From Bacillota bacterium (lineage in GTDB: Bacteria > Bacillota > Dethiobacteria > DTU022): a stretch of DNA of 64,000 nt. Each line of letters starts with the position of its first letter. The first letter of the stretch is position 1. Location of the stretch: assembly GCA_011389985.1 (NCBI GenBank), contig JAABTH010000008.1:62001-126000 (forward strand). Direction: 5' to 3'. The notes beneath the pieces were generated by a model, which worked only from the letters and a program-made list of their open reading frames with translations, was not told the origin of the DNA and searched no databases. The position numbers and the translations under genes are program-made. Below, one piece after another: positions 1 through 64,000 of the stretch.

Positions 1-266
1 ACCAGCAGTTTCTCAACAGTTAAGTCATTTAAACGCATATTGAGGATACGTTCTGCTTCTTTCCTGGCTTCACCGGGATTTGAGGCAAAAGCAATACCCC
101 CGGCTTTACCTCTTTTACCGCTTAAAACCTGTGATTTAATTACTACATCCCCAAGCTCCGCAGCAGCTTCGGCAGCCTCTTCAGGGCTTTCAACTATTTT
201 GCTGTGCGGCACAGGGATATCGTAGCGGTGAAACAACTTCTTTCCAAGGTATTCATAAAGCTTCAA
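1..266 (-). CDS. sucC: Succinate-CoA ligase (ADP-forming) beta subunit, 5' part only
   Basis: Reading the minus strand from a TTG at 266 gives about 88 residues that run off the left edge without a stop. The N-terminus (LKLYEYLGKKLFHRYDIPVP) and the following ATP-grasp segment with VVIKSQVLSGKRGKAGG match the start of SucC-type ATP-grasp acyl-CoA synthetases, which make ATP or GTP from succinyl-CoA. A GGGGGAA ribosome site lies just upstream, which favours the TTG start. The gene directly follows the regulator encoded upstream on the same strand. Only the N-terminal lobe is visible, so a related acyl-CoA synthetase beta subunit is possible. Confidence 0.75.
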   Translation of the reverse strand, partial: MKLYEYLGKKLFHRYDIPVPHSKIVESPEEAAEAAAELGDVVIKSQVLSGKRGKAGGIAFASNPGEARKEAERILNMRLNDLTVEKLL

Positions 267-305
267 CTTAATTCCCCCATTCTCATAAGATGTTATAGTG
301 CAATA

Positions 306-1994
306 TCAGTTGCTGTATTTCTTAAGCTTGTTGTAAAGGGTTGCCAGAGAAATATTTAAAGCCTGGGCAGCTTTCTTTTTGCCTTCAAGACTTTCACCAT
401 ACCTGGTTAGAGCCAGTTTTAGCATCATTTCTTCCATTTTGTCAAGTGGAATAATTTCATCTATAATTTGCGGTTCACTTACCCCCAACCGCCCAATATA
501 GGGAAGCAGGTGATGATACTCGATAACCTGACCTTCGGCTACTACCATGGAGCGTTCAATAGCGCTTTTCAATTCGCTGATATTCCCCGGCCATTCATAT
601 TCGGACATCTCCTGCAGTGCCCGCGGCGATATTTCGGTAATCTTTTTACCCAGTTTACGATTTAACCGGTCGATAAGTGCTTCTGCAAGCAGATGTATAT
701 CTTCAGACCGTTTCCGCAGCGGAGGAAGCTCAACTGTAACAAGGCTTAAAAGCCGGTAGAGTTTTTCAGAAAAATATCCCTGAATTGATGCCTGCAAAAG
801 GTTCTCAGCAGTAGAGGCAATAATTCTGACATCTGCTGAAATAGGCTGCTCACCGCCAATGCGACAAAAGGTATTATTTTCGAGCAGCTGTTGCAGTCCT
901 TTCTGCAAAAAAGGGTTAAGTGAATTTAATTCCTTGATAAAGAGGGTGCTGCCTTCAGCCAATTCTATTTTTCCAATCCTGGTGCGAAGTACTCCCGGCA
1001 TAGCGCCCTTTTCGCACCCAAAAAGTTCAATCTCCTGGAGTGAGTCGGGAACAGCTGAACAGTCAAATATAATTAACGGTCTTTTCTTGCGAGCGCTGTT
1101 ATTGTGGATAGCGTGAGCAAATAGAGCTTTTCCTGTACCACTTTCACCACTTAACAAAACAGCCGACTCGCTCCGGGCTGCTTTCCGTGCTTTCTCAATT
1201 GTAGCTGTATAAATTTTACTCTGGCCGGATAAAAATTCAAAGCTGAACCTGCTTCCGGAAATCTGGTCGATTTGAGCATAAAGGTTATCAATTATTGCAT
1301 TACTGTGCCGCAGTTCATCCATAAGTTTCAGAATATCTCCAACGGGCTGGAAAACAACTACCGCACCCATCAGTTCACCGTCAACTATAATCGGCGAAGC
1401 ATTAGAGATCACATCTGCATCTGAACCGCCAACATACGTGCGGTATCCTGTAACAGGCTTTTGCTGAATAAGAGACTGGGCCAAAGCTCCGTGCGGCGAC
1501 ACCTCAAATATACTTCTTCCAAGACGTTTACTCTCCGGTATACCTGTTACTCTCGTGAAAGCAGGGTTTACATATTTGATGATCCCCTTGTCATTAACTA
1601 CCTCTACCGCATCCTGAACGGCGCTTAATATTGCTCTCAGCTCACCCTGCAGCAAACGGGTTTCAAGCAGCTGTTCACGTGAATTGATGATAGCCCCGAG
1701 GAGGGAATTTGGTGTCAGGCATTCAAGCTTAGCTCCATTAACCAGCTTTCCGGCCAGGTAATCCCTGATTTTTGGTTCACCGGTTGCATCTAAAACAGTT
1801 TCCAATTCTGGCAATGCAACGATCTTGTCAAGATCTGCTGTAACAAAATAGTTTTTTTTCTCCGTCTCGGTAAACCAGTCGATCTGACCATCAGGGCAGG
1901 CTACTCCAACTATCTCAATTTCATCGCATTGCTGAAGAACACGGAACAGTTCAGCACTGCTGTTACCTTTTATTACTAACGCTGTTTTAATCAA
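306..1994 (-). CDS. Sigma-54-type enhancer-binding regulator with degenerate AAA+ motifs
   Basis: The 562-residue protein has an N-terminal Rossmann-like region (about 1-105), a PAS domain (about 115-215), an AAA+ domain (about 255-490) and a C-terminal Fis-type helix-turn-helix (about 525-562). Walker A is intact (GESGTGK, 283-289) and an arginine-finger region is present (LPPLRKRSEDI). The sigma-54 contact loop, normally GAFTGA, reads GAMPGV (330-335). The Walker B aspartate position carries lysine (TLFIKEL, K354). It may therefore bind DNA and sense a ligand without activating sigma-54, as TyrR does. It lies about 40 bp upstream of the sucC-like gene on the same strand, so it could control acyl-CoA synthetase expression. 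Start is TTG. Confidence 0.8.
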   Translation of the reverse strand: MIKTALVIKGNSSAELFRVLQQCDEIEIVGVACPDGQIDWFTETEKKNYFVTADLDKIVALPELETVLDATGEPKIRDYLAGKLVNGAKLECLTPNSLLGAIINSREQLLETRLLQGELRAILSAVQDAVEVVNDKGIIKYVNPAFTRVTGIPESKRLGRSIFEVSPHGALAQSLIQQKPVTGYRTYVGGSDADVISNASPIIVDGELMGAVVVFQPVGDILKLMDELRHSNAIIDNLYAQIDQISGSRFSFEFLSGQSKIYTATIEKARKAARSESAVLLSGESGTGKALFAHAIHNNSARKKRPLIIFDCSAVPDSLQEIELFGCEKGAMPGVLRTRIGKIELAEGSTLFIKELNSLNPFLQKGLQQLLENNTFCRIGGEQPISADVRIIASTAENLLQASIQGYFSEKLYRLLSLVTVELPPLRKRSEDIHLLAEALIDRLNRKLGKKITEISPRALQEMSEYEWPGNISELKSAIERSMVVAEGQVIEYHHLLPYIGRLGVSEPQIIDEIIPLDKMEEMMLKLALTRYGESLEGKKKAAQALNISLATLYNKLKKYSN

Positions 1995-2136
1995 AAGGTC
2001 AGAATACCCCCTTCTTTACCTTAGAATATTCGTAAATATTAGAAGAAATCCTGCCTGGGGGCGATAGCTTTTTATAATTACAACAAGTTTATATTATTTA
2101 TTTCCAAAAATAGTCTAGCTCAACGCAATTGGCTAG

Positions 2137-2165
2137 TTGTATTTGAACTTAAAATTCTTTATAAT
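2137..2165 (+). promoter_or_regulatory. Promoter for tRNA-Leu
   Basis: TTGTAT and TATAAT are separated by exactly 17 bp, and the -10 box ends 17 bp before the mature tRNA 5' end. This is a sigma-A-type promoter inferred from consensus. Confidence 0.6.
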
Positions 2166-2182
2166 AATGACGGAGTTTACAA

Positions 2183-2269
2183 GCGGGCGTGGCGGAACTG
2201 GCAGACGCGCTGGACTTAGGATCCAGTGGGAGCAATCCTGTGGAGGTTCAAATCCTCTCGCCCGCACCA
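2183..2269 (+). tRNA. tRNA-Leu (anticodon UAG)
   Basis: The gene folds as a class II tRNA. The acceptor stem is GCGGGCG/CGCCCGC with discriminator A and an encoded CCA at 2267-2269. The anticodon stem is CTGGA/TCCAG around loop CTTAGGA, giving anticodon TAG. It has a long variable arm and a TTCAAAT T-loop. The long variable arm and UAG anticodon identify leucine (CUN codons). Short complementary flanks (ACGGAG upstream, CTCCGT downstream) could pair around the precursor. Confidence 0.96.
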
Positions 2270-2362
2270 TTGATTTTACCTCCGTATAATATATGAAATT
2301 TTGAGATCTGCCTATTAATTGTTCTTTTAAATGTCTGTCGCTAAAACTTTAAAAGTTCCTTT

Positions 2363-2617
2363 CTATACTTTACGATCCGATCGGCCGGCAATTTTTAAAG
2401 CGATAATAACTCCCAGAGGGGTTACAATAAGAACTCCAAGAATAAAACCGATATATGCCGCTAATTCGTAGCCCGGCATGTAAGGATAATTGGGAACTTC
2501 AATCCAACCGAAAAAAGTTCCCCCGATAACCAGGCCGAGAAACCCCCCGCCAAGAGCACCAATGAAAAAACCGATCAACCCGCCAAGGATACTCGCCAGT
2601 ATCTTTTTGCTCATCAA
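2363..2617 (-). CDS. Small glycine-rich membrane protein
   Basis: The 84-residue protein has two hydrophobic stretches: residues about 5-36, rich in Gly (ILGGLIGFFIGALGGGFLG), and about 52-76. A basic tail (KIAGRSDRKV) follows. The composition resembles small glycine-zipper or DUF-type membrane proteins; I do not recognise a specific family. The start is TTG at 2617 or the adjacent ATG at 2614, with GGAG about 10 nt upstream. It lies downstream of the GH130 gene on the same strand. Function unknown. Confidence 0.6.
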   Translation of the reverse strand: MMSKKILASILGGLIGFFIGALGGGFLGLVIGGTFFGWIEVPNYPYMPGYELAAYIGFILGVLIVTPLGVIIALKIAGRSDRKV

Positions 2618-2679
2618 CTGTCAACTCCATTTCAACATCATATGATAATATTATTTCAGCCTTTAATTTGCGCCAGCGT

Positions 2680-4155
2680 TTAGTAATAAACCAGTTTATC
2701 GAACAGTTCATCTAAAGACAGGGAAGCAAAAGTTGAAGCGTAATCCGCTATTGCATAAGGAACAATAAGTTCATTGTTATGAATTATGGGCCCGCAGGAA
2801 TAGATTACATTGGGAACGTAACCTTCCCTCTCTTCATCGTTCGGTTTAATCAACGGTTCATCTATCTGGCCTAAAACCTTGGTGGGATCATTTAAATCAA
2901 GCAGGGTTACTCCAAGACTGTAAGTGCGCATCGGCCCAACCCCATGTGTAAGTAAAAGCCAGCCTTTTTCCGTTTCAACAGGAGAACCACAGTTGCCGAT
3001 TTGAATAAACTGCCAGGGGTAGCGAGGCTCCTGGACCATTTTTGCTTCATTCCAGTAATAGATATTATCAGAAAACATAATATAGTTGTTTACACCATCA
3101 TTACGTGACACCATTGCATATTTACCGTCAATTTTTCTTGGGAATAGAGCCAAACCTTTATTCTGAGCATATTCACCATTTAACGGCATAATTTTAAAAT
3201 GGTAAAAATCTTCGGTTTCAATCAGTTTGGGCAGGATAGTATAACCGTTATTGGCGGTATAAGTAGCGTAATAAGTTGGTGATCCATTTTCATCAATAAA
3301 CCTGACAAAGCGGGCATCTTCTATACCACTGCTTTCTTTATCGGAAATTGGAAAGATCACTCTTTCAGAGATAGCCGTATCAAGAGAAAAAGTAAATTCA
3401 TAATGTGAATTGGCCAGCCAATCGCAATCTTTGACCACTTTTTTCTGGAGCGCGCTTAAGTCGTCGTTTTTCATTGACTCATTAATACTATCCTGCAATT
3501 CTTCATAAGTAAACTGGTCACTAAGCCGGTCAATAACCATGCTGATCATCTCTTTCTGGACATTCATTTCAGAAAGTTTATTTAAGAAATCTTTTTTATT
3601 ATAGATATGCCTTCTTACTGCTTCAGGAATATCTACCAGGGCTCCCGGGGGCCTCAGAATCAGATTATTGTTTCTATCTATGACTCCGCTTCTGAAAACA
3701 ATAGAGGAAATATGCCCTTCACCGGTTGCCCTGAAACTAATAATAATTCTTTTTTCACCTTCACCGAGAGCAGTCTGGTCAGGAGCTTCAATAATCGAAG
3801 GGTTAAAGAATGCTGCCGATTCTATGGAGTATTCCATGGTGAAATAAGAACCAATCAATAATGCTTTCTTTCGCGGTATATCATCAGGATTAAGATTTAA
3901 TTGGTTTAAATTGTGTTTTGCATTATTAAAATGCTTTTTAAAGATTTTTGATATATTGCGGTGCCGCTGAGAAAAGTTAATCAACACCTGGTTGAAGGTA
4001 AACCTGGCATCTTCATCGGATAGAGCCATGACTTTTTTGATAATACTGATCGCCCGCTCATCAGCACCGGGGTAATAATAACGGGTTATCACTCTTTTTG
4101 AATTGGGATAAAGCCGTAAGTCTTTTCGGTTGATTCTGATTGACAAACAACTCAC
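2680..4155 (-). CDS. GH130-family glycoside phosphorylase/hydrolase-like protein
   Basis: The 491-residue protein carries hallmarks of GH130 (beta-mannoside phosphorylases and relatives), a five-bladed beta-propeller family. These include the GIEDARF motif in mid-sequence, FPRKIDGKYAMVSRNDG, GNCGSPVETEKGWLLLTHGV and GPMRTYSLGVTLLDL. The N-terminal 200 residues are longer than in short GH130 phosphorylases, as in the larger mannosidase-like subgroup. Substrate cannot be told. The annotated GTG at 4155 sits too close to GAAGGA; the TTG at 4146 has better spacing. No sugar transporter is adjacent. A strong promoter lies about 165 bp upstream. Confidence 0.8.
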   Translation of the reverse strand: MSCLSIRINRKDLRLYPNSKRVITRYYYPGADERAISIIKKVMALSDEDARFTFNQVLINFSQRHRNISKIFKKHFNNAKHNLNQLNLNPDDIPRKKALLIGSYFTMEYSIESAAFFNPSIIEAPDQTALGEGEKRIIISFRATGEGHISSIVFRSGVIDRNNNLILRPPGALVDIPEAVRRHIYNKKDFLNKLSEMNVQKEMISMVIDRLSDQFTYEELQDSINESMKNDDLSALQKKVVKDCDWLANSHYEFTFSLDTAISERVIFPISDKESSGIEDARFVRFIDENGSPTYYATYTANNGYTILPKLIETEDFYHFKIMPLNGEYAQNKGLALFPRKIDGKYAMVSRNDGVNNYIMFSDNIYYWNEAKMVQEPRYPWQFIQIGNCGSPVETEKGWLLLTHGVGPMRTYSLGVTLLDLNDPTKVLGQIDEPLIKPNDEEREGYVPNVIYSCGPIIHNNELIVPYAIADYASTFASLSLDELFDKLVYY

Positions 4156-4317
4156 ATCCTTCGGCTATAATGGTGATCATAAATCAATGATTCATAAATA
4201 AGTTTATTAAATGCCTGACTAAAGATTTTTCTGCCATCTCTGCAAACCAGTGATCTTTTACACCCTGAGCAGACATACCGTTTTTTGCTTTGATATACAC
4301 TTTTTTGACACATTGTT

Positions 4318-4346
4318 ATTATATAATGAATTAATTTAACTATCAA
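4318..4346 (-). promoter_or_regulatory. Promoter for the GH130 gene
   Basis: On the minus strand TTGATA (4346-4341) and TATAAT (4323-4318) have a 17-bp spacer. Transcription would begin near 4310 and leave about 155 nt of untranslated leader before the GH130 start. Confidence 0.6.
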
Positions 4347-4684
4347 AACAATATTTTTTTTAATAGAGATGGGCTAATAACAAGATAATCAAAGATATAT
4401 TCCTCTAAAAATAAGGTTAGAATGAACACAACTTAATCTACAGGCATACAGATCGCGGCATGAACTACGAACCGGCTTGGGCTATAGTTGTCGGACTGGG
4501 CTGCGGCACCGAAAACTGGACTCTTGCCCTGCCGGCAACAATTATTATTACATATTATTACAAAATTAATTACTAAACTTACTAAACTTTATTAATATAA
4601 TTATTGATCAATGTAAATACAGAGAATATAATCTATGGAATAATGGTTATAACTCTCATCTATAAATTAGCAGGAGGCGCAGCT
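4347..4684. other. Gene-poor interval with a short orphan coding remnant
   Basis: Mostly AT-rich non-coding DNA. The exception is 4460-4576 (+), a 38-residue reading frame beginning MNYEPAWAIVVGLGCG and ending in a run of Ile/Thr/Tyr. It is noticeably more GC-rich than its flanks, has no ribosome site and looks like a fragment of a membrane protein rather than a live gene. AGGAGG at about 4672 belongs to the next gene. Confidence 0.35.
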
Positions 4685-5608
4685 TTGACCTACAATAAAA
4701 ATCTTGCCATTTTAGCCTATCTTACAGTTTGTATTGTTTGGGGATCAACTTACCTGGCGATCAGGGTGGCAGTAACTGATATGCCATTTTTAGCGTTTGC
4801 CGGTATACGGTTCTCGATTGCAGGTGTACTGATACTATTATTTGCCAAGTTAAAGGGTTGGCAATTCCCACAATCTAAACAGGATTACAGGTCTATTATT
4901 TTTGCCGGTATAATGCTACTTTTTATCAGTAATGGTATTATTTGCTGGGCAGAACAATGGATAGAATCAAGCCTGACAGCCTTGCTGATCGCCTCTGTTC
5001 CACTATTTATGGCACTGATAGAAGCCTTATTTCCCAAAGATCACAGGATCGGCTGGGTAGGTTGGCTGGGTTTAATTATTGGATTCATGGGAGTAATTTT
5101 TTTAGTAAGTCCCCATTTTAATCTCGAGAGTGGAACCCTGCCAGCCGTGTTGGCCGTACTGCTTGCTTCACTTAACTGGGCGATTGCATCAATATTCTTA
5201 AAACGCCGAACTGTAAGCGGTTCAATGATGCCTAATGTCGGTATTCAGATGTTGGCCGCAGGCATTGCATTTTTGATTGCGGCTTCATTGTTTGGAGGAG
5301 TTTCGATTGCAGACGCTTCTGCGGGGGGTATTGCGGCTCTTCTCTATCTGCTTTTCATAGGCTCTATCCTGGCTTATACTGCATTTAATTACATGATAAA
5401 AGCTCTTCCTGCATCTAAAGCCGGTACATATGCATATATTAACCCGGTGGTAGCTGTTATTCTTGGCGCCCTCATCTTAAATGAAACCATCACTTCACAA
5501 AGTATAATCTCGGCCTCAGTAATACTGGTCGGTGTAGTTCTGGTTCAAATGTCAAAAATTAAACCGATTAACGCCAAAAGCCTCTCAAAAGTGGGTGTAA
5601 AACCGTAA
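4685..5608 (+). CDS. EamA/DMT-superfamily permease
   Basis: The protein has ten predicted transmembrane helices and two EamA repeats. The opening LAILAYLTVCIVWGSTYLAI is diagnostic (the VWGSTY motif of RhaT/YdcZ-like permeases), and the end of repeat two reads AYINPVVAVILGALILNE. Such proteins export amino acids or other metabolites; the substrate is unknown. I start at TTG 4685 because AGGAGG lies 8 nt upstream; the longer frame from 4604 has no ribosome site. This gives 307 residues. It converges with the nuclease gene, 1 nt apart. Confidence 0.88.
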   Translation: MTYNKNLAILAYLTVCIVWGSTYLAIRVAVTDMPFLAFAGIRFSIAGVLILLFAKLKGWQFPQSKQDYRSIIFAGIMLLFISNGIICWAEQWIESSLTALLIASVPLFMALIEALFPKDHRIGWVGWLGLIIGFMGVIFLVSPHFNLESGTLPAVLAVLLASLNWAIASIFLKRRTVSGSMMPNVGIQMLAAGIAFLIAASLFGGVSIADASAGGIAALLYLLFIGSILAYTAFNYMIKALPASKAGTYAYINPVVAVILGALILNETITSQSIISASVILVGVVLVQMSKIKPINAKSLSKVGVKP

Positions 5609-5609
5609 A

Positions 5610-6044
5610 CTAGTGTAGTTCCTCATCGCCGCCTTCATGGGCAATAATATCCTGAAAATCATAGGTAAACTCGACCAGCTTGGTTTCCATAAATATGGGT
5701 GCATCACAGCGCAGAGCCAGGGCGATTGCATCGCTTGGTCTTGAATCAATAATCAATGTTTCACCTTTGTGCTGCATGTAAATTTCAGCATAAAATGTGC
5801 TGTCCTTTATGTCGGTTATTACTATCTTTTCGATTGTACCGCCAAGATTTTCACAAACCGTTTTCATTAAATCGTGAGTCAGTGGGCGTGGCGGCATTTC
5901 TCCCTGAAGAACAAGAGCAATCGCCTGGGCTTCAAGAGGCCCAATTGAAATCGGAAGTACTTTTTTTTCTTCATCATCCATTAACAAAATCAGAAAATTA
6001 CCGCCCTGATCGGCAGTAACAGTTTTTACCTCCATTTTAATCAT
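5610..6044 (-). CDS. Bifunctional nuclease (BFN/DUF151) family protein
   Basis: The 144-residue protein matches the BFN family from end to end: LPISIGPLEAQAIALVLQGE near residue 35, the central HDLMKTV segment, and SRPSDAIALALRCDAPIF near residue 105. Family members have DNase/RNase activity in some bacteria and plants; the role here is unproven. The acidic tail (HEGGDEELH) is typical. The ribosome site AGGGG lies 9 nt before the ATG. Monocistronic, divergent from degV. Confidence 0.88.
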   Translation of the reverse strand: MIKMEVKTVTADQGGNFLILLMDDEEKKVLPISIGPLEAQAIALVLQGEMPPRPLTHDLMKTVCENLGGTIEKIVITDIKDSTFYAEIYMQHKGETLIIDSRPSDAIALALRCDAPIFMETKLVEFTYDFQDIIAHEGGDEELH

Positions 6045-6249
6045 TGTTTATATCCCCTCTCCGCTTTCCTTACTTTATTCTATCACAGTTAACTTGATCA
6101 TAAAACCAAGGTTACCAGGTACAACCAATATAAAACAATCTTAGAATTATTGTAAGAAGCCTGATTTTTGAAGATTACAGAGGCGTAACTTTGTGGTATT
6201 ATTCTTTATAGTGACATGGAATCTCATTTAAATTAAAAGGAGAATGATT

Positions 6250-7119
6250 ATGGCTCGAATTTATGTTGTAAGCGACAGTACCGCAGATTTATCAAATAAA
6301 CAAATTGAAAAATATAATTTAAACATAGTGCCGCTAACGATATCTTTTGGAGATGAACTTTATACCGACGGAATCGACTTGACTCCTTCAGAATTTTATA
6401 AAAAACTCAGTGCAAGCAGTCAACTGCCTAAAACCTCACAACCTTCACCCGAAGCCTTAAGGCAGATATATGATAAAATAGCTTCCGAAGATGATACCAT
6501 CTTAAGCATTCACGTTTCGGGTAAGCTAAGCGGGACATTAAGCTCAGCCGAAACTGCAGCAACAATGGTTTCTTCTAAAGTTATTCCGGTAGACTCCTTA
6601 AACGCATCTCAGGGAGTTGCCCGCTCTGTATTAATAGCAGCTGAAGCAATCCGCAGGAATATGCCGTTGGATAAAATTCTTAATATTACAGATAAATCAA
6701 TAAAGAACACTTTTAGTGTTTTTGCTGTAGATACACTTGAATTTCTACAGCGTAACGGCCGTATTGGTAAAGCGGCATCACTGCTTGGCTCAATGCTGCA
6801 ATTAAAACCCATACTTTACGCCGACCCGGAAGGTATGGTTGCAGTTTACGATAAGGTTCGCGGTCGTTCCAAAATTATTCCCAACCTTGTTGCTGCCGCG
6901 CTAAAAAATGTTAAATCAGACAAACCGGTTAATCTCTCTGTAGTGCATACCAATGCAGAGGATAAGGCTGAATTACTACTCACAGAATTAAAAAAACATT
7001 ACGAAATTGTTGATCTCTATGTTGGTCAAGTAGGCCCGGCCATCGGAACCCATATCGGACCGGGAGCAATAAGTCTGATGATACAACCAGCTTTTGATGT
7101 TCTGTTAAATAAAGAGTAA
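6250..7119 (+). CDS. degV: DegV family fatty-acid-binding protein
   Basis: The 289-residue DegV protein begins MARIYVVSDSTADLS (the VTDSTADL motif). It has ILSIHVSGKLSGTLSSA around residue 85 and DTLEFLQRNGRIGKAASLLG around residue 160, all signatures of the two-domain fold that binds a fatty acid. In Firmicutes DegV (FakB-like) proteins present fatty acids to a kinase. I chose the ATG at 6250, 7 nt after AAAAGGAG, over the ATG at 6244. Confidence 0.9.
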   Translation: MARIYVVSDSTADLSNKQIEKYNLNIVPLTISFGDELYTDGIDLTPSEFYKKLSASSQLPKTSQPSPEALRQIYDKIASEDDTILSIHVSGKLSGTLSSAETAATMVSSKVIPVDSLNASQGVARSVLIAAEAIRRNMPLDKILNITDKSIKNTFSVFAVDTLEFLQRNGRIGKAASLLGSMLQLKPILYADPEGMVAVYDKVRGRSKIIPNLVAAALKNVKSDKPVNLSVVHTNAEDKAELLLTELKKHYEIVDLYVGQVGPAIGTHIGPGAISLMIQPAFDVLLNKE

Positions 7120-7150
7120 TCAGCAGCTAATCTTAATTATTGACGCAAGA

Positions 7151-7179
7151 TTGACATTTATTTTAATTTTATATACAAT
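7151..7179 (+). promoter_or_regulatory. Promoter for the dodecin gene
   Basis: Perfect TTGACA (7151-7156), a 17-bp AT-rich spacer and TACAAT (7174-7179) lie 38 bp before the dodecin ATG. Consensus match only. Confidence 0.75.
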
Positions 7180-7216
7180 AGATGCAACAGGCCTGAAAGG
7201 AGGATGACAGAAGATT

Positions 7217-7420
7217 ATGGAAAGCGTTTATAAAGTAGTTGACATCATCGGGACAAGCACAAAATCATGGGAAGATGCAGCTAAAGTTGCAGTAGCCACT
7301 GCTGCAAAAACTTTGCGCGATTTGAGAGTGGCCGAAGTCAAAAAAATGGATATGAAGATTGAGGACGGAGAATTAGTCTACAGGGTAAAAATGAATGTAT
7401 CCTTCAAATATGAGGATTAA
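7217..7420 (+). CDS. Dodecin family flavin-binding protein
   Basis: The 67-residue protein has the dodecin pattern: VYKVVDIIGTSTKSWEDAA at the N-terminus, the helix AVATAAKTLRDLRVAEV and a C-terminal beta hairpin ending RVKMNVSFKYED. Dodecins form hollow dodecamers that store flavin or CoA-linked flavin dimers and protect against flavin photoreactivity. It has its own strong promoter, an AAAGGAGG ribosome site and a downstream terminator, so it appears monocistronic and well expressed. Confidence 0.93.
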   Translation: MESVYKVVDIIGTSTKSWEDAAKVAVATAAKTLRDLRVAEVKKMDMKIEDGELVYRVKMNVSFKYED

Positions 7421-7457
7421 TAACCACTTAAAGAATCTTTGAATGCTTTTATACAAT

Positions 7458-7489
7458 AAAAGAGCTGCGCCTACAAGCCGGCTCTTTTT
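7458..7489 (+). terminator. Rho-independent terminator after dodecin
   Basis: AAAAGAGC (7458-7465) pairs with GCTCTTTT (7481-7488) around a 15-nt loop and runs into a T tract, 38 bp past the dodecin stop. Confidence 0.75.
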
Positions 7490-7680
7490 CAAAACCACAT
7501 TCTATCCTGAAAATGCACATTAGCAGTTTCATCCATCAGTTGGTGAAACTGTACCTTCATGAAGTCTTATTACTGAAAGCAGTTAATTTAGGAAGACTTG
7601 AACGTGGAGATCGTAAATATCTTGACAACCAGACTCAGTTTTCTTCTATTTAAGATTATTTTCATTTAAAAGGAATTATT
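7490..7680. other. Intergenic stretch without a convincing gene
   Basis: A 46-codon frame at 7513-7653 (+) has protein-like composition (LYLHEVLLLKAVNLGRLERG) but no ribosome site and no family I recognise. It could be a gene remnant. Nothing else is seen before the Rrf2 promoter. Confidence 0.3.
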
Positions 7681-7709
7681 TTGACATATATTTTTGGAAA
7701 GTATAAAAT
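7681..7709 (+). promoter_or_regulatory. Promoter of the Rrf2 regulator gene
   Basis: TTGACA (7681-7686), a 17-bp spacer and TAAAAT (7704-7709) form a strong sigma-A promoter. A palindromic TATAATTATA lies about 10 bp downstream, which could be part of an autoregulatory operator (inference). Confidence 0.65.
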
Positions 7710-7773
7710 GAAGTTGCCATATATAATTATACTTATCGGTAATATTTCTTTATACTTCAGGAGGCAAATATAG

Positions 7774-8208
7774 ATGCAGTTATCTACTAAAGTCCGATAC
7801 GCAGCAAGGGCAATGATCGAGTTAGCTATGAATTACAAAGAAGAGCCTATTCAGTTAAACGATATCGCCTGCAAGCAGGAAATCTCAGTTAAGTATTTAG
7901 AGCAGATCATGGCCCCTTTAAGAGCCCGTGGTTACGTTAGAACCCAAAAAGGCAGTCGCGGCGGTTATCACCTTTCTGTTAAACCTGATCAAATAACTTT
8001 ATACGATATCGTAGAAAGTGTTGAAGGCAACATGGCACCAGTTTCATGCGTTGACAAAGATGCTTTCTGCGATAGGGCAAATTTATGCGTTACCCGTAAT
8101 GTATGGGCCCGCATGAAAGATGCAATCAGAAAAGAATTAGAACTGAAATCTCTGGCTGAATTAGCAGCAGAGCAGTTGAAAATTAACGAGGAAAATAAGA
8201 TTATTTAG
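7774..8208 (+). CDS. Rrf2 family transcriptional regulator (IscR/CymR-like)
   Basis: The 144-residue protein starts MQLSTKVRYAARAMIELAMN, the canonical Rrf2 opening, followed by a winged helix (ISVKYLEQIMAPLRARGYVRTQKGSRGGYHL). The effector region has cysteines in CVDKDAFCDRANLCVT, spaced as in [2Fe-2S] Rrf2 proteins such as IscR. It probably senses Fe-S status or redox. No isc/suf genes are adjacent, so its targets lie elsewhere or are its own promoter. The ribosome site CAGGAGG is well placed. Confidence 0.9.
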   Translation: MQLSTKVRYAARAMIELAMNYKEEPIQLNDIACKQEISVKYLEQIMAPLRARGYVRTQKGSRGGYHLSVKPDQITLYDIVESVEGNMAPVSCVDKDAFCDRANLCVTRNVWARMKDAIRKELELKSLAELAAEQLKINEENKII

Positions 8209-9325
8209 AATAAGCTTTATAGCCTTGACTGTTAAGCACTTTAAGTGCTTTATTTTGCTGTTCTCTACTTCTGAAACCAAGACGAATACTTCCACCTGAC
8301 AGCTCACGTACATGCAATATTTCTATAGCATCGATATTTATACCTTCCTCACCGAGAAGAGTGGTTATCTTGCCAATTATACCAGGAGAATCCCGAACTA
8401 GAACAATAACATCATAAACCTCAGGCAGTATGCCGCGCCCCCGATGTGGTATAGAATTGCGATAATCGCGGGATTGGGTTAGAAATTCCTCAACGGCTTC
8501 AGCATTTGGTTCTTTCAAATAATTTTCAATTGTTACGAGGCTTTGTTTAAAGATTTTAAGAGCTGAGAGCAAAGCCCAACGATTACTTACGCAAATATCC
8601 CGCCAAACTTCAGGGTTGCCAAGAGCTATCCTTGTACTATCCCTGAAACCCCCTGCAGCTAAAGTACGGATCAACTCAATATCACCGGCACCTGCCACAC
8701 TCTGAACTAAAGCAGCTGCTGAGATATGAGGCAGATGGCTGACCATGGCAACCATACGGTCATGTGCGAGGGGATCCAGAATCAAGGGCTGAGCCCCGGT
8801 TCCTTCAATAAGGTCGGTAAATTTTTTTATTACATTTTCCGGGGTACCCGGACCGGGTGTAAGCACATAAATCGCATTTTCAAGTAAGGCCGGGTCTGCT
8901 CCCCTGATGCCACTTTCTTCCGAGCCGGCCATTGGATGCCCCCCAATATATGACACAGACTGCGGCAAAAGCTTTTCAACTGTAGCCATAATTGAACCTT
9001 TGGTGCTGCCAACATCAGTAATTAAAGCACCATCTTTTACTTCCGGTAAAATTTCTTTTAGAATATCCAAAGTGCTTAGCACAGGTACAGCTAAAATAAT
9101 AAGGTCGGCATCTTTTACAGCTTCAGCTGCCGATTTAACAACCCTGTCGGCAGCGCTGAGCGCAACAGCTTCTGCTGCTGCTTCAGGATCACGGTCATAA
9201 CAGGTAATTATTTTAACCATTTTCTTCTCACGCAGAGCAAGGCCGATACTGCCCCCAATAAGGCCGGTTCCAATAAGAGCTGCTTTATCAAAGATATTCT
9301 TACTATCAGATGAGTCTGCCAACAC
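8201..9325 (-). CDS. tyrA: Prephenate dehydrogenase with C-terminal ACT domain
   Basis: This enzyme oxidatively decarboxylates prephenate to 4-hydroxyphenylpyruvate in tyrosine synthesis. The NAD-binding GTGLIGGSIGLALRE motif lies at residues 18-32, followed by GGHPMAGSEESG and MVSHLPHISAAAL with the catalytic histidines. A C-terminal ACT domain (DSPGIIGKITTLLGEEGINI, from about 305) should allow feedback control. Length 374. GTG start with AAAAGGAG upstream. It overlaps aroF by 20 nt (translational coupling) and the Rrf2 gene 3' end by 8 nt (convergent). Confidence 0.94.
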   Translation of the reverse strand: MLADSSDSKNIFDKAALIGTGLIGGSIGLALREKKMVKIITCYDRDPEAAAEAVALSAADRVVKSAAEAVKDADLIILAVPVLSTLDILKEILPEVKDGALITDVGSTKGSIMATVEKLLPQSVSYIGGHPMAGSEESGIRGADPALLENAIYVLTPGPGTPENVIKKFTDLIEGTGAQPLILDPLAHDRMVAMVSHLPHISAAALVQSVAGAGDIELIRTLAAGGFRDSTRIALGNPEVWRDICVSNRWALLSALKIFKQSLVTIENYLKEPNAEAVEEFLTQSRDYRNSIPHRGRGILPEVYDVIVLVRDSPGIIGKITTLLGEEGINIDAIEILHVRELSGGSIRLGFRSREQQNKALKVLNSQGYKAYSK

Positions 9326-10319
9326 TTAAAGCCACTCCTTTTAGCTCATGAATCAAGGTGTTAAACTGATCAGGGGTCAACGACTGAGGTCCGTCTGATA
9401 AAGCTTCCTGTGGATTAGGATGAACCTCAACCATCAGTCCATCAGCTCCGGCTGCGAGTGCCGCTTTGCTCATTGCAGGCACCAAACCGGACAAACCGGT
9501 GCCGTGGCTAGGATCAACTATAACGGGGAGATGGCTAAGCTGTTTTACCAGTGGAACAGCACTCAAGTCAAGAGTGTTGCGGGTGTATGGTTCAAAGGTA
9601 CGAATGCCGCGTTCACAAAGTATGACTTCGTAGTTGCCACCGGAAAGAATATATTCTGCCGCCATCAACCATTCTTCAATTGTCGCAGAGAACCCACGTT
9701 TAAGCAAAATTGGTTTACGTATTTTACCCAGTTCACGCAGCAGGTAATAATTCTGCATATTACGCGCACCCACCTGTATGATATCGGCACATTCGGCAAC
9801 TTCATCAACTGTAAACTGATCCATAACCTCAGTAACTATAAGCAGTCCGGTTTTTGAACGAACATCATTTAAAAATTGCAAGCCTTCCTGCTCAAGCCCC
9901 TGGAAACTGTAAGGGGATGTGCGGGGTTTGAATGCTCCAGCCCGTAAAACCTTAGCCCCGGCTTTCTTAACCGCTTCGGCCGCCTGCAACAGCTGGTCTT
10001 CATTTTCAATTGCACATGGTCCAGCCATTACAACAAGTTCTGTCCCGCCAATTGTAATATCACCGACATTAATCACCGTATTGTCAGGGTGAAACTCTCT
10101 TCCGGCCAATTTGTAGGGTCGGGTAATGAAAACCACTTTTTCAACATCAGGCATGGCTTCCATCGCCTGGGCTACTTCTTCCCGGCGCTGACCGATTACT
10201 CCAATTACAGTCCGGTTTTCGCCAGTTGAAAGGTGAACACCATAACCCATACTTTTTAGTTTGTCGGTGATAATAGTAACTTCTTTTTCTCCAACACCGG
10301 GGTTCATAACTACAATCAT
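9306..10319 (-). CDS. aroF: 3-deoxy-7-phosphoheptulonate synthase (AroAI-beta type)
   Basis: DAHP synthase condenses PEP and erythrose-4-phosphate, the first step of the shikimate pathway. The 337-residue protein has the small N-terminal regulatory ferredoxin-like domain ([20 protein letters not shown]) followed by the TIM barrel with [46 protein letters not shown] and [11 protein letters not shown]. This is the Bacillus/Thermotoga-like class. AGGAGG lies 9 nt before the ATG. It is co-transcribed with tyrA. Confidence 0.95.
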
Positions 10320-10378
10320 TATATGGATCCTCCTCGTGATACTCTTCCTGTCAGGGGTTTAGCTTAGTTATATCCCTA

Positions 10379-11761
10379 TTAAATAGCAGTAAATGATTTG
10401 CGCGCTTGAAACCGGCCATGGCCTGCTTTGCCTACATACCTGCCGTTATCAAATACCAGGGTGCCGCGGGACAATACTTTAATTGGTACTCCCTGTCCCC
10501 TGAATCCTTCGTAAGGATTATAATCAACATTCTGGTGTTGGTTATCGGCACTTATTGTAAATGGCATATGGGGATCAAAAACTACAAGATCTGCTTCACT
10601 GCCTACAGCAATGGTTCCTTTCTGCGGGTAAAGACCGAACAATTTAGCCGGTGCGGTGCTGACCAGATCAACCATTTTATTAATACTGATTCGGTTTTCA
10701 AGAACTCCTCCGGCAAATAAAAGCTGAACTCGGGTTTCCACTCCCGGAGCGCCATTTGGGATTTTTGTAAAATCATTGCGTCCCAGTTCTTTCTGTTCTT
10801 TTAAGTTGAAGGAACAATGATCAGATGCAACAACCTGCAGATTGCCGGAATCAAGGCCACTCCAGAGGTATTCATTATTTCCGGCTTCCCGAAGTGGAGG
10901 CGACATTACATATTTGGCTCCGCCAAAATCAGGTTCATTATAAAGCTCAAGATCGAGAAATAGATACTGGGGACAGGTTTCAGCATAAATGGGCAGTCCC
11001 TGCAGTCTTGCTTCGGCAACTCTATTTAGCGCTCCCCCGTCGCTTAGATGAACAATATATGCAGGCGCTCCGGCTAAAGCAGCCATGGTAATATACCGGT
11101 TAACAGCCTCTTCTTCTGCCTGGGGGGGACGGCTTAGGGCATGATAGAGAGGCTCTGTCTGGCCTTTGGCTAGCATTTCCTTTGTCAAAACATCAATGAC
11201 ATCGCCATTTTCAGCGTGAACAAGAACTAGCCCGCCTGCTTCGCCTGAAGTTTTTAAAACTCTGAGCAGGGTAGCATCGTCAACCTGGAAAACTCCTTTA
11301 TAAGCCATGAATACCTTGAAAGAAGGGTAACCTTTTTCAACCAGCTCAGGAATTTCTGCCAGCACAGCATCATTAAGATCAGTTACAGCAACATGAAATC
11401 CGTAGTCAACTGCGCATTTGCCTTCAGCTCGTTCATGCCAAACTTGTAGAGCTTCTTCAAGAGATTTTCCCGGAGTCTGAAGAGCATAATCAATTATGCA
11501 TGTAGTTCCACCGGCTGCTGCTGCTGTAGTTCCTGTGGTAAAATCATCTGCAGTTACTGTTCCCCCAAAGGGCATATCCAAATGAGTATGAACATCTATC
11601 GCTCCTGGAAAAATAAGCTTTCCATCTGCATCGATTACCATATTTGCAGAAGCTGAAGATTTCGCTTCAATTGCTAAAATAGTTTCATCTTCAATTAGTA
11701 TATCTGCTCTATAGCTTTCGGAGGCTGTAACCAAAGTTCCATTTTTAATTAATGTTCTCAT
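10379..11761 (-). CDS. hydA: Dihydropyrimidinase
   Basis: A 460-residue cyclic amidohydrolase that opens dihydrouracil/dihydrothymine (or hydantoins). The metal-binding IDVHTHLDMPFGG motif is near residue 57. The carboxylated lysine lies in YPSFKVFMAYKG, with LVHAENGDV and ASDHCSF further on. The next upstream gene of the operon encodes the following enzyme of reductive pyrimidine breakdown, which favours dihydropyrimidinase over hydantoinase or allantoinase. No dihydropyrimidine dehydrogenase is in the window. GAGGAGG ribosome site. Confidence 0.92.
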   Translation of the reverse strand: MRTLIKNGTLVTASESYRADILIEDETILAIEAKSSASANMVIDADGKLIFPGAIDVHTHLDMPFGGTVTADDFTTGTTAAAAGGTTCIIDYALQTPGKSLEEALQVWHERAEGKCAVDYGFHVAVTDLNDAVLAEIPELVEKGYPSFKVFMAYKGVFQVDDATLLRVLKTSGEAGGLVLVHAENGDVIDVLTKEMLAKGQTEPLYHALSRPPQAEEEAVNRYITMAALAGAPAYIVHLSDGGALNRVAEARLQGLPIYAETCPQYLFLDLELYNEPDFGGAKYVMSPPLREAGNNEYLWSGLDSGNLQVVASDHCSFNLKEQKELGRNDFTKIPNGAPGVETRVQLLFAGGVLENRISINKMVDLVSTAPAKLFGLYPQKGTIAVGSEADLVVFDPHMPFTISADNQHQNVDYNPYEGFRGQGVPIKVLSRGTLVFDNGRYVGKAGHGRFQARKSFTAI

Positions 11762-11793
11762 TTAAATTCCTCCTCCTGTATCAGTAGAGTGCC

Positions 11794-12681
11794 TTATGGG
11801 GCGCAAATATCCCCATAGGTTTCAGGGCGGCGATCCCGGAAAAATTGCCATGTATTCCTGACTTCTTTAATCAGATCAAGATCAGCATCACCGATTACCA
11901 CTTCATCATCCTCACGGCTGCCTTCGGCTATTAACTGCCCCCGGGGGTCGCAGAGATAGCTGCTGCCATAGAAGTGTCCCATATTCCAGGGGGCTTCTAC
12001 ACCAACACGGTTTATTGCCCCTATAAAACAGGCGTTAGCAACAGCTTGGGCAGGTTGTTCCAGCTTCCAGAGATATTCTGATAGTCCTGCCACTGTAGCA
12101 GAAGGGTTAAACAATATTTCTGCTCCGTTTAACCCCAGGATTCTGGGACCCTCAGGGAAATGACGATCGTAGCAGATATAAACTCCTATTTTGGCATAAG
12201 CAGTTTCAAATACGGGATGGCCGAGATTGCCCGGTTTGAAATAAAATTTTTCCCAGAAACCGGTAGCCGAAGTTTTACCGGCCTGCACGTGAGGTATATG
12301 AATTTTGCGGAATTTACCGAGATATTTTCCATCGGCATCGATAACTGCAGCTGTATTATAATACACTCCCGTAATAGTTTCTTCATAGAGAGGCACGACA
12401 ATCACCATTCCATATTTTTTTGCCTGTTCCTGCATTAGTCTGGTCGTTGGCCCATCAGGGATCCTTTCGGTTGCTTCATACCATTTTGTACTCTGTTCAG
12501 CACAAAAATAAGGTCCGGTAAATATCTCCTGTAAACATACAATCTGTGCTTTCTTTTCAGCTGCCTCTTTAATCATCTTCAAGTGCTTCTCAATTGCTTT
12601 TTCATGATGTTTAGCTACCGGTTCGTCACCATGCACTTCATGTTTCGCCTGGATTAACGCCACTCTCACCATTCTGCTCAT
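11794..12681 (-). CDS. Beta-ureidopropionase-like carbon-nitrogen hydrolase
   Basis: A nitrilase-superfamily enzyme, probably hydrolysing N-carbamoyl-beta-alanine to beta-alanine, CO2 and ammonia. The Glu-Lys-Cys triad is visible as QEIFTGPYF, FRKIHIPH and GVYICYDRHFPEGPR. The start is ATG 12681 (about 295 residues), because GGAGG lies 8 nt upstream; the longer frame from 12699 runs through the ribosome site. The 32-nt gap to hydA supports one pyrimidine-degradation unit. N-carbamoylputrescine amidase is the nearest alternative. Confidence 0.87.
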   Translation of the reverse strand: MSRMVRVALIQAKHEVHGDEPVAKHHEKAIEKHLKMIKEAAEKKAQIVCLQEIFTGPYFCAEQSTKWYEATERIPDGPTTRLMQEQAKKYGMVIVVPLYEETITGVYYNTAAVIDADGKYLGKFRKIHIPHVQAGKTSATGFWEKFYFKPGNLGHPVFETAYAKIGVYICYDRHFPEGPRILGLNGAEILFNPSATVAGLSEYLWKLEQPAQAVANACFIGAINRVGVEAPWNMGHFYGSSYLCDPRGQLIAEGSREDDEVVIGDADLDLIKEVRNTWQFFRDRRPETYGDICAP

Positions 12682-12724
12682 TGGAAAGCCTCCTAACATA
12701 GTGATAAATTTTTCTCAATCTTTA

Positions 12725-13756
12725 CTAATTGTTTTTAATTAACAGCTCCGCAATCTGAATTGAATTTGTGGCTGCACCTTTGCGAATATTGTCTGAAACA
12801 ACCCAGAGATTAAGCCCATGGGCGATTGAATGATCCGTACGAATTCGGCCGACAAATACCGCATCATTGTCATCTGCATCAATTGGCATAGGATATGCAA
12901 GCTGCTTTGGGTCATCAATTATCTTAATACCGGGCGCTTTGCCAAGAATATCGCGAGCTTCATCAGCTGATAAAGGTTTATCAAATTCTACATTTAACGC
13001 AATTGAGTGACCTTTTACGACAGGAAGGCGGACTGTTGTAGCCGTTACAGGAAGATGGGGCAATTCCATAATTTTTCTTGTTTCACGAATCATCTTCATC
13101 TCTTCCTTGCAATAACCACCCTCTACAAATATGTCAATCTGGGGTACACAGTTAAAAGCCAGCTGGTAATTTTTAAGTGCTCCTTTGTGCGGTATGCGTT
13201 CAGTCGGCACAGGGCTGTTATCTAATACAGCACGGCATTGCGCATACAGTTCATCTACTGCCTCTTTGCCGGCACCTGACACTGCCTGATAAGTTGCTGC
13301 AACTACCCTCTTTATCCCTGCAGCTTTCTGAAGGGGTTGCAAGGCTACAACCATTTGTATTGTTGAACAGTTTGGATTAGCGATAATGCCTTTGTGGACA
13401 AACGCGCTATCCGGGTTTACTTCCGGAACTACCAGGGGGATTTGATCATCCATTCTAAAAGCGTTGCTGTTATCAATTACAACTGCGCCCCGAGCAACTG
13501 CTTCTTTGGCAAAATCCTTACTGATTGACTCACCTGCGCTAAAAAAAGCAAAATCTACTCCTTCGAAAGATTCTGCAACTAGTTCTTCAACAACATATAT
13601 TTTTCCACCGGCTTCAATTTCGCTGTCTGCCGAGCGGGAAGAAGCGAGAAGTTTAAGCTCAGAAATTGGGAAATTTCTTTCCAAAAGCACTTCGATCATT
13701 TTTTGCCCAACCATTCCGGTTGCACCTACCACTGCTACATTATATTTTTTGGTCAT
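12725..13756 (-). CDS. asd: Aspartate-semialdehyde dehydrogenase
   Basis: The enzyme makes aspartate semialdehyde for lysine, threonine and methionine synthesis. The NADP motif VVGATGMVGQKM lies at residues 9-20, the catalytic cysteine in ANPNCSTIQMV, and the substrate-binding arginine/histidine region in VKGHSIALNVEF. Length 343 is normal. GGAGGG lies before the ATG. It sits between rseC and the pyrimidine genes with short gaps, so probably in the same operon. A hom gene lies at 42.5-43.8 kb. Confidence 0.95.
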   Translation of the reverse strand: MTKKYNVAVVGATGMVGQKMIEVLLERNFPISELKLLASSRSADSEIEAGGKIYVVEELVAESFEGVDFAFFSAGESISKDFAKEAVARGAVVIDNSNAFRMDDQIPLVVPEVNPDSAFVHKGIIANPNCSTIQMVVALQPLQKAAGIKRVVAATYQAVSGAGKEAVDELYAQCRAVLDNSPVPTERIPHKGALKNYQLAFNCVPQIDIFVEGGYCKEEMKMIRETRKIMELPHLPVTATTVRLPVVKGHSIALNVEFDKPLSADEARDILGKAPGIKIIDDPKQLAYPMPIDADDNDAVFVGRIRTDHSIAHGLNLWVVSDNIRKGAATNSIQIAELLIKNN

Positions 13757-13803
13757 CTGTATTCCCTCCAGGAGTAATTTTAAAAGTACTAGTTGTGATA
13801 ATT

Positions 13804-14268
13804 TTATTCCGGTTCACTGCATTCTGTTGGTTTATCTTCAATAAAACCTGTGATAACCGGCTTATAACGCGGGTTATCCTTTACTCTTTTATCCCATTTA
13901 CGGATAAAAAAATAAACTAAAGCCATAAGAGCAAAACCGGCAGATACAGCAGGTAATTCCTGTCTTCCATCAAGGCCAAAATAGGGGGAAACCAGTGTTA
14001 ACCAAACCACAATACCTGCTACAAGGGCAAAGATGGGAACCATGTAGAGCATGAAAGCTAATAATATAATCTGACTATCATCAGACTCAAGCAAAACTCT
14101 TTGTCCTTTTTTAGCATTGATCGGATTAAGCGCTTCAACAATCACTTCTCGTTTATTTGATCCGCTTAATAAACCACAGCGGCCGCACTTTTCACAGACA
14201 AGATGGCGCTGAAGATTAATTAAAGCTGTTTCACCTTTATTTTCTGTCACCAAGCCGTACTGCTCCAT
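13804..14268 (-). CDS. rseC: SoxR-reducing/RseC family membrane protein
   Basis: A 154-residue RseC/RsxC-associated family protein. The N-terminal domain has four cysteines in CEKCGRCGLLSG plus the preceding region. Two transmembrane helices follow (about 68-90 and 104-124) before a basic tail. The family is linked to Rnf/SoxR reduction and redox sensing. A GGGAGG ribosome site precedes the ATG. It is the first gene of the minus-strand asd-tyrA series. No rnf genes are in the window. Confidence 0.82.
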   Translation of the reverse strand: MEQYGLVTENKGETALINLQRHLVCEKCGRCGLLSGSNKREVIVEALNPINAKKGQRVLLESDDSQIILLAFMLYMVPIFALVAGIVVWLTLVSPYFGLDGRQELPAVSAGFALMALVYFFIRKWDKRVKDNPRYKPVITGFIEDKPTECSEPE

Positions 14269-14357
14269 AGTTAAATGCCTCCCGCAACTATGCTTTGTTA
14301 GTTTTATGCTGTTAAATTATCTTAGCATAACAGCACTTTAGTAACAAGTATTGAATA

Positions 14358-14446
14358 GGCGGACACCCTTGCCCTCAGCTAGTGGTTCTTGCTGACAAGC
14401 CCACAGCGGACTTTCACCGCCAGGCTAACACCCATGCCGAACACAC
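14358..14446 (-). mobile_element. Group IIC intron relic, 5' end of domain I only
   Basis: Read on the minus strand from 14446, the sequence starts GTGTG (the group II 5' consensus GUGYG). It continues with CGGCATGGGTG, GGTGAAAGTCCGC, a CTAGCTGAGGGC segment and GCAAGGGTGTCCGCC. These strings appear in the same order and spacing as the opening of bacterial class C introns such as the Oceanobacillus iheyensis one (comparison from memory). The intron begins right after the U tract of a terminator, the preferred class C target. Everything after about 89 nt is gone: no reverse transcriptase, no domain V. Confidence 0.75.
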
Positions 14447-14447
14447 C

Positions 14448-14481
14448 AAAAAAGGTGCTTTCCTGAAACAGAAAACACCTT
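14448..14481 (-). terminator. Terminator of the hdr-etf-flx operon
   Basis: On the minus strand an 11-bp stem (14481-14471 with 14462-14452, one G-U pair) closes an 8-nt loop and is followed by six U residues. It lies about 52 bp past the flxA stop. Confidence 0.82.
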
Positions 14482-14532
14482 CTGTTTTTATTTTGTTTTG
14501 GTATATCAATAAACCTGTCCTTTTATCTCAAT

Positions 14533-15381
14533 CTAGGCAAATGCTTCGGGGATATCTTTTAAAACAGCATAACTGAAAACAGGACCGTCTTTACATACGT
14601 ACATACCTCCGGCATTACAACGACCGCACTTGCCAATACCACATTTCATCCTGTTTTCCAGGGTTGTATAAATCTGCTCGTCTGCAAAACCCAGTTTTTT
14701 AAGATTTTCGAGAACAAAGCGAATCATAATCGGCGGACCACAGGTGATTACGATTGTGTCCTCTGGCGAAGGGTTAAGATCCAGTAGCATTTGTGGCACA
14801 AAACCGACATTGTGTCCCCAACCTTCTTCCTCAACATCAATCGTGAGATGACAGGAAAGACCATCAGACTTACTCATCTCTTCAAATTCACCTTTAAAAC
14901 AAAGATCACCTGAAGTCCTGGCACCATAGATCATTGTTAATCCGGCATATTTGTCGCGGTTTGCCTTAACATATTCTACAACCGGGCGAAGCGGCGCCTG
15001 ACCAACTCCTCCTCCGACAGTCAGGATCTGCTTACCATGCCAGTCATCTACAGGGAAGCTATTACCATAAGGACCTCTGACCATCATTTTATCACCGGGT
15101 TCTAGCTGGTGCAGCGCCTGGGTTACTTTACCCATTTTCATTACTGAAAATCGTAAAAATTCACCCTCCGTTGGTGAACAGGAGATGGAAATCATGCTTT
15201 CACCCACTCCCAAAATTCCGATCATGGCACACTGACCCGGACGGTGGTTCCAGTTGGTCCGGACATCTTCATCATCAAAAACCACTTTAAAGGTTTTGAT
15301 ACAGCGATCACCGCCGGTTTCATACCAGGTTTCTTCAACAGTAGCCGTATAAGGAATGTAAGGGTTTTCAGCAGTCATCAT
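14533..15381 (-). CDS. flxA: FlxA-like NAD(P)H-dependent flavin oxidoreductase subunit
   Basis: A 282-residue PyrK/ferredoxin-NADP-reductase-fold protein. An FAD-binding barrel covers about 1-100 (HRPGQCAMIGILG, FSVMKMGKVTQALHQL). A NAD(P)-binding domain follows (LTVGGGVGQAPLRPVVEY, TCGPPIMIRF). The C-terminal [2Fe-2S] site is CGIGKCGRCNAGGMYVC. In Flx/Flox complexes FlxA is the site of NADH oxidation or NAD+ reduction feeding HdrA. Start and flxB stop overlap (ATGA). A sulfhydrogenase gamma or AsrB-like role is the alternative if context is ignored. Confidence 0.88.
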   Translation of the reverse strand: MMTAENPYIPYTATVEETWYETGGDRCIKTFKVVFDDEDVRTNWNHRPGQCAMIGILGVGESMISISCSPTEGEFLRFSVMKMGKVTQALHQLEPGDKMMVRGPYGNSFPVDDWHGKQILTVGGGVGQAPLRPVVEYVKANRDKYAGLTMIYGARTSGDLCFKGEFEEMSKSDGLSCHLTIDVEEEGWGHNVGFVPQMLLDLNPSPEDTIVITCGPPIMIRFVLENLKKLGFADEQIYTTLENRMKCGIGKCGRCNAGGMYVCKDGPVFSYAVLKDIPEAFA

Positions 15382-16391
15382 AGCGCCTCCTTTACCTGCC
15401 TCAGTATTTCAACAATGTCAATATTGACAGGGCAGAGGTTTATACACCGGCCACAGCCAACGCAGGCAATGACATCAAACTTATCTACATAATAATTATA
15501 TTTGTGGTTAATCCGGTTCCTGGTCCGTTCCCGGCGTGTAGGTCGGGGATTATGACCTGAAGTATGAAGGGTATATTCTTCAAACATGCAGGAATCCCAC
15601 ATACGGCAGCGTCTTGCTTCAAAGCCTTCCGTCTCATCCTGTATGTCAAAACAGTGACAGGTCGGGCAGAGATAAGTGCAGGTTCCACAACCAAGACATG
15701 AGGCCGAAACACTCTTCCAGAGGGGATCTTCCCACAAACCCGGAAGGCCTTCCGGAATACCTTTATGATCAACCGAGCGCTTTATCTTTCCTTCAGATTC
15801 TGAAACCATTTTCTTTTTCATCTTTATTTTTTCAGTATCTGCTTCAATAAGCAGCTCGCTTACTTCGCTTACGAGCGCTTCACCTTTTGGCGTAATGGTT
15901 TCCAACAGATAACTGTCGCCGAGGTCAACCATAAGCAAATCCAAACCCTCAGTTGATGCAGGGCCACCGCCAAGGGAGGTGCAAAAACAATTTAACCCAG
16001 GCTCTGAACAGGCAAGGCCAACAAGGGTTACCAGTTCACGCCTTTTCAGGTAGTATGGATCGTCTACATCCCAGCTGAAAAGCTTGTCGACTATAACCAT
16101 AGCCCTGGCGTCACAGGGTCTTATTCCAAGAAGAATCATTTCTTCTTTAAGTTCAGGTTCCTTCATTTCAAAATCTCCAAGCTGAAAACGGTACATGGTT
16201 TCAGTTTGGGGAAATACGATATTTTTTGGGGGAATCCTGGTATTGCCATCTGTCAATTCAGGCACTTCATCTTCTGCCACAGGGGCAAAACGCATCGCTT
16301 CACCTTCAAGTTTTGGCGCCCAAAGGTTTTTACCGGTCAGTTTTCCGATAAATTCAGGCCACTTCTCTTTATTTAACAGCATCGCTGACAT
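15378..16391 (-). CDS. flxB: FlxB-like 4Fe-4S electron-transfer subunit
   Basis: An iron-sulfur protein of the AsrA / hydrogenase beta-like family. The N-terminal half carries PCDARAMVIVDKLFSWD. The C-terminal half has ferredoxin sites (CLGCGTCTYLCPTCHCFD and CVGCGRCINLCPVNIDI) plus extra cysteines around CRMWDSCMFEEYTLHTSGH. In Flx complexes it relays electrons between FlxA and the Hdr side. ATG 16391 is preferred over GTG 16400 because GAGGTG lies just upstream. This gives about 337 residues. Confidence 0.85.
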   Translation of the reverse strand: MSAMLLNKEKWPEFIGKLTGKNLWAPKLEGEAMRFAPVAEDEVPELTDGNTRIPPKNIVFPQTETMYRFQLGDFEMKEPELKEEMILLGIRPCDARAMVIVDKLFSWDVDDPYYLKRRELVTLVGLACSEPGLNCFCTSLGGGPASTEGLDLLMVDLGDSYLLETITPKGEALVSEVSELLIEADTEKIKMKKKMVSESEGKIKRSVDHKGIPEGLPGLWEDPLWKSVSASCLGCGTCTYLCPTCHCFDIQDETEGFEARRCRMWDSCMFEEYTLHTSGHNPRPTRRERTRNRINHKYNYYVDKFDVIACVGCGRCINLCPVNIDIVEILRQVKEAL

Positions 16392-16402
16392 ATCACCCAC
16401 CT

Positions 16403-17383
16403 CTACAGTATGAAGTCCTCGGGATCATCAGGCTTAAAGCTGGCCTGGAACGGCTCGGCCTCGGGATCTACCCCTGGCTCAAAGCCGTATTTGTCCCGAA
16501 CTTCCCTGGCCATTTTACGGTTTAGCTTGCCCAGGGGAATATTAGCCGGGCAAACCCGCTCGCACTCACCGCATTCGATGCAGCGACCGGCCAGGTGAAA
16601 AGCCCGGGCAATGTTGAAAGCTGTATTCTCGGAAAAATTGACCGCACGATTAACCCAGGTAGGATTTAGACGATCAAGAATGCAATCCTGACAATAGCAA
16701 AGCGGACAGACATTACGGCAACTATAACAGCGGATACACTTTGAGAACTGCTCTTCCCAGTAAGCCTGACGCTCTTCAAGGTTTTTACCTTCAATCTCTT
16801 CAACACCATTATCATCAGCTAATGTCCATGGTTCAACTGGTTCGCCAACTGTAATATCACTGATTACCGGGTTAGGATGCCGGCAAAGACGACATTTTTC
16901 TGCAAGGAATTGATCTCTGGGAAGCTCAGTCTCTTTATCGTCGCAAAGCAGGACAAAATTTTCTCCATTCCATTCAACTTCAGCAGGTTTCCCTTGCTCC
17001 GGGTATTTTTCAGCAAGTTTTTCCGTGTCAACAACACCCGGGCAGGGGCAGCCGACAACTATAACCTGATCACGATTAATACCATGCTCTACAATAAGCT
17101 GCGTTACAGCGCGGCTGTCACATCCCTTGACCAGCAGGGCAACTTTACGTTTATCGGCTTCCTGGCCTCGCGGCAGTGGTGTTTTCTCAACAAGGGTCAG
17201 GTATGTAGCCAGGTTGGCAGTGCAGAGGGGCGAAAATAGCAACTCTGCAGCGCCGGAGGCATCTTCGACGAAAACAGGGGCAACCCTGTAACCGTAAGAA
17301 CCCTGCTTCCACCCAATCAGGTACTTAACATCTTCACGGACCACTACCTCTGCCGCGGTTTTGCGTAACTGTTCCAGATCCAT
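16403..17383 (-). CDS. flxC: FlxC-like (FrhB/FdhB-related) iron-sulfur subunit
   Basis: A 326-residue protein with features of the coenzyme F420 hydrogenase/dehydrogenase beta family: VALLVKGCDSRAVTQLIVEHG, VVGCPCPGVVD, and KCRLCRHPNPVISD. It also carries two ferredoxin-type cysteine groups (CIRCYSCRNVCPLCYCQDC, CIECGECERVCPANIPLG). No F420 chemistry is implied in this type of bacterium; in Flx operons the protein is an electron conduit. AGGAGG lies upstream of the ATG. It lies between flxD and flxB with 15- and 11-nt gaps. Confidence 0.83.
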   Translation of the reverse strand: MDLEQLRKTAAEVVVREDVKYLIGWKQGSYGYRVAPVFVEDASGAAELLFSPLCTANLATYLTLVEKTPLPRGQEADKRKVALLVKGCDSRAVTQLIVEHGINRDQVIVVGCPCPGVVDTEKLAEKYPEQGKPAEVEWNGENFVLLCDDKETELPRDQFLAEKCRLCRHPNPVISDITVGEPVEPWTLADDNGVEEIEGKNLEERQAYWEEQFSKCIRCYSCRNVCPLCYCQDCILDRLNPTWVNRAVNFSENTAFNIARAFHLAGRCIECGECERVCPANIPLGKLNRKMAREVRDKYGFEPGVDPEAEPFQASFKPDDPEDFIL

Positions 17384-17398
17384 CTTCTAATACCCCTC

Positions 17399-17830
17399 CT
17401 ACCAGTCGATCTGCCGACGTCTGAAACCTTCAAAGGGACCGGCTTCTCGCGCTTCTTCGACGGTTTTTTCCACAACTTCTTTCCACTTGTGACCTTCGGA
17501 GGCCGATACCCAACTCATATGGAACCTTTTTGGATCGACACCAACAAATTCCATCAGGTCTTTTAACATGCCCATGCGGCGCCGAGCATAAAAATTGCCT
17601 TCCATATAATGACAGTCGCCAGGATGGCAACCCGATATCAGCACACCGTCTGCTCCCTGCTGCAGGGCGTTCATTACATAAAGAGGATTTACCCGTCCGG
17701 AACACATCACCCGTATAACCTGGATGTTGGCCGGGTAGTGCACCCGGCTTGTTCCGGCCAGGTCGGCCCCTGCATAAGAGCACCAGTTACATAGAAATGC
17801 TACAATATTAGGTTCATAGTTCTCGCTCAT
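17399..17830 (-). CDS. flxD: FlxD/MvhD-like [2Fe-2S] protein
   Basis: A 143-residue MvhD-family protein, the docking partner of HdrA. It has FLCNWCSYAGADLAG, VMCSGRVNPLYVMNALQQGA and the final GCHPGDCHYMEGN. All cluster ligands are Cys rather than selenocysteine. In methanogens MvhD passes electrons from a hydrogenase or formate dehydrogenase to HdrA; here it would link FlxABC to HdrA. Its start overlaps the hdrA stop by 4 nt, implying coupled translation. Confidence 0.92.
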   Translation of the reverse strand: MSENYEPNIVAFLCNWCSYAGADLAGTSRVHYPANIQVIRVMCSGRVNPLYVMNALQQGADGVLISGCHPGDCHYMEGNFYARRRMGMLKDLMEFVGVDPKRFHMSWVSASEGHKWKEVVEKTVEEAREAGPFEGFRRRQIDW

Positions 17831-19839
17831 TTCAAGACCCCCAATGCTGCAATCTGCGGTAGAATCTGGCGATCACGGAAAGACTTCGGCTGAATTGAAT
17901 CAGATAAGCAACCTGCTGAACATGAACCGCAGCCTTTGCAAAGAGCTTCATTAACCCGGGCCACCTCAACTTCATGGCCAAAACGGTTTATTTTCACGAG
18001 CTCAATAGCCGTGTAGGGGCAGATATTGACACAAAAACCGCAACCCCTGCAAGTGGCTTCATCAACCTCGGCAACCTGCGCACTAATCATCACCTTGCCC
18101 CTGGCCAGGGGTATCATCGCCGACGAAGCGGCTCCCTTGGCCTGAGCAACTGTATCAGGAATATCCTTAGGCCCCTGGCAGCATCCGGCCAGAAAAACGC
18201 CTTCTGTCGCAGTATCCACCGGCCGAAGTTTCGGGTGAGCTTCTAAAAAGAACCGATCCGGTGATTGGGACAACCTCAGTAAATCCATAATTTCGCGCAT
18301 ATCGGCACGCGGTTCAAGGCCGACACCCAGCACAACCAGATCAACTTCATCTTCAAGTGGCGTAGCTGTAAGAGTATCCTCTACCTTTACCACCAGTTTA
18401 TTGCCACGTTTAAAAATTTCTGATGGATTACCCCTGATGTAGCGCACATTTTCACGGCGAACCCTATCGTAGAATTCTTCAAAACCCTTGCCAAAAGCTC
18501 TTACATCTATGTAGTAAACTCTGATATTGGCATCAGGAATTTTATCCCTGATCAGGTGAGCCTGTTTTGCCACATACATACAGCAGACTCGCGAGCAGTA
18601 TTCATTACCCACGCTGGCATCGCGTGAACCGACACACTTAATAAATGCAACTTCTTTCGGCTCGATTTCCTCTTCACCGTTAAAAACTTTCACTTTACCA
18701 CCGGTAGGACCAGAAGCAGATACGAGTCTCTCCATCTCCATACCGGTAATGACATTTGGATAATCGTTATACCCATATTCCGGTTTTCTTGAAGCGTCAA
18801 AAGGATCAAAGCCGGTTGCAACAATAACCGCTCCAACTTTGAACTCGACAATTTCATCTTCCTGTTCGAAATTGATTGCTTCAGCTTTACACACTTCCTG
18901 GCATTTCGGTCCTTTGCCGCACTTGCCCCTGGTTAGATAAAGGCAGCTTTCCGGATCAATTGTGTACTTTGCCGGTACTGCCTGGGGAAAGGGAAGGTAT
19001 ATCGCCGAGCGTTTACCCATACCCTGGTCAAATTCACTGGGAAAGCGATCTTTAACCCGGCACTCGGCAGCGCAATCTCCACAACCGGTACACTTATCAA
19101 AGTCCACATAACGCGCTTTTTTGCGCACCTTTACATCAAAGTTACCGATATAACCACCAATCTCTTCCACTTCAGAATAGCTCAATAACTCTATATTCGG
19201 ATGACTGGCACAATCAACCATTTTTGGGGTCAAAATGCAGGCTGAGCAGTCAAGAGTGGGAAATGTTTTATCCAGCTGAGCCATCCGCCCGCCTACAGAA
19301 GGGGTTTTTTCGACAAGAAATACCTTAAAACCGGCATCGGCAATGTCGAGGGCAGCCTGAATACCGGCTATGCCGGCGCCAATAATCAAAGCAGCCGGCT
19401 CGGCATCTACCTCTTTTGATTCAAGAGCTTCCAGAAGTCTAACTTTGGCTACTGCCGAAGCAACCAGCTTTTTCGATTTTGCCGTGGCTTCTTCCATATC
19501 CTCATGAACCCATGAGCACTGCTCCCTTATGTTGGCCATCTCAAGATAATAAGGGTTCAGGCCAGCTTCCTGGATTGCTTTCCGGAAAGTCGGTTCATGC
19601 ATACGGGGAGAACATGAGGCCACAATAATCCGGTTAAGGCCATGTTCTTTGATATCATTTTTAATCAGAACCTGCCCGGGATCGGAACACATGTATGAAT
19701 ATGTGCGCGCCACTTCAACATTGGGCAGCTTCAGTGCATAATCCGCAACTGTTTCCACATCTACCGTTGCAGATATATTAATTCCACAGTGGCAGACGTA
19801 GACACCCACTTTCGGTTTATCCGTCATCTGGTTTTTCAT
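17827..19839 (-). CDS. hdrA: HdrA-like flavoprotein, electron-bifurcating core
   Basis: A 670-residue heterodisulfide reductase subunit A. The N-terminal ferredoxin-like region contains VGVYVCHCG (11-19). An FAD/thioredoxin-reductase-like domain has GAGIAG (154-159). The TLDCSACILTPKM signature (C198, C201) holds Cys where some homologues use Sec. Ferredoxin sites are CTGCGDCAAEC (250-260) and two near the C-terminus (CRGCGFCVNICP, CKGCGSCSAGC). HdrA splits or merges electron pairs at its flavin. GGGAGG abuts the ATG at 19839, so ATG 19827 may be the real start. Confidence 0.93.
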   Translation of the reverse strand: MKNQMTDKPKVGVYVCHCGINISATVDVETVADYALKLPNVEVARTYSYMCSDPGQVLIKNDIKEHGLNRIIVASCSPRMHEPTFRKAIQEAGLNPYYLEMANIREQCSWVHEDMEEATAKSKKLVASAVAKVRLLEALESKEVDAEPAALIIGAGIAGIQAALDIADAGFKVFLVEKTPSVGGRMAQLDKTFPTLDCSACILTPKMVDCASHPNIELLSYSEVEEIGGYIGNFDVKVRKKARYVDFDKCTGCGDCAAECRVKDRFPSEFDQGMGKRSAIYLPFPQAVPAKYTIDPESCLYLTRGKCGKGPKCQEVCKAEAINFEQEDEIVEFKVGAVIVATGFDPFDASRKPEYGYNDYPNVITGMEMERLVSASGPTGGKVKVFNGEEEIEPKEVAFIKCVGSRDASVGNEYCSRVCCMYVAKQAHLIRDKIPDANIRVYYIDVRAFGKGFEEFYDRVRRENVRYIRGNPSEIFKRGNKLVVKVEDTLTATPLEDEVDLVVLGVGLEPRADMREIMDLLRLSQSPDRFFLEAHPKLRPVDTATEGVFLAGCCQGPKDIPDTVAQAKGAASSAMIPLARGKVMISAQVAEVDEATCRGCGFCVNICPYTAIELVKINRFGHEVEVARVNEALCKGCGSCSAGCLSDSIQPKSFRDRQILPQIAALGVLK

Positions 19840-19870
19840 CCTCCCGCAAAGATTGGCCTATTCTGATCTA

Positions 19871-20845
19871 TTAGCCTTTCAGCTCCTTAAGCTTTTCAAT
19901 CAGTTTGGGCACAACCTTGAACATATCGTCAACGATAGCATAATCAGCCACGGTAAAGATCGGAGCCTCGGGGTCTTTATTAATTGCCACTACAGTTTTG
20001 GCTCCTTTCATGCCGGCCACGTGCTGGAACGCTCCTGAAATACCCATAGCAATGTATAGTTTTGGCTTGACGGACTTACCCGATGTGCCTACCTGGCGGT
20101 CATGGGGAATCCATCCGGCATCGGTCGCTGCTCTTGAACCGGCTATATCGGCTCTTATTGCCTGAGCCAGTTCTTCAATTATGGATAAATTTTTGTCTTC
20201 TTTAAGACCACGTCCTACGGCAACCAGGGTATCTGACTGGGTTATGTCAACATCGCCAACTTCAGCTTCGATATATTCCACAAAACTTCGATAGGTTAGA
20301 TCGTCCTTAAGTGGCGAATCGACTTTTTCAACTGCACCATCTGCAGCTGCATCCGGAGGTTCGACAACACCTTCACGAATAGTAACCAGGTAGGTATCTG
20401 CCGGTTTAAAAGCAACCGTAGCATTAACCTTTCCTGAATATAGCTGCCGTGTAGCCTTGAGCGTGCCGTTGGCATATTCAAGTGAAATTGCTTCGGCAAC
20501 CAGGGGCAGATTCTTTTCAACTGCCAGAGCCGGTATAAAATCGACCCCCTGAGCGGTCTGGCCGGTCATAACCACGGCCGGTTTAAGATCGTCGATAAGG
20601 GCTGATAATACTTTCTGATATTTTTCGGCATTAAAATTTTCAAAGAGGGGATCATCAACAACCAAAACTTTAGACCCATAAGCTGCCATTTTTTTGGCCA
20701 GATCATCCATTTTGCTGCCGACAAGCAGTACGGTTACTTCACAGCCCATATCTTCAGCAAGCTTAGGGGCTAGAGCCATCATTTCATAGGAAATATCTCG
20801 TAAGGCACCCTGACGATGTTCAGCTAAAACGAGAATGTTACCCAT
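19871..20845 (-). CDS. etfA: Electron transfer flavoprotein alpha subunit
   Basis: A 324-residue EtfA. The C-terminal FAD domain carries [27 protein letters not shown] and [16 protein letters not shown], then [16 protein letters not shown]. It has no extra ferredoxin domain. It forms the FAD-binding Etf dimer that accepts electrons from acyl-CoA dehydrogenases. GGAGG precedes its ATG, which overlaps the etfB stop (TAATG). Its place between an HdrCB-like protein and HdrA suggests that these are its direct partners. Confidence 0.95.
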
Positions 20846-21633
20846 TATACCAAGCCTCCTTTAACAAGGATTGAAGCCAGTTTTTCGGCTTTTTCCTCGG
20901 CTTCACCTTCAATAAATTCAGCAGAAGATTCAACCTCGGGGATATAAAGCTCCTCAAGAACAACCATGGAAGCATCAGATCCGACTGAAGCAGGGTCAAC
21001 ACCAAGATCATCGAGGCTTACAACTTTAAGCTCCTTCTTCTGAGCCTGGCGAATTCCACGAATTGGAGCATAACGTGGCTCATTAATACCGGTTTGAATT
21101 GTCAATACTGCCGGCAATTCAAGCTCAACTACTTCTAAAAGGCCACCTTCAAGCTCGCGGTGCGCCCGTACTTTGCCATCAAGAACCTCTACTTTCTTAA
21201 CCATAGAAGCATGATTTACACCCAATTCTTCAGCAAGGGCGACACCGGTCGACATATGACCGTCGTCACTGGCCATACACCCCGTTAGCACCAGGTCGAA
21301 CTCCTGTCCCTTGATTGCAGCGGCGAGCGCCTTTGCCACCATAAGGGGATCATGGCCGGCAATACGATCATCTTCAATACGAACTGCCTGATCGCAACCT
21401 TTGGCCATTGCCATGCGAATCATAACATCAGACTTTTTCGGTCCAATCGAAACAACAGTGACATCGCCTTCCTTTGCTTCCTTGATCAAAACCGACTCTT
21501 CCACGGCATAATTGTCAGCATCATTAATATCGAAGGAAAAACGACTGCTGTCAACTGTGACACCATCAGGATTGACCTTAACTTCTGCTTCAGAAGTATC
21601 AGGCACATACTTGATACAAACAAACATTTTCAT
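20845..21633 (-). CDS. etfB: Electron transfer flavoprotein beta subunit
   Basis: EtfB with the N-terminal FVCIKYVPDTSEAEVKVNPDG, mid-sequence LTGCMASDDGHMSTGVALAE and ELELPAVLTIQTGINEPRYA near residue 180. ATG 21633 (262 residues) is chosen because the longer start at 21645 lies inside AGGAGGTG. In bifurcating Etfs this subunit binds NADH and a second FAD; residues that would separate bifurcating from ordinary Etf cannot be settled by eye. Confidence 0.94.
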   Translation of the reverse strand: MKMFVCIKYVPDTSEAEVKVNPDGVTVDSSRFSFDINDADNYAVEESVLIKEAKEGDVTVVSIGPKKSDVMIRMAMAKGCDQAVRIEDDRIAGHDPLMVAKALAAAIKGQEFDLVLTGCMASDDGHMSTGVALAEELGVNHASMVKKVEVLDGKVRAHRELEGGLLEVVELELPAVLTIQTGINEPRYAPIRGIRQAQKKELKVVSLDDLGVDPASVGSDASMVVLEELYIPEVESSAEFIEGEAEEKAEKLASILVKGGLV

Positions 21634-21669
21634 AATTCTTTCCACCTCCTACCAGGATTAAGGCTTAAT

Positions 21670-22824
21670 TTAAGCTTCAACAAATTCACCCAGAAGCTCC
21701 ATGATTTCGGCAACACGCATTTCTTCCTCATAACCAAGGCTTTTCATGGCATCTTCGAGAGTTAATACACAGAAGGGACAGGCCACAGCAACAATATCAG
21801 CCTCAAGGGCTTTAGCATCCTTGATCCGCGTTTCGGCCAACCGTTCCTTCTTAGATTCAGATTCAACCCACATTTTGCCTCCTCCGCCTTCACAGCAGAG
21901 ACTGCGCTCGCGACTGCGTTCAAACTCAACCATTTTAACACCTGGTATATTCTTCAGCAAAGTCCGCGGCTCGTCATAAACATTACTCTGTTTGCCCAGG
22001 TAACATGGATCATGATATACAATCGTTTTCTGAAGATCGCCTTTCCAGTTCAACTTTCCTTCTTCAAGCAGTTCTACAAGCAGTTGGGTGTAATGAATCA
22101 CCTCTGCCTTTAAATCAGGATAACGAGTTTTATAGGTGGTAAAACAGTGAGGCGAAAGGCAAACTAAACGTTTGGCTGTATATTCATTTAGAAGTTCAGT
22201 GTTATCTTCAACAAGCATTTCAAACAGACCCTCTTCGCCAAGGGTGAAAACTTCACTGCCGCAGCAGGTTTCACTTTCATCGAGAAAAGCGTAATCGACC
22301 CCGGACTTGTTTAAAAGACCAACTATATTCCTGGCAATTGATTTCACCCTGGGGTCATAAGCTATGGTGCAGCATACGAAAAAGAGATTTTCTACAGGTA
22401 CCCCGGGTTCAGCTATCTTAACATCAAGACCTTCCATCCAGTCACTTCTGGCAGCTCTCGATTTTTCCCAGGGATTACCCTCAAGAAGAACACTCTGCAG
22501 GGCGTCACGCACAGTCGGCTCGACTTTTCCGCTCTCAATAATCATTGTTCGAAGTCCAAGCAAAACCTCCAGAGGTTTTAAGCCTTTCGGACAACGGACG
22601 GCACAAGTATGACAAGCTGTACAATCCCAAATCTCGGCCAGCCTGGCCAGTTCATCTAGCTTCTCTTCATAATAGGCATCATATACAAAACGGCGCACGT
22701 TCAGGTCGGCCCTAACAGTAACCGGGCACCCACCAGTACAGCGGCCGCATTGGATACAACCCAGCAGATCGTATTTTTCGGTGAATGTCTGGCTTTCGGT
22801 ACTCATTAGCATACCCCGCATCAT
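21670..22824 (-). CDS. HdrC-HdrB-type fused iron-sulfur oxidoreductase (two CCG domains)
   Basis: A 384-residue protein with two ferredoxin-type sites (C23, C26, C29, C33 and C68, C71, C74, C78) followed by two CCG domains. The first has C150-C151, C186-C187, C221 and C226; the second C273, C309-C310, C348 and C351. This equals HdrC fused to HdrB, as in HdrD/GlpC/DUF224 proteins. Unlike Etf-quinone oxidoreductases of this family it has no transmembrane segment. First gene of the operon. ATG 22806, preceded by GGGG, is a likely alternative start. Confidence 0.88.
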   Translation of the reverse strand: MMRGMLMSTESQTFTEKYDLLGCIQCGRCTGGCPVTVRADLNVRRFVYDAYYEEKLDELARLAEIWDCTACHTCAVRCPKGLKPLEVLLGLRTMIIESGKVEPTVRDALQSVLLEGNPWEKSRAARSDWMEGLDVKIAEPGVPVENLFFVCCTIAYDPRVKSIARNIVGLLNKSGVDYAFLDESETCCGSEVFTLGEEGLFEMLVEDNTELLNEYTAKRLVCLSPHCFTTYKTRYPDLKAEVIHYTQLLVELLEEGKLNWKGDLQKTIVYHDPCYLGKQSNVYDEPRTLLKNIPGVKMVEFERSRERSLCCEGGGGKMWVESESKKERLAETRIKDAKALEADIVAVACPFCVLTLEDAMKSLGYEEEMRVAEIMELLGEFVEA

Positions 22825-22922
22825 TAAGTAATTGTTTTGCTGCCCTTCTGCCGGTTGTTAACATTTTGTTTGCCGGATCAAGGGAACATGCTTTTGGGTT
22901 CTTTTAGCCCCACCTCCTATTT

Positions 22923-22950
22923 TTTATAATGAATTGTAAGACAATTTCAA
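22923..22950 (-). promoter_or_regulatory. Promoter of the hdr-etf-flx operon
   Basis: On the minus strand TTGAAA (22950-22945) and TATAAA (22928-22923) are 16 bp apart. The roughly 100-nt leader starts with a perfect AGGAGG that has no usable start codon nearby. Further on, CCCTT-GAT-CCGG can pair with CCGG-CAG-AAGGG, forming a hairpin before the first gene. Confidence 0.5.
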
Positions 22951-23101
22951 TAAAAGCAGGTTATATTAGAGGATTTCGACATTTTCTTCAATATATCCTG
23001 CTTCTTATTTTTAAATTCTTAAATATTTTCCATGAACAACTATTGACCCTGTTAAGCGATTAATTGTCCGCTTTTAATATACAATTTTGGCATCCAAATA
23101 A

Positions 23102-24154
23102 TTATAAAATAACAATATTAGCCGAAGGCGCGGCATCTGTAATAGAGCCGATAATGCTGCCGGTACATCCACGCCGCTCAAGTGCATTCAGGTATTGTTC
23201 GCCTTTTTCCTCAGGAATGGCAACAAGCAGGCCTCCCGAGGTCTGAGGGTCTGCCAGGATAATCATTGCATCGTCTTTTTCTTCCGGTATGCCCTGCCAA
23301 TCAAGATGCGGGCGCATGTAATCAAGATTGCGATAGGCGCCACCCGGGATCATTCCCATGGCGGCCATTTCTTTAACTGCCGGGTATAGAAAGACTTTTT
23401 TATGCTCAATTTCGGCGCTTACACCACTCGACAAAAGCATCTCGTAGAGGTGCCCGAGCAGACTGAAACCGGTTATATCAGTACATGAGGATACGCCAAC
23501 CTCGAGCATCACCTCTGACGCAGACGAGTTTAAAGTAGCCATGCCGCTGATAACGTCCTCAGCATCCTTTTCTGTGATCATATCCCCTTTTATAGCTGTG
23601 GCAATAATGCCTGTACCCAGCGGTTTTGTCAGAATCAGTATGTCTCCGGGTTTAGCATTGCTGCCTGTTACAAGCTTCTTTATCTCAACCAGGCCTGTTA
23701 CGGACAAACCATACTTAGGTTCATTATCCTCAATACTGTGTCCGCCAACTATAACAGCTCCCGCTTCAATAACCTTGTCGTAACCGCCACGTAGTATGGC
23801 TTCCATTATTTCAAGCGGCTGACAATTTACCGGAAAGCAAATGATATTCAGTGCCGTAAGCGGTTTCGCCCCCATGGCATAGACATCACTAAGGGCATTG
23901 GCTGCCGCTATCTGGCCAAAAGTATAGGGATCATCTACTATTGGTGTGAAAAAATCAATGGTCTGCACCAGGGCATGGGTTTCAGATATACGGTAAACAC
24001 CAGCGTCAGAAAAATGCTGGTTCCGGTTTAGATAGTTTGGATCATCAAATTGCGGCAGTTTGCGCAGAACCTGCGCCAGGGCTTCAGGCCCAATTTTTGC
24101 CGCTCAGCCGGCACTGGCTGTCATCGTGGTCAGACGTATCTCTTCGCGACTCAC
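23102..24154 (-). CDS. selD: Selenide, water dikinase, a selenoprotein (Sec at residue 17)
   Basis: SelD makes selenophosphate from selenide and ATP. A frame from GTG 24154 (8 nt after AGGAGG) reads through an in-frame TGA at 24106-24104 into the open frame of 288 residues, giving 350 residues, the usual SelD length. Around the TGA the translation is TASAG-U-AAKIGPEALAQVL, so the TGA occupies the catalytic Cys/Sec position of SelD. Downstream are the ATP-binding and metal sites (VGGHSIEDNEPKYG, ITGFSLLGHLYEM). It follows selB by 27 nt. An annotation starting at 23968 would be wrong. Confidence 0.95.
24079..24106 (-). promoter_or_regulatory. Sec UGA codon and bacterial SECIS-like hairpin in selD
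   Basis: The UGA is at 24106-24104. Twelve nt later GGGC (24091-24088) pairs with GCCC (24082-24079) around the loop CUGAA. Short GCG/CGC pairing can extend below. The distance and small apical loop suit the bacterial SECIS that recruits SelB just 3' of the UGA. Confidence 0.65.
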
Positions 24155-24181
24155 TCCTAACACCTCCTACATATTGGCACA

Positions 24182-26095
24182 TTATAGTTTCAGTTTATGA
24201 GGAACACGGTAGTCTTCAACACGGCGGGTAAATTTGGTCTGGTCAAAATGCTCCAGCAGTGCCTGGGCAAATTTGCGTGAACTACCAGTTATATCCCTGA
24301 ATTCAGCCAGGGTCAGTTTATCATTTTCGCTAAAATGCGCTTTAAGAAATTTGAGCGCTTCTTCATATGCTTCTTTGTGAAAATAGAGTTCTTCACTTAC
24401 TTTTACCAGTATACCGCTGCTTTGAAGATAATTGTATAGTTCATCTTTACGGGCAGACGGAGCGCCGGCCTTTTCAATTGTTTCTTTTCCCGAAGGTGGC
24501 TGCAGTTGGCCGGAATGATATGCCCGTTCAATCGCATCAAGTATTTTTTGATCGCCCTCCGATGGTTGTGGTTCAAATCCGTAAAGGGCGAGGAGATTGC
24601 TTTTCATAGTTATTTTTTCTTGGGCCTGCATGTCTTCAAGTAAAGCATCATAGTCACGCTGGCTGAAGGCTGCCGGTAAAAATCCTTTTAACCGGGCCCG
24701 TGATACACCGGGCGCCAAGGGGTTTTTTTTATGGTATTTTTCCAACTCAGCTTGGATCTTGTTCTCATACTGATCAAGCAGTTCAGTTAGAAGAAAGGAA
24801 TTTCCCAGTTTATGAATAATACCGCGTCCGGATAAGTCTTTCAGGACACTCTCTACTGTGGCAAGATCCAGACGGGTTTCTTTTGCAAGTTTCAGGCTGT
24901 CGGCAGCAATAAGTTCCTCTAATTTGCGGCGGATAAACGCTGAATCACCGCCTGCTGTGGGAGCCTGTTTTAATTCTTCCAGCCTTTCTATTACTTCTGA
25001 ACGAAAACGTCGATGCTTAATTGGATATGGGTCTAACACCCTGCCTCCGCCAATAGTGGTCATCGGTGAATAAGAACGTATAACAAAGGGATCACCACGC
25101 TCGGCAACCAGGGGTCGATCAAGACGACACTGAACGAGAGCGTTTTCACCAGGACGAAACTCATCCCGATCAAGCAAAAGCAGCTTTGCCACGCATCTTG
25201 CAGTGCCGAGAAAGAAATGAACAGGGTCAAGATTTTTCAACTGCCGTTTAGCCCGCGGCAGCAGTTCTACCAAAACATCCAACAGATCGGTCTGACGATA
25301 GTAACCCGGAGCGCTGATCACACTTCCCCTTAAGACTTCGTCTTTTTCAAGACCAGACAGGTTAAGAGCAACCCTGGAACCGGCCACAGCTTCATCTACA
25401 TCAGAATCGTGGACTTGAATGTTTCTAACCCGCGCCTCAAGCCCCGGAGGCACAACTGCAACTGTTTGCCCCACACGCACAGATCCCTGAATTAAGGTTC
25501 CGGTTACAACAGTACCAAAACCGGAGATAATAAATGAGCGGTCAACCGGCAGTCTCAGTGGTCCTGATATGCTCCGGGTATTCAACACTTCGGTCATCTC
25601 GTCAATCAATTTTTTTAACTCTTCAATCCCCTCGCCTTTAAGCGCTGAAACTGAAACAATGGGCGCATTTTCAAGAAACGTACTTTTAAGCTCATCTTTT
25701 ATTTCTTCACTGACCAGCTCACGCCATTCTTCCTCAACCAGGTCAATCTTGGTAATAACCACAATACCTTTCTGAACCCCTAAGATCTCCAAAATATCAA
25801 GATGCTCCCTGGTCTGGGGCATGATGCCTTCGGAAGCATCGACAACAAGCATGACCAGGTCCATTCCGGCGGCTCCGGCCAGCATGTTGTGAATGAAACG
25901 TTCGTGACCGGGCACATCGACGATGCCGGCCAGTCGACCGCCAGGCAATCTAAAAGGAGCGAACCCAAGATCAATTGAAATACCGCGCTCTTTTTCTTCC
26001 TGCAGTCGATCAGTATCAACTCCTGTCAGCGCTTTGATCAGGACTGTTTTACCGTGATCAACGTGACCGGCTGTGCCTATGATCAGTTGTTCCAA
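24182..26095 (-). CDS. selB: Selenocysteine-specific elongation factor
   Basis: A 637-residue SelB. The N-terminal GTPase has [11 protein letters not shown] (G1), [15 protein letters not shown] (G3) and ITKID (G4). EF-Tu-like domains II and III follow. A C-terminal half of tandem winged helices (from about residue 380) binds SECIS RNA. It delivers Sec-tRNA to UGA codons such as the one in the next gene. TTG start with GGGGAGG 12 nt upstream. It lies between selA and selD. Confidence 0.96.
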
Positions 26096-26169
26096 TTATG
26101 CTGTATACCTCCCCTCAAAAAAGCTTAAGCATCTGTAATCAACATCCAAGATCTCCCGGGCAGTATCGA

Positions 26170-27603
26170 TTATTCGTTTCGAAAGTAATTTGTGCAAAAG
26201 AGGACAGTCTCGATTAAACGATCTTCCTGATTTTCAAATATTGTCCGGGGATCAAAGAGCAAACAGTTCTGCTGCAGGCGTAAGATTATTGGTGGATTAC
26301 CATTTCGCAATTTTTCTGTAAAAGTTTCCGGAGGACCGAATGATGCATCAAGCGCCACCGAAACAATCGAAGTCGGCAGTTCTGCATTTGGCAGGGCGCC
26401 CCCGCCTACTCTTGATATACCGGGAATTACTTTTACATTATCGGCACCAAATATTGCAGAAAATCTTGAAGCAAGGTTTTCTGCTCTATTCTTAAGGTAG
26501 CCGGCGTCAGCAGTAAGCATCCGCCAGACCGGTATCTCACTTATCGCTTTATCTTCATCGTAATAAAGTCGCAGGGTGGCTTCCAGGGCTGCAACTGTAA
26601 ACTTATCGATACGCAGCGTGCGTGCGAGCTGATTAGTGCGGATATACCGGATTAAATCTTTACGGCCAACAATAATACCAGCCTGAGGCCCACCAAGCAT
26701 TTTATCTCCGCTGAAAGTAATAAGATCAGCCCCTGCTGAGATGCTGTCCTGTACTTTAGGTTCGAATGGAAGTTTATATTTTTCGAGGTCGAGCAAAACT
26801 CCGCTGCCCAAATCTTCAATCATCACCAGATTATGCTTATGAGCAAGATCTGCCAGTTCTTCAGTTTCTACTTCGGCTGTAAAACCAACCATTTGATAAT
26901 TGCTGGTATGAACTTTGAGAAAGGCAGCACTATTTTCAGTAACAGCCGATTCATAGTCGCGCAAATAAGTTTTATTGGTTGTTCCAACCTCAATCAGGCG
27001 GGCTCCGCTGGCAGCCATAATTTCGGGAATTCGAAAAGATCCACCGATTTCAACCAGCTGCCCGCGGGAAACAACTACATCACGCCCTGCAGCAAGTTCA
27101 TTCAGGGCAAGAAAAACTGCAGCGGCATTATTATTAAGGACTATTGCCGCTTCAGAGCCTGTTAATTCACAAATTATATCTTCAAGATGATCCTGTCTTG
27201 AACCTCTCCTGCCATTTTGAAGGTTAAATTCAAGATTGTTATAGTTTCCGGCAACTGCTTTTAAAGCTTCAATAGCGGCTGAAGGAAGGGGCGCACGCCC
27301 CAAGTTGGTGTGTATTACAACACCTGTGGCATTAATAAGCGGTTTAATGTTCATAGCAGCTTTTTTATCAGCAAGCATTGCCGCTTCACGGGCAAGGCTT
27401 TCGGGTTTAAGACTAAGTTTGTCAAGAGCGGATTGATCGGCTCGGTGTTCGCTAATATATTGTCTATATGAATCGATTATTTCCTGGACAGCTTGAACAA
27501 CCAGGCTACGGGGCAGGGGTTTCGACACTTCCTCAATCGCAGGTTCACGCAACAGGCGATCGACAGCAGGCAGTTCACGTAAAAGAGAAGTATAGTCTGC
27601 CAC
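26170..27603 (-). CDS. selA: L-seryl-tRNA(Sec) selenium transferase
   Basis: A 477-residue PLP enzyme that converts Ser-tRNA(Sec) to Sec-tRNA(Sec). It has the N-terminal LRELPAVDRLLREPAI motif, INATGVVIHTNLGRAPL, NNNAAAVFLALNELA and the PLP-lysine region LITFSGDKMLGGPQAGIIVG. GTG start after GAGGG. It is the first gene of selA-selB-selD. No tRNA-Sec gene was found in the window. Confidence 0.96.
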   Translation of the reverse strand: MADYTSLLRELPAVDRLLREPAIEEVSKPLPRSLVVQAVQEIIDSYRQYISEHRADQSALDKLSLKPESLAREAAMLADKKAAMNIKPLINATGVVIHTNLGRAPLPSAAIEALKAVAGNYNNLEFNLQNGRRGSRQDHLEDIICELTGSEAAIVLNNNAAAVFLALNELAAGRDVVVSRGQLVEIGGSFRIPEIMAASGARLIEVGTTNKTYLRDYESAVTENSAAFLKVHTSNYQMVGFTAEVETEELADLAHKHNLVMIEDLGSGVLLDLEKYKLPFEPKVQDSISAGADLITFSGDKMLGGPQAGIIVGRKDLIRYIRTNQLARTLRIDKFTVAALEATLRLYYDEDKAISEIPVWRMLTADAGYLKNRAENLASRFSAIFGADNVKVIPGISRVGGGALPNAELPTSIVSVALDASFGPPETFTEKLRNGNPPIILRLQQNCLLFDPRTIFENQEDRLIETVLFCTNYFRNE

Positions 27604-27736
27604 TTAAAACCCTCATTTCTGTTGGTTTAAAAACAGTTCAACCAAACTTATTATAACAACTTAGCAAACTTTGTTGCAAATACCAACGGTAACTTTAGTC
27701 TACAGCAGTAACTTTTCACTATGGCATTAAGCTTAA

Positions 27737-28300
27737 TTATTTTTTATCTTTCTGAGTATAGCCGATATTTAAATCAAGCGGTGTAACTGCCAGGTAACTA
27801 CCCGCGCAAAATCCAAGTAATTTACCCTTGGAAAAATCAATTTTACCCTTATGATCAAGAATTTCTTCAACAACATAAGAAGAGATAACCTCTCCAAGAA
27901 AAACTGTATGGCTCTCCAGTTCAAAGGTTTGTTTCACTTTGCACTCCATACTTATCGGACACTCTTCAATCATCGGTGCCTTGTCAAGTAATCCTTTTAG
28001 AGGACTAAGGCCAAAACGGGTGAACTTATTAATATCTTTTCCGCTTAATGTGCCACAGAAATCAACAATTTCAACCTGGTCAACCGATGGTATATTAACG
28101 GTAAATTCACCGCTTTCTTTAATTATATTGAACGAGTGACGATTCGGGCGGACAGCGGCCGATATCATCGGAGGGTTTGAATTAACCACACCGACCCAGG
28201 CCAGGGTAATGATATTTTCTTCATTTCCGTTGCCACATCCGATCAGAGCTGCCGGTATGGGGCCAAGCAATAGTTGGGTTGGTTGTTTCTTCTTAAGCAT
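27737..28300 (-). CDS. Flavin reductase / flavoredoxin family protein
   Basis: A 187-residue FMN-binding split-barrel protein. It opens with PTQLLLGPIPAALIGCGNGNE, followed by NIITLAWVGVVNSNPPMISAAVRPNRHSF-type core residues and a conserved FTVNIPS segment. Such proteins bind FMN and transfer electrons in anaerobes (flavoredoxin) or reduce free flavin. GGAGG lies before the ATG. It lies alone between selA and an MBL gene, so its partner is unknown. Confidence 0.85.
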   Translation of the reverse strand: MLKKKQPTQLLLGPIPAALIGCGNGNEENIITLAWVGVVNSNPPMISAAVRPNRHSFNIIKESGEFTVNIPSVDQVEIVDFCGTLSGKDINKFTRFGLSPLKGLLDKAPMIEECPISMECKVKQTFELESHTVFLGEVISSYVVEEILDHKGKIDFSKGKLLGFCAGSYLAVTPLDLNIGYTQKDKK

Positions 28301-28397
28301 CAGTGTAATCCTCCTTTAATGTTAATCTGCATAAGCGGTTAGAACTGTTAAACATAACCTGAAAAGATCATGACAAGCTTAACCAAAGGTATTGCAA

Positions 28398-29132
28398 TCA
28401 GATAATAATTTCATGCCCCTCTCTAGCCAGCTCAGCAGCGGAATAATTCTTTGCTGCTTCAACAAGCGTTAGGGCTGGATCGCGCTCCGGGTAAAGGTGT
28501 GTAAGGATAAGCCTTTTAACCCCCGCTGCAGCAGCAACTTGCGCAGCTTTGGCTGCACTTAAGTGATTGGGCAGACCGGCATCGATGTCGGCTTCAAGAT
28601 AGTTTGCCTCGCACAGAAACAGATCAGCTCCTTCAGCAACAACCTTAAGCCCCTTATGGTACTCTGTATCGCCGGAATAAACCAGTACGCCTGAGGGCGA
28701 CTCTATCCGCATAGAAAAGGCAGGCACTGCATGAATGCCGGCTTTGAACAATATGGTAAATGGCCCTATTTTTAGCTCCCTGTATTCAGAAATACTCGTT
28801 AAATTATAAGCATTTTTATAGGGCAGCCGTCCGAATTCCACTACCGGCTCAGGAGGCGCATATAAAGGAAGAGGTTTATCGCGCAACCCGCGGTTATAGG
28901 CCAATTCAAGGCCGTAGCGCATAATCATTAGATCCGAAATGTGATCTGCATGTAGGTGCGAAAGTATTACGGCATGAAGTTCCTGGAATGATAAATGTTT
29001 TTGTAGGCGGCTTAAAATACCGTTTCCGCAGTCAAGGAGGATATTACATCCTTCTTCACTGACCAGGTAGCCTGAACAGGCTCCACCCGCCGGTGGATAA
29101 GGTCCGTAACAACCCAGAATAGTCAATTTCAT
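28398..29132 (-). CDS. Metallo-beta-lactamase-fold hydrolase (RNase Z-like)
   Basis: A 244-residue MBL protein. Metal ligands lie in ILSHLHADHISDLM (residues about 56-69), a YSGDTEYHKGL motif, the LPNHLSAAKAAQVA motif and ILTHLYPE near the C-terminus. These match the ElaC/RNase Z-like group, but it is shorter than tRNA 3'-endonucleases and lacks an obvious exosite, so a small-molecule phosphodiesterase or other role is possible. GGAGG start. It lies 16 nt downstream of the ATPase gene. Confidence 0.82.
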   Translation of the reverse strand: MKLTILGCYGPYPPAGGACSGYLVSEEGCNILLDCGNGILSRLQKHLSFQELHAVILSHLHADHISDLMIMRYGLELAYNRGLRDKPLPLYAPPEPVVEFGRLPYKNAYNLTSISEYRELKIGPFTILFKAGIHAVPAFSMRIESPSGVLVYSGDTEYHKGLKVVAEGADLFLCEANYLEADIDAGLPNHLSAAKAAQVAAAAGVKRLILTHLYPERDPALTLVEAAKNYSAAELAREGHEIII

Positions 29133-29148
29133 TTAAACACACCTCCGC

Positions 29149-31479
29149 TTATTTCTCACTGAGACCAACGGAATATTCACTTACTTCTCCCTTTTCAATT
29201 CTATCCTTTAAAGCTTCTCTCACTTCACCTTTTGAACTGAAATAAAGGATTTGCCAACCACTTTGACAAATATCCATCAGCATATTCAACAATAATTTCA
29301 AACGGATTGGATCAGCCTTGATAAAGGGGTCATCAAGAATGAAGAAACCCCGGCTTCCTTTAAGCAGCTTCTCACCAAGAGCCAGGCGAATTGAAAAATA
29401 AAGCTGATCATAGGCGCCACCAGATAATTTATATGCATCGAGATTTCTACCATCCGCGGTTACCACTTTAAGTGGATACTCGCCTCCCTCAAAGCAAACT
29501 TCTTTATAGATGCCACCAGTAATTTCATTGAAATAGAAGCTTACAGGACTATCTGCGCCGAACAGTGTTGTTACTTTTTTTTCCTCTTCTTCCTTTAACT
29601 CTTCAAACACGGACAAAGCCAGTTTTGAAGCTGTTAGATTTAAATCCTGCAGTTCTAGCCAACTGCTGAGCTTTTCTGATATTACTTCAAGATCAACTGT
29701 AGTCTGGCAAGGCAGGTAATCTTGCAGGTCAAACTGCATCAGTTCATTGAACTCTTTTTCAACGTCACGCAGTTCTTCAATCCACTCCTTTTGTTTCTCT
29801 TTTAAACTTCCATTTTTTAGTTCATTATCTGTTAATTCTGCTTCAAGGCGGTCAACATCTGTCTGGTTATAATGTAATCCGGGAGCAGCCTCTCTGTATG
29901 AGCTAAGTTCCTCTACTTTGGCCTCCCAATAGGAATAATCAGGTTCAACTCCAGCCTGGTTGTCTGTTCTTTCAAAATGACTTTGAAGCAGACTTTGCTG
30001 GCTTCTTATTTCACTCTTTAATCTAATGCCTCGCTCAAGATATGTTCTGAATTCATCCAGGGAATCCAGCATCAATTTTTGCCGGAAGCTGTTGATTTTA
30101 TCTTTTTCATCACCAATACGCAGAGCGGTTTTTTCCAGTGAATCCCTGATTCGATCGTTTTCTTTCTGAAACCAGCCAAGTTCTTTTTCAGCCTCATTCA
30201 GCTCTTCTGAGGTTTCTGCCTTTAGCCTTTCAAGATTAGTATAAGCCAAATCTATATCATCTAACCTATCAGCGGGAAAACCTAGCTTAGCTGCCTCAAT
30301 AAATATTTCTTTTTCCAGAGCTTTGAGGCGCACCTGTTTACCAATATGACCGAAAAGCAGCCCGGTGCCTGCAGCGGTGAGTAAAGCCGATATAGTCAGA
30401 ATAACAAATAACCACCACGCAGGCGAAATTATTGCACCGGTAAGGGCAATAAAGAATAAAGCAATAACTAAAACCATACCCCGCTTAAAGATAGCATTTT
30501 CGGCCAGATTTTCCGAATAGCTACTCTCCCTGTGCAGGTTTTCATTTTCATCAAGCAGTGGTTTGAGTTTTTCTCCTGCTGTGTTTAATTCGCGCTCATA
30601 TTTCTTTTTTTTCAAGACCAGATCTTTCTCTAAGATGCGGACAGAAACAAGTTCTTTTTTGACCGCATCAAGGTCTGCTTCTAATCTTAGTTTTTCCGTA
30701 TTAAGATGTCCGGTAGCTGATTCAGCTTTCTGCCAGCTATCAAAATCTTCTTGTTTAAATGTACTCAGTCTGGCTTCCTCTTTTTGGGCCTCTTTTAAAC
30801 GCTCAAGCGCCATTTGACCTTTTTCATAGAGTTCGCGCCTTGATGCAGCATGATAACTATTTAATTTATCATTTACTGCAGTCCTTTCTTCATTTAACCG
30901 GGCCAACTCTTCTTCAATATGGCTGAATCCTTCTGACTGTAATCTTTCAGATAGAGGGCCAATTTTCTCAAGCAGCGCCTGAACTCCTGAAAAACGTTCT
31001 TTATATTTATAGGGATCTGTATTTTGAAGGCTTCCCTTTGGAGTAATTTTACCGAGTTCGCGAAGCCTGGTCATAATCATTTCGATCTCATGCGTACGTA
31101 TTCCGGTTAATCTTGCAGTCATGGTGCGGTAAAAATCATTTTCCCTGTTTATTGAAAGATCACTGTCACGGATGATAAATATACGTCCGAATTCATTGGC
31201 GCTAAAACCGTAAATTTCCGGTATTGTCCCGGCTTCAGGTAATTTAATTTCACCTGAATCTTCAATAATGATGAAACCTTCAGGATTTTCTTCAACCCTT
31301 TTTATCGCTTCAAAACTGGCTAATGCTCCTTTGCCAAATAAAAGTCTGAGCAGAGCGTCAATAGTGAGAGTTTTTCCATCTTCATTGGGCCCATAAATAA
31401 GGTTAAATTTGGCAAGTTTATTACGGCCGCTGTCTGGAAGCGGGCCGTAATGACGGATGGCAAACTCTTTCAGGAACAT
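29149..31479 (-). CDS. SbcC/YhaN-like SMC-type ATPase
   Basis: A 776-residue protein with Walker A YGPNEDGKTLTIDALLRLLF at residues 29-48 and long coiled-coil arms (about 170-330 and 400-610). A hydrophobic pair lies near 330-375 (GMVLVIALFFIALTGAI, WWLFVILTISALLTAAG). The C-terminal signature and Walker B are KLSGGAYDQLYFSIRLALGE and FFILDDPF. The membrane pair inside the coiled coil resembles B. subtilis YhaN. It overlaps its nuclease partner by 10 nt. Probable role in DNA end processing. Confidence 0.82.
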   Translation of the reverse strand: MFLKEFAIRHYGPLPDSGRNKLAKFNLIYGPNEDGKTLTIDALLRLLFGKGALASFEAIKRVEENPEGFIIIEDSGEIKLPEAGTIPEIYGFSANEFGRIFIIRDSDLSINRENDFYRTMTARLTGIRTHEIEMIMTRLRELGKITPKGSLQNTDPYKYKERFSGVQALLEKIGPLSERLQSEGFSHIEEELARLNEERTAVNDKLNSYHAASRRELYEKGQMALERLKEAQKEEARLSTFKQEDFDSWQKAESATGHLNTEKLRLEADLDAVKKELVSVRILEKDLVLKKKKYERELNTAGEKLKPLLDENENLHRESSYSENLAENAIFKRGMVLVIALFFIALTGAIISPAWWLFVILTISALLTAAGTGLLFGHIGKQVRLKALEKEIFIEAAKLGFPADRLDDIDLAYTNLERLKAETSEELNEAEKELGWFQKENDRIRDSLEKTALRIGDEKDKINSFRQKLMLDSLDEFRTYLERGIRLKSEIRSQQSLLQSHFERTDNQAGVEPDYSYWEAKVEELSSYREAAPGLHYNQTDVDRLEAELTDNELKNGSLKEKQKEWIEELRDVEKEFNELMQFDLQDYLPCQTTVDLEVISEKLSSWLELQDLNLTASKLALSVFEELKEEEEKKVTTLFGADSPVSFYFNEITGGIYKEVCFEGGEYPLKVVTADGRNLDAYKLSGGAYDQLYFSIRLALGEKLLKGSRGFFILDDPFIKADPIRLKLLLNMLMDICQSGWQILYFSSKGEVREALKDRIEKGEVSEYSVGLSEK

Positions 31480-32540
31480 GCTTTCACCACCCTAAAAGCT
31501 TCTAGAGCAAGCTCAAGAGCTTTCTTTTTATATTCGTGAGTGCTCTCAGATTCTTCAAGCTTACCTAAAAACTTTTTAAAAAGATCGTCTTCCAGAACAA
31601 GCTTTACGTCGGCAAATTCTTCATTAAGCTCAGTAATTAAACTTTCTTTGGCCAATTCACGAAGACCGCGGGCAATATCACTTTCAGTAAGGTTTAGAGC
31701 ATTTCCGTTAAATAGCCCCCTGACTGTAAGGATTATCCCTGCAGCATGGTGCATGTTTTTTAGTTTATCTTCTGTCAGTTTCAGGGGATCGTCTGTGCCA
31801 AAGGGCTCGAGATCAATTACCAATTCTTCGTAATGAAAGCTGTCAAGGAGCACCTCAAAGGGTCCGGCTTCAGTGTTAAGCAGGTTAACAGCTCTGCGCC
31901 CAATTTCACGCCTGGTAATTGCTGCCGGCGAGCCGGAATAGATAAACCGACCGCCTCCCGGCAGGGGCCAATCTGCATAGCGTGAATGAAAATGTCCGGC
32001 TAAAACATATTTTACCGGCAGACATTCAAAATATGACAGCCTGACAGGCATATAACGCTGGTCACCCTCATCACCCATTTCCCGACGCGAAAAAAAAGCA
32101 TCAAGAAGCTCACCATGGTACAGCAAAATATTATATTCGTCCGGGTTCATTCGCGAACCCAACTCGCGCAAACGCCCGACTAAACGTTCTCCTTCGATCT
32201 TTTCATAAGGAAGCCCCCAGATTGCAGTACCTTCTACCCACAACGGTTCTGAACTGTCAGTAATTACTGTAACTTTATCGCCAAAATAGAGTCCGTCACG
32301 GTAAGCTTGATAATCATGGTTGCCGGGTAAAATAGCAGTTTTAAAAACTGCGCTGCCGAACATTTCACGAAGCTTTGGCCTGAGTTTTTCGGCATCCACA
32401 TTCTGGTCAAAAAGATCACCGCTTATTAACAGCAGATCGGCTTTATTATCAGAGGCAAGTTCTAGAACCTGACCTAGCGCATCCCAGCGTTCCGCTGCTT
32501 TTTCTGAAAGGTGCAGATCTGCTGTATGAACAATAATCAT
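31470..32540 (-). CDS. SbcD/YhaO-like metallophosphoesterase exonuclease
   Basis: A 356-residue calcineurin-like phosphoesterase. Metal-binding motifs are VHTADLHL (residues 4-11), LISGDLFDQNVD, LPGNHDYQAY and LAGHFHSRYADW. This is the Mre11/SbcD order. It is translationally coupled to the SMC-type ATPase downstream and overlaps the stop of the GH36 gene upstream, so the three share a transcript. A nuclease complex with the ATPase is inferred. Confidence 0.87.
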   Translation of the reverse strand: MIIVHTADLHLSEKAAERWDALGQVLELASDNKADLLLISGDLFDQNVDAEKLRPKLREMFGSAVFKTAILPGNHDYQAYRDGLYFGDKVTVITDSSEPLWVEGTAIWGLPYEKIEGERLVGRLRELGSRMNPDEYNILLYHGELLDAFFSRREMGDEGDQRYMPVRLSYFECLPVKYVLAGHFHSRYADWPLPGGGRFIYSGSPAAITRREIGRRAVNLLNTEAGPFEVLLDSFHYEELVIDLEPFGTDDPLKLTEDKLKNMHHAAGIILTVRGLFNGNALNLTESDIARGLRELAKESLITELNEEFADVKLVLEDDLFKKFLGKLEESESTHEYKKKALELALEAFRVVKACS

Positions 32541-34669
32541 TTTTTAACCTCCTGCCTGGCAGCCGCAGAAATAGCAACATAGTTAACGCCTTCATAATTT
32601 AGCACATCGTGATAATCATCATTTACCTTATATTTCGAATACCCTTCCGGTACAGCCAGGTAAACAACTGTATCGGGAGAAGCATGTTCATGCAGTTTGA
32701 TTATGAGACCTTCAAATACAGAGATAATTTTGCTAACCTGGGCACCCGGAAACACATGACCGGATGCTCCCAGCAGATAAGCTTCCCTGCCGGCATATGG
32801 ATTAGAGTGGTGTAAACAAATGCTCTGATGTGGTTCAAGCTCAATATTTGTACCTGCCCTGACCAAAAATAAGTCCCTGTTAAACCAAAGACCGTCCGGC
32901 AGCTTTACTGTACGTTTTTTCCCTGAAAGATTAGCATAAACAATATAGTTCTTTTCTTCTATCCGAAACTCGAAATGATAGAGTTGATTATAGCTGTCTT
33001 GACCTGTAACCTCAGGTTCCAGCAGGGGATAAGATGTGCGCAGTTGTCGCTGCTGAAGGGAAGTCAACTGACTTAACTGATCGGAAAAAAAGAGCAGGCC
33101 GCCCAACAGGTTATTCAATAATAAAAGTGTCTGCCGCTGATGATCATTAAGGCGGTTTTCATTAAGGCCCCTGACACCATCTCTGAGCATAAAAACATCA
33201 GGATCATTACGAAACATTTTACAATCAAGATGTCGGCGGCCAATTGTACTTGTCAGAGAGTTTTCAGCAGAGACTCTTTCCGGATAATTGATATATTTAA
33301 GATAGTCGTCCCAGTACGAACCAACATCGCTGCCAATTCGGCAATAATCGAAGCGACCGAAAGCAGGCCCCAGCGGTACGCCACAACCGAGGGTAGCAGA
33401 GTCTGCGGTTTCACGATCTATAAAATCAATAACTTCAGTCATTATTTCTCCTCTTGATTTACCATACCCGGGAACAAGTGCGGCGGCATAAAGAAAATCA
33501 AGTTTAAGCATGCTGTAACCCCATTCATTCTGTACTCTTTCGAAAACTGAACTTAGATAATCCTGAACCCCTGGAGCATAATAATCAAGGGCATAGAAAA
33601 AACCGCTCCAACTAGGGTTATAACCGGCTTTCACCGGTGTCCCCCTGGAATCACGAAGCAGCCAGTCGGGATGATTCTTACAAATATCTGATGACGGGAC
33701 ACAAACCATAGGGGCAAGCCATAGTCCGGGTCTGAAGCCGGATGCTTTAATCTCCCGACATATTTGTTTCATTCCTGAAGAAAATTTTATGTTGGCTTCA
33801 AGCCAGTCACCTGTGACCTTCTGCCAGCCGTCATCTACCTGAAAACAGCTTATCGGCAAATTGCTTTCAGCCAATTCATTCAGGTTTGTACGGATTATAT
33901 CCTCTGTTATATTGTTATGGTAATTGTACCAACTGCACCAGCCACTATTTTTTTTAGCTATAGAACGGGTTGAATCAAACGAATTGGCATACTCATTCAT
34001 CAGGGTATTAAGATCGCCAAAACCAAAATAGAGGTTGTAAAGGCTATGTCCTGTTAATGCAGAAGCACCAAGACATTCTTTTCGTATGATCAGCTTATCG
34101 GAGTTGTATTCGTATTCAAAAACTGTATATCCGCTTTTTTCATCAAGTGACCCAATAAAAAAAACCTGATCATCGAGAAAACGAAAATAAGTATATGACC
34201 AGGAATGAAAATTTCCGTATCCACCTTTAAAATTGTAAATTGCACTATCGCCATAATCAGCCACCAACGGTTTTGCTAAAGGAAACAGTGGAATATGGCG
34301 GTCGTTTGAACCCATCTCTTCGCTGCGGCTCCATGATTGAAAGCCATTAACCATCATCTTGCAGTCATTTGGAAAAGCGGTTTGAATCTCAAGGCTCGAA
34401 TCAATCAATTCTAGTGGGTTTTGATGCTGCATAAGTTCCAGGTTCAGTTTCAGAGCACTTCCATAATTATAGCTATTTAAGCTTTCCATGTTCACCAGCA
34501 CATTTGGTGATAAACCACCCGGCAATTGAAACCTCTTCTTGCGCCTTTCGAATTTATAGGTAAGTAAAAATTTTTTAAAAACGGGTTCGTTCTTAACCTT
34601 TATACCGCTGGTATCAGGGTTAAGAAGTGAGAAAAAATTATTTTTTATTCTTTTTAAAAAGCTGATCAC
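32537..34669 (-). CDS. GH36-type alpha-galactosidase-like glycoside hydrolase
   Basis: A 710-residue protein: N-terminal beta-sandwich (1-260), TIM barrel (about 260-590) and C-terminal beta domain. Barrel motifs are SGWCSWYNYH, FQVDDGWQKVTGDW and RPGLWLAPMV. The predicted nucleophile is the Asp of MLKLDFLYAAA and the acid/base Asp lies in CRIGSDVGSYWDD. There is no signal peptide, so it is cytoplasmic. It could act on raffinose-type or other alpha-galactosides; substrate unproven. Its GTG overlaps the upstream membrane gene by 32 nt. No sugar transporter is adjacent. Confidence 0.83.
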   Translation of the reverse strand: MISFLKRIKNNFFSLLNPDTSGIKVKNEPVFKKFLLTYKFERRKKRFQLPGGLSPNVLVNMESLNSYNYGSALKLNLELMQHQNPLELIDSSLEIQTAFPNDCKMMVNGFQSWSRSEEMGSNDRHIPLFPLAKPLVADYGDSAIYNFKGGYGNFHSWSYTYFRFLDDQVFFIGSLDEKSGYTVFEYEYNSDKLIIRKECLGASALTGHSLYNLYFGFGDLNTLMNEYANSFDSTRSIAKKNSGWCSWYNYHNNITEDIIRTNLNELAESNLPISCFQVDDGWQKVTGDWLEANIKFSSGMKQICREIKASGFRPGLWLAPMVCVPSSDICKNHPDWLLRDSRGTPVKAGYNPSWSGFFYALDYYAPGVQDYLSSVFERVQNEWGYSMLKLDFLYAAALVPGYGKSRGEIMTEVIDFIDRETADSATLGCGVPLGPAFGRFDYCRIGSDVGSYWDDYLKYINYPERVSAENSLTSTIGRRHLDCKMFRNDPDVFMLRDGVRGLNENRLNDHQRQTLLLLNNLLGGLLFFSDQLSQLTSLQQRQLRTSYPLLEPEVTGQDSYNQLYHFEFRIEEKNYIVYANLSGKKRTVKLPDGLWFNRDLFLVRAGTNIELEPHQSICLHHSNPYAGREAYLLGASGHVFPGAQVSKIISVFEGLIIKLHEHASPDTVVYLAVPEGYSKYKVNDDYHDVLNYEGVNYVAISAAARQEVKK

Positions 34670-35138
34670 CCCACAATGAAACGGCCACGAGCATTAAGCC
34701 AAAAGCAAATATTGCGTAGGCACTTAGTCTGAAGCGATCTATAGCGGTCTGTATATACATTTCTGTGGTCGGCCCGGTGAAAAGGAAAATATGATCTCTT
34801 GAAAATGCTAACGTTACAGCGAGCAATATTGTAATAGCTATCGATAAAACCCCCGGCCCGATAAATCCTCTGAAGCTGTGATCAATAAAATACAGGAAGA
34901 TAAGCATGAAACCAAGAGATGCGAGGCAAACCCAAAACAGGTTATGAATAATCAGCGGTAGAAGATCGCCCTGAAAAGCAACCATATCCCTCTGAAAACC
35001 GGTTGCCTCAGTGATTATAAGACTTACAGTATCCTGTGCTTTCACCCCAAACAAAGAAGTAGTAAGAAAGGTAAGTAGAATTACTATTGAAAAGAAAAAG
35101 CCGATCACAATTTTAGAAGCGAGTCGCAAGCTGTGCAA
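34638..35138 (-). CDS. Four-helix membrane protein of unknown function
   Basis: A 166-residue protein with four predicted helices: about 8-32, 62-86, 92-114 and 135-155. The loop after helix 1 (about 33-60, ending DMVAFQGDL) is likely outside. I recognise no family. A TTG start follows GGGGG by 9 nt. It leads a coupled series with GH36, YhaO-like and YhaN-like genes, so it may be an accessory membrane component of that unit. Confidence 0.6.
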   Translation of the reverse strand: MHSLRLASKIVIGFFFSIVILLTFLTTSLFGVKAQDTVSLIITEATGFQRDMVAFQGDLLPLIIHNLFWVCLASLGFMLIFLYFIDHSFRGFIGPGVLSIAITILLAVTLAFSRDHIFLFTGPTTEMYIQTAIDRFRLSAYAIFAFGLMLVAVSLWGDQLFKKNKK

Positions 35139-35259
35139 AATTAATCACCCCCAGAAACTTAATGCATAATTTGCAATTAACCTTAATAATTCGACCGCAA
35201 ATATAAATTATCCTGCCTGCTTAAGGCAGTTAACAAGAATATATGTATGAGCTTCCGAA

Positions 35260-36591
35260 TTAATCTTTTATCCAGGCTGAAACCTGCGAATCAGGGCATA
35301 TAATCGTCTGAGAGCGGTCCGGTCCGACAGAAACGAGATCTACCCCGACACCTACAGTATCTTCAATTGCATTGACAAAATTTCTTGCTGCTTCAGGCAG
35401 ATCTTCCAGACTACGGGCCATGGAAATATCTTCATCCCAACCGGGAAATGATTCATAAACAGGTTCACAATGATCCAAATCATCAATGCTAACCGGGAAA
35501 TTATCAGTGACCTCACCCCGGCAACGATAAGCAACCGCCAGATTTACTATTTCCATGCCGCTAAGAACATCAAGCTTTGTTACTGCCAGACCGGTCAGAC
35601 CGTTTATACGTGAAGCATACTTGGCTATTACCGCATCAAACCAGCCGCAGCGGCGTGGCCTTCCTGTTGTCGTTCCAAATTCGTTTCCACGCTGCCTTAA
35701 CTGATCACCGGCTTCTTCCTTATCTTCCGACGGAAAAGGCCCACTGCCGACCCTGGTAGTGTAAGCTTTTAAAACCCCCAGCACCCTGTTTACGTAACCG
35801 GGGCCGATACCGGTACCGCTGGAAGCTGCCGCTGAAACAGTCGATGATGAAGTTACGAAGGGATATGTGCCATGATCAATATCAAGCAGGGCGCCCTGGG
35901 CTCCTTCAAAAAGAACTTTTTTACCCTCGGCAAACTGGTTATATAAAAGCAAGTCAGTATCTGTTACAAGAGGTCCCAGTCTTTCAAGAGCCGGCCTGTA
36001 TAGTTCAAGCAATTCCTCAAGCCTGTATGCATCAGAACTATATACTTCTTTTAATATTCGATTCTGTAAAGGAAGTATATCGGTAAGATGATCTTTAAAC
36101 CGGTTAAAATCGGTTAATTCCACAGCCCTGATACCACGCCGTAATACTTTATCGGCATAAGCCGGCCCTATACCCCTGCCGGTTGTACCAATTTTGTTTT
36201 CGCCCAGCATTTTTTCACCTGCTTCATCAAGCGCCTGATGATAAGCCATAATTAGATGAGCTTTATTACTGATGCGTAAGCTTGATGTATCTATGCCCCG
36301 CTTTTCCAAATCATCGAGTTCCCTAACCAGAACCAGCGGGTTTATAACCATACCATTACCCAACAGGCAGAGCGTTCCGGGATTAAGTATTCCGGAAGGG
36401 ACATGATGCAGTTTAAAGACATTCGCCCCATAAACTACAGTATGCCCGGCATTGTCACCACCCTGGAAACGTGAAACACAATCGGCCTCTGATGACAGGT
36501 AATCAATAACTTTACCTTTACCTTCGTCTCCCCATTGAGCTCCGACTATAACCATACTGTTAGTATTCAGCACACCGGCACCACCAATCAT
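35260..36591 (-). CDS. purA: Adenylosuccinate synthetase
   Basis: The enzyme joins IMP and aspartate using GTP, the first committed step to AMP. The P-loop region VGAQWGDEGKGKVIDYLS is followed by FQGGDNAGHTVVY, IGTTGRGIGPAYADK, LFEGAQGALLDIDHGTYP, and GPFPSED with the GRPRRCGWFD loop. Length 443 includes about 12 extra N-terminal residues before MVIVGAQ; the start at 36591 overlaps the gatB stop. It lies at the end of gatCAB-purA. Confidence 0.95.
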   Translation of the reverse strand: MIGGAGVLNTNSMVIVGAQWGDEGKGKVIDYLSSEADCVSRFQGGDNAGHTVVYGANVFKLHHVPSGILNPGTLCLLGNGMVINPLVLVRELDDLEKRGIDTSSLRISNKAHLIMAYHQALDEAGEKMLGENKIGTTGRGIGPAYADKVLRRGIRAVELTDFNRFKDHLTDILPLQNRILKEVYSSDAYRLEELLELYRPALERLGPLVTDTDLLLYNQFAEGKKVLFEGAQGALLDIDHGTYPFVTSSSTVSAAASSGTGIGPGYVNRVLGVLKAYTTRVGSGPFPSEDKEEAGDQLRQRGNEFGTTTGRPRRCGWFDAVIAKYASRINGLTGLAVTKLDVLSGMEIVNLAVAYRCRGEVTDNFPVSIDDLDHCEPVYESFPGWDEDISMARSLEDLPEAARNFVNAIEDTVGVGVDLVSVGPDRSQTIICPDSQVSAWIKD

Positions 36592-38024
36592 TTATTTATT
36601 TGTTCCCTGAAGAGCTTATTAAGTTCCGCTGGATCAGCCCTGCCACCGGTCAGGCCCATAACCTTCCCGACCAGAAAGCCCATTGCCTTCTCTTTTCCAC
36701 TGCGAATATTGTCAACGGCATCAGGATTCTCAACAATAACTTTCTCTACCAGCGGCATCAATTTATCCCTGCCTGATATTCGGCCAAGTCCTTTTTCTCT
36801 GACAAGATCAGCCGGCGTTGAACCGGTTTTGATCATTTCTGTTAATAACTCTTTGGCGACAGGCCGGTTAATTTCTCCCCTGTCTAAAAGCTCAAGAAGC
36901 TCTACAATCAATTCAGGCTTAAACTTTTCAATTTTTACTTCATTCTCACGCAGTTGAAAAAGCAGATCTCCCTGAATCCATTTAGCCAGGCTTGAATGAT
37001 TATTATATAATTGTGCTGCTTTCTCGAAAAAACTCCCCAGTTTCATATTTTCGATAAATAATTCAGCTTCTTTATCTTCCAGGCGATACTGTTCAATTAG
37101 GCGTGAACGTCGTTTCAATGGAGTTTCCGGCAATGCCTCAGCCAGATTTTCAATAAATGAATCTTCAAGAATCAGCGGCAGCAGATCAGGCTCAGGAAAG
37201 TAGCGATAATCAGAGGACCCTTCTTTTCCACGAATAGGAACTGTTTCCCTTTTTTCCTCATTCCAGTGACAAGTCTCCTGAATTATTTTACCCCCTGCAG
37301 AAAGAATCGCTTCCTGCCGTTTTGTTTCATAACTTAAAGCCAATTCCACTGCTTTGAAGGAATTCATATTCTTGACTTCTGCTTTTGTTCCCAGGACTTT
37401 CGAACCAACCGGGCGAAGCGAAATATTGGCATCGCAACGAAGAGATCCTTCTTCCATTTTACAATCAGAAACACCACTGTACAGCATAAGAAGACGTAAA
37501 TTTTCAAGAAAAATCCTTGCTTCCTTTCCGCTATTGATATCCGGAGCCGTAACAATTTCAAGAAGAGGTATGCCTGCCCTGTTGTAATCTACCAGCGAAT
37601 AATCGGAGTCCATGATTGAGTCACCGGCATGAATCAGTTTGCCTGCTTCTTCTTCGAGGTGAACTCTTTCCAGGCTTACCTTTCGGTTCAACTGATCCAA
37701 TTCGATTTCCAGAAATCCTCCCCTGGCCAGAGGTTGATCAAACTGCGATATCTGGTAAGCCTTCGGCAGGTCAGGGTAAAAATAATTTTTGCGATCGAAA
37801 CGGCTTTTCCCCTGAACATTACTGTTTAGAACCAGGGCAGCTGTGACTGCAAGTTCAATAGCCCTTCGATTAAAAACGGGCAGGCTGCCGGGCAGGCCGA
37901 GACATACAGGACAACAATTTGTATTAGGTTCGCGGCCAAAAGTTGTGCTGCAGCCGCAAAAAAGTTTTGAACGTGTCTGCAGTTCCAGGTGTATTTCAAG
38001 ACCGATAACTACTTCATATTTCAT
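36588..38024 (-). CDS. gatB: Asp/Glu-tRNA(Asn/Gln) amidotransferase subunit B
   Basis: A 478-residue GatB that phosphorylates Glu-tRNA(Gln) or Asp-tRNA(Asn) and accepts ammonia from GatA. It has YEVVIGLEIHLELQTRSKLFC, CPVCLGLPGSLPVFN, DYNRAGIPLLEIVT and a C-terminal YqeY-like tail (EKAMGFLVGKVMGLTGGRAD). Zinc-type cysteines (CGCSTTF and CCPVC) are present. GGAGG start. It lies 1 nt after gatA. Confidence 0.96.
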   Translation of the reverse strand: MKYEVVIGLEIHLELQTRSKLFCGCSTTFGREPNTNCCPVCLGLPGSLPVFNRRAIELAVTAALVLNSNVQGKSRFDRKNYFYPDLPKAYQISQFDQPLARGGFLEIELDQLNRKVSLERVHLEEEAGKLIHAGDSIMDSDYSLVDYNRAGIPLLEIVTAPDINSGKEARIFLENLRLLMLYSGVSDCKMEEGSLRCDANISLRPVGSKVLGTKAEVKNMNSFKAVELALSYETKRQEAILSAGGKIIQETCHWNEEKRETVPIRGKEGSSDYRYFPEPDLLPLILEDSFIENLAEALPETPLKRRSRLIEQYRLEDKEAELFIENMKLGSFFEKAAQLYNNHSSLAKWIQGDLLFQLRENEVKIEKFKPELIVELLELLDRGEINRPVAKELLTEMIKTGSTPADLVREKGLGRISGRDKLMPLVEKVIVENPDAVDNIRSGKEKAMGFLVGKVMGLTGGRADPAELNKLFREQINK

Positions 38025-38025
38025 C

Positions 38026-39507
38026 TCAGATAATTCCTCCTTCAGGAAATTCCACCAGGGGTCGTTCAGTCAAAGAAGCGCCTGTCTTTTCAAAATAACT
38101 GGCGACCTTTAATAAAAGGTTTTCACTGAAGGGAGAAGCAGTTAACTGCATCCCGATGGGTAATCCGTTAGAATGGATCCCGCTTGGAATTGAAAGCGAA
38201 GGTACTCCGGCGAGAGCATCGGTGATATTACAAATATCAGAAAGGTACATTTGCAGGGGATCATCTGTTTTTTCACCAATTCCGAAGGCGGTTGTCGGGC
38301 TGGTTGCGCCAACCAGAAGATCATATTTTTTAAAGGCAGCTTCATAATCCCGTCTAATCATGGTTCTCACTTTCATCGCTTTCAGGTAGTAAGCATCGTA
38401 GTAGCCTGCACTTAATGCATATGTGCCAATCATTATTCTTCGTTTTACTTCCGCGCCGAAACCGACGCCCCTTGTTTTGCTGAACATTGATTCAATGTCG
38501 TCGCCACCGGCATTATAGCCATAGCGAACTCCATCATAACGACCAAGATTTGAGCTTGCCTCAGATGGAGCAATCAGATAATATGCTCCAAGTCCATAAT
38601 CAGTTAAAGGAAGCGAAAACTCTTCTACCATTGCCCCATCTTTTTCCATTTTACCCACCATTTTATAAACGGCTTCTTTTATTTCCGCATCAAAGTGGTC
38701 GGAAACATTCTCTCTGATTACACCGACCCTGAGGCTGCCAGGATTTAATTCAAGTTCTTCGGCATAGGCAGGCACATCTTTTGGAAGTGAAGTTGAATCA
38801 AGCGGATCGTGCCCGGATATTACGCTCAATAGCAAGGCACAATCCCGAGCCGTGAGGGCAAAAGGGCCGATTTGATCAAGTGATGAAGCAAAAGCGATTA
38901 AACCGTAACGGGAAACTCTACCGTAAGTCGGCCGCAGGCCAAGTACTCCGCAAAATGAAGCGGGTTGACGAACAGAACCTCCTGTATCTGAACCAAGCGC
39001 CAGGGGAGCCATTCCTGCAGAAATTGCAGCAGCCGAACCCCCGCTAGAACCTCCCGGGACCCGATCTGTGTTCCAGGGATTACGGGTTATGAAAAAAGCT
39101 GAGTTCTCTGTTGAAGATCCCATTGCAAATTCATCCATATTGGTTTTACCCAAAAGGGGCATTCCGGCATTTTGTAAAGCGGCAACCACTGAAGCGCTAT
39201 AAGGAGGGATGTAATTTTCAAGCATCTTTGACCCACAGGTGGTGCGAATATTTTCTGTACACATATTATCCTTAACGGCTACAGGTACACCGGCGAGAGG
39301 GTGCAGTACTTCACCTTTAACCCTCCTGTTATCAACTTCTCGCGCAGTTTCAAGTGCCAGGGCCGGAGTATGGGTTATGAAAGCTTTAAGATAGGGTTCT
39401 ACCTCTTCAATGCGATCTAAAAAATCCCCGACAACTTCAATAGCGCTTACCTCTTTGTTTTTCAAAAGACGACTTAACTCGTCTGCTGTTTTCTCATACA
39501 ATTTCAT
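38026..39507 (-). CDS. gatA: Asp/Glu-tRNA(Asn/Gln) amidotransferase subunit A
   Basis: A 493-residue amidase-signature protein that releases ammonia from glutamine for GatB. The Ser-cisSer-Lys triad is visible: Lys in VPVAVKDNMCTE and the serines in PGGSSGGSAAAISAG and GSDTGGSVRQPASFCG. Ribosome site AAAGAGG. It lies between gatC and gatB in the standard Firmicutes order. Confidence 0.96.
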   Translation of the reverse strand: MKLYEKTADELSRLLKNKEVSAIEVVGDFLDRIEEVEPYLKAFITHTPALALETAREVDNRRVKGEVLHPLAGVPVAVKDNMCTENIRTTCGSKMLENYIPPYSASVVAALQNAGMPLLGKTNMDEFAMGSSTENSAFFITRNPWNTDRVPGGSSGGSAAAISAGMAPLALGSDTGGSVRQPASFCGVLGLRPTYGRVSRYGLIAFASSLDQIGPFALTARDCALLLSVISGHDPLDSTSLPKDVPAYAEELELNPGSLRVGVIRENVSDHFDAEIKEAVYKMVGKMEKDGAMVEEFSLPLTDYGLGAYYLIAPSEASSNLGRYDGVRYGYNAGGDDIESMFSKTRGVGFGAEVKRRIMIGTYALSAGYYDAYYLKAMKVRTMIRRDYEAAFKKYDLLVGATSPTTAFGIGEKTDDPLQMYLSDICNITDALAGVPSLSIPSGIHSNGLPIGMQLTASPFSENLLLKVASYFEKTGASLTERPLVEFPEGGII

Positions 39508-39533
39508 GATAATCCTCTTTTCATTAAAGAAGT

Positions 39534-39842
39534 CTACTTTTCAGGATGGTCAGATGAAGTTATACTCGGAACCCGGAAAAATTCTTTCTGTCGGTGCGGC
39601 GCATTTTGCAGCGCCCTGTTAAGCGGCAGGGAGGGTCTGACCTGATCCGCACGAAGCGTAGCAGGAAGATCAATCACATGAGATGTAGGCTCAATACCCT
39701 CAGTATCAAGTTCCTGTATTTTCTGAGCAGTGTCCAATATACCGCTTAGCTGGCCGGCTATTCTTTCTTTTTCGACCTGGCCAAGATGCAAACGAGCCAG
39801 TTTGGCCACGTAATCAACCTCTGCAGAAAAATCAATAGTCAT
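39534..39842 (-). CDS. gatC: Asp/Glu-tRNA(Asn/Gln) amidotransferase subunit C
   Basis: A 102-residue GatC, the small belt subunit holding GatA and GatB together. The N-terminal VDYVAKLARLHLGQVEKERIA and IEPTSHVIDLPATLRADQV match the family. AGGAGG is 8 nt before the ATG. First gene of gatC-gatA-gatB-purA. Confidence 0.94.
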   Translation of the reverse strand: MTIDFSAEVDYVAKLARLHLGQVEKERIAGQLSGILDTAQKIQELDTEGIEPTSHVIDLPATLRADQVRPSLPLNRALQNAPHRQKEFFRVPSITSSDHPEK

Positions 39843-39880
39843 TGTAAAACCTCCTGATTTTATCGGTCAGTAAAGCAGTA

Positions 39881-39902
39881 AACCGGCTTCTCTGAGCCGG
39901 TT
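39881..39902. repeat. Inverted repeat between gatC and the divergent flavoprotein gene
   Basis: AACCGGCT (39881-39888) and AGCCGGTT (39895-39902) form a perfect 8-bp stem around TCTCTG, followed by TTGGG on the plus strand. It lies 39 bp upstream of gatC in a divergent spacer where no transcript should end. It could be a leader attenuator, a weak terminator or an operator. The rest of 39843-40120 shows no gene. Confidence 0.5.
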
Positions 39903-40120
39903 TTGGGTTAGAACGTTCCTATAGGGCAAGAAGAGTATTCTCTTTTCAAACCCGTTTTTAAACATGGTATGACGACTCTTGATATATTGTTAACTTTACT
40001 TTTCACAGAACAATTTTATTCTATCTTCTCAATCGCGTCAAGGCCGTCACACAGTTTTTTGATAGGTAACAAAAGCAGGATTCGAAAGAGAAAAAAAGAA
40101 TATAGCCGGGAACAGAGATT

Positions 40121-41287
40121 TTGAAACCGGAGAGGCAAAAGAAGGATTATTCAAGAATGAAACAGCCTGAAGCAGCTGAATATAATCATTACTTTGATGT
40201 GGCCATTATCGGTGGTGGTCCGGCCGGAGCCCTGGCAGCAACTCTTTTGGCTGAAGCAGGGTTTTCCACTGCTGTTATCGAGCGTAAAAACTATCCACGC
40301 CATAAAATCTGCGGTGGTTTTCTTTCAGCCCGGGCAGCAGAATTACTCCCGGGTGACCTGCTTATTCCCTTAGCTAAAAACGTACCGGTACATTCTCTAG
40401 AATTTGTATGTAAAAAAAAGACATACAGTTATAATTCACGGCAAAAACTTGGTATTCTTTTAGACAGATCAATATTCGACTCACAGCTTATCCGTCATGC
40501 AGTAGAAAGAGGGGCTGTGTTATTTGAGAATAAATCGATCATAAACATTCAATATAAATTATCAGAAACAGGTAATAAAAATGTTTATCACCTGCAGGCG
40601 GGAAAAAGCAACCAAATTACTTTATCTGCATCTGCCCGCTACGTGATTGGCGCTGACGGAGCTCTGGGCAAAACCGCATACCTGGCCGGAATAAGCCCAA
40701 AAAGAAGAAAGTTCAACGGACAGGCATTATCAAGTATTTTGCCTAATATCGAAGAAAACAGCGGAACTGGTACACTTACTTTTTTTCCATTGCCATTTTC
40801 AGCTGGAATGGGTTGGTCTTTCAAAGCAAAAAACTATTACAACCGCGGTGTAGGGGGTTTTGCCGGACGTTCCCGTCTGGCCAGAGACTACGTCCGCCTT
40901 TTTCCTGACAACATGAACAATCAACCTCACTATTGGCCATTACCTTTTCTCGGGCCGCTAAGAAAAATCGCCACTGGCAACCTGCTGCTGATCGGAGATG
41001 CGGCGGGGCTTATTGAACCGTTTTCAGGGGAAGGCCTTTATAACGCTTTTAAAAGCGCTTACTTTGCCGTTCAGGCAATAAAAGAAGCTGATAAAAAAAA
41101 AGTTGAAGCTGAAGCCACCTATAACCGCCTATTTAAAAAACATTTCAGAGCTAAATTTATTGCTACTCTTTTAGGCGCCGTCCTGCTTAATTTGCGCGCA
41201 GCAGTTGCTCCTTCCACAATGCCTTTATACATTGCCAGACTGATGGAAAACAAACTCTGGTTTAATGACGCTATTCAGAAAAAGTAA
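40121..41287 (+). CDS. Geranylgeranyl reductase family FAD-dependent oxidoreductase
   Basis: A 388-residue FAD protein. It has the Rossmann motif DVAIIGGGPAGALAATLLAEAGFS near residue 27, a PRHKICGGFLSARAAELL segment typical of the GGR/ChlP family, and the GDAAGLIEPFSGEGLYNAFKS motif near residue 290. Family members saturate isoprenoid chains or act as oxidoreductases; the substrate is unknown. TTG 40121 is the longest start, and ATG 40157 with AAGAAGG upstream is equally plausible. Its 3' end overlaps the convergent alr gene by 17 nt. Confidence 0.83.
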   Translation: MKPERQKKDYSRMKQPEAAEYNHYFDVAIIGGGPAGALAATLLAEAGFSTAVIERKNYPRHKICGGFLSARAAELLPGDLLIPLAKNVPVHSLEFVCKKKTYSYNSRQKLGILLDRSIFDSQLIRHAVERGAVLFENKSIINIQYKLSETGNKNVYHLQAGKSNQITLSASARYVIGADGALGKTAYLAGISPKRRKFNGQALSSILPNIEENSGTGTLTFFPLPFSAGMGWSFKAKNYYNRGVGGFAGRSRLARDYVRLFPDNMNNQPHYWPLPFLGPLRKIATGNLLLIGDAAGLIEPFSGEGLYNAFKSAYFAVQAIKEADKKKVEAEATYNRLFKKHFRAKFIATLLGAVLLNLRAAVAPSTMPLYIARLMENKLWFNDAIQKK

Positions 41288-42467
41288 GATCTTCGATAAA
41301 ATCATGAATTGAATCAAGGCGATCATTTTGGAAATAGAAACGTGAAACTCTTTTGTCAATAGAACAAAGTAGTTCATAATTTACCGTGCCGATTAATCCG
41401 GCTATTTCTTCAATAGTAATAATTTCTTTACCCTGTTTTCCATACAATACCACTTCATCATTGAGGTGCACACCTGGAATATTTGTGACATCTGCCATGA
41501 GGTGATCCATGCAAACTCTGCCAACAACCTGAGCCCTGTGCCCGCGAATTAAAACCTGACTTTTATTTGACAGCAGCCTGCTGTAGCCGTCTGCATAACC
41601 GACGGGAATTGTTGCGATCAAAGCTTCCTCTGATGTACGGTAAGTACATCCATAGCTGATGGCGCTTCCGGGCGGCATTTTTTTTACCAGCACTACCCTG
41701 CTTTTAAAAGTAAGAGCAGGTTTTAATTTTACCGAACCACTTTCCATTGCAGGCGAAGGATAATAACCATACATGGAGAGCCCCAGGCGAAGCAGGTTAT
41801 AGTGTGAATCCTGACATTTTAATGAACCGGCGCTGTTCGCAGCATGAATATATTTAAATTTAACTCCTCTATCTTTCAAGTGATCAATAATCCGGCTAAA
41901 TAGATGCAGCTGCTCCATTGTATAAGTATTATCTTCTTCTGCAGCGGCTAAATGAGTAAATAAACCTTCTGCTTTAAGTCCAGGCATTCGAACAACCCTT
42001 GAAATTACTTCCACTGCCTCATCAGGTAAAAGGCCTATCCTCCCCATTCCGGTATCAACTTTTAAATGCATAGGAAGAGTTATCCCTTTTCGAACAGCCA
42101 GCGCAGATAGCTGAAGAGCTGTATCATAACCAAATACTGTTGGAATTAGATTGTATTCTACCAAAGCTGGAAACTGAGCCGGATCAGTATAACCAAGCAA
42201 TAATACAGGCGCATTTATCCCTGCTCTGCGTATATCTATACCTTCTTCTACAAAAGCCACAGCCAGACTCAACGCGCCAGCTTCAAGCGCGGCAGCGGCA
42301 ACAGCCGCTGCCCCATGCCCATAACCGTCAGCTTTAACGACAGCCATGATTTCGACTTCGGAGCCTGCTAAAGTTTTAACCTGTTCAACATTATGAGCAA
42401 TAGCGTCCAGGTTTATTTCAACCCAGGCCGGCCTGGCAGAATATAGGGAATTCATGGTGAGTTGCAT
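41271..42467 (-). CDS. alr: Alanine racemase
   Basis: A PLP enzyme making D-alanine for peptidoglycan. The PLP lysine lies in IMAVVKADGYGHGA (residues about 40-53), with HLKVDTGMGRIGL, the catalytic Tyr in AISYGCTYRTSE and VCMDHLMADVT. Length is 398 from 42467; AAAGGAG abuts that ATG, so ATG 42455 is the more likely start. It lies 5 nt downstream of hom on the same strand. Confidence 0.95.
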   Translation of the reverse strand: MQLTMNSLYSARPAWVEINLDAIAHNVEQVKTLAGSEVEIMAVVKADGYGHGAAAVAAAALEAGALSLAVAFVEEGIDIRRAGINAPVLLLGYTDPAQFPALVEYNLIPTVFGYDTALQLSALAVRKGITLPMHLKVDTGMGRIGLLPDEAVEVISRVVRMPGLKAEGLFTHLAAAEEDNTYTMEQLHLFSRIIDHLKDRGVKFKYIHAANSAGSLKCQDSHYNLLRLGLSMYGYYPSPAMESGSVKLKPALTFKSRVVLVKKMPPGSAISYGCTYRTSEEALIATIPVGYADGYSRLLSNKSQVLIRGHRAQVVGRVCMDHLMADVTNIPGVHLNDEVVLYGKQGKEIITIEEIAGLIGTVNYELLCSIDKRVSRFYFQNDRLDSIHDFIEDLTFSE

Positions 42468-42472
42468 CTCCT

Positions 42473-43762
42473 TTAACCCAGCAGCCGAAACTTACTCGGA
42501 TTTGGCCTGATGGCCGGCAGACTGATTACCTTTTCTAACGCTCTGTTGAAAGCTTCTTCTACTACCATGTGAGTTACCAGAACAATTTCTGCCGTGTTGT
42601 TAACCCGACGTTTCTGGATGACCATATCAAGACTGACCTGTTCATCACCAAAGACATTAGCAAGCGCTGCAAAAACACCGGGGCGATCATCGGCAAGAAA
42701 TCTTAAATAGAAACAGCTTTTTAGTTTATCGATAGGAATAAGTGAAGCTTGCTTCTTGGCGCCTTCAATGACACCATTAACAGCCTGACGGCGTATGCAA
42801 CGAAGCGCTTCAGCCATATCGGCCAAAACAGCGCTTGCTGTTGGCAGCGAACCGGCGCCGCGACCATAAAACATAACTTCGCCTACTGCATCGCCTTCAA
42901 CAAAAATTGCATTAAACTCATTTGACACTGAAGCCAGGGGATGTTCATGGGAAACAAGAGTAGGATGAACCCTTAAAGCCAGCCCATCGGGCAGCTGTTC
43001 ACCTATCGCTACCAGTTTAATGACATATCCAATTTCACGGGCATAATCAATATCTTCGCGGGTTACTTTGCCGATACCTTCGATATAAACCTGCCCGGGA
43101 TCTATGTAGAAGCCGAATGCAAGACCTGACATTATAATTAATTTATAAGCGGCATCGCGACCTTCAATATCACTCGATGGATCAGCTTCGGCAAAACCAA
43201 GCTTTTGGGCCTGACAAAGAGCATCTTCAAAATTTAAATTATCCTGGGCCATTCTTGTTAATATATAGTTGGTGGTTCCGTTAACAATGCCTACGATTCG
43301 TTTAACCTGATCAGCTACCAGGCTGTGCCGCAAGGGGCGAATGATTGGAATGCCTCCGCCAACGCTGCCTTCATAAAAGATGTTGCGTTTATTTTCACGG
43401 GCTGTACTTAGAAGCTCTTCACCATGCGCAGCCATTAAATCTTTGTTCGCGGTTATAACATATTTGCCACTTTGCAAGGCCCTGCGGATATAGTCACGGG
43501 CTGGCTCTATACCGCCAATCAGCTCGATAATAATGGAAATTGAAGGATCCTCAATAATATCATCCGGGTTGGTTGTAAATATTTCCTGCGCCAACTCAAT
43601 ATTACGCGGTCTTGAAGGATCACGGACAAGGATTTTTGTAAGTGCAAATGCAGTTTCTGTTTTTTCTTTGATCTGATCGCTGTTACGTTTTAAAAGCTCA
43701 ACTACTCCACTTCCGACAGTTCCCATACCCAACATGCCTACTTTAATTAAATCTTTCCCCAT
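42473..43762 (-). CDS. hom: Homoserine dehydrogenase
   Basis: It reduces aspartate semialdehyde to homoserine, the branch to threonine and methionine. The NAD(P) motif VGMLGMGTVGSGVVELL starts at residue 8. Other motifs are VITANKDLMAAHG, YEGSVGGGIPIIRPL, GIVNGTTNYIL and GREDIDYAREI-type residues. A C-terminal ACT domain (DDRPGVFAALANVFG, from about 350) allows feedback inhibition. Length 429. Its substrate is made by the asd product encoded at 12.7-13.8 kb. Confidence 0.95.
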   Translation of the reverse strand: MGKDLIKVGMLGMGTVGSGVVELLKRNSDQIKEKTETAFALTKILVRDPSRPRNIELAQEIFTTNPDDIIEDPSISIIIELIGGIEPARDYIRRALQSGKYVITANKDLMAAHGEELLSTARENKRNIFYEGSVGGGIPIIRPLRHSLVADQVKRIVGIVNGTTNYILTRMAQDNLNFEDALCQAQKLGFAEADPSSDIEGRDAAYKLIIMSGLAFGFYIDPGQVYIEGIGKVTREDIDYAREIGYVIKLVAIGEQLPDGLALRVHPTLVSHEHPLASVSNEFNAIFVEGDAVGEVMFYGRGAGSLPTASAVLADMAEALRCIRRQAVNGVIEGAKKQASLIPIDKLKSCFYLRFLADDRPGVFAALANVFGDEQVSLDMVIQKRRVNNTAEIVLVTHMVVEEAFNRALEKVISLPAIRPNPSKFRLLG

Positions 43763-43786
43763 TGCTATTACGGGCCCCCTTATATA

Positions 43787-45025
43787 TTACTCATAAATCT
43801 TCTCATCTACCTGATCTGCTTCAGCGGCGTCAAGCTCGATATCACGGGTTTTTATACCTTCACCAGCCATTTCCTTAAAATATTCATGCTGAATAATCAG
43901 ATCCATGATTTCATTTGTTCCAGTCCAGATCATGATCAACCTAACGTCCCGAAGCATCTTTTCAATTGGATACACATTAGTATAACCGATTCCACCCATA
44001 ATTTGCATGGCATTATTGACAATTTTCCAGGCATTTTCTGTAGCTACTTTCTTTGCTTCTGAAACAAGTCGCCTGGATCTTCCGGCAGTATCACCGGCAT
44101 CAACTGAACTGGCAGCCAGATATACTATACCCCTGGCAGTATCTAGCAGGGTGACATTATCGGCCACTTTGAAGTTAACCGCCTGGAAATTTTTAATTTC
44201 TGTTCCGAAAGCCTTTCGCCTGGTGCTATATCGCGCTGCTACTTCATGTGCGGCACGTCCCATTCCTATTGCCCCACCGGCACTGGTCATTCGCTCGGGA
44301 ATCATCATCTGGTAGAATATCGCTCCACCATTATTTTCTTCACCCAGCAGATTTTCTGCCGGCACCTTAACATCTTTAAATACAATCCTGCCTGTGCCGC
44401 CACCACGGGTGCCCATTAAACCATAAAGATATTCTACTTTTACCTCATCACTGCGGTCAACCAGAAAAGCGCTTATAGATTTATGCGGAGGGCCGTCGAT
44501 TGATGTACGAGCGTAAACCATAAAATAATCTGCACCTTCGGATCCGACAACAAAACGTTTTTGGCCGTTTAAAATATAATAATCCCCGTCTTTTTCAGCC
44601 GTACATGTAGCTCCAAAAAAATCAGAGCCTCCCCGCGGTTCTGTCAGGGCTTCAGCAGCAGTAAGTTTACCTTCAATGGTTGGACGCAGGTATTTTTCTT
44701 TAAGATGCTCCGATCCGAACTTATTGATCGCTTCACCAACAATACTTACCAAAGAATAGAGACATCCCAGAGACGTTCCAAGAATACCAACTTCTTCAAG
44801 CGCTATTATCTCAGAAACCCAGGGCATACCCCTGCCGCCATATTTTTCAGGAAAGCGCAATCCCAATAAATTACGCGCAGCAGCTTTCTGTAAAAATTCC
44901 CTGGGGTAACGTACTTTTTCTTCATCCATATCCCTGAGAAGTTTTTTATCAATGTCATCCCTGACAAATGTGCGTACTTCGTCGCGCAATCTTTTATCTT
45001 CTGCCGACATCAAACATTCAAGCAT
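43787..45025 (-). CDS. Acyl-CoA dehydrogenase
   Basis: A 412-residue flavin dehydrogenase of the short-chain acyl-CoA / glutaryl-CoA-like class. Motifs are [52 protein letters not shown] and [12 protein letters not shown], the last holding the usual catalytic Glu. It oxidises an acyl-CoA and passes electrons to Etf; an Etf pair lies at 20-21.6 kb. The acidic C-terminal tail of about 25 residues is unusual. AGGAGGGG before the ATG. Overlaps nnrDE by 8 nt. Confidence 0.92.
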
Positions 45026-46628
45026 TTGTTTTCCCCTCCTGTTCTTGTATAATCGGTTTTACCCTGGTTAAATAGGGGTTATCTGCAAATCTCCCATCAT
45101 TCTGTTTCAGGCATTTAAAGGCATTCCGGTAACGGGCCAGCACATCAAGAGCGCTGTGTCCCCTTCCGGACGGTAACAAATCGCCAGCTAAACCGTGCAC
45201 ATATGCCCCTGCCCTGGCAGCATTGTCGGAAGGCATCCCCTGGGCAATAAACGAAGTGATCAAACCTGTTAGGAGATCTCCTGAACCTGCAGTAGCAAGC
45301 GAAACATTACCTGTTGGATTTATTGCAGCCCGACCTTCCGGGTTGGTAATAATGGTATTAAACCCTTTTAGTATAATATTACAATTCCAAAAGCTGGCGT
45401 TTTTAAGGGCTATTTCAAGTCTTCTGCTCTGTACCTGTTTCGCTGAAATACCGACAAGCCGGGCCATTTCACCGGGATGAGGAGTAAGTACGGGCATATG
45501 TCTTGCTGCTCTGAGAGTTTTCATATCGCTGCCAAGCGCTTTCAGCGCTCCGGCATCCAGCACCATTGGCAGCGGGCTTAACTGAATAATTTTATTTAAA
45601 AGTACGGCTGTTTCTTCACCTGTATCCAGCCCGGGTCCGATGGCCAGGGCATCACAGTTTTGTGCTTTATCAAGAATTATTTCTGCAGCCTGAAGGTCGA
45701 TGATCCCCGGTAAACTTTCCGGCAACTCTATCACAATTACTTCAACTAATTTTGCTTCAATTACGGGGCAAATACTTTTCGGGGCAGCCAGGTAGACTAA
45801 ACCGGAGCCCCCTTTCAGGGCAGATTCGGCAGTAAGTATTGCCGCTCCGGTCATTCCGGGTGAACCGGCCACAATCAGTACCCTTCCCAGGCTGCCTTTA
45901 TGCGCATCAATCGGTCGATCGGGAAAATAGCTTCGGATAACAGGAGGTGTAAGCAGTTCAACCGGCTCTTTTTCGAATAATTTTTCCGGAATATTGATAT
46001 CTCCGACAATTATTTCTCCCGCTTTGGCAGCACCGGGATGTAACATTAGTCCCAATTTTGGAGAAGCAAAAGTAACAGTCCAATCTGCTTTTACACTGTA
46101 TCCCAGTAGTTCACCCGTATCGGCATTTACTCCAGAGGGAATATCAACTGAGAGAACCGGCAGATCTGATTTATTTATGGCCTTAATTATCTCAGCTGTA
46201 ATGCCTGATACATCACGGTTAGCTCCTGTTCCCAACAGGGAATCTACAATAAGATCAGCCTTCTGTAGTTTTTCTTCAAACATTTCCAGGTCTGCCTGGG
46301 TTGTCAGGCGGGAAACGGGCAGGCCTGATTTCAAATAAAATTTTTCGTTTATGGCTGCATCGCCTCTGTAAGTTCCCGCTTTAACAGTACACCATAGCGA
46401 AACTTCAAACCCCGCCCGGATAAGCAGCCTGGCCGCAACTATACCGTCCCCACCATTATTTCCCGGACCGGCAATGATAACAATTCTTTGCATATTTTTT
46501 AATCGGCTCAATATAAACTCTGCTACCCTTATTCCTGCAGTTTCCATTAAAACCGCACCTGGAAATCCATACACTTCAACTGTACTCTTGTCTATCTTTT
46601 GCATTGATTCTGCGGTAATAACTTTCAA
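45018..46628 (-). CDS. nnr: Bifunctional NAD(P)H-hydrate epimerase / ADP-dependent dehydratase
   Basis: It repairs hydrated NADH/NADPH. The N-terminal YjeF epimerase (about 1-210) has [20 protein letters not shown] and [12 protein letters not shown]. The C-terminal YjeF/ribokinase-like dehydratase (about 225-500) has [45 protein letters not shown] and the active-site [16 protein letters not shown] 46628 after GGGGGAG gives 536 residues; the longer frame to 46715 has no ribosome site. Confidence 0.93.
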
Positions 46629-46812
46629 AGTATACTCCCCCTTTCCAACCTGACCAATCTGTTTTTTATTTCGACAAGGATCTAATTTACTCCTTTCTGT
46701 CAAAAATATCGGCACGAGCTAACAGATAATAAAAAAATTTAAAGGCTTGCTTTTTAACTGTATCGATGATAATATTTTAATGTTGTAGAGCACAGGAAGG
46801 AGGTTTAATACT

Positions 46813-47082
46813 TTGCCCAATATTAAATCAGCAGCTAAAAGAGCCAGACAAAATATAACCCGCGAAAAACGCAACCGGCGGATCAAGAGTATGTTGAAAA
46901 CATCAATTCGCCGATTTGAAGAGTCACTGGAAAGTGGTGACATGACCGAAGCAAGGGTCAAGCTTAACACAGCTGTCCGCCAGATTGACAAAGCTGCGGC
47001 TAAAGGGGTAGTTCATAAAAATAATGCTGCCCGAAAAAAATCACGTCTGAGCCGGATGTTAAATAAAAACGTAGCCATATAA
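46813..47082 (+). CDS. rpsT: Ribosomal protein S20
   Basis: An 89-residue basic protein matching bS20: PNIKSAAKRARQNITREKRN at the N-terminus and QIDKAAAKGVVHKNNAARKK with KSRLSRMLNK at the end. TTG start after GGAAGGAGG, as is common for rpsT. It is the only plus-strand gene in this area, with its own terminator. Confidence 0.97.
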   Translation: MPNIKSAAKRARQNITREKRNRRIKSMLKTSIRRFEESLESGDMTEARVKLNTAVRQIDKAAAKGVVHKNNAARKKSRLSRMLNKNVAI

Positions 47083-47131
47083 GGCTGCCTGCACTAGTAT
47101 AGTTTAAATTATTCCTGGTTAATAAAAATTT

Positions 47132-47169
47132 CGGCCTTTTTTTCGCACAAACGATAAAAGGCCGTTTTT
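47132..47169. terminator. Bidirectional terminator between rpsT and the transglutaminase gene
   Basis: CGGCCTTTT (47132-47140) pairs with AAAAGGCCG (47156-47164), with T runs on both strands. It serves two converging genes. Confidence 0.8.
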
Positions 47170-47171
47170 AG

Positions 47172-48242
47172 CTAATGGTATTCAAGAAATATACTTACAA
47201 AAATCAGCAAATCACCTTTTTGAACAATTCCCATTGAAACAGCTTGCCATCTATTATCCCCCAGAGGAACAGCCTGTTCGGCCACTATTTCTGCCAAGGT
47301 GTCTTCAACGCTTATAAGAGGATATAGCCACTTAACCAGAATATGCATACCTGCTGACCTGGCATTTATTGCCGGAGCCAGTTCGTTAAGTTCATCGCTA
47401 AGCTTATTAAAATCTACATTCTCACCCATACAAATTGCTTCGGCAGATATTTCAGCATGTTCAAGGGCTAAACCGGCAAGCCTTGAATCTTTTGCAAGCG
47501 GCTCGAGATTAATTCCTTTGCGGTAATTATTAAATTTTTTCAAAAGACTGGCTTCTAATTCGGGCAGATGAGTTGTCGGCTCCAGGGCAGTTATTTTTAA
47601 GAGATATTCTTCTTCGCGATCCTGTTTATAAGCAGGATCACTATGCAGCCTTTCCAGTTCTTCTGGCGTGGTTAAATATATGCTTCTCGGTTTTTGAATA
47701 TAAGCCGACTTGTCTTCAATTATAAATCCTGCTCCCCATGTTGTATCGACGGCATAAACTATTCCGTCAGCAACAACTTCATTCCATGCGTGTAGCTCAT
47801 ATTCACCTTCTCTTACAGCTACTTCGCCTCTTTCGTAGGTAGCTTCAATGCCGACTGCCTGCAAAAGCTCTTTTGTTAATAAAGCATAATCATGGCATAC
47901 CCCGCTGCTATTTGCAAGAGCATAAGCTGCACCCGAGTCATAGGCCGAGAGATTGGCCGCCTTATCAAGATCATATGTTATATTGTCCGTTACCCAATCA
48001 TATATGACAGATAACTTGTCATAATCATTATCTAATCCTGCAGTTAAGCGGGCACTAAGCTTAGCTACCGATTCGTCAACAGGTGGCGTATAATTATTTT
48101 TAACAACGGCGCCTGGCCTGCGAAGGGAAAGCGAACCAAAATTAATGATACCCTCCTCTTCACTGTTGAAAACCAGAGTGGTAAAAATAAGCAGTAAAAC
48201 CAGAGTTGTCAAAGCTAACATAGCAATTACTAAGCGCTTCAC
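47172..48242 (-). CDS. Secreted transglutaminase-like protein with C-terminal CAP domain
   Basis: A 356-residue protein with a signal or anchor segment at residues 2-26. A transglutaminase core (about 60-200) shows the Cys in NSSGVCHDYALLTKELL, the His in ELHAWNEVV and the Asp in AVDTTWG. A C-terminal CAP/SCP-like domain (about 235-356) is suggested by LLKKFNNYRKGINLEPLAKDSR and ALEHAEIS. It probably acts at the cell surface as a protease-like or cross-linking protein; substrate unknown. It lies 14 nt after the upstream gene. Confidence 0.78.
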   Translation of the reverse strand: MKRLVIAMLALTTLVLLLIFTTLVFNSEEEGIINFGSLSLRRPGAVVKNNYTPPVDESVAKLSARLTAGLDNDYDKLSVIYDWVTDNITYDLDKAANLSAYDSGAAYALANSSGVCHDYALLTKELLQAVGIEATYERGEVAVREGEYELHAWNEVVADGIVYAVDTTWGAGFIIEDKSAYIQKPRSIYLTTPEELERLHSDPAYKQDREEEYLLKITALEPTTHLPELEASLLKKFNNYRKGINLEPLAKDSRLAGLALEHAEISAEAICMGENVDFNKLSDELNELAPAINARSAGMHILVKWLYPLISVEDTLAEIVAEQAVPLGDNRWQAVSMGIVQKGDLLIFVSIFLEYH

Positions 48243-48256
48243 AAATAAAACCTGCC

Positions 48257-48790
48257 TTATGAATTTTTTCTGATGATCGGCACATTATTGTCCAGCAGCA
48301 TTTCTGCCAGCCATACTGCCCCTCTGGCCACAACCTCAGGGCACTTATCGCTATGACCACCGGCTTCTTCATAAGCAACATATTCATCATTTTCCAGAAA
48401 GTGATATGCGTTTCCAAATAAGTGCATCTGAACCTGCCGGCAGGTATCTCCCCCGTATTTTTGATGAAAATGATCCCAATAGATACGTACAAGTGGACCC
48501 GGACGACGCAGCATACCAATATCAGAATAATCTTCCCTGGATCTGCCGAAAAAATAGCTGAGAATCATAATACCGCCTGTTAAAGCCCCACATGGGCCTT
48601 CGATGGTGGAAGCAAAACCGCCGGAAAAAGAAGTGGAAGCTTTAAAAAGTGCGCTGTTCACCGGGAAAAAGTCCTGAATTGAAGCAACAAGACACTGGGC
48701 GCAACCGTAATAGCGCTGTTCGAGCTCAAAGGCACGCTGATAAATATCCTCAAGTAACTGCTGCCTGTCAATCCCCGGTTTAATGTTCAT
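48257..48790 (-). CDS. C_GCAxxG_C_C family redox protein
   Basis: A protein of this putative redox-active family: YYGCAQCLVASIQDFF near residue 30, the STSFSGGFASTIEGPCGALTGG motif and late cysteines (DTCRQVQMH). Conserved cysteines and Gly-rich helices suggest disulfide or metal chemistry; the function is unproven. ATG 48790 is chosen because AAGGAG lies 8 nt upstream; the frame to 48799 overlaps the ribosome site. Confidence 0.78.
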   Translation of the reverse strand: MNIKPGIDRQQLLEDIYQRAFELEQRYYGCAQCLVASIQDFFPVNSALFKASTSFSGGFASTIEGPCGALTGGIMILSYFFGRSREDYSDIGMLRRPGPLVRIYWDHFHQKYGGDTCRQVQMHLFGNAYHFLENDEYVAYEEAGGHSDKCPEVVARGAVWLAEMLLDNNVPIIRKNS

Positions 48791-48867
48791 CACTGTCACT
48801 CCTTTTCAGATTTTTTATGAAAGATATGTTAAATAAAGCAGGTTATAATTTTACCAATATGTTTTAT

Positions 48868-49965
48868 TTAAATAGTACTGCTTTTTGTAGAGGTTTGCAA
48901 GCAATCAATTCGGCTCAAGAGCAGAGATAAGGCATGTTCCGGTTCGAGACGACCGGTTTTGATCTGCAGATCGGTTTTCTGCAAAATAATTAAAGCCTCC
49001 TCCAGAGTTCCCCTGTCATATAATGCTGCCTGCTCACGAAGTTTACGAGCTACAAATGGCTGCACAGCCAAAGTGGAAGCAAATTGTGCCGGCGGCAAAC
49101 CTTCATCCATAAAACATCTGGCATTTAATAGTAAACGATAGTGCCGGACCAGCATAAAAAATATAAGCAGCGGCTTTTCACGCCGGCTTAACAGTAGTTG
49201 TAACAGATTATCGGCCTTGAATAAATTTCTTTCCGCCAATGCATCGGCCAGTTTAAAAACATCAGCCATTAAATCCCCGGAAAAAAGAAGATCAACAACT
49301 TCACTGCTAATAAAATTTTCTTTATCTCCAATATAGGCGCTATACTTTTCCAGCTCTGTCGAAAGGTAATGCAGGTTATGATCTCCTGCCATCAAAAGTC
49401 TTTCCACAGCAGTTCTTTCTATTTTTTTCCCAAGTCTTTCTGCTCTTTTCCTAATCCAATCTGCCAGAGCCTCACCTTTAAGGGGGCTGCATTCCACAAC
49501 GACAGCTTTTCTGTCTATAACCTTGAAGATTTTTTTGCGTCGATCTACGCGTGTGGCCAGCAAAACAAGGATTGAAGATGGTTCGCGGCCTTTATTATGG
49601 ACAGTCAGGTATTTATCAAGCAGTTCAGCTGCTTCTTTTTCCTTGACAACCGTGCTGTCATCACTGCCTTTAGCATCAGTTCCATCTGCTTTTCGTGAAA
49701 CATTAAGAAAGGGAACTTCATCGATTACCAGCAAACGGCGTTTACTAAAAAGTCCATCTTCATCAAGGCGTTCAAAGATTTCTTCGAAATCAAGTAATTG
49801 TCCGTCAAGTTTTTCAAATCCAAAGTCATAATCAAAACCCAGGTAAGCCTGTCCAATATGTTTTATCAGTTCTTCCTGTAGATATTTTTCTTCGCCAAAA
49901 AAAAAGTATACCGGAGAAATATTTCCTTCAGTAACTTCTTTAAAAAGCGCCTGGTAACTTAACAT
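48868..49965 (-). CDS. holA: DNA polymerase III delta subunit
   Basis: A 365-residue clamp-loader subunit. It opens YQALFKEVTEGNISPVYFFFGEE, followed by LLVIDEVPFLN, AERLGKKIERTAVERLL and LYLSTELEKYSAY-type core residues, then the C-terminal MLVRHYRLLLNA. It lies just upstream of the rpsT region, a frequent pairing (holA-rpsT), though here two genes separate them. It is 1 nt downstream of trkH. Confidence 0.93.
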   Translation of the reverse strand: MLSYQALFKEVTEGNISPVYFFFGEEKYLQEELIKHIGQAYLGFDYDFGFEKLDGQLLDFEEIFERLDEDGLFSKRRLLVIDEVPFLNVSRKADGTDAKGSDDSTVVKEKEAAELLDKYLTVHNKGREPSSILVLLATRVDRRKKIFKVIDRKAVVVECSPLKGEALADWIRKRAERLGKKIERTAVERLLMAGDHNLHYLSTELEKYSAYIGDKENFISSEVVDLLFSGDLMADVFKLADALAERNLFKADNLLQLLLSRREKPLLIFFMLVRHYRLLLNARCFMDEGLPPAQFASTLAVQPFVARKLREQAALYDRGTLEEALIILQKTDLQIKTGRLEPEHALSLLLSRIDCLQTSTKSSTI

Positions 49966-49966
49966 C

Positions 49967-51442
49967 TTACATAGTCCCCTTAAGCAACCGGCTCCAGATC
50001 CGCCTTGATTCCGGTAAGAAAATTACTAAAACAGTAAAAATTTCAAGGCGCCCGACAATCATCATTACCGCCAAAAGCAGCCGGCCCACAGATGGTATAA
50101 CCTGGTAAGTGTGGGTTGGGCCGACCCCGGCCAAACCAGGTCCTACATTACCAATTGTCGCTGCTACTGCAGAAAATGAAGTGGTACCGTCAACACCCAT
50201 TATCGTTAATAAAAGGGCCGCTGCTGCAGTTAACAAGAAATAGATAATACCGAACCCCATTACCGGTCTTAACACTTCTTCTCCTATATGCTGTTTACCC
50301 ATCTTTACTGAAGAAATTGCCGATGGGTGCACCATACGGTAAAGCTCTCTGAAAGAATACTTAATCATGAGCATCCAGCGAGCCTGTTTTATCGAGCCGC
50401 CGGTTGAACCTCCACAGGCACCCAAAAACATCAATAACAATAATAACATGCGAGAAAAATGAGGCCATACATCATAATTTGCGGTTGCATATCCTGTAGT
50501 AGTAGTGATTGATACTACTTGGAAGGCGCTTAACCTTAAAGCAAGGAAAAAATTCCCTTCATACATTTGAAGAGTATTAAATGTAACAAACGTAATCGCA
50601 GCCAAGATTACAGCAAAGTAAAAACGTAGTTCCGGGTTTTTAAATATCTTAAAATCACCACGAAAAAACCTGAAATAAAGAGCAAAATTTATGCCGGCAA
50701 AGAACATAAAAAATATAATAACTACTTCTGCCATTGGATTGTTGAAAGCAGCCACACTGGCATTATATGTGGAAAATCCGCCAGTAGGCATAGTAGTAAG
50801 GGCGTGAGTGAGAGAGTCATATAAGCCAAGCCCGCATAACATTAATAAAAAAGTTTGAGCAACAGTAAAAGAAACATAAATAATCCATAAACGCCGAGCG
50901 GTTTCAACAACCCTTGGAACAACCCTCTCTGCAACCGGGCCGGGAATTTCAGCTTTAAACATGGTCATACTGCGAAAGCCAAATTTAGGCAGTATAGCCA
51001 GAAACAAAACAATTATCCCCATACCACCTAACCACTGAGTAAAAGCCCGCCATAACAGCATCCCTCTGGGTAAAACCTCCACATCGGAAATCAAGGTGGC
51101 ACCAGTGGTTGTTATTCCTGATACAGCTTCAAAAAAAGCGTCAATAAAACTACCTTCGAACAAACCGAAAAAATAGTAAGGAAGAGCGGCAAAAACACCG
51201 GCAATAAACCAGGCCAGCGTAACAAGGGTAAAATTTTCAACTATACTGAGCTCTTTTCCGCGAGAAGGCGTAAAATACCAGAACAAGAACAACCCGATCC
51301 CAGCGGTAATCAGTATTGCTTTAACAAAGGCAATGCTATCAGACCCCTGATCAGCCACAGATAGCAAAGCAGATAATAACATAGTCAAGGCCAGAAATAG
51401 GAGCATTATGCCCATAAGATAAAAAATGCGAAAACGGCGCAA
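49967..51442 (-). CDS. trkH: Trk potassium uptake membrane subunit
   Basis: A 491-residue TrkH/KtrB-type channel with about ten helices and four pore loops. Selectivity-filter-like segments include VSGITTTGATL, TTMPTGGFSTYN, TTTGYATANY and ATIGNVGPGL. GACGGSTGGSIKQARWM is the typical cytoplasmic loop. It imports K+ with the cytosolic TrkA regulator. TTG start after GGGAGG. It follows trkA by 50 nt and falls under the same leader. Confidence 0.94.
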   Translation of the reverse strand: MRRFRIFYLMGIMLLFLALTMLLSALLSVADQGSDSIAFVKAILITAGIGLFLFWYFTPSRGKELSIVENFTLVTLAWFIAGVFAALPYYFFGLFEGSFIDAFFEAVSGITTTGATLISDVEVLPRGMLLWRAFTQWLGGMGIIVLFLAILPKFGFRSMTMFKAEIPGPVAERVVPRVVETARRLWIIYVSFTVAQTFLLMLCGLGLYDSLTHALTTMPTGGFSTYNASVAAFNNPMAEVVIIFFMFFAGINFALYFRFFRGDFKIFKNPELRFYFAVILAAITFVTFNTLQMYEGNFFLALRLSAFQVVSITTTTGYATANYDVWPHFSRMLLLLLMFLGACGGSTGGSIKQARWMLMIKYSFRELYRMVHPSAISSVKMGKQHIGEEVLRPVMGFGIIYFLLTAAAALLLTIMGVDGTTSFSAVAATIGNVGPGLAGVGPTHTYQVIPSVGRLLLAVMMIVGRLEIFTVLVIFLPESRRIWSRLLKGTM

Positions 51443-51492
51443 AACAAACCTCCCAAGTGGGCAAGAAAAATTTAGTTACTGATTAAAGTTTA

Positions 51493-52896
51493 CTATTCTT
51501 CAATCTGAATTAATTTATTACGTATAAATTCTCTTCCTTCAACACCACCATTCATGGCAAAGTATCGATCCAGCTTGGCGCTTACTTTCGGAACAGCAAA
51601 GACAACCAAGTGATCTCCTGGTAATAACTCAGTTTTGCCATTCGGAACTATAACTTGATCCCTGCGGACAATTGAACCGATCAGCATTCCATGAGGCAAA
51701 TGGGCTTCTGCAATTGTTTTCCCCACTACTTTTGCCGTCTCTGGAAGGACAATCTCAAAAACCTCAGCCTTCTCATCCTGTAGTATTGAAAGCGCAATTA
51801 CATCTTCTCGTCTTGTCAGACGATTAATCTGGGCAGCCGCCATCAGCCGGGGGTTGATCAGACTATCAATTCCAAGAGTATTATACACTGGAACATACTG
51901 TGGTTTCATCACTTCACAAATAATTTTTTTAACGCCAAACTGTTTGGCCAGTAAAGCGCCAACAATATTGCTGCGATCATCACCTGTGGCAGCAACGACC
52001 GCATCAGCCTGATCAGTATCTTCTTCCCTCAGCATGGCTATTTCGTTAGTATCTCCCTGTAAAACAAGTGTTTTCTTCAGATCCCGACATAACCCCTCGC
52101 ATCGCGATTCATCTTTTTCGATCAGTTTTACATTAAAAGGTTGTTTGCTATCTTCTAACAATTTAGCTAACTGGTAGGCGATCATACCGCCCCCAAGTAT
52201 TGTAACCTGATGAACCCTGGTTTTTTCATGATGAAGCAGGGAACTGATGTCCTTAAGAGTACGGGTATCACCCAACAGATATATTTTGTTGCCCGGTTTT
52301 ATAACGTCACGCCCACCGGGTATGACAAACTTTCCGTCAGGATTACTTATACCGACTACTATACAATCAGGACCAAGTGGTAATTTAGAAAGAGGCACTC
52401 CGATTATATCAGCCTCAGATCCTACGGTTACCCCCAGCATCATTACTTTACCCTGGTTAAAATATTCAATTTCACTCGCCTCGGGGAAATGGAGCATCTT
52501 TGATATTTCCATTGCAGCGACACGTTCCGGGTTAATAATTATATCAATACCAAGTTGCTTTGGCGTCAATACAGAAGACTGATTAGCGTAACCCGAATTA
52601 CGAATTCGGCATACAGTGATCGGAACAGAATACTGCTTGGCAAGCATACAAGCAATAATATTAACTTCATCAACCTGGGTTACTGCAATAAGCATATCAG
52701 CTGTTTTAATTCCGGCTTTCTCTAAAACAGCAGCATTAGCCCCATTATCTTCAATTACCATAACATCAAGCGATTCTCTATATCTTCTCGCTTTTATTTC
52801 ACTTTTTTCTATAACCACTACATCCTGATGCTTTTCCGACAGGTTACGAGCTACTTCATAACCAACTCCGCCCCCGCCTACAACTATTATATGCAC
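51493..52896 (-). CDS. trkA: Trk potassium uptake regulator
   Basis: A 467-residue protein with two RCK units: nucleotide-binding GGGGVGYEVARNLSEK at residues 6-21 and VTILGGGMIAYQLAKLLE near 232, each followed by a TrkA_C domain. It gates TrkH by binding NAD(H)/ATP/ADP. GTG start 8 nt after GGAAGG. The start lies only 25 nt past a terminator-like hairpin in its leader, implying control by premature termination. Confidence 0.95.
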   Translation of the reverse strand: MHIIVVGGGGVGYEVARNLSEKHQDVVVIEKSEIKARRYRESLDVMVIEDNGANAAVLEKAGIKTADMLIAVTQVDEVNIIACMLAKQYSVPITVCRIRNSGYANQSSVLTPKQLGIDIIINPERVAAMEISKMLHFPEASEIEYFNQGKVMMLGVTVGSEADIIGVPLSKLPLGPDCIVVGISNPDGKFVIPGGRDVIKPGNKIYLLGDTRTLKDISSLLHHEKTRVHQVTILGGGMIAYQLAKLLEDSKQPFNVKLIEKDESRCEGLCRDLKKTLVLQGDTNEIAMLREEDTDQADAVVAATGDDRSNIVGALLAKQFGVKKIICEVMKPQYVPVYNTLGIDSLINPRLMAAAQINRLTRREDVIALSILQDEKAEVFEIVLPETAKVVGKTIAEAHLPHGMLIGSIVRRDQVIVPNGKTELLPGDHLVVFAVPKVSAKLDRYFAMNGGVEGREFIRNKLIQIEE

Positions 52897-52921
52897 AAAT
52901 AAGACCTTCCTTTCTGCAGCT

Positions 52922-52950
52922 AAAAAAAGAGACAGCGGCTACGCTGCCTC
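52922..52950 (-). terminator. Attenuator terminator just upstream of trkA
   Basis: On the minus strand GAGGCAGCG (52950-52942) pairs with CGCTGTCTC (52937-52929) around TAGC, followed by seven U. Its 5' arm can instead pair with the 3' side of the upstream aptamer-like element. An ordinary terminator for the FAH gene is less likely, because a promoter lies between them. Confidence 0.82.
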
Positions 52951-52980
52951 ATCAGGGAGAAAAATTTAAAAAATATATAC

Positions 52981-53070
52981 CTGACCGGCAGCCCTTAAGT
53001 TCTTTTTTAAAAAAACGAGAACCCGGGGCTAGCGGCTCTGCTTAAAAGCAGGTATGCCTTTGCGGTCCAG
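52981..53070 (-). promoter_or_regulatory. Candidate riboswitch aptamer of the trkAH leader
   Basis: A roughly 90-nt three-way junction. P1: CUGGACC (53070-53064) with GGUCAG (52986-52981), one bulged G. P2: CUGCU/AGCAG (53051-53038). P3: AGCCC (53030-53026) with GGGCU (52994-52990), extended by GUUCU/AGAAC. An antiterminator is possible: GCUGCC (52992-52987) with GGCAGC (52948-52943), plus nested UCAGG (52984-52980) with CCUGA (52956-52952). That pairing breaks P1 and the terminator together. It resembles GEMM-I in layout but lacks its GNRA loop and core string. The ligand is unknown. Confidence 0.65.
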
Positions 53071-53082
53071 TTAACTTTCTTA

Positions 53083-53111
53083 ATTATAAACGATCATAGT
53101 GGTGATGACAA
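53083..53111 (-). promoter_or_regulatory. Promoter of trkA-trkH
   Basis: On the minus strand TTGTCA (53111-53106), a 17-bp spacer and TATAAT (53088-53083). Transcription should start near 53076, a few nt before the aptamer-like element. Confidence 0.75.
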
Positions 53112-53168
53112 CACTATTTTATCGAAATACCAGACATATCTTCTAAAATGGTTTTATTAATGAATAGT

Positions 53169-53945
53169 TTAATCCAATTTTTTAATATAGTTGGTAAGTG
53201 AACCGATCTTTTCGATTACAACAACGAACTTATCCCCGGGAGAAAGCGGACCCACACCTGCCGGAGTACCTGTGATAATAACATCTCCCGGCAGTAATGT
53301 CATGCAACCTGATACAAACTCAATTATTTCAGCCACGGTAAACACATGATCACCGGTCGAAGTTTCCTGAACTAATTTGCCGTTAAGATAACCTTTAAGC
53401 TGAAGAGCTTCTGGATCTTTAATATCAGTTTCAATGACCGGCCCCAGCGGGCAGAATGTATCGAAGCTTTTGGCGTATGTCCACTGCCCGTTGGCAGGCT
53501 GCTTATCCCTGGCAGTCACATCATTGGCGCAGGTGTAACCGAAAACATAATTAAGCGCTTCTTCCCGGTTAACCCGATAAGTATTTCGACCTATAACCAC
53601 ACCCAACTCTGCTTCATAATCTACGCGACTACTCTGTAACGGATATAATACAGAATCCTCAGGTCCAATTACCGAGGTTGAGGGTTTCAAGAAAATGATC
53701 GGTTTTTTTGGTAAATCATGTTTCATTTCTTCAGCGTGTCTGCGGTAATTCAAACCAAGGCAGATTATTTTTGAAGGTTGGCACGGCGCCAATAATCTGA
53801 CCATGGACAGATCATAAATTTGTCCTGTTTCGGTCAACGGAAAACCACACCAGTCAGTTCCGGGACTATTTACCTCCCTGATTTGATTTTCTTCTAATAT
53901 ACCAAAACTTATTTTTTGATCAGCAATAAATCTGGCCAGTTTCAA
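53169..53945 (-). CDS. Fumarylacetoacetate hydrolase family protein
   Basis: A 258-residue FAH-fold protein. It has the metal-binding and active-site motifs ICLGLNYRRHAEEM, DYEAELGVVIGRNTY, GYTCANDVTARDKQ, KSFDTFCPLGPVI and LLPGDVIITGTPAGVGP. Members are acylpyruvases, 2-hydroxyhepta-2,4-diene-dioate isomerases or oxaloacetate tautomerases; which one applies cannot be told. TTG start after AAAGGGG. Its transcript probably runs towards trkA, where a separate promoter begins. Confidence 0.9.
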   Translation of the reverse strand: MKLARFIADQKISFGILEENQIREVNSPGTDWCGFPLTETGQIYDLSMVRLLAPCQPSKIICLGLNYRRHAEEMKHDLPKKPIIFLKPSTSVIGPEDSVLYPLQSSRVDYEAELGVVIGRNTYRVNREEALNYVFGYTCANDVTARDKQPANGQWTYAKSFDTFCPLGPVIETDIKDPEALQLKGYLNGKLVQETSTGDHVFTVAEIIEFVSGCMTLLPGDVIITGTPAGVGPLSPGDKFVVVIEKIGSLTNYIKKLD

Positions 53946-53991
53946 ATTGAAAACCCCTTTGCAATACTTAATCAGACAAATTCTGTTTACG

Positions 53992-54024
53992 ACAGGAATC
54001 CGGTAGCTAAGTTTAGGTTCCTGT
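53992..54024 (-). terminator. Weak hairpin after the rubrerythrin gene
   Basis: ACAGGAA (53992-53998) and TTCCTGT (54018-54024) form a 7-bp stem with a 19-nt loop just past the rubrerythrin stop. There is no strong U tract, so termination is uncertain. Confidence 0.35.
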
Positions 54025-54031
54025 CAGTGTT

Positions 54032-54604
54032 TTACCAATTCTCACATATAACTTCAAAGTGAGCCTGGGGATGATCGCAGGAAGGACATTCTTCAGGAGC
54101 TTCAACACCTTCATGCACATAGCCACAGTTACGGCAAAACCATTTTACCGTTTTATCTTTTTTAAATACTGTTTTTTGTTCAATGTTAGCTTTTAGCCCG
54201 AGATAACGCTTTTCATGCTGTTTTTCAGCAATTGCAATAGCTTCAAACAAATCTGCAATTTCGTCAAAACCTTCCTCCCGGGCAGTTTTGGCAAAACCGG
54301 GATACATGTCTGTCCACTCATAGTTTTCGCCGCCCGCTGCTTCTTTCAAATTATCTATAGTAGTTCCGATAATACCGGCAGGGAAGGAAGCGTTGATTTC
54401 TAATTCCCCTCCCTCAAGAAGTTTAAACAACCTCTTCGCATGCTCTTTTTCCTGATTTGCAGTCTCTTCAAATATAGCTGAAATCTGCACGTAACCTTCT
54501 TTTTTTGCGGCGCTGGCAAAATAGGTATAACGATTACGGGCCTGTGATTCGCCGGCAAAAGCAGTAAGGATATTTTTTTCAGTTTTTGTTCCTTTTAAGC
54601 TCAT
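54032..54604 (-). CDS. rbr: Rubrerythrin
   Basis: A 190-residue peroxide-scavenging protein of anaerobes. The ferritin-like diiron domain has [35 protein letters not shown] and [12 protein letters not shown] (Glu/His ligands). The C-terminal rubredoxin-like Fe(Cys)4 site is [12 protein letters not shown] with [18 protein letters not shown] 54604 follows AGGAGG; the longer frame to 54658 is excluded by the ribosome site. A Fur/PerR-like palindrome lies in its promoter region. Confidence 0.96.
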
Positions 54605-54687
54605 ATGATCATCTCCTCCTATTTTTAAAAATGCCCGGTATCTGTATATATCGGACATATAATATATTATTATACACTAAATGCAAA

Positions 54688-54718
54688 ATGAATATCATTA
54701 TAATTTATTGATAATCAT
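54688..54718 (-). promoter_or_regulatory. Fur/PerR-like operator upstream of rubrerythrin
   Basis: A 31-bp palindrome matches at 12 of 15 positions. Its halves are ATGAATATCATTATA and the mirror of TATTGATAATCAT. It contains TGATAAT and TTATAAT units like Fur and PerR boxes. A TATAAT at about 54669-54674 (minus strand) would place the operator over the -35 region, suiting repression relieved by peroxide or iron loss. Confidence 0.55.
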
Positions 54719-54831
54719 GTCATTTTCAATCAGATTCAGACATCATTCTAAGTTTTCCTGTAATACCGGCAGGAGTTTCGCAAACAATGGCTAATTAGTT
54801 AGGTTATCATATTTGTAGGGAGGATTTTCTA

Positions 54832-55827
54832 ATGCCAGTTATGTACTACGACCAGGACGCCGACCTAAGCGTTCTGAAAAACAAAAAAATTGCCGTACTC
54901 GGTTACGGCAGTCAGGGGCACTCCCAAGCCCAAAACCTGAAGGATAGCGGTCTTGATGTTATTGTCGGACTGCACAGAGAAAGTAAAAGCTGGGAAAAGG
55001 TAATAAAAGACGGTCTGGAAGTGGCGACCGTCAGCGAGGTTGCTCAGGCTGCAGATATTATCCAGATACTGATCGGAGATAACGTACAGCCGGCAGTATA
55101 CAAAGAATCGGTACTGCCTCACCTCACAGAGGGGAAAGCCCTGGTGGTGTCACACGGTTTTAATATTCTCTATAACCAGGTTGTTCCACCGGAAAACGTG
55201 GATGTTTTTATGATTGCGCCTAAAAGTCCCGGCCATCTTTTACGCAGGCTTTATAAAGAAGGCGCAGGAGTACCGGCGCTTTTGGCAATTCATCAGGATT
55301 ACACCGGAAAAGCTAAAGAACTGGCCCTGGCTTACGCCAAAGGAATAGGAAGCACCCGTGCCGGTGTGATTGAAACCACCCTCCAGGAAGAAACTGAAAC
55401 CGATTTGTTCGGCGAACAGGTTATCCTCTGTGGCGGGGTTTCCGCACTGATAAAAGCCAGCTTTGATACCCTGGTTGAAGCAGGTTACCAACCGGAGATC
55501 GCATATTTTGAATGCCTGCATGAACTGAAACTGATTGTCGATCTTATTTACGAGGGTGGCCTGGAAAGAATGCGTTATTCTGTAAGCGATACTGCAGAAT
55601 ACGGCGATCTCACCCGTGGTCCGCGTATTATTACAAATGAAGTCAGATCTGAGATGAAAAAGATTTTGACTGAAATACAAACCGGACAGTTCGCGCTTGA
55701 ATGGGTTCTTGAAAACAAAGCAGACCAGCCAAGGTTCAAAGCCCTGAGAAAGATAGAAGACCAACACCACCTTGTTGAAGTTGGTAAAGGCCTTCGTAAA
55801 ATGATGAAGTATATAGATCCTTCATAA
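54832..55827 (+). CDS. ilvC: Ketol-acid reductoisomerase
   Basis: A class I KARI (331 residues) for valine, leucine and isoleucine synthesis. Motifs are [55 protein letters not shown], and [19 protein letters not shown] with its metal-binding Glu. Residues usually reading LLPDE and PKGPGH are LIGDN and PKSPGH here, a mild departure near the cofactor. It stands alone without ilvB/ilvN/leuA. GGGAGG start. Confidence 0.94.
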
Positions 55828-55846
55828 AAACCAGAAGAACTTTCTT

Positions 55847-56629
55847 TTAGTTGATACCTCCGGCAATTATCTCGAGTTCCGAAATATCGAGGATGCCGGA
55901 GGTAATCATGAGGGCCTGGTTTCTACTATCTTTCTGCCAGGCCAGGCCCGGCATTTCAAAGGTTTCAAAATACAGGTAATCGTTTCTTTCATCAACAACA
56001 TTAAGCTCAGCCCCGATAAATTTACCCAGTGTATCAATAAATTCATAAGTGGTTTCGTCTGTTCTTTCAGTTATAACCAGCAGCAGTTCAACATTACCGC
56101 TTTTGTAAAAAGCCCCACTGTATAATGGCTCTCCTTCTGCTGATAAAATAATTGTATTGGCCAACCTGAATTCTTCAGCGAGTAAAAGTGGCCAATGCAC
56201 CCCTTTATCTTCAACTTCATCTTCATCCGCTGGAGGAACAGATTCTATCGACACACCATCTTCAGGCTCCTGCATAACTGCCATCTCTTCCTCTTCGGTA
56301 GAATCATCCTCGACATGTGAAGTCGTAACATCCTCATCCATGCTTACCGGAATAATACTGTCAGCTGCAGGCGCAGAGCCAAATTGAACTGAACGAAAAA
56401 GACCAATCCCTCCAAGAACAACAACCAGAAATACTGCAGCAACAGCAGCAAGTCGGCTCCATGAATAATGACCCGAACGGTAAAAAGAGGCCTGCCGGGA
56501 TTTATCAGTACGGTCTTCTATCCGCTGCCACAACTTTGAAGGATGCGGTGCTTCTACAGATTCTAGCTCAAGATTTAAGGCTTCCCTGATTATATTATCA
56601 TCTATTTTTAATTTTTGTTGTTCGGGCAT
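55847..56629 (-). CDS. Membrane-anchored anti-sigma factor-like protein
   Basis: A 260-residue protein. The cytoplasmic N-terminal region (1-60) has LNLELESVEAPHPSKLWQRI, then one transmembrane helix (about 60-79, LAAVAAVFLVVVLGGIGLF). A long acidic linker (about 95-145, rich in Glu/Asp) precedes an extracytoplasmic domain. It overlaps the ECF sigma gene by 22 nt, so it likely holds that sigma factor at the membrane. No HxxxCxxC zinc motif is visible, so it is not a standard ZAS protein. Confidence 0.72.
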   Translation of the reverse strand: MPEQQKLKIDDNIIREALNLELESVEAPHPSKLWQRIEDRTDKSRQASFYRSGHYSWSRLAAVAAVFLVVVLGGIGLFRSVQFGSAPAADSIIPVSMDEDVTTSHVEDDSTEEEEMAVMQEPEDGVSIESVPPADEDEVEDKGVHWPLLLAEEFRLANTIILSAEGEPLYSGAFYKSGNVELLLVITERTDETTYEFIDTLGKFIGAELNVVDERNDYLYFETFEMPGLAWQKDSRNQALMITSGILDISELEIIAGGIN

Positions 56630-57204
56630 CGCTCCCGGTCACCTCCTTCAATACTTAGACAAGCAGAGCCGTATTCAAGTTCCAAATAACCAGCCAAACG
56701 CTGGCGGGCCCTGAAAAGTCGTGATTTGACAGTTCCCGGACTGATTTTAAGCAATCCGGCAATTTCTTCGACCTTAAGATCATGGTAATACTGCAATACA
56801 ATGACCTGATATTGATCGGGAGGCAGCTCGCGAATAGCTTTCCTGACCCTTTCTATCTCGAGAGTGCGCAGCGCTTCCGCTTCGGTATCATCGCCCGATG
56901 CACCTGTATCAATCACAGGCAGTTCATCGGTTAAAATCATCCTTTTTTCACGCTTAAGATAGTTACGGGCAAGGTTTGAAGCAATTACCGTCAGCCAGGC
57001 GCCAAATTTAGCACCGTCATTTAGCTGATGAAGGTTTTGAAAAGCTTTAATAAAGGCATCCTGAGTGATATCTTCAGCATTTTCGCGACTACGCAGTATA
57101 TTAAAAACCACAGCATAAGTACGTCTGTAATAATTTTCAAAAAGCTCACGACGCGAATCATTGTTATTTAGTTTGACTAAATCTAAAACTTTTTGCGGTT
57201 CCAA
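56608..57204 (-). CDS. ECF-type RNA polymerase sigma factor
   Basis: A 198-residue sigma-70 family ECF protein. Region 2 has ENYYRRTYAVVFNILRSRENAEDITQDAFIKAFQNL; region 4 has LPPDQYQVIVLQYYHDLKVEEIAGLLKIS and GTVKSRLFRARQRLAGYL. TTG 57204 is used because GGGGG lies 7 nt upstream; the frame to 57246 lacks a ribosome site. It is coupled to the anti-sigma gene. I could not identify its own target promoter in this window. Confidence 0.92.
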   Translation of the reverse strand: MEPQKVLDLVKLNNNDSRRELFENYYRRTYAVVFNILRSRENAEDITQDAFIKAFQNLHQLNDGAKFGAWLTVIASNLARNYLKREKRMILTDELPVIDTGASGDDTEAEALRTLEIERVRKAIRELPPDQYQVIVLQYYHDLKVEEIAGLLKISPGTVKSRLFRARQRLAGYLELEYGSACLSIEGGDRERCPNNKN

Positions 57205-57320
57205 CTTAGTTACCCCCACATAAATAATACCAGAATAAGTTATCAAGCATTAATGCGTATAATATGCCGTTGTTTTAAGTTCGTTAGTTATTTCTGATTT
57301 CCTTTAATCGGAATAAATTA

Positions 57321-59825
57321 TTACTCTAACACCAAGTTGTCTGCTGTAATTACTACATCTAACTTACTGCCATCAGACTTAACTATTACTGCGCCATGGT
57401 AATCATTGCGTAAAACTTTAATTCCAGCGTTATACAGGGCATCTAAAACATACGGGTGTGGATGACCGAAAGAATTCGATCCAACCTGAATTACTGCGTA
57501 TTCAGGGTTAACTTCTTCAAAAAATACCGGTGCCGATTCGAAATATCCTCCATGGTGAGGCACCAAAAGCAAATTTGCAGTTAGGTCGTATCCGGCATTA
57601 ATTAAGCCTCTTACAGCTGTTTCTTCAATATCGCCTGGAAAAAGTATTTGTACTTCGTCATGTTTAAGCATGACAACCACAGAATTGTTGTTAAGGTCAC
57701 TATTAGTTCCAGTATAGAGAAGCTCGGGTGGAGATATGATTTCGAGTATTAATCCACAGCGACAAGACCAGACCTGACCGGATAAAGCTTGATTAACAAC
57801 TACTCCATTATTTTGTGCTTTATCAAGTAAATCCCTGTAATATTCACTTTCTCCTTTAGCAGGTGATATTATTAATTGATCGATTGAAAGATGATCAATT
57901 AGCGGAATAAACCCGCCGAAGTGATCTTCATGTGGGTGTGTAATAATGGCAAGATCAACTTTTTTAATGCCAAGGTGCCTAAAAAGGGGAGCGACTACTC
58001 TTTCACCAACTATACCGGGATTTCCCCGGTAATCGGATTCACCACCGGCATCAATCAGAATTACAGTTCCGCAGGGACTTTCGATTAAAGCAGAAGCACC
58101 CTGACCTACATCAATAAAAGTTACCTTCAGCGGCACAGAACCGGTATAAGTATAACCTGACCAGGTAATAACAACAGCAGTCAGTAATATTACTGTAACC
58201 AGATGTTTAGAGGAGAATCTTTCTACCGGTAATAGTATCAAAATGTCTGATTTAACATATTGCAAAAAGCTGACCTTTCCGCCCTGATCAATATAATCGG
58301 CCCAGGAATGATAAAGCCAGAGGCAAATTATTATAATAGTGGCTGAAAACAAGATCTCTAAAATGCCTGGAGGATGCACAGTCAGGTATAGAAAGGGAAA
58401 CCGACTGAAAGAAGTTACATAAAGCATTATTTCAAGCAGCGGTTTAGACGCCCAGATAAGCAGCTCTCCGATAGCCGGAATAAAAAGAGCGATGATTGCA
58501 CCACTAAGCCCCAACCCCAGGACAAAAGCCAGTAAAGGCATGAGGATGAGGTTAAATATAAGAGCACCAGTTGGTATCGTATGAAAATAATAAATGCTTA
58601 AAGGTAGTACTCCTATTTGCGCTGCCATGGTAACGGCAAGTGGTTTTTGTAATAAATGAGGGCATGGTAAAAGTTTTATTAGCTCCAATAAAGGTTTATA
58701 AGCATATATCAGTGTAATAGTTGCAGCATAGGACAGTTGAAAACCAAGTGTAAATAAAAGCAAAGGGTTAAAGAAGATTGTTACCAGGGCAGCGAATGAG
58801 ACTGCTGACGGGATATCATGTTCTCTGTCAAACAAGGTAGCCCCCAGGGCAACAGAAACCATTAAGGCCGCTCTAATTGCCGAAGGCCTCATCCCGGTCA
58901 GGTAAGCATAACTAATTACAATCATAATGACCGGAATCAGGGCAAGACGGCTCCGCAAACCAACCAGACGTAATAAACCTAAAGCAAAAGCAGCTACAAG
59001 TCCGACATGCAAACCAGACACAGCCATTAAATGACCCACACCAGCTCTTCTGAAGTTTTCTTCCACATCTTCAGGCAGCCGTTCCCTTTGTCCATACAAC
59101 ATAGCAATAAGCAGGTCCCCGGATGGAGATGGCAGCGTTTTTTCAATTATTTCCACCATGCCGGTCCTGAATTCAAGGGCTTTTCTAGTGATCTCGTTAA
59201 GATTTCCCTGCCCAAGCGATTCAACCTGGTTAGTTTTAGGATAAATGAGAGCATCTATTCCCCGGCTTTTCAAGTGAAAACGGTAATCGAAACCGCCAGG
59301 GTTTCTTAATCCACGCGGTTCGATTATACTGCTTCTTATTCTAATACGCTCTCCAAACCAGTAGCGTTCTAAATTTTCACCATATATTTTTACCAAAATG
59401 ACACCTGCAACTTTAAATCTGCCACCCGCATTTTCGACAATATCGACAGTAACCTGGTAGGAATCATGGTCTTCATAAAATTGTGGTTCTTCAGCAATCG
59501 TGCCTTCCAGGTAAACTGGTACACCTGTAAATGCAGTTAATTCATCTGCGGAAGGTTGCAGGGTAAAATAATAGGCAGCTCCCCCGGCAAAAGCAACTGC
59601 CAAAAAAAGGACTGCCAAAAAAAGATCAAGGTATTTATAGCGATAAAGAATTGTAATCAGTAAAAGAAACAATACAGCAAGGCCATAATAATAATCTGAA
59701 TTTCCGATCCAGACCCGCCCTGCTAAGATGCCGCCAATATAAACTAAAGTAATAGCAACGATAGGCCTGTTTAGTAATAGCCTTACTGGATCCTTAATAA
59801 TAGGCTTGCCTGAACATTGTTCCAT
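57321..59825 (-). CDS. comEC: ComEC/Rec2 DNA uptake channel protein
   Basis: An 834-residue protein of full length. An N-terminal soluble DUF4131/OB region (about 90-200) lies between helices. The Competence domain (about 230-510) has AVSGLHVGLVAAFALGLLRL and TGMRPSAIRAALM. The C-terminal metallo-beta-lactamase domain (about 565-830) has FIDVGQGASALIESP, ITHPHEDHFGGF and LLVPHHGGYFES. It imports single-stranded DNA during transformation. comEA is not adjacent. Confidence 0.94.
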   Translation of the reverse strand: MEQCSGKPIIKDPVRLLLNRPIVAITLVYIGGILAGRVWIGNSDYYYGLAVLFLLLITILYRYKYLDLFLAVLFLAVAFAGGAAYYFTLQPSADELTAFTGVPVYLEGTIAEEPQFYEDHDSYQVTVDIVENAGGRFKVAGVILVKIYGENLERYWFGERIRIRSSIIEPRGLRNPGGFDYRFHLKSRGIDALIYPKTNQVESLGQGNLNEITRKALEFRTGMVEIIEKTLPSPSGDLLIAMLYGQRERLPEDVEENFRRAGVGHLMAVSGLHVGLVAAFALGLLRLVGLRSRLALIPVIMIVISYAYLTGMRPSAIRAALMVSVALGATLFDREHDIPSAVSFAALVTIFFNPLLLFTLGFQLSYAATITLIYAYKPLLELIKLLPCPHLLQKPLAVTMAAQIGVLPLSIYYFHTIPTGALIFNLILMPLLAFVLGLGLSGAIIALFIPAIGELLIWASKPLLEIMLYVTSFSRFPFLYLTVHPPGILEILFSATIIIICLWLYHSWADYIDQGGKVSFLQYVKSDILILLPVERFSSKHLVTVILLTAVVITWSGYTYTGSVPLKVTFIDVGQGASALIESPCGTVILIDAGGESDYRGNPGIVGERVVAPLFRHLGIKKVDLAIITHPHEDHFGGFIPLIDHLSIDQLIISPAKGESEYYRDLLDKAQNNGVVVNQALSGQVWSCRCGLILEIISPPELLYTGTNSDLNNNSVVVMLKHDEVQILFPGDIEETAVRGLINAGYDLTANLLLVPHHGGYFESAPVFFEEVNPEYAVIQVGSNSFGHPHPYVLDALYNAGIKVLRNDYHGAVIVKSDGSKLDVVITADNLVLE

Positions 59826-59920
59826 GAATAGTCTAATTATTGCTCCAGATAGTAGTAAGTTATGTTTGAAAAATAAAGATGCTGTATTGTAACCGTTAGT
59901 TTAGTTTCTATCCTGATTTT

Positions 59921-61399
59921 TTACTTAAAAACCTGCTTAAAAAGTCCAAAAGTTTTCTCCTTCTGTTCAGGTGAAGGTGCTGGTGTAAGATAGGATCCAA
60001 TTACAAGAATTAATATCGTCAAAATAAAAGCCGGGAATACAGGCATAAAACCAAATGTGGTTGATGCCGGCAGAAGACCAAGATACCAAAAATGAAGCAT
60101 AATTGCCGGTATTATTAGAGCTGCAATAGCAGCGTGCTTCGTAGCTCGCGGCCAATAGAGGGCGCCGATCATAACCGGAAGCATAACCGAAAATCCGGAA
60201 AAGGCAAAAGCTGCTATATTCAATATAGCAGCTGGACGGACCAGGGCTATATAATAAGCAACAGCCGCAAAGATAACCAATAACATTCTGCCCCACATAA
60301 CAGCCTGTCCGGTATTAACCCGCCGAAACCAGGGCAACAAGTCAACTGTTACTAAATGTGAGACCGACAAAAGCTGAGAATCAATTGATGACTTGACAAT
60401 TGCCAGGATGACAACCAGGCCCAAAATTGTCCAAACCGGCGAAAGATACTGCTGAATGAGCATGGGAACTATATAATCTGCATCTTTCCCTACAAGGCCG
60501 GGAACTGCTACTGAACCCCAGACACCAAGCAGGGTAGAAATACCAAAAATACCGGCCAGGGCAAGCGGATAATAAAGACTGACTCTCTTCAAATTCCGGC
60601 TGCTTTTTGCTGCAAGAATTCGGATATACATCTGAGGAAATACAATAACAGCAATTGAATTCACAAAGGTAAAAGAAAACCAGTTAATTGGAGCAATTTC
60701 GGGAGAAAGGCTCCTTTGCAGCATGGCTGGATTGTTCACCATAATCCTTCCTGTAATTTCTGCGAAACCGCCCAGTGACCTGGCAACTGCAAACAAAAGC
60801 AACACCGCAACAACTAAGAATATAGTTCCCTGGAAAATATCAGTCCACACTGTCCCACGCAAGCCTGCTGGTATAGTATAAATTAGGGAAATACCAATAA
60901 TCAACATACTGGCAAGCCAGTATGGAACAGCACCTTCCGATATTGTCGTAAAAGCGAGACTTCCCCCGATAATGCTAACGACGAGGTATGGAAGAGTATA
61001 GTATAAAAGCAGAATAGTAAAGATTAAACCAACCAGGCGACTGTTAAAAATTCCGCCAAACACCTGGGGCTGGGTGGCATAACCGTAACGTTTGCCAAGC
61101 AGCCAGGAACGGTAACCGACCAGGTAATATGTGAAAGGCGTAATAAAAATACTCCAACCGATTACATACCCGTAAGCCCCATAACCAACCTGATAGGCTA
61201 AACCGGCATGGCCGATTATTGTAAAAGCGGTAATGTTGCTTGCAAATAGAGCCATAAAAACTGCAATGCTGCCAAGTCCCCTGCCTGCGAGGAAATAATC
61301 CTCCCGGGTCTTCAGGGTTACCCTGGCACCGTATGCACCAATAACGATCAATATTGCAATATAAATGATAAGAATACCTATACCAAATGCGCTTGTCAT
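59921..61399 (-). CDS. Sodium:solute symporter family permease
   Basis: A 492-residue SSS-family transporter with about 13 helices: LKTREDYFLAGRGLGSIAVFMALFASNITAFTIIG in the first 65 residues and AFAFSGFSVMLPVMIGALYWPRATKHAA near residue 410. The Asn-Ile-Thr-Ala region of helix 1 is typical of sodium sites. Substrate unknown (proline, pantothenate or carboxylate types). It starts within the 3' end of the small upstream gene (4-nt overlap). Confidence 0.9.
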   Translation of the reverse strand: MTSAFGIGILIIYIAILIVIGAYGARVTLKTREDYFLAGRGLGSIAVFMALFASNITAFTIIGHAGLAYQVGYGAYGYVIGWSIFITPFTYYLVGYRSWLLGKRYGYATQPQVFGGIFNSRLVGLIFTILLLYYTLPYLVVSIIGGSLAFTTISEGAVPYWLASMLIIGISLIYTIPAGLRGTVWTDIFQGTIFLVVAVLLLFAVARSLGGFAEITGRIMVNNPAMLQRSLSPEIAPINWFSFTFVNSIAVIVFPQMYIRILAAKSSRNLKRVSLYYPLALAGIFGISTLLGVWGSVAVPGLVGKDADYIVPMLIQQYLSPVWTILGLVVILAIVKSSIDSQLLSVSHLVTVDLLPWFRRVNTGQAVMWGRMLLVIFAAVAYYIALVRPAAILNIAAFAFSGFSVMLPVMIGALYWPRATKHAAIAALIIPAIMLHFWYLGLLPASTTFGFMPVFPAFILTILILVIGSYLTPAPSPEQKEKTFGLFKQVFK

Positions 61400-61653
61400 T
61401 GTTCTGTCCTCTTTCCGTCAGTAAATGATTCCACTACTTCCTCTGTCGGATCAGGCCAGGCAAGGCTGATTATAAGTTTCATGGCCAGTACTGCCAGAAT
61501 GGCATAACCTACGTAGTATGAAAAAGCAAATGGCATAAAGCCAAATAAGAAAGGAACCTTGTCATCAAGTTCCCACAACCAAAAGCTGTTGTGAAGCAAA
61601 AACATGATAATAACAATAAGGCTTACCAGTACCAGGCGTACTTTGAATTTCAT
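61396..61653 (-). CDS. Small two-helix membrane protein partnering the symporter (DUF3311-like)
   Basis: An 85-residue protein with hydrophobic helices at about 6-24 and 44-66 and an acidic tail (DPTEEVVESF). Small proteins of this kind are often encoded immediately before SSS permeases and are assumed to be their partners. GGAGG start. Its stop overlaps the permease start. Confidence 0.75.
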   Translation of the reverse strand: MKFKVRLVLVSLIVIIMFLLHNSFWLWELDDKVPFLFGFMPFAFSYYVGYAILAVLAMKLIISLAWPDPTEEVVESFTDGKRTEQ

Positions 61654-61765
61654 TTTTTAAGCCTCCAAAGTAAATTGCCGACAAAACCGGCTGAACATCT
61701 TTCTGCTAATTCGACGGTTTATTGATTATTCCTGCTGTCTACTGTCAATTAATCCAATTATAAGC

Positions 61766-61786
61766 AAAAAGCCGGGCTTACCCGGC
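61766..61786 (-). terminator. Terminator after the lipoprotein gene
   Basis: GCCGGG (61786-61781) pairs with CCCGGC (61776-61771) around TAAG, followed by five U, about 55 bp past the lipoprotein stop. Confidence 0.8.
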
Positions 61787-61841
61787 CATTAGAGGTCGAA
61801 GTTTTTATACTTCGGCAGATCAAATAATGTTTAACCCAATT

Positions 61842-62258
61842 CTATTCGATAAGTACTTCACGAGTAGCCCTGACAAGACCATCGATTCTTACTGTGATTA
61901 AAAACTGACCCGGGTTACCAAAGTAGATACCATCAGTTAATGAATGATCACCGGGATCTACTTCGTAAGTGTGCTCAGCCAGGACCTTGTCATTTCTACC
62001 ATCAACGAGTTGGACTGTTAACCGATCCGATCCAAAGGGCTGGTTATTGTCAAAATAGAAGTAAAAATCCTGATCCGCCGTAAAAGCCGTCTGCGGAGTT
62101 ATTATTAGGTAGTCGTCGTCAACTTCAAGCCCCGTTTCAATCACTGCTCCATCAACTGATACATCTGACATTTCAGTTTGATTATTTTCGGTGCATGATA
62201 TACAGAAAAGGATAACAACCACAGCTAATCCTGTTAATATTGCAGATCGTTTAATCAT
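61842..62258 (-). CDS. Small putative lipoprotein
   Basis: A 138-residue protein with a lipoprotein-type signal (MIKRSAILTGLAVVVILF, then CISC at residues 19-22) and a beta-rich domain. Segments such as LIITPQTAFTADQDFYFYFD and LTVQLVDGRNDKVLAEHTYE resemble small Ig-like or intracellular protease-inhibitor-like folds. The -3 position of the lipobox is Cys, which is unusual. AAAAGGGG start. Function unknown. Confidence 0.68.
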   Translation of the reverse strand: MIKRSAILTGLAVVVILFCISCTENNQTEMSDVSVDGAVIETGLEVDDDYLIITPQTAFTADQDFYFYFDNNQPFGSDRLTVQLVDGRNDKVLAEHTYEVDPGDHSLTDGIYFGNPGQFLITVRIDGLVRATREVLIE

Positions 62259-62337
62259 ATAATAATTCCCCTTTTATATACTTTAATAAAATCATATTCT
62301 GCAATAAACCTGATTATTCCTTCCGGTAAAACAATGA

Positions 62338-62441
62338 TATAATAATGCGAGCCTCACTTCTACCTGAAGTCGGTATGAAGGATAAGAGATTCATGATGTA
62401 GAAATAAACCGTTGTCAATCATAGTAACAGGAGGAGCAAAC
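62338..62441 (+). promoter_or_regulatory. Extended -10 promoter and structured leader of the ECF transporter operon
   Basis: TGATATAAT (62335-62343) is an extended -10 box without a good -35. The roughly 90-nt leader can form ACUUC/GAAGU or, exclusively, UUCUAC/GUAGAA enclosing an AUGAA/UUCAU hairpin. AGGAGGAG for the S component follows at 62429-62436. Vitamin-transport leaders are often riboswitches, but I match this one to no known class. Confidence 0.45.
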
Positions 62442-62972
62442 ATGAATTTATCCGTTCGTAAAATTGTAATATCTGGTATTCTTGGCGCAATTTCGATCCT
62501 GCTCGGAGTAACCCGTCTTGGTTTTATTCCTGTACCTACTCCAGCCGGTCACGCTACTATTATGCACATACCGGTCATTTTAGGCGGCGTTATTGAGGGG
62601 CCGGTTGTTGGCCTGATTACCGGAGCTATATTTGGGCTCTTCAGTTTTCTGCAGCCAGGCGCACCTTTTTTTGCCGATCCTTTGGTTTCTATACTGCCTC
62701 GTCTTTTTATCGGTATTGTTTCTTATCTGGTTTACTATTCCACTCGTAAAATCAACCTAGTCTTAGCCTGTATTCTTGCAGGAGCTTTTGGTTCCATTAC
62801 AAATACCGTTCTGGTTCTTGGCATGGCAACAATAAGAGGTTACCTTCCGTCCGAAGTATCTTTATCTATTGGTATCCTTCACGGTGTGCCTGAATTAATT
62901 GTAGCTGCCTTGCTGACCGTAATTCTAGTAAGAGGAATTCAGAGAATCAGGCCGGTAGAAGAAAATAGCTGA
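62442..62972 (+). CDS. ECF transporter S component
   Basis: A 176-residue membrane protein with about six helices. The N-terminal VRKIVISGILGAISILLG is followed by IPVPTPAGHATIMHIPVILGG, typical of the substrate-binding S components of energy-coupling factor vitamin importers, and by EGPVVGLITGAIFGLFSFLQ. Substrate unknown. ATG 62442 lies 5 nt after AGGAGGAG; the frame from 62412 has no ribosome site. It is encoded with its ATPases downstream. Confidence 0.9.
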   Translation: MNLSVRKIVISGILGAISILLGVTRLGFIPVPTPAGHATIMHIPVILGGVIEGPVVGLITGAIFGLFSFLQPGAPFFADPLVSILPRLFIGIVSYLVYYSTRKINLVLACILAGAFGSITNTVLVLGMATIRGYLPSEVSLSIGILHGVPELIVAALLTVILVRGIQRIRPVEENS

Positions 62973-63001
62973 GAAGTAGATTTCATTGGAGTTGTTGTCA
63001 T

Positions 63002-63841
63002 TTGGATAAATTTATCGAGGTTATAAACCTCACTTATTCTTACAGGCCAGGTAACGGTAATGAAGTAAAAGCCCTCAACGGCATTAATATGAAAGTTTTC
63101 AAAGGCGAATTTCTTGCTGTTACAGGGCAGAATGGCTCGGGCAAATCAACTCTGGCCAGGCATTTTAACGGGCTGCTCAAACCCAGAAGCGGAAATGTAC
63201 TTGTTGGAGGCTTTTCGATTTTAGATAAAAATCGCCTGGCAGAAATTCGTAAAATGATTGGAATGGTTTTTCAAAACCCCGACAACCAGCTTGTAAGCAG
63301 CATCGTCGAAGAAGATGTTGCTTTTGGCCCGGAAAACCTTGGCCTTCCTCCAGAAACCATCAGGAGCCGGGTTGGCTGGGCTTTGGAAACACTTAATATA
63401 GAAAATCTGCGCCGGGAATCTCCCAACAATCTTTCAGAGGGACAAAAACAACTGGTGGCTATTGCCGGTGTTCTTGCCATGAAACCCGAATGTATTGTTC
63501 TGGATGAGCCAACAACTCACCTTGATCCGCGAAGCCGCCGCGAATTACTCGAAATTATAATCCGCCTTAACCGCGAAGAAGGCATTACAATTATTCTTCT
63601 TACTCATTTTATGAAAGAGGTTGTTTTTTGTGACCGGATGATCGTGATGGACCTTGGTGAAATAAAGATTAGTGGAACTCCTCATGAGGTCTTTGAAAAA
63701 ACAACTGAAATAGTCAGGCTGGGTCTTGATTTTCCTGTTGCCACACAGCTTGCTGCAGGTCTCAGGGGAAAAGGGCTTAAACTGCCGGGCAATATTATTA
63801 CCACAGAGGAGCTTATAGCCCAATTATGCCTATTGAAATAA
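63002..63841 (+). CDS. ecfA1: ECF transporter ATPase EcfA1
   Basis: A 279-residue ABC ATPase. Walker A is [20 protein letters not shown] (near residue 41), the Q loop is [22 protein letters not shown], the signature is NLSEGQKQ and Walker B is [13 protein letters not shown]. The DNQ and [15 protein letters not shown] strings are specific for ECF ATPases. TTG start with GGAG 10 nt upstream. It overlaps ecfA2 by 16 nt. Confidence 0.94.
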
Positions 63842-64000
63842 AAAACCTCTGTCACAGTTACAAAAAAGGCACTCCCTTTGAAAAAAAAGTTTTGCATAAT
63901 GTAGATCTTATTATTAACGACGGCGAATTTGTAGGCTTGATCGGATCTACTCAGTCAGGAAAAACAACACTTGCCCAACATTTTAATGCCCTGATTATCC
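63826..64000 (+). CDS. ecfA2: ECF transporter ATPase EcfA2, 5' part only
   Basis: The ATG at 63826 opens a frame running off the right edge. Its product begins [20 protein letters not shown] and has a Walker A in [20 protein letters not shown]. This is the second ATPase of the ECF module; the EcfT membrane subunit should follow outside the window. Confidence 0.9.

Follow-up and report, generated by a model that had tools for sequence, protein, structure and literature searches.

A candidate trans-acting small RNA, probably born from a c-di-GMP riboswitch, in the trkA leader of a Bacillota family

The structured leader that precedes trkA and trkH in this Bacillota genome raises the question of whether it serves the genes that follow it. 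An earlier note had read it as a candidate riboswitch of unassigned class controlling trkA-trkH. The window examined here, i.e., the whole 64,000-nt stretch analysed, is part of a draft genome of 1.9 Mb, whose nearest named relatives are MAGs carrying the labels Bacillota, Syntrophomonadaceae or Dethiobacter, with sample names that are often of sediment type. Comparison of the leader with its homologues leads us to consider it probable that the element is a trans-acting small RNA (sRNA) born from a c-di-GMP riboswitch, for which candidate targets can be predicted.

Leader architecture and predicted folding

The features on which the argument draws are listed below, in the order of the minus strand.

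53083..53111, minus strand: promoter, TTGTCA - 17 nt - TATAAT, with 11/12 consensus matches (-35 TTGTCA, 53111-53106; 17-nt spacer; -10 TATAAT, 53088-53083)
52982..53066, minus strand: 5' domain, a three-way junction closed by P1 (GACCG/CGGUC), from the fold and homologous copies
52980..52992, minus strand: GCUGCC...UCAGG, a 3' strand able to pair with GGCAGC and CCUGA (antiterminator)
52949..52964, minus strand: seed strand UUUUUCUCCCUGAUGA, C-rich and mostly unpaired, its last two bases starting the hairpin
52922..52950, minus strand: invariant terminator hairpin GAGGCAGCG-UAGC-CGCUGUCUC (9 bp and a 4-nt loop, 52950-52929) followed by U7 (52928-52922)
51493..52896, minus strand: trkA, the next gene downstream, its GTG at 52896 lying 25 nt past U7 (NCBIfam TrkA, 454.8 bits vs a cut-off of 293)
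49967..51442, minus strand: trkH, from its length, its position after trkA and TrkH-family matches (339.7 and 305.5 bits, each under its curated cut-off)

The minimum-energy fold of the leader comprises the P1-closed three-way junction and then the terminator hairpin. At 164 nt, the leader folds better than 200/200 shuffles (z -3.4); the junction taken by itself (102 nt) stands out less (z -2.4, with 4/200 shuffles equally good). An alternative, nested pairing joins GCUGCC (52992-52987) to GGCAGC (52948-52943) and UCAGG (52984-52980) to CCUGA (52956-52952), exactly as the earlier note had described it; the promoter, three-way junction and seven-U terminator 25 nt before the trkA GTG are likewise where that note had placed them. 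When forced into the alternative pairing, the fold is about 6 kcal/mol worse (-43.3 vs -49.1 kcal/mol), and junction plus terminator is thus the predicted default. Pairing of the GCUGCC...UCAGG strand as antiterminator would, in this model, also mask the seed. According to predicted unpaired probabilities most bases of the window seed are free, and fold prediction leaves the seed of the minimal RNA of relative G031 mostly unpaired as well. With P1 cut away from the window fold, UCAGG pairs with the CCUGA of the seed, and a fold of the G013 copy without P1 forms a longer hairpin that masks the seed. Because P1-less folds hide the seed, P1 closure is modelled as the event that would free the seed and favour RNA release.

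The same anatomy could belong to a purely cis-acting device, i.e., a leader of riboswitch or attenuator type that may still sense a ligand and governs trkA-trkH through termination and read-through, with the conserved 3' end as its expression platform. The window retains a complete nested antiterminator and P1, trkA directly follows the conserved end in 18 genomes, and a search for a second minus-strand promoter between that end and trkA found none. Read-through control of trkA in cis is thus possible, also side by side with an sRNA role. The terminator/antiterminator exchange that the earlier note had made the basis of an OFF switch holds in the window; among homologues, the nested antiterminator is present in only 9/24 copies at the window's site and 4/6 at the other site. 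Mutual exclusion of terminator and antiterminator is therefore not conserved among homologues, the window and 12 other copies having both. Unlike the antiterminator, the terminator hairpin hardly varies in the alignments, and the same is true of the C-rich strand that precedes it. For these reasons and those given below, we regard a cis-only explanation as unlikely. The window's genome also holds a second trkA (G000:C5:25459-26802; 65% identical), which the element does not precede because it is single-copy in that genome.

A decayed aptamer and an invariant 3' module

The 5' domain of the window copy has the P1-closed three-way junction architecture of the c-di-GMP-I class and retains AAAGGCAuACC, P1 and GGGCUGCCGGUC; it lacks the GNRA loop (a UUUUAA-type loop is present) and the GACGCAAAGCC core (best match 8/11). 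Against RF01051 and RF03167 the window copy gives no match at gathering, at E<=10 or at E<=5, and an Rfam search of the leader assigns no family, the best match being L20_leader (E 0.028; 22.6 bits vs a cut-off of 58.7). This and the other weak matches (mmgR (suhB), PinT and ncr982), with E 0.03 to 4 overall, are far under cut-off and were taken as chance, although most of these families are sRNAs that combine a terminator with a C-rich strand. The ydaO/yuaA, DUF1646 (Na+) and nhaA riboswitch models gave no match either, and we set aside an aptamer for K+, Na+ or c-di-AMP, ligands that the earlier note had entertained and that find no Rfam support.

Homologous copies proved more informative. 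Directly before the 3' module, seven relatives carry an aptamer above an Rfam cut-off: against c-di-GMP-I-GGC (RF03167; cut-off 59), G026 scores 72.1 bits, G013 70.5 bits, and G023, G017, G022 and G019 60.4-69.4 bits, with G037 at 58.8 bits against this model and 59.5 bits against RF01051 (cut-off 35). From this Rfam class, the relatives with intact aptamers are predicted to bind c-di-GMP. In the remaining copies the aptamer score fades from 24 bits to none. The window junction is, as judged from sequence, a diverged c-di-GMP-I (GEMM-I) aptamer by descent. The Rfam check advised in the earlier note thus came back empty for the window leader itself and positive for its homologues, so that the GEMM-I likeness remarked on there becomes one of ancestry, and the label of an unassigned class gives way to homologous copies that are full c-di-GMP-I-GGC riboswitches (60-72 bits).

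P1 has been retained despite two-sided changes at 3/5 pairs, a count taken from a small alignment that consists solely of P1 letters hand-picked from predicted folds, and which lends weak covariation support of a supportive rather than blind kind. Several copies whose core has decayed have a P1 lengthened to 7-10 bp, as expected if the stem serves as a cap and not as part of the sensor. Conservation and covariation in homologous trkA leaders had been the touchstone of the original riboswitch proposal; there, the aptamer core is not conserved and P1 covariation is weak, and it is the terminator module that is strongly conserved. Lost c-di-GMP signalling was rejected as the cause of aptamer decay, given 10 GGDEF matches in the window's genome and three c-di-GMP-I-GGC matches elsewhere in it.

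Other c-di-GMP-I riboswitches of the family have a conserved platform, UUUGUCGGUCCCUCUGAAGGAGGGACUUUUU, and lie just before small signal-peptide ORFs (L211 (G000:C13:114700-115600), L212-L216 and L221-L223); the UUUGUCGGUCCCUCUGAAGGAGGGACUUUUU hairpin seems to carry a terminator-like stem and a Shine-Dalgarno sequence (SD) together. The fair conservation of these platforms, too, where the SD lies within the hairpin, speaks for the cis-only explanation.

The conserved part of the leader is its 3' module, UUUUUCUCCCUGAUGA plus the terminator: when trkA leaders are compared across relatives, TTTTTCTCCCTGATGAGGCAGCGTAGCCGCTGTCTCTTTTTTT stays and most other leader sequence drifts. A pattern search (<=3 mismatches) found the 31-nt core once per genome in 26/71 genomes of the order, all of them from the window's family; 23/26 cores are identical, as are 20/20 of those adjoining trkA or kef. 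A covariance model run over 98 genomes of the class added four diverged copies and nothing convincing elsewhere, bringing the total to one copy each in 30/43 family genomes from 15 genera. A second covariance model, run on a 398-genome sample of the phylum, recovered family members only, the module being absent from about 390 others. Two weak covariance-model matches were discarded, one in G043 (the terminator after a rubrerythrin gene) and one in G004 (the antisense of the ribosome-binding site (RBS) of an M23-hydrolase gene, i.e., the target site itself; see below). Nearly all copies have a TATAAT box at a comparable distance, and TTGTCA is common to most.

This degree of identity does not come from recent divergence, because fourfold-degenerate trkA sites, compared between the window and 18 relatives, are only 26-36% identical (saturated). 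A repeat or mobile element is ruled out by the single copy per genome. The terminator module is conserved far beyond a terminator's own needs. Even in the most diverged copies, which vary in the loop and at two positions of the C-rich strand, both stem arms are unchanged, including a G-U pair. A short conserved peptide, MRQRSRCLFF, can be read from an ATG inside the module (in the window, ATG AGG CAG CGT AGC CGC TGT CTC TTT TTT TAG), and we accord it a negligible probability: no SD precedes the ATG, one-base changes in loop length shift the frame in G017, G019 and G022, and the stop is lost where the U-run has 8 T.

The genomic neighbourhoods of the 30 copies bear directly on what the module serves. 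Eighteen are flanked by an FAH-type hydrolase gene and trkA, two are followed by a kef-type antiporter and then trkA, three (G028, G029 and G031) lead to holA in a slot without trkA-trkH, and one is at a contig end; the other six, whose aptamers are all intact, converge with a GH57-type gene and have no close downstream gene on the same strand (the GH57 and kef labels are our own, from protein sequences). In G031, the promoter runs directly into the module, with no aptamer. On this distribution, the module persists independently of trkA. Control of trkA-trkH, as claimed in the earlier note, accordingly loses its standing as a conserved role, given that the module is kept where trkA-trkH is absent, in six genomes where no same-strand gene accompanies it, and in one where it has no aptamer. 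These same contexts weigh against a cis-only device, as does the decay of aptamer core and antiterminator beside an invariant terminator.

By M23-hydrolase protein identity, genomes with the GH57 site are the more distant ones (about 43-53% vs 60% or more), and for this reason the GH57 site with its intact aptamer is probably ancestral. Ligand-controlled read-through at that site might have given an RNA antisense to GH57, the trkA copies then being relocated remnants. The six convergent intact-aptamer copies fit such an antisense riboswitch, and c-di-GMP riboswitches showed the strongest tendency towards antisense arrangement in a published survey (PMC9943018). This explanation nevertheless accounts neither for the invariance of the module after it left GH57 nor for the target complementarity described below, and we consider it highly improbable as an alternative to the sRNA; an antisense role could have existed alongside the sRNA role at the ancestral GH57 site.

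Candidate targets of the C-rich strand

Exact complements of the seed (TCATCAGGGAG) were searched in 28 module-bearing genomes. Non-self matches fall mostly inside ORFs; eight are at RBSs, some of them in orthologous genes of different genera. The overall excess, 53 non-self exact seed complements vs 5 for the reversed pattern, is not used as evidence, since the reversed pattern is no composition-matched control and the bulk of the matches are in ORFs. As the candidate targets were first found by complementarity, the discovery matches are not independent, and the evidence consists of the orthologs added later.

The first candidate target is a PcsB-like M23 hydrolase gene, whose product has an M23 peptidase domain and a PcsB-type coiled coil (Pfam) and which, in the loci read, follows an FtsX-like gene (recognised by eye). 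CAGGGAGG is present in the RBS of 28/29 orthologs, with a predicted duplex with the module of up to 16 bp. The second is a secreted-protein gene, "KYYD", which has no Pfam match and carries CAGGGAGG in the RBS of 14/14 orthologs; in both cases orthologs share history, so that the counts overstate independence. In three loci read (L374:17385-18332, L376:16079-17155 and L377:10592-11623), the KYYD gene converges with a pilC-type gene, the last of a type IV pilus cluster; there are also several KYYD matches of greater distance per genome. The background frequency of CAGGGAGG is 5/295 among other genes and 5/91 among genes with GGAGG, with the caveats that CAGGGAGG includes the SD itself, part of the match thus being expected, and that start codons for the RBS tests were chosen by a simple SD-based rule. 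In the target RBSs a C-A-G is conserved on the 5' side of the SD core, a feature that control RBSs do not show there, and for both genes the real seed takes first place among 90 permutations of the six bases that follow CUCCC on its 3' side.

The seed is thus conserved in its complementarity to the RBSs of the M23-hydrolase and KYYD genes, as far as sequence comparison goes, and such complementarity to unlinked RBSs is left unexplained by a cis-only device. A single case hints at co-variation of seed and RBS: G022 has a diverged seed, CUCCCUGGUGA (L148), and an M23-hydrolase RBS of its own, CUACCGGGGGGGAUC (L366), for which the duplex is predicted at -21.1 kcal/mol with its own seed vs -14.5 with the usual seed. 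There are also mismatched genomes, i.e., G017 has the module and a poor target site (-12.0 kcal/mol), and G015 and G021 have the target site with no module detected.

In the window's genome, a HIT-domain gene (L369:752-1150, minus strand) is a further candidate target, its RBS CAGCAGGGAGGAAAA giving a predicted duplex of -19.7 kcal/mol. Two other candidates were rejected: pilC as a conserved target, the match being found only in G037, G035 and partly G004, and a transglutaminase-like gene in the window, whose RBS has no match although that of its G031 ortholog does.

The invariance of both stem arms exceeds what the seed needs, and the sRNA does not fully explain the stem. It is here that a protein-binding RNA site (for an antiterminator protein, a CsrA-like decoy or a chaperone) would do better, since seed pairing alone does not require both arms, G-U pair included, to be fixed; the likeness to RBSs would then reflect a shared protein motif or SD convergence. 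That likeness, however, is reverse-complementary and up to 16 bp long instead of being a same-strand motif, and the real seed beats permuted seeds. We therefore judge a protein site improbable.

From gated riboswitch to small RNA

We thus return to the sRNA. The element has its own promoter and an intrinsic terminator, both read from sequence alone, and it combines a conserved unpaired seed with conserved complementary sites, found by complementarity and extended to orthologs. It would constitute a short RNA gene joined to the leader of trkA. Its transcript would begin about 7 nt past the -10 box and, given the default fold, stop at the invariant terminator, for a length of about 155 nt. This RNA would consist of the decayed aptamer as a closed stem, the exposed C-rich UUUUUCUCCCUGAUGA and the 3' terminator hairpin. 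Ancestrally, P1 would have closed upon c-di-GMP binding, releasing the seed from UCAGG and tipping the balance towards the terminator, such that the riboswitch would gate the sRNA. In the window lineage the sensor is a decayed one, and gating of the RNA by c-di-GMP has probably been lost. Transcription, release, in-cell pairing, the sign of regulation and c-di-GMP gating are all what we infer from these features. A more specific proposal, which we hold tentatively and at somewhat less than even probability, is that of a c-di-GMP riboswitch with a base-pairing sRNA as output, in which the ligand unmasks an SD-targeting seed, the ligand-free RNA hides that seed with a target-like UCAGG, and the RNA later became independent of its sensor.

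To our knowledge, riboswitches giving rise to trans-acting sRNAs are rare. That riboswitches can yield RNAs with other roles is established by SreA, Rli55, merRNA and the antisense-type c-di-GMP riboswitches (PMC8079631, PMC3627812, PMC11477304, PMC9943018). SreA, a Listeria SAM riboswitch, acts in trans on prfA, its terminated RNA pairing with the distant mRNA leader and masking the SD (PMC8079631). A terminated riboswitch RNA pairing with a distant mRNA leader is likewise proposed here, with the differences that SreA has another aptamer class and that, in our case, the pairing strand is an invariant pre-terminator linker that fits the SD itself, the aptamer being dispensable. Rli55, in which a B12 riboswitch gates an RNA that titrates the protein EutV (PMC8079631), also has a regulatory RNA rather than an mRNA as output, whereas base pairing with mRNAs is proposed here. 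The merRNA of Bdellovibrio is a c-di-GMP riboswitch RNA without a conserved downstream ORF and is proposed to be a c-di-GMP reservoir (PMC3627812); a reservoir needs an intact aptamer, whereas in our element it is the aptamer that has decayed and a different part that is conserved. In C. difficile, RCd11 and RCd12 are c-di-GMP-I riboswitches upstream of antisense RNAs (PMC11477304). There, as in the survey mentioned above (PMC9943018), a c-di-GMP-I aptamer is tied to an RNA product and not an ORF, with action on the opposite strand or at the same locus in place of the unlinked targets predicted here. RoxS/RsaE use a C-rich single strand to pair with SD sequences in Bacillota (PMC5419742) and share with our element the C-rich strand and 3' terminator hairpin; no riboswitch ancestry is noted for them, and homology, compared through Rfam only, gave no match. 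From the c-di-GMP-I and c-di-GMP-I-GGC classes themselves (GEMM-I; RF01051, RF03167), with which it shares the aptamers of seven relatives and the retained window motifs, the element differs in its unscored, core-less window copy and in intact GH57-site copies that have no downstream same-strand gene. The literature searched held no c-di-GMP-class riboswitch sRNA with RBS targets, an absence that does not prove novelty.

If this account is true, the relatives represent stages, from a gated riboswitch (the GH57-site copies and G037) through a decayed aptamer (the window) to a bare sRNA (G031), and would thus record a candidate passage from a ligand-gated switch to a plain sRNA with the seed nearly constant throughout. 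Direct predicted base pairs would then connect a cell-wall hydrolase and a secreted protein linked to the pilus with c-di-GMP signalling. Ultimately, an aptamer-like fold before a gene is not necessarily that gene's riboswitch.
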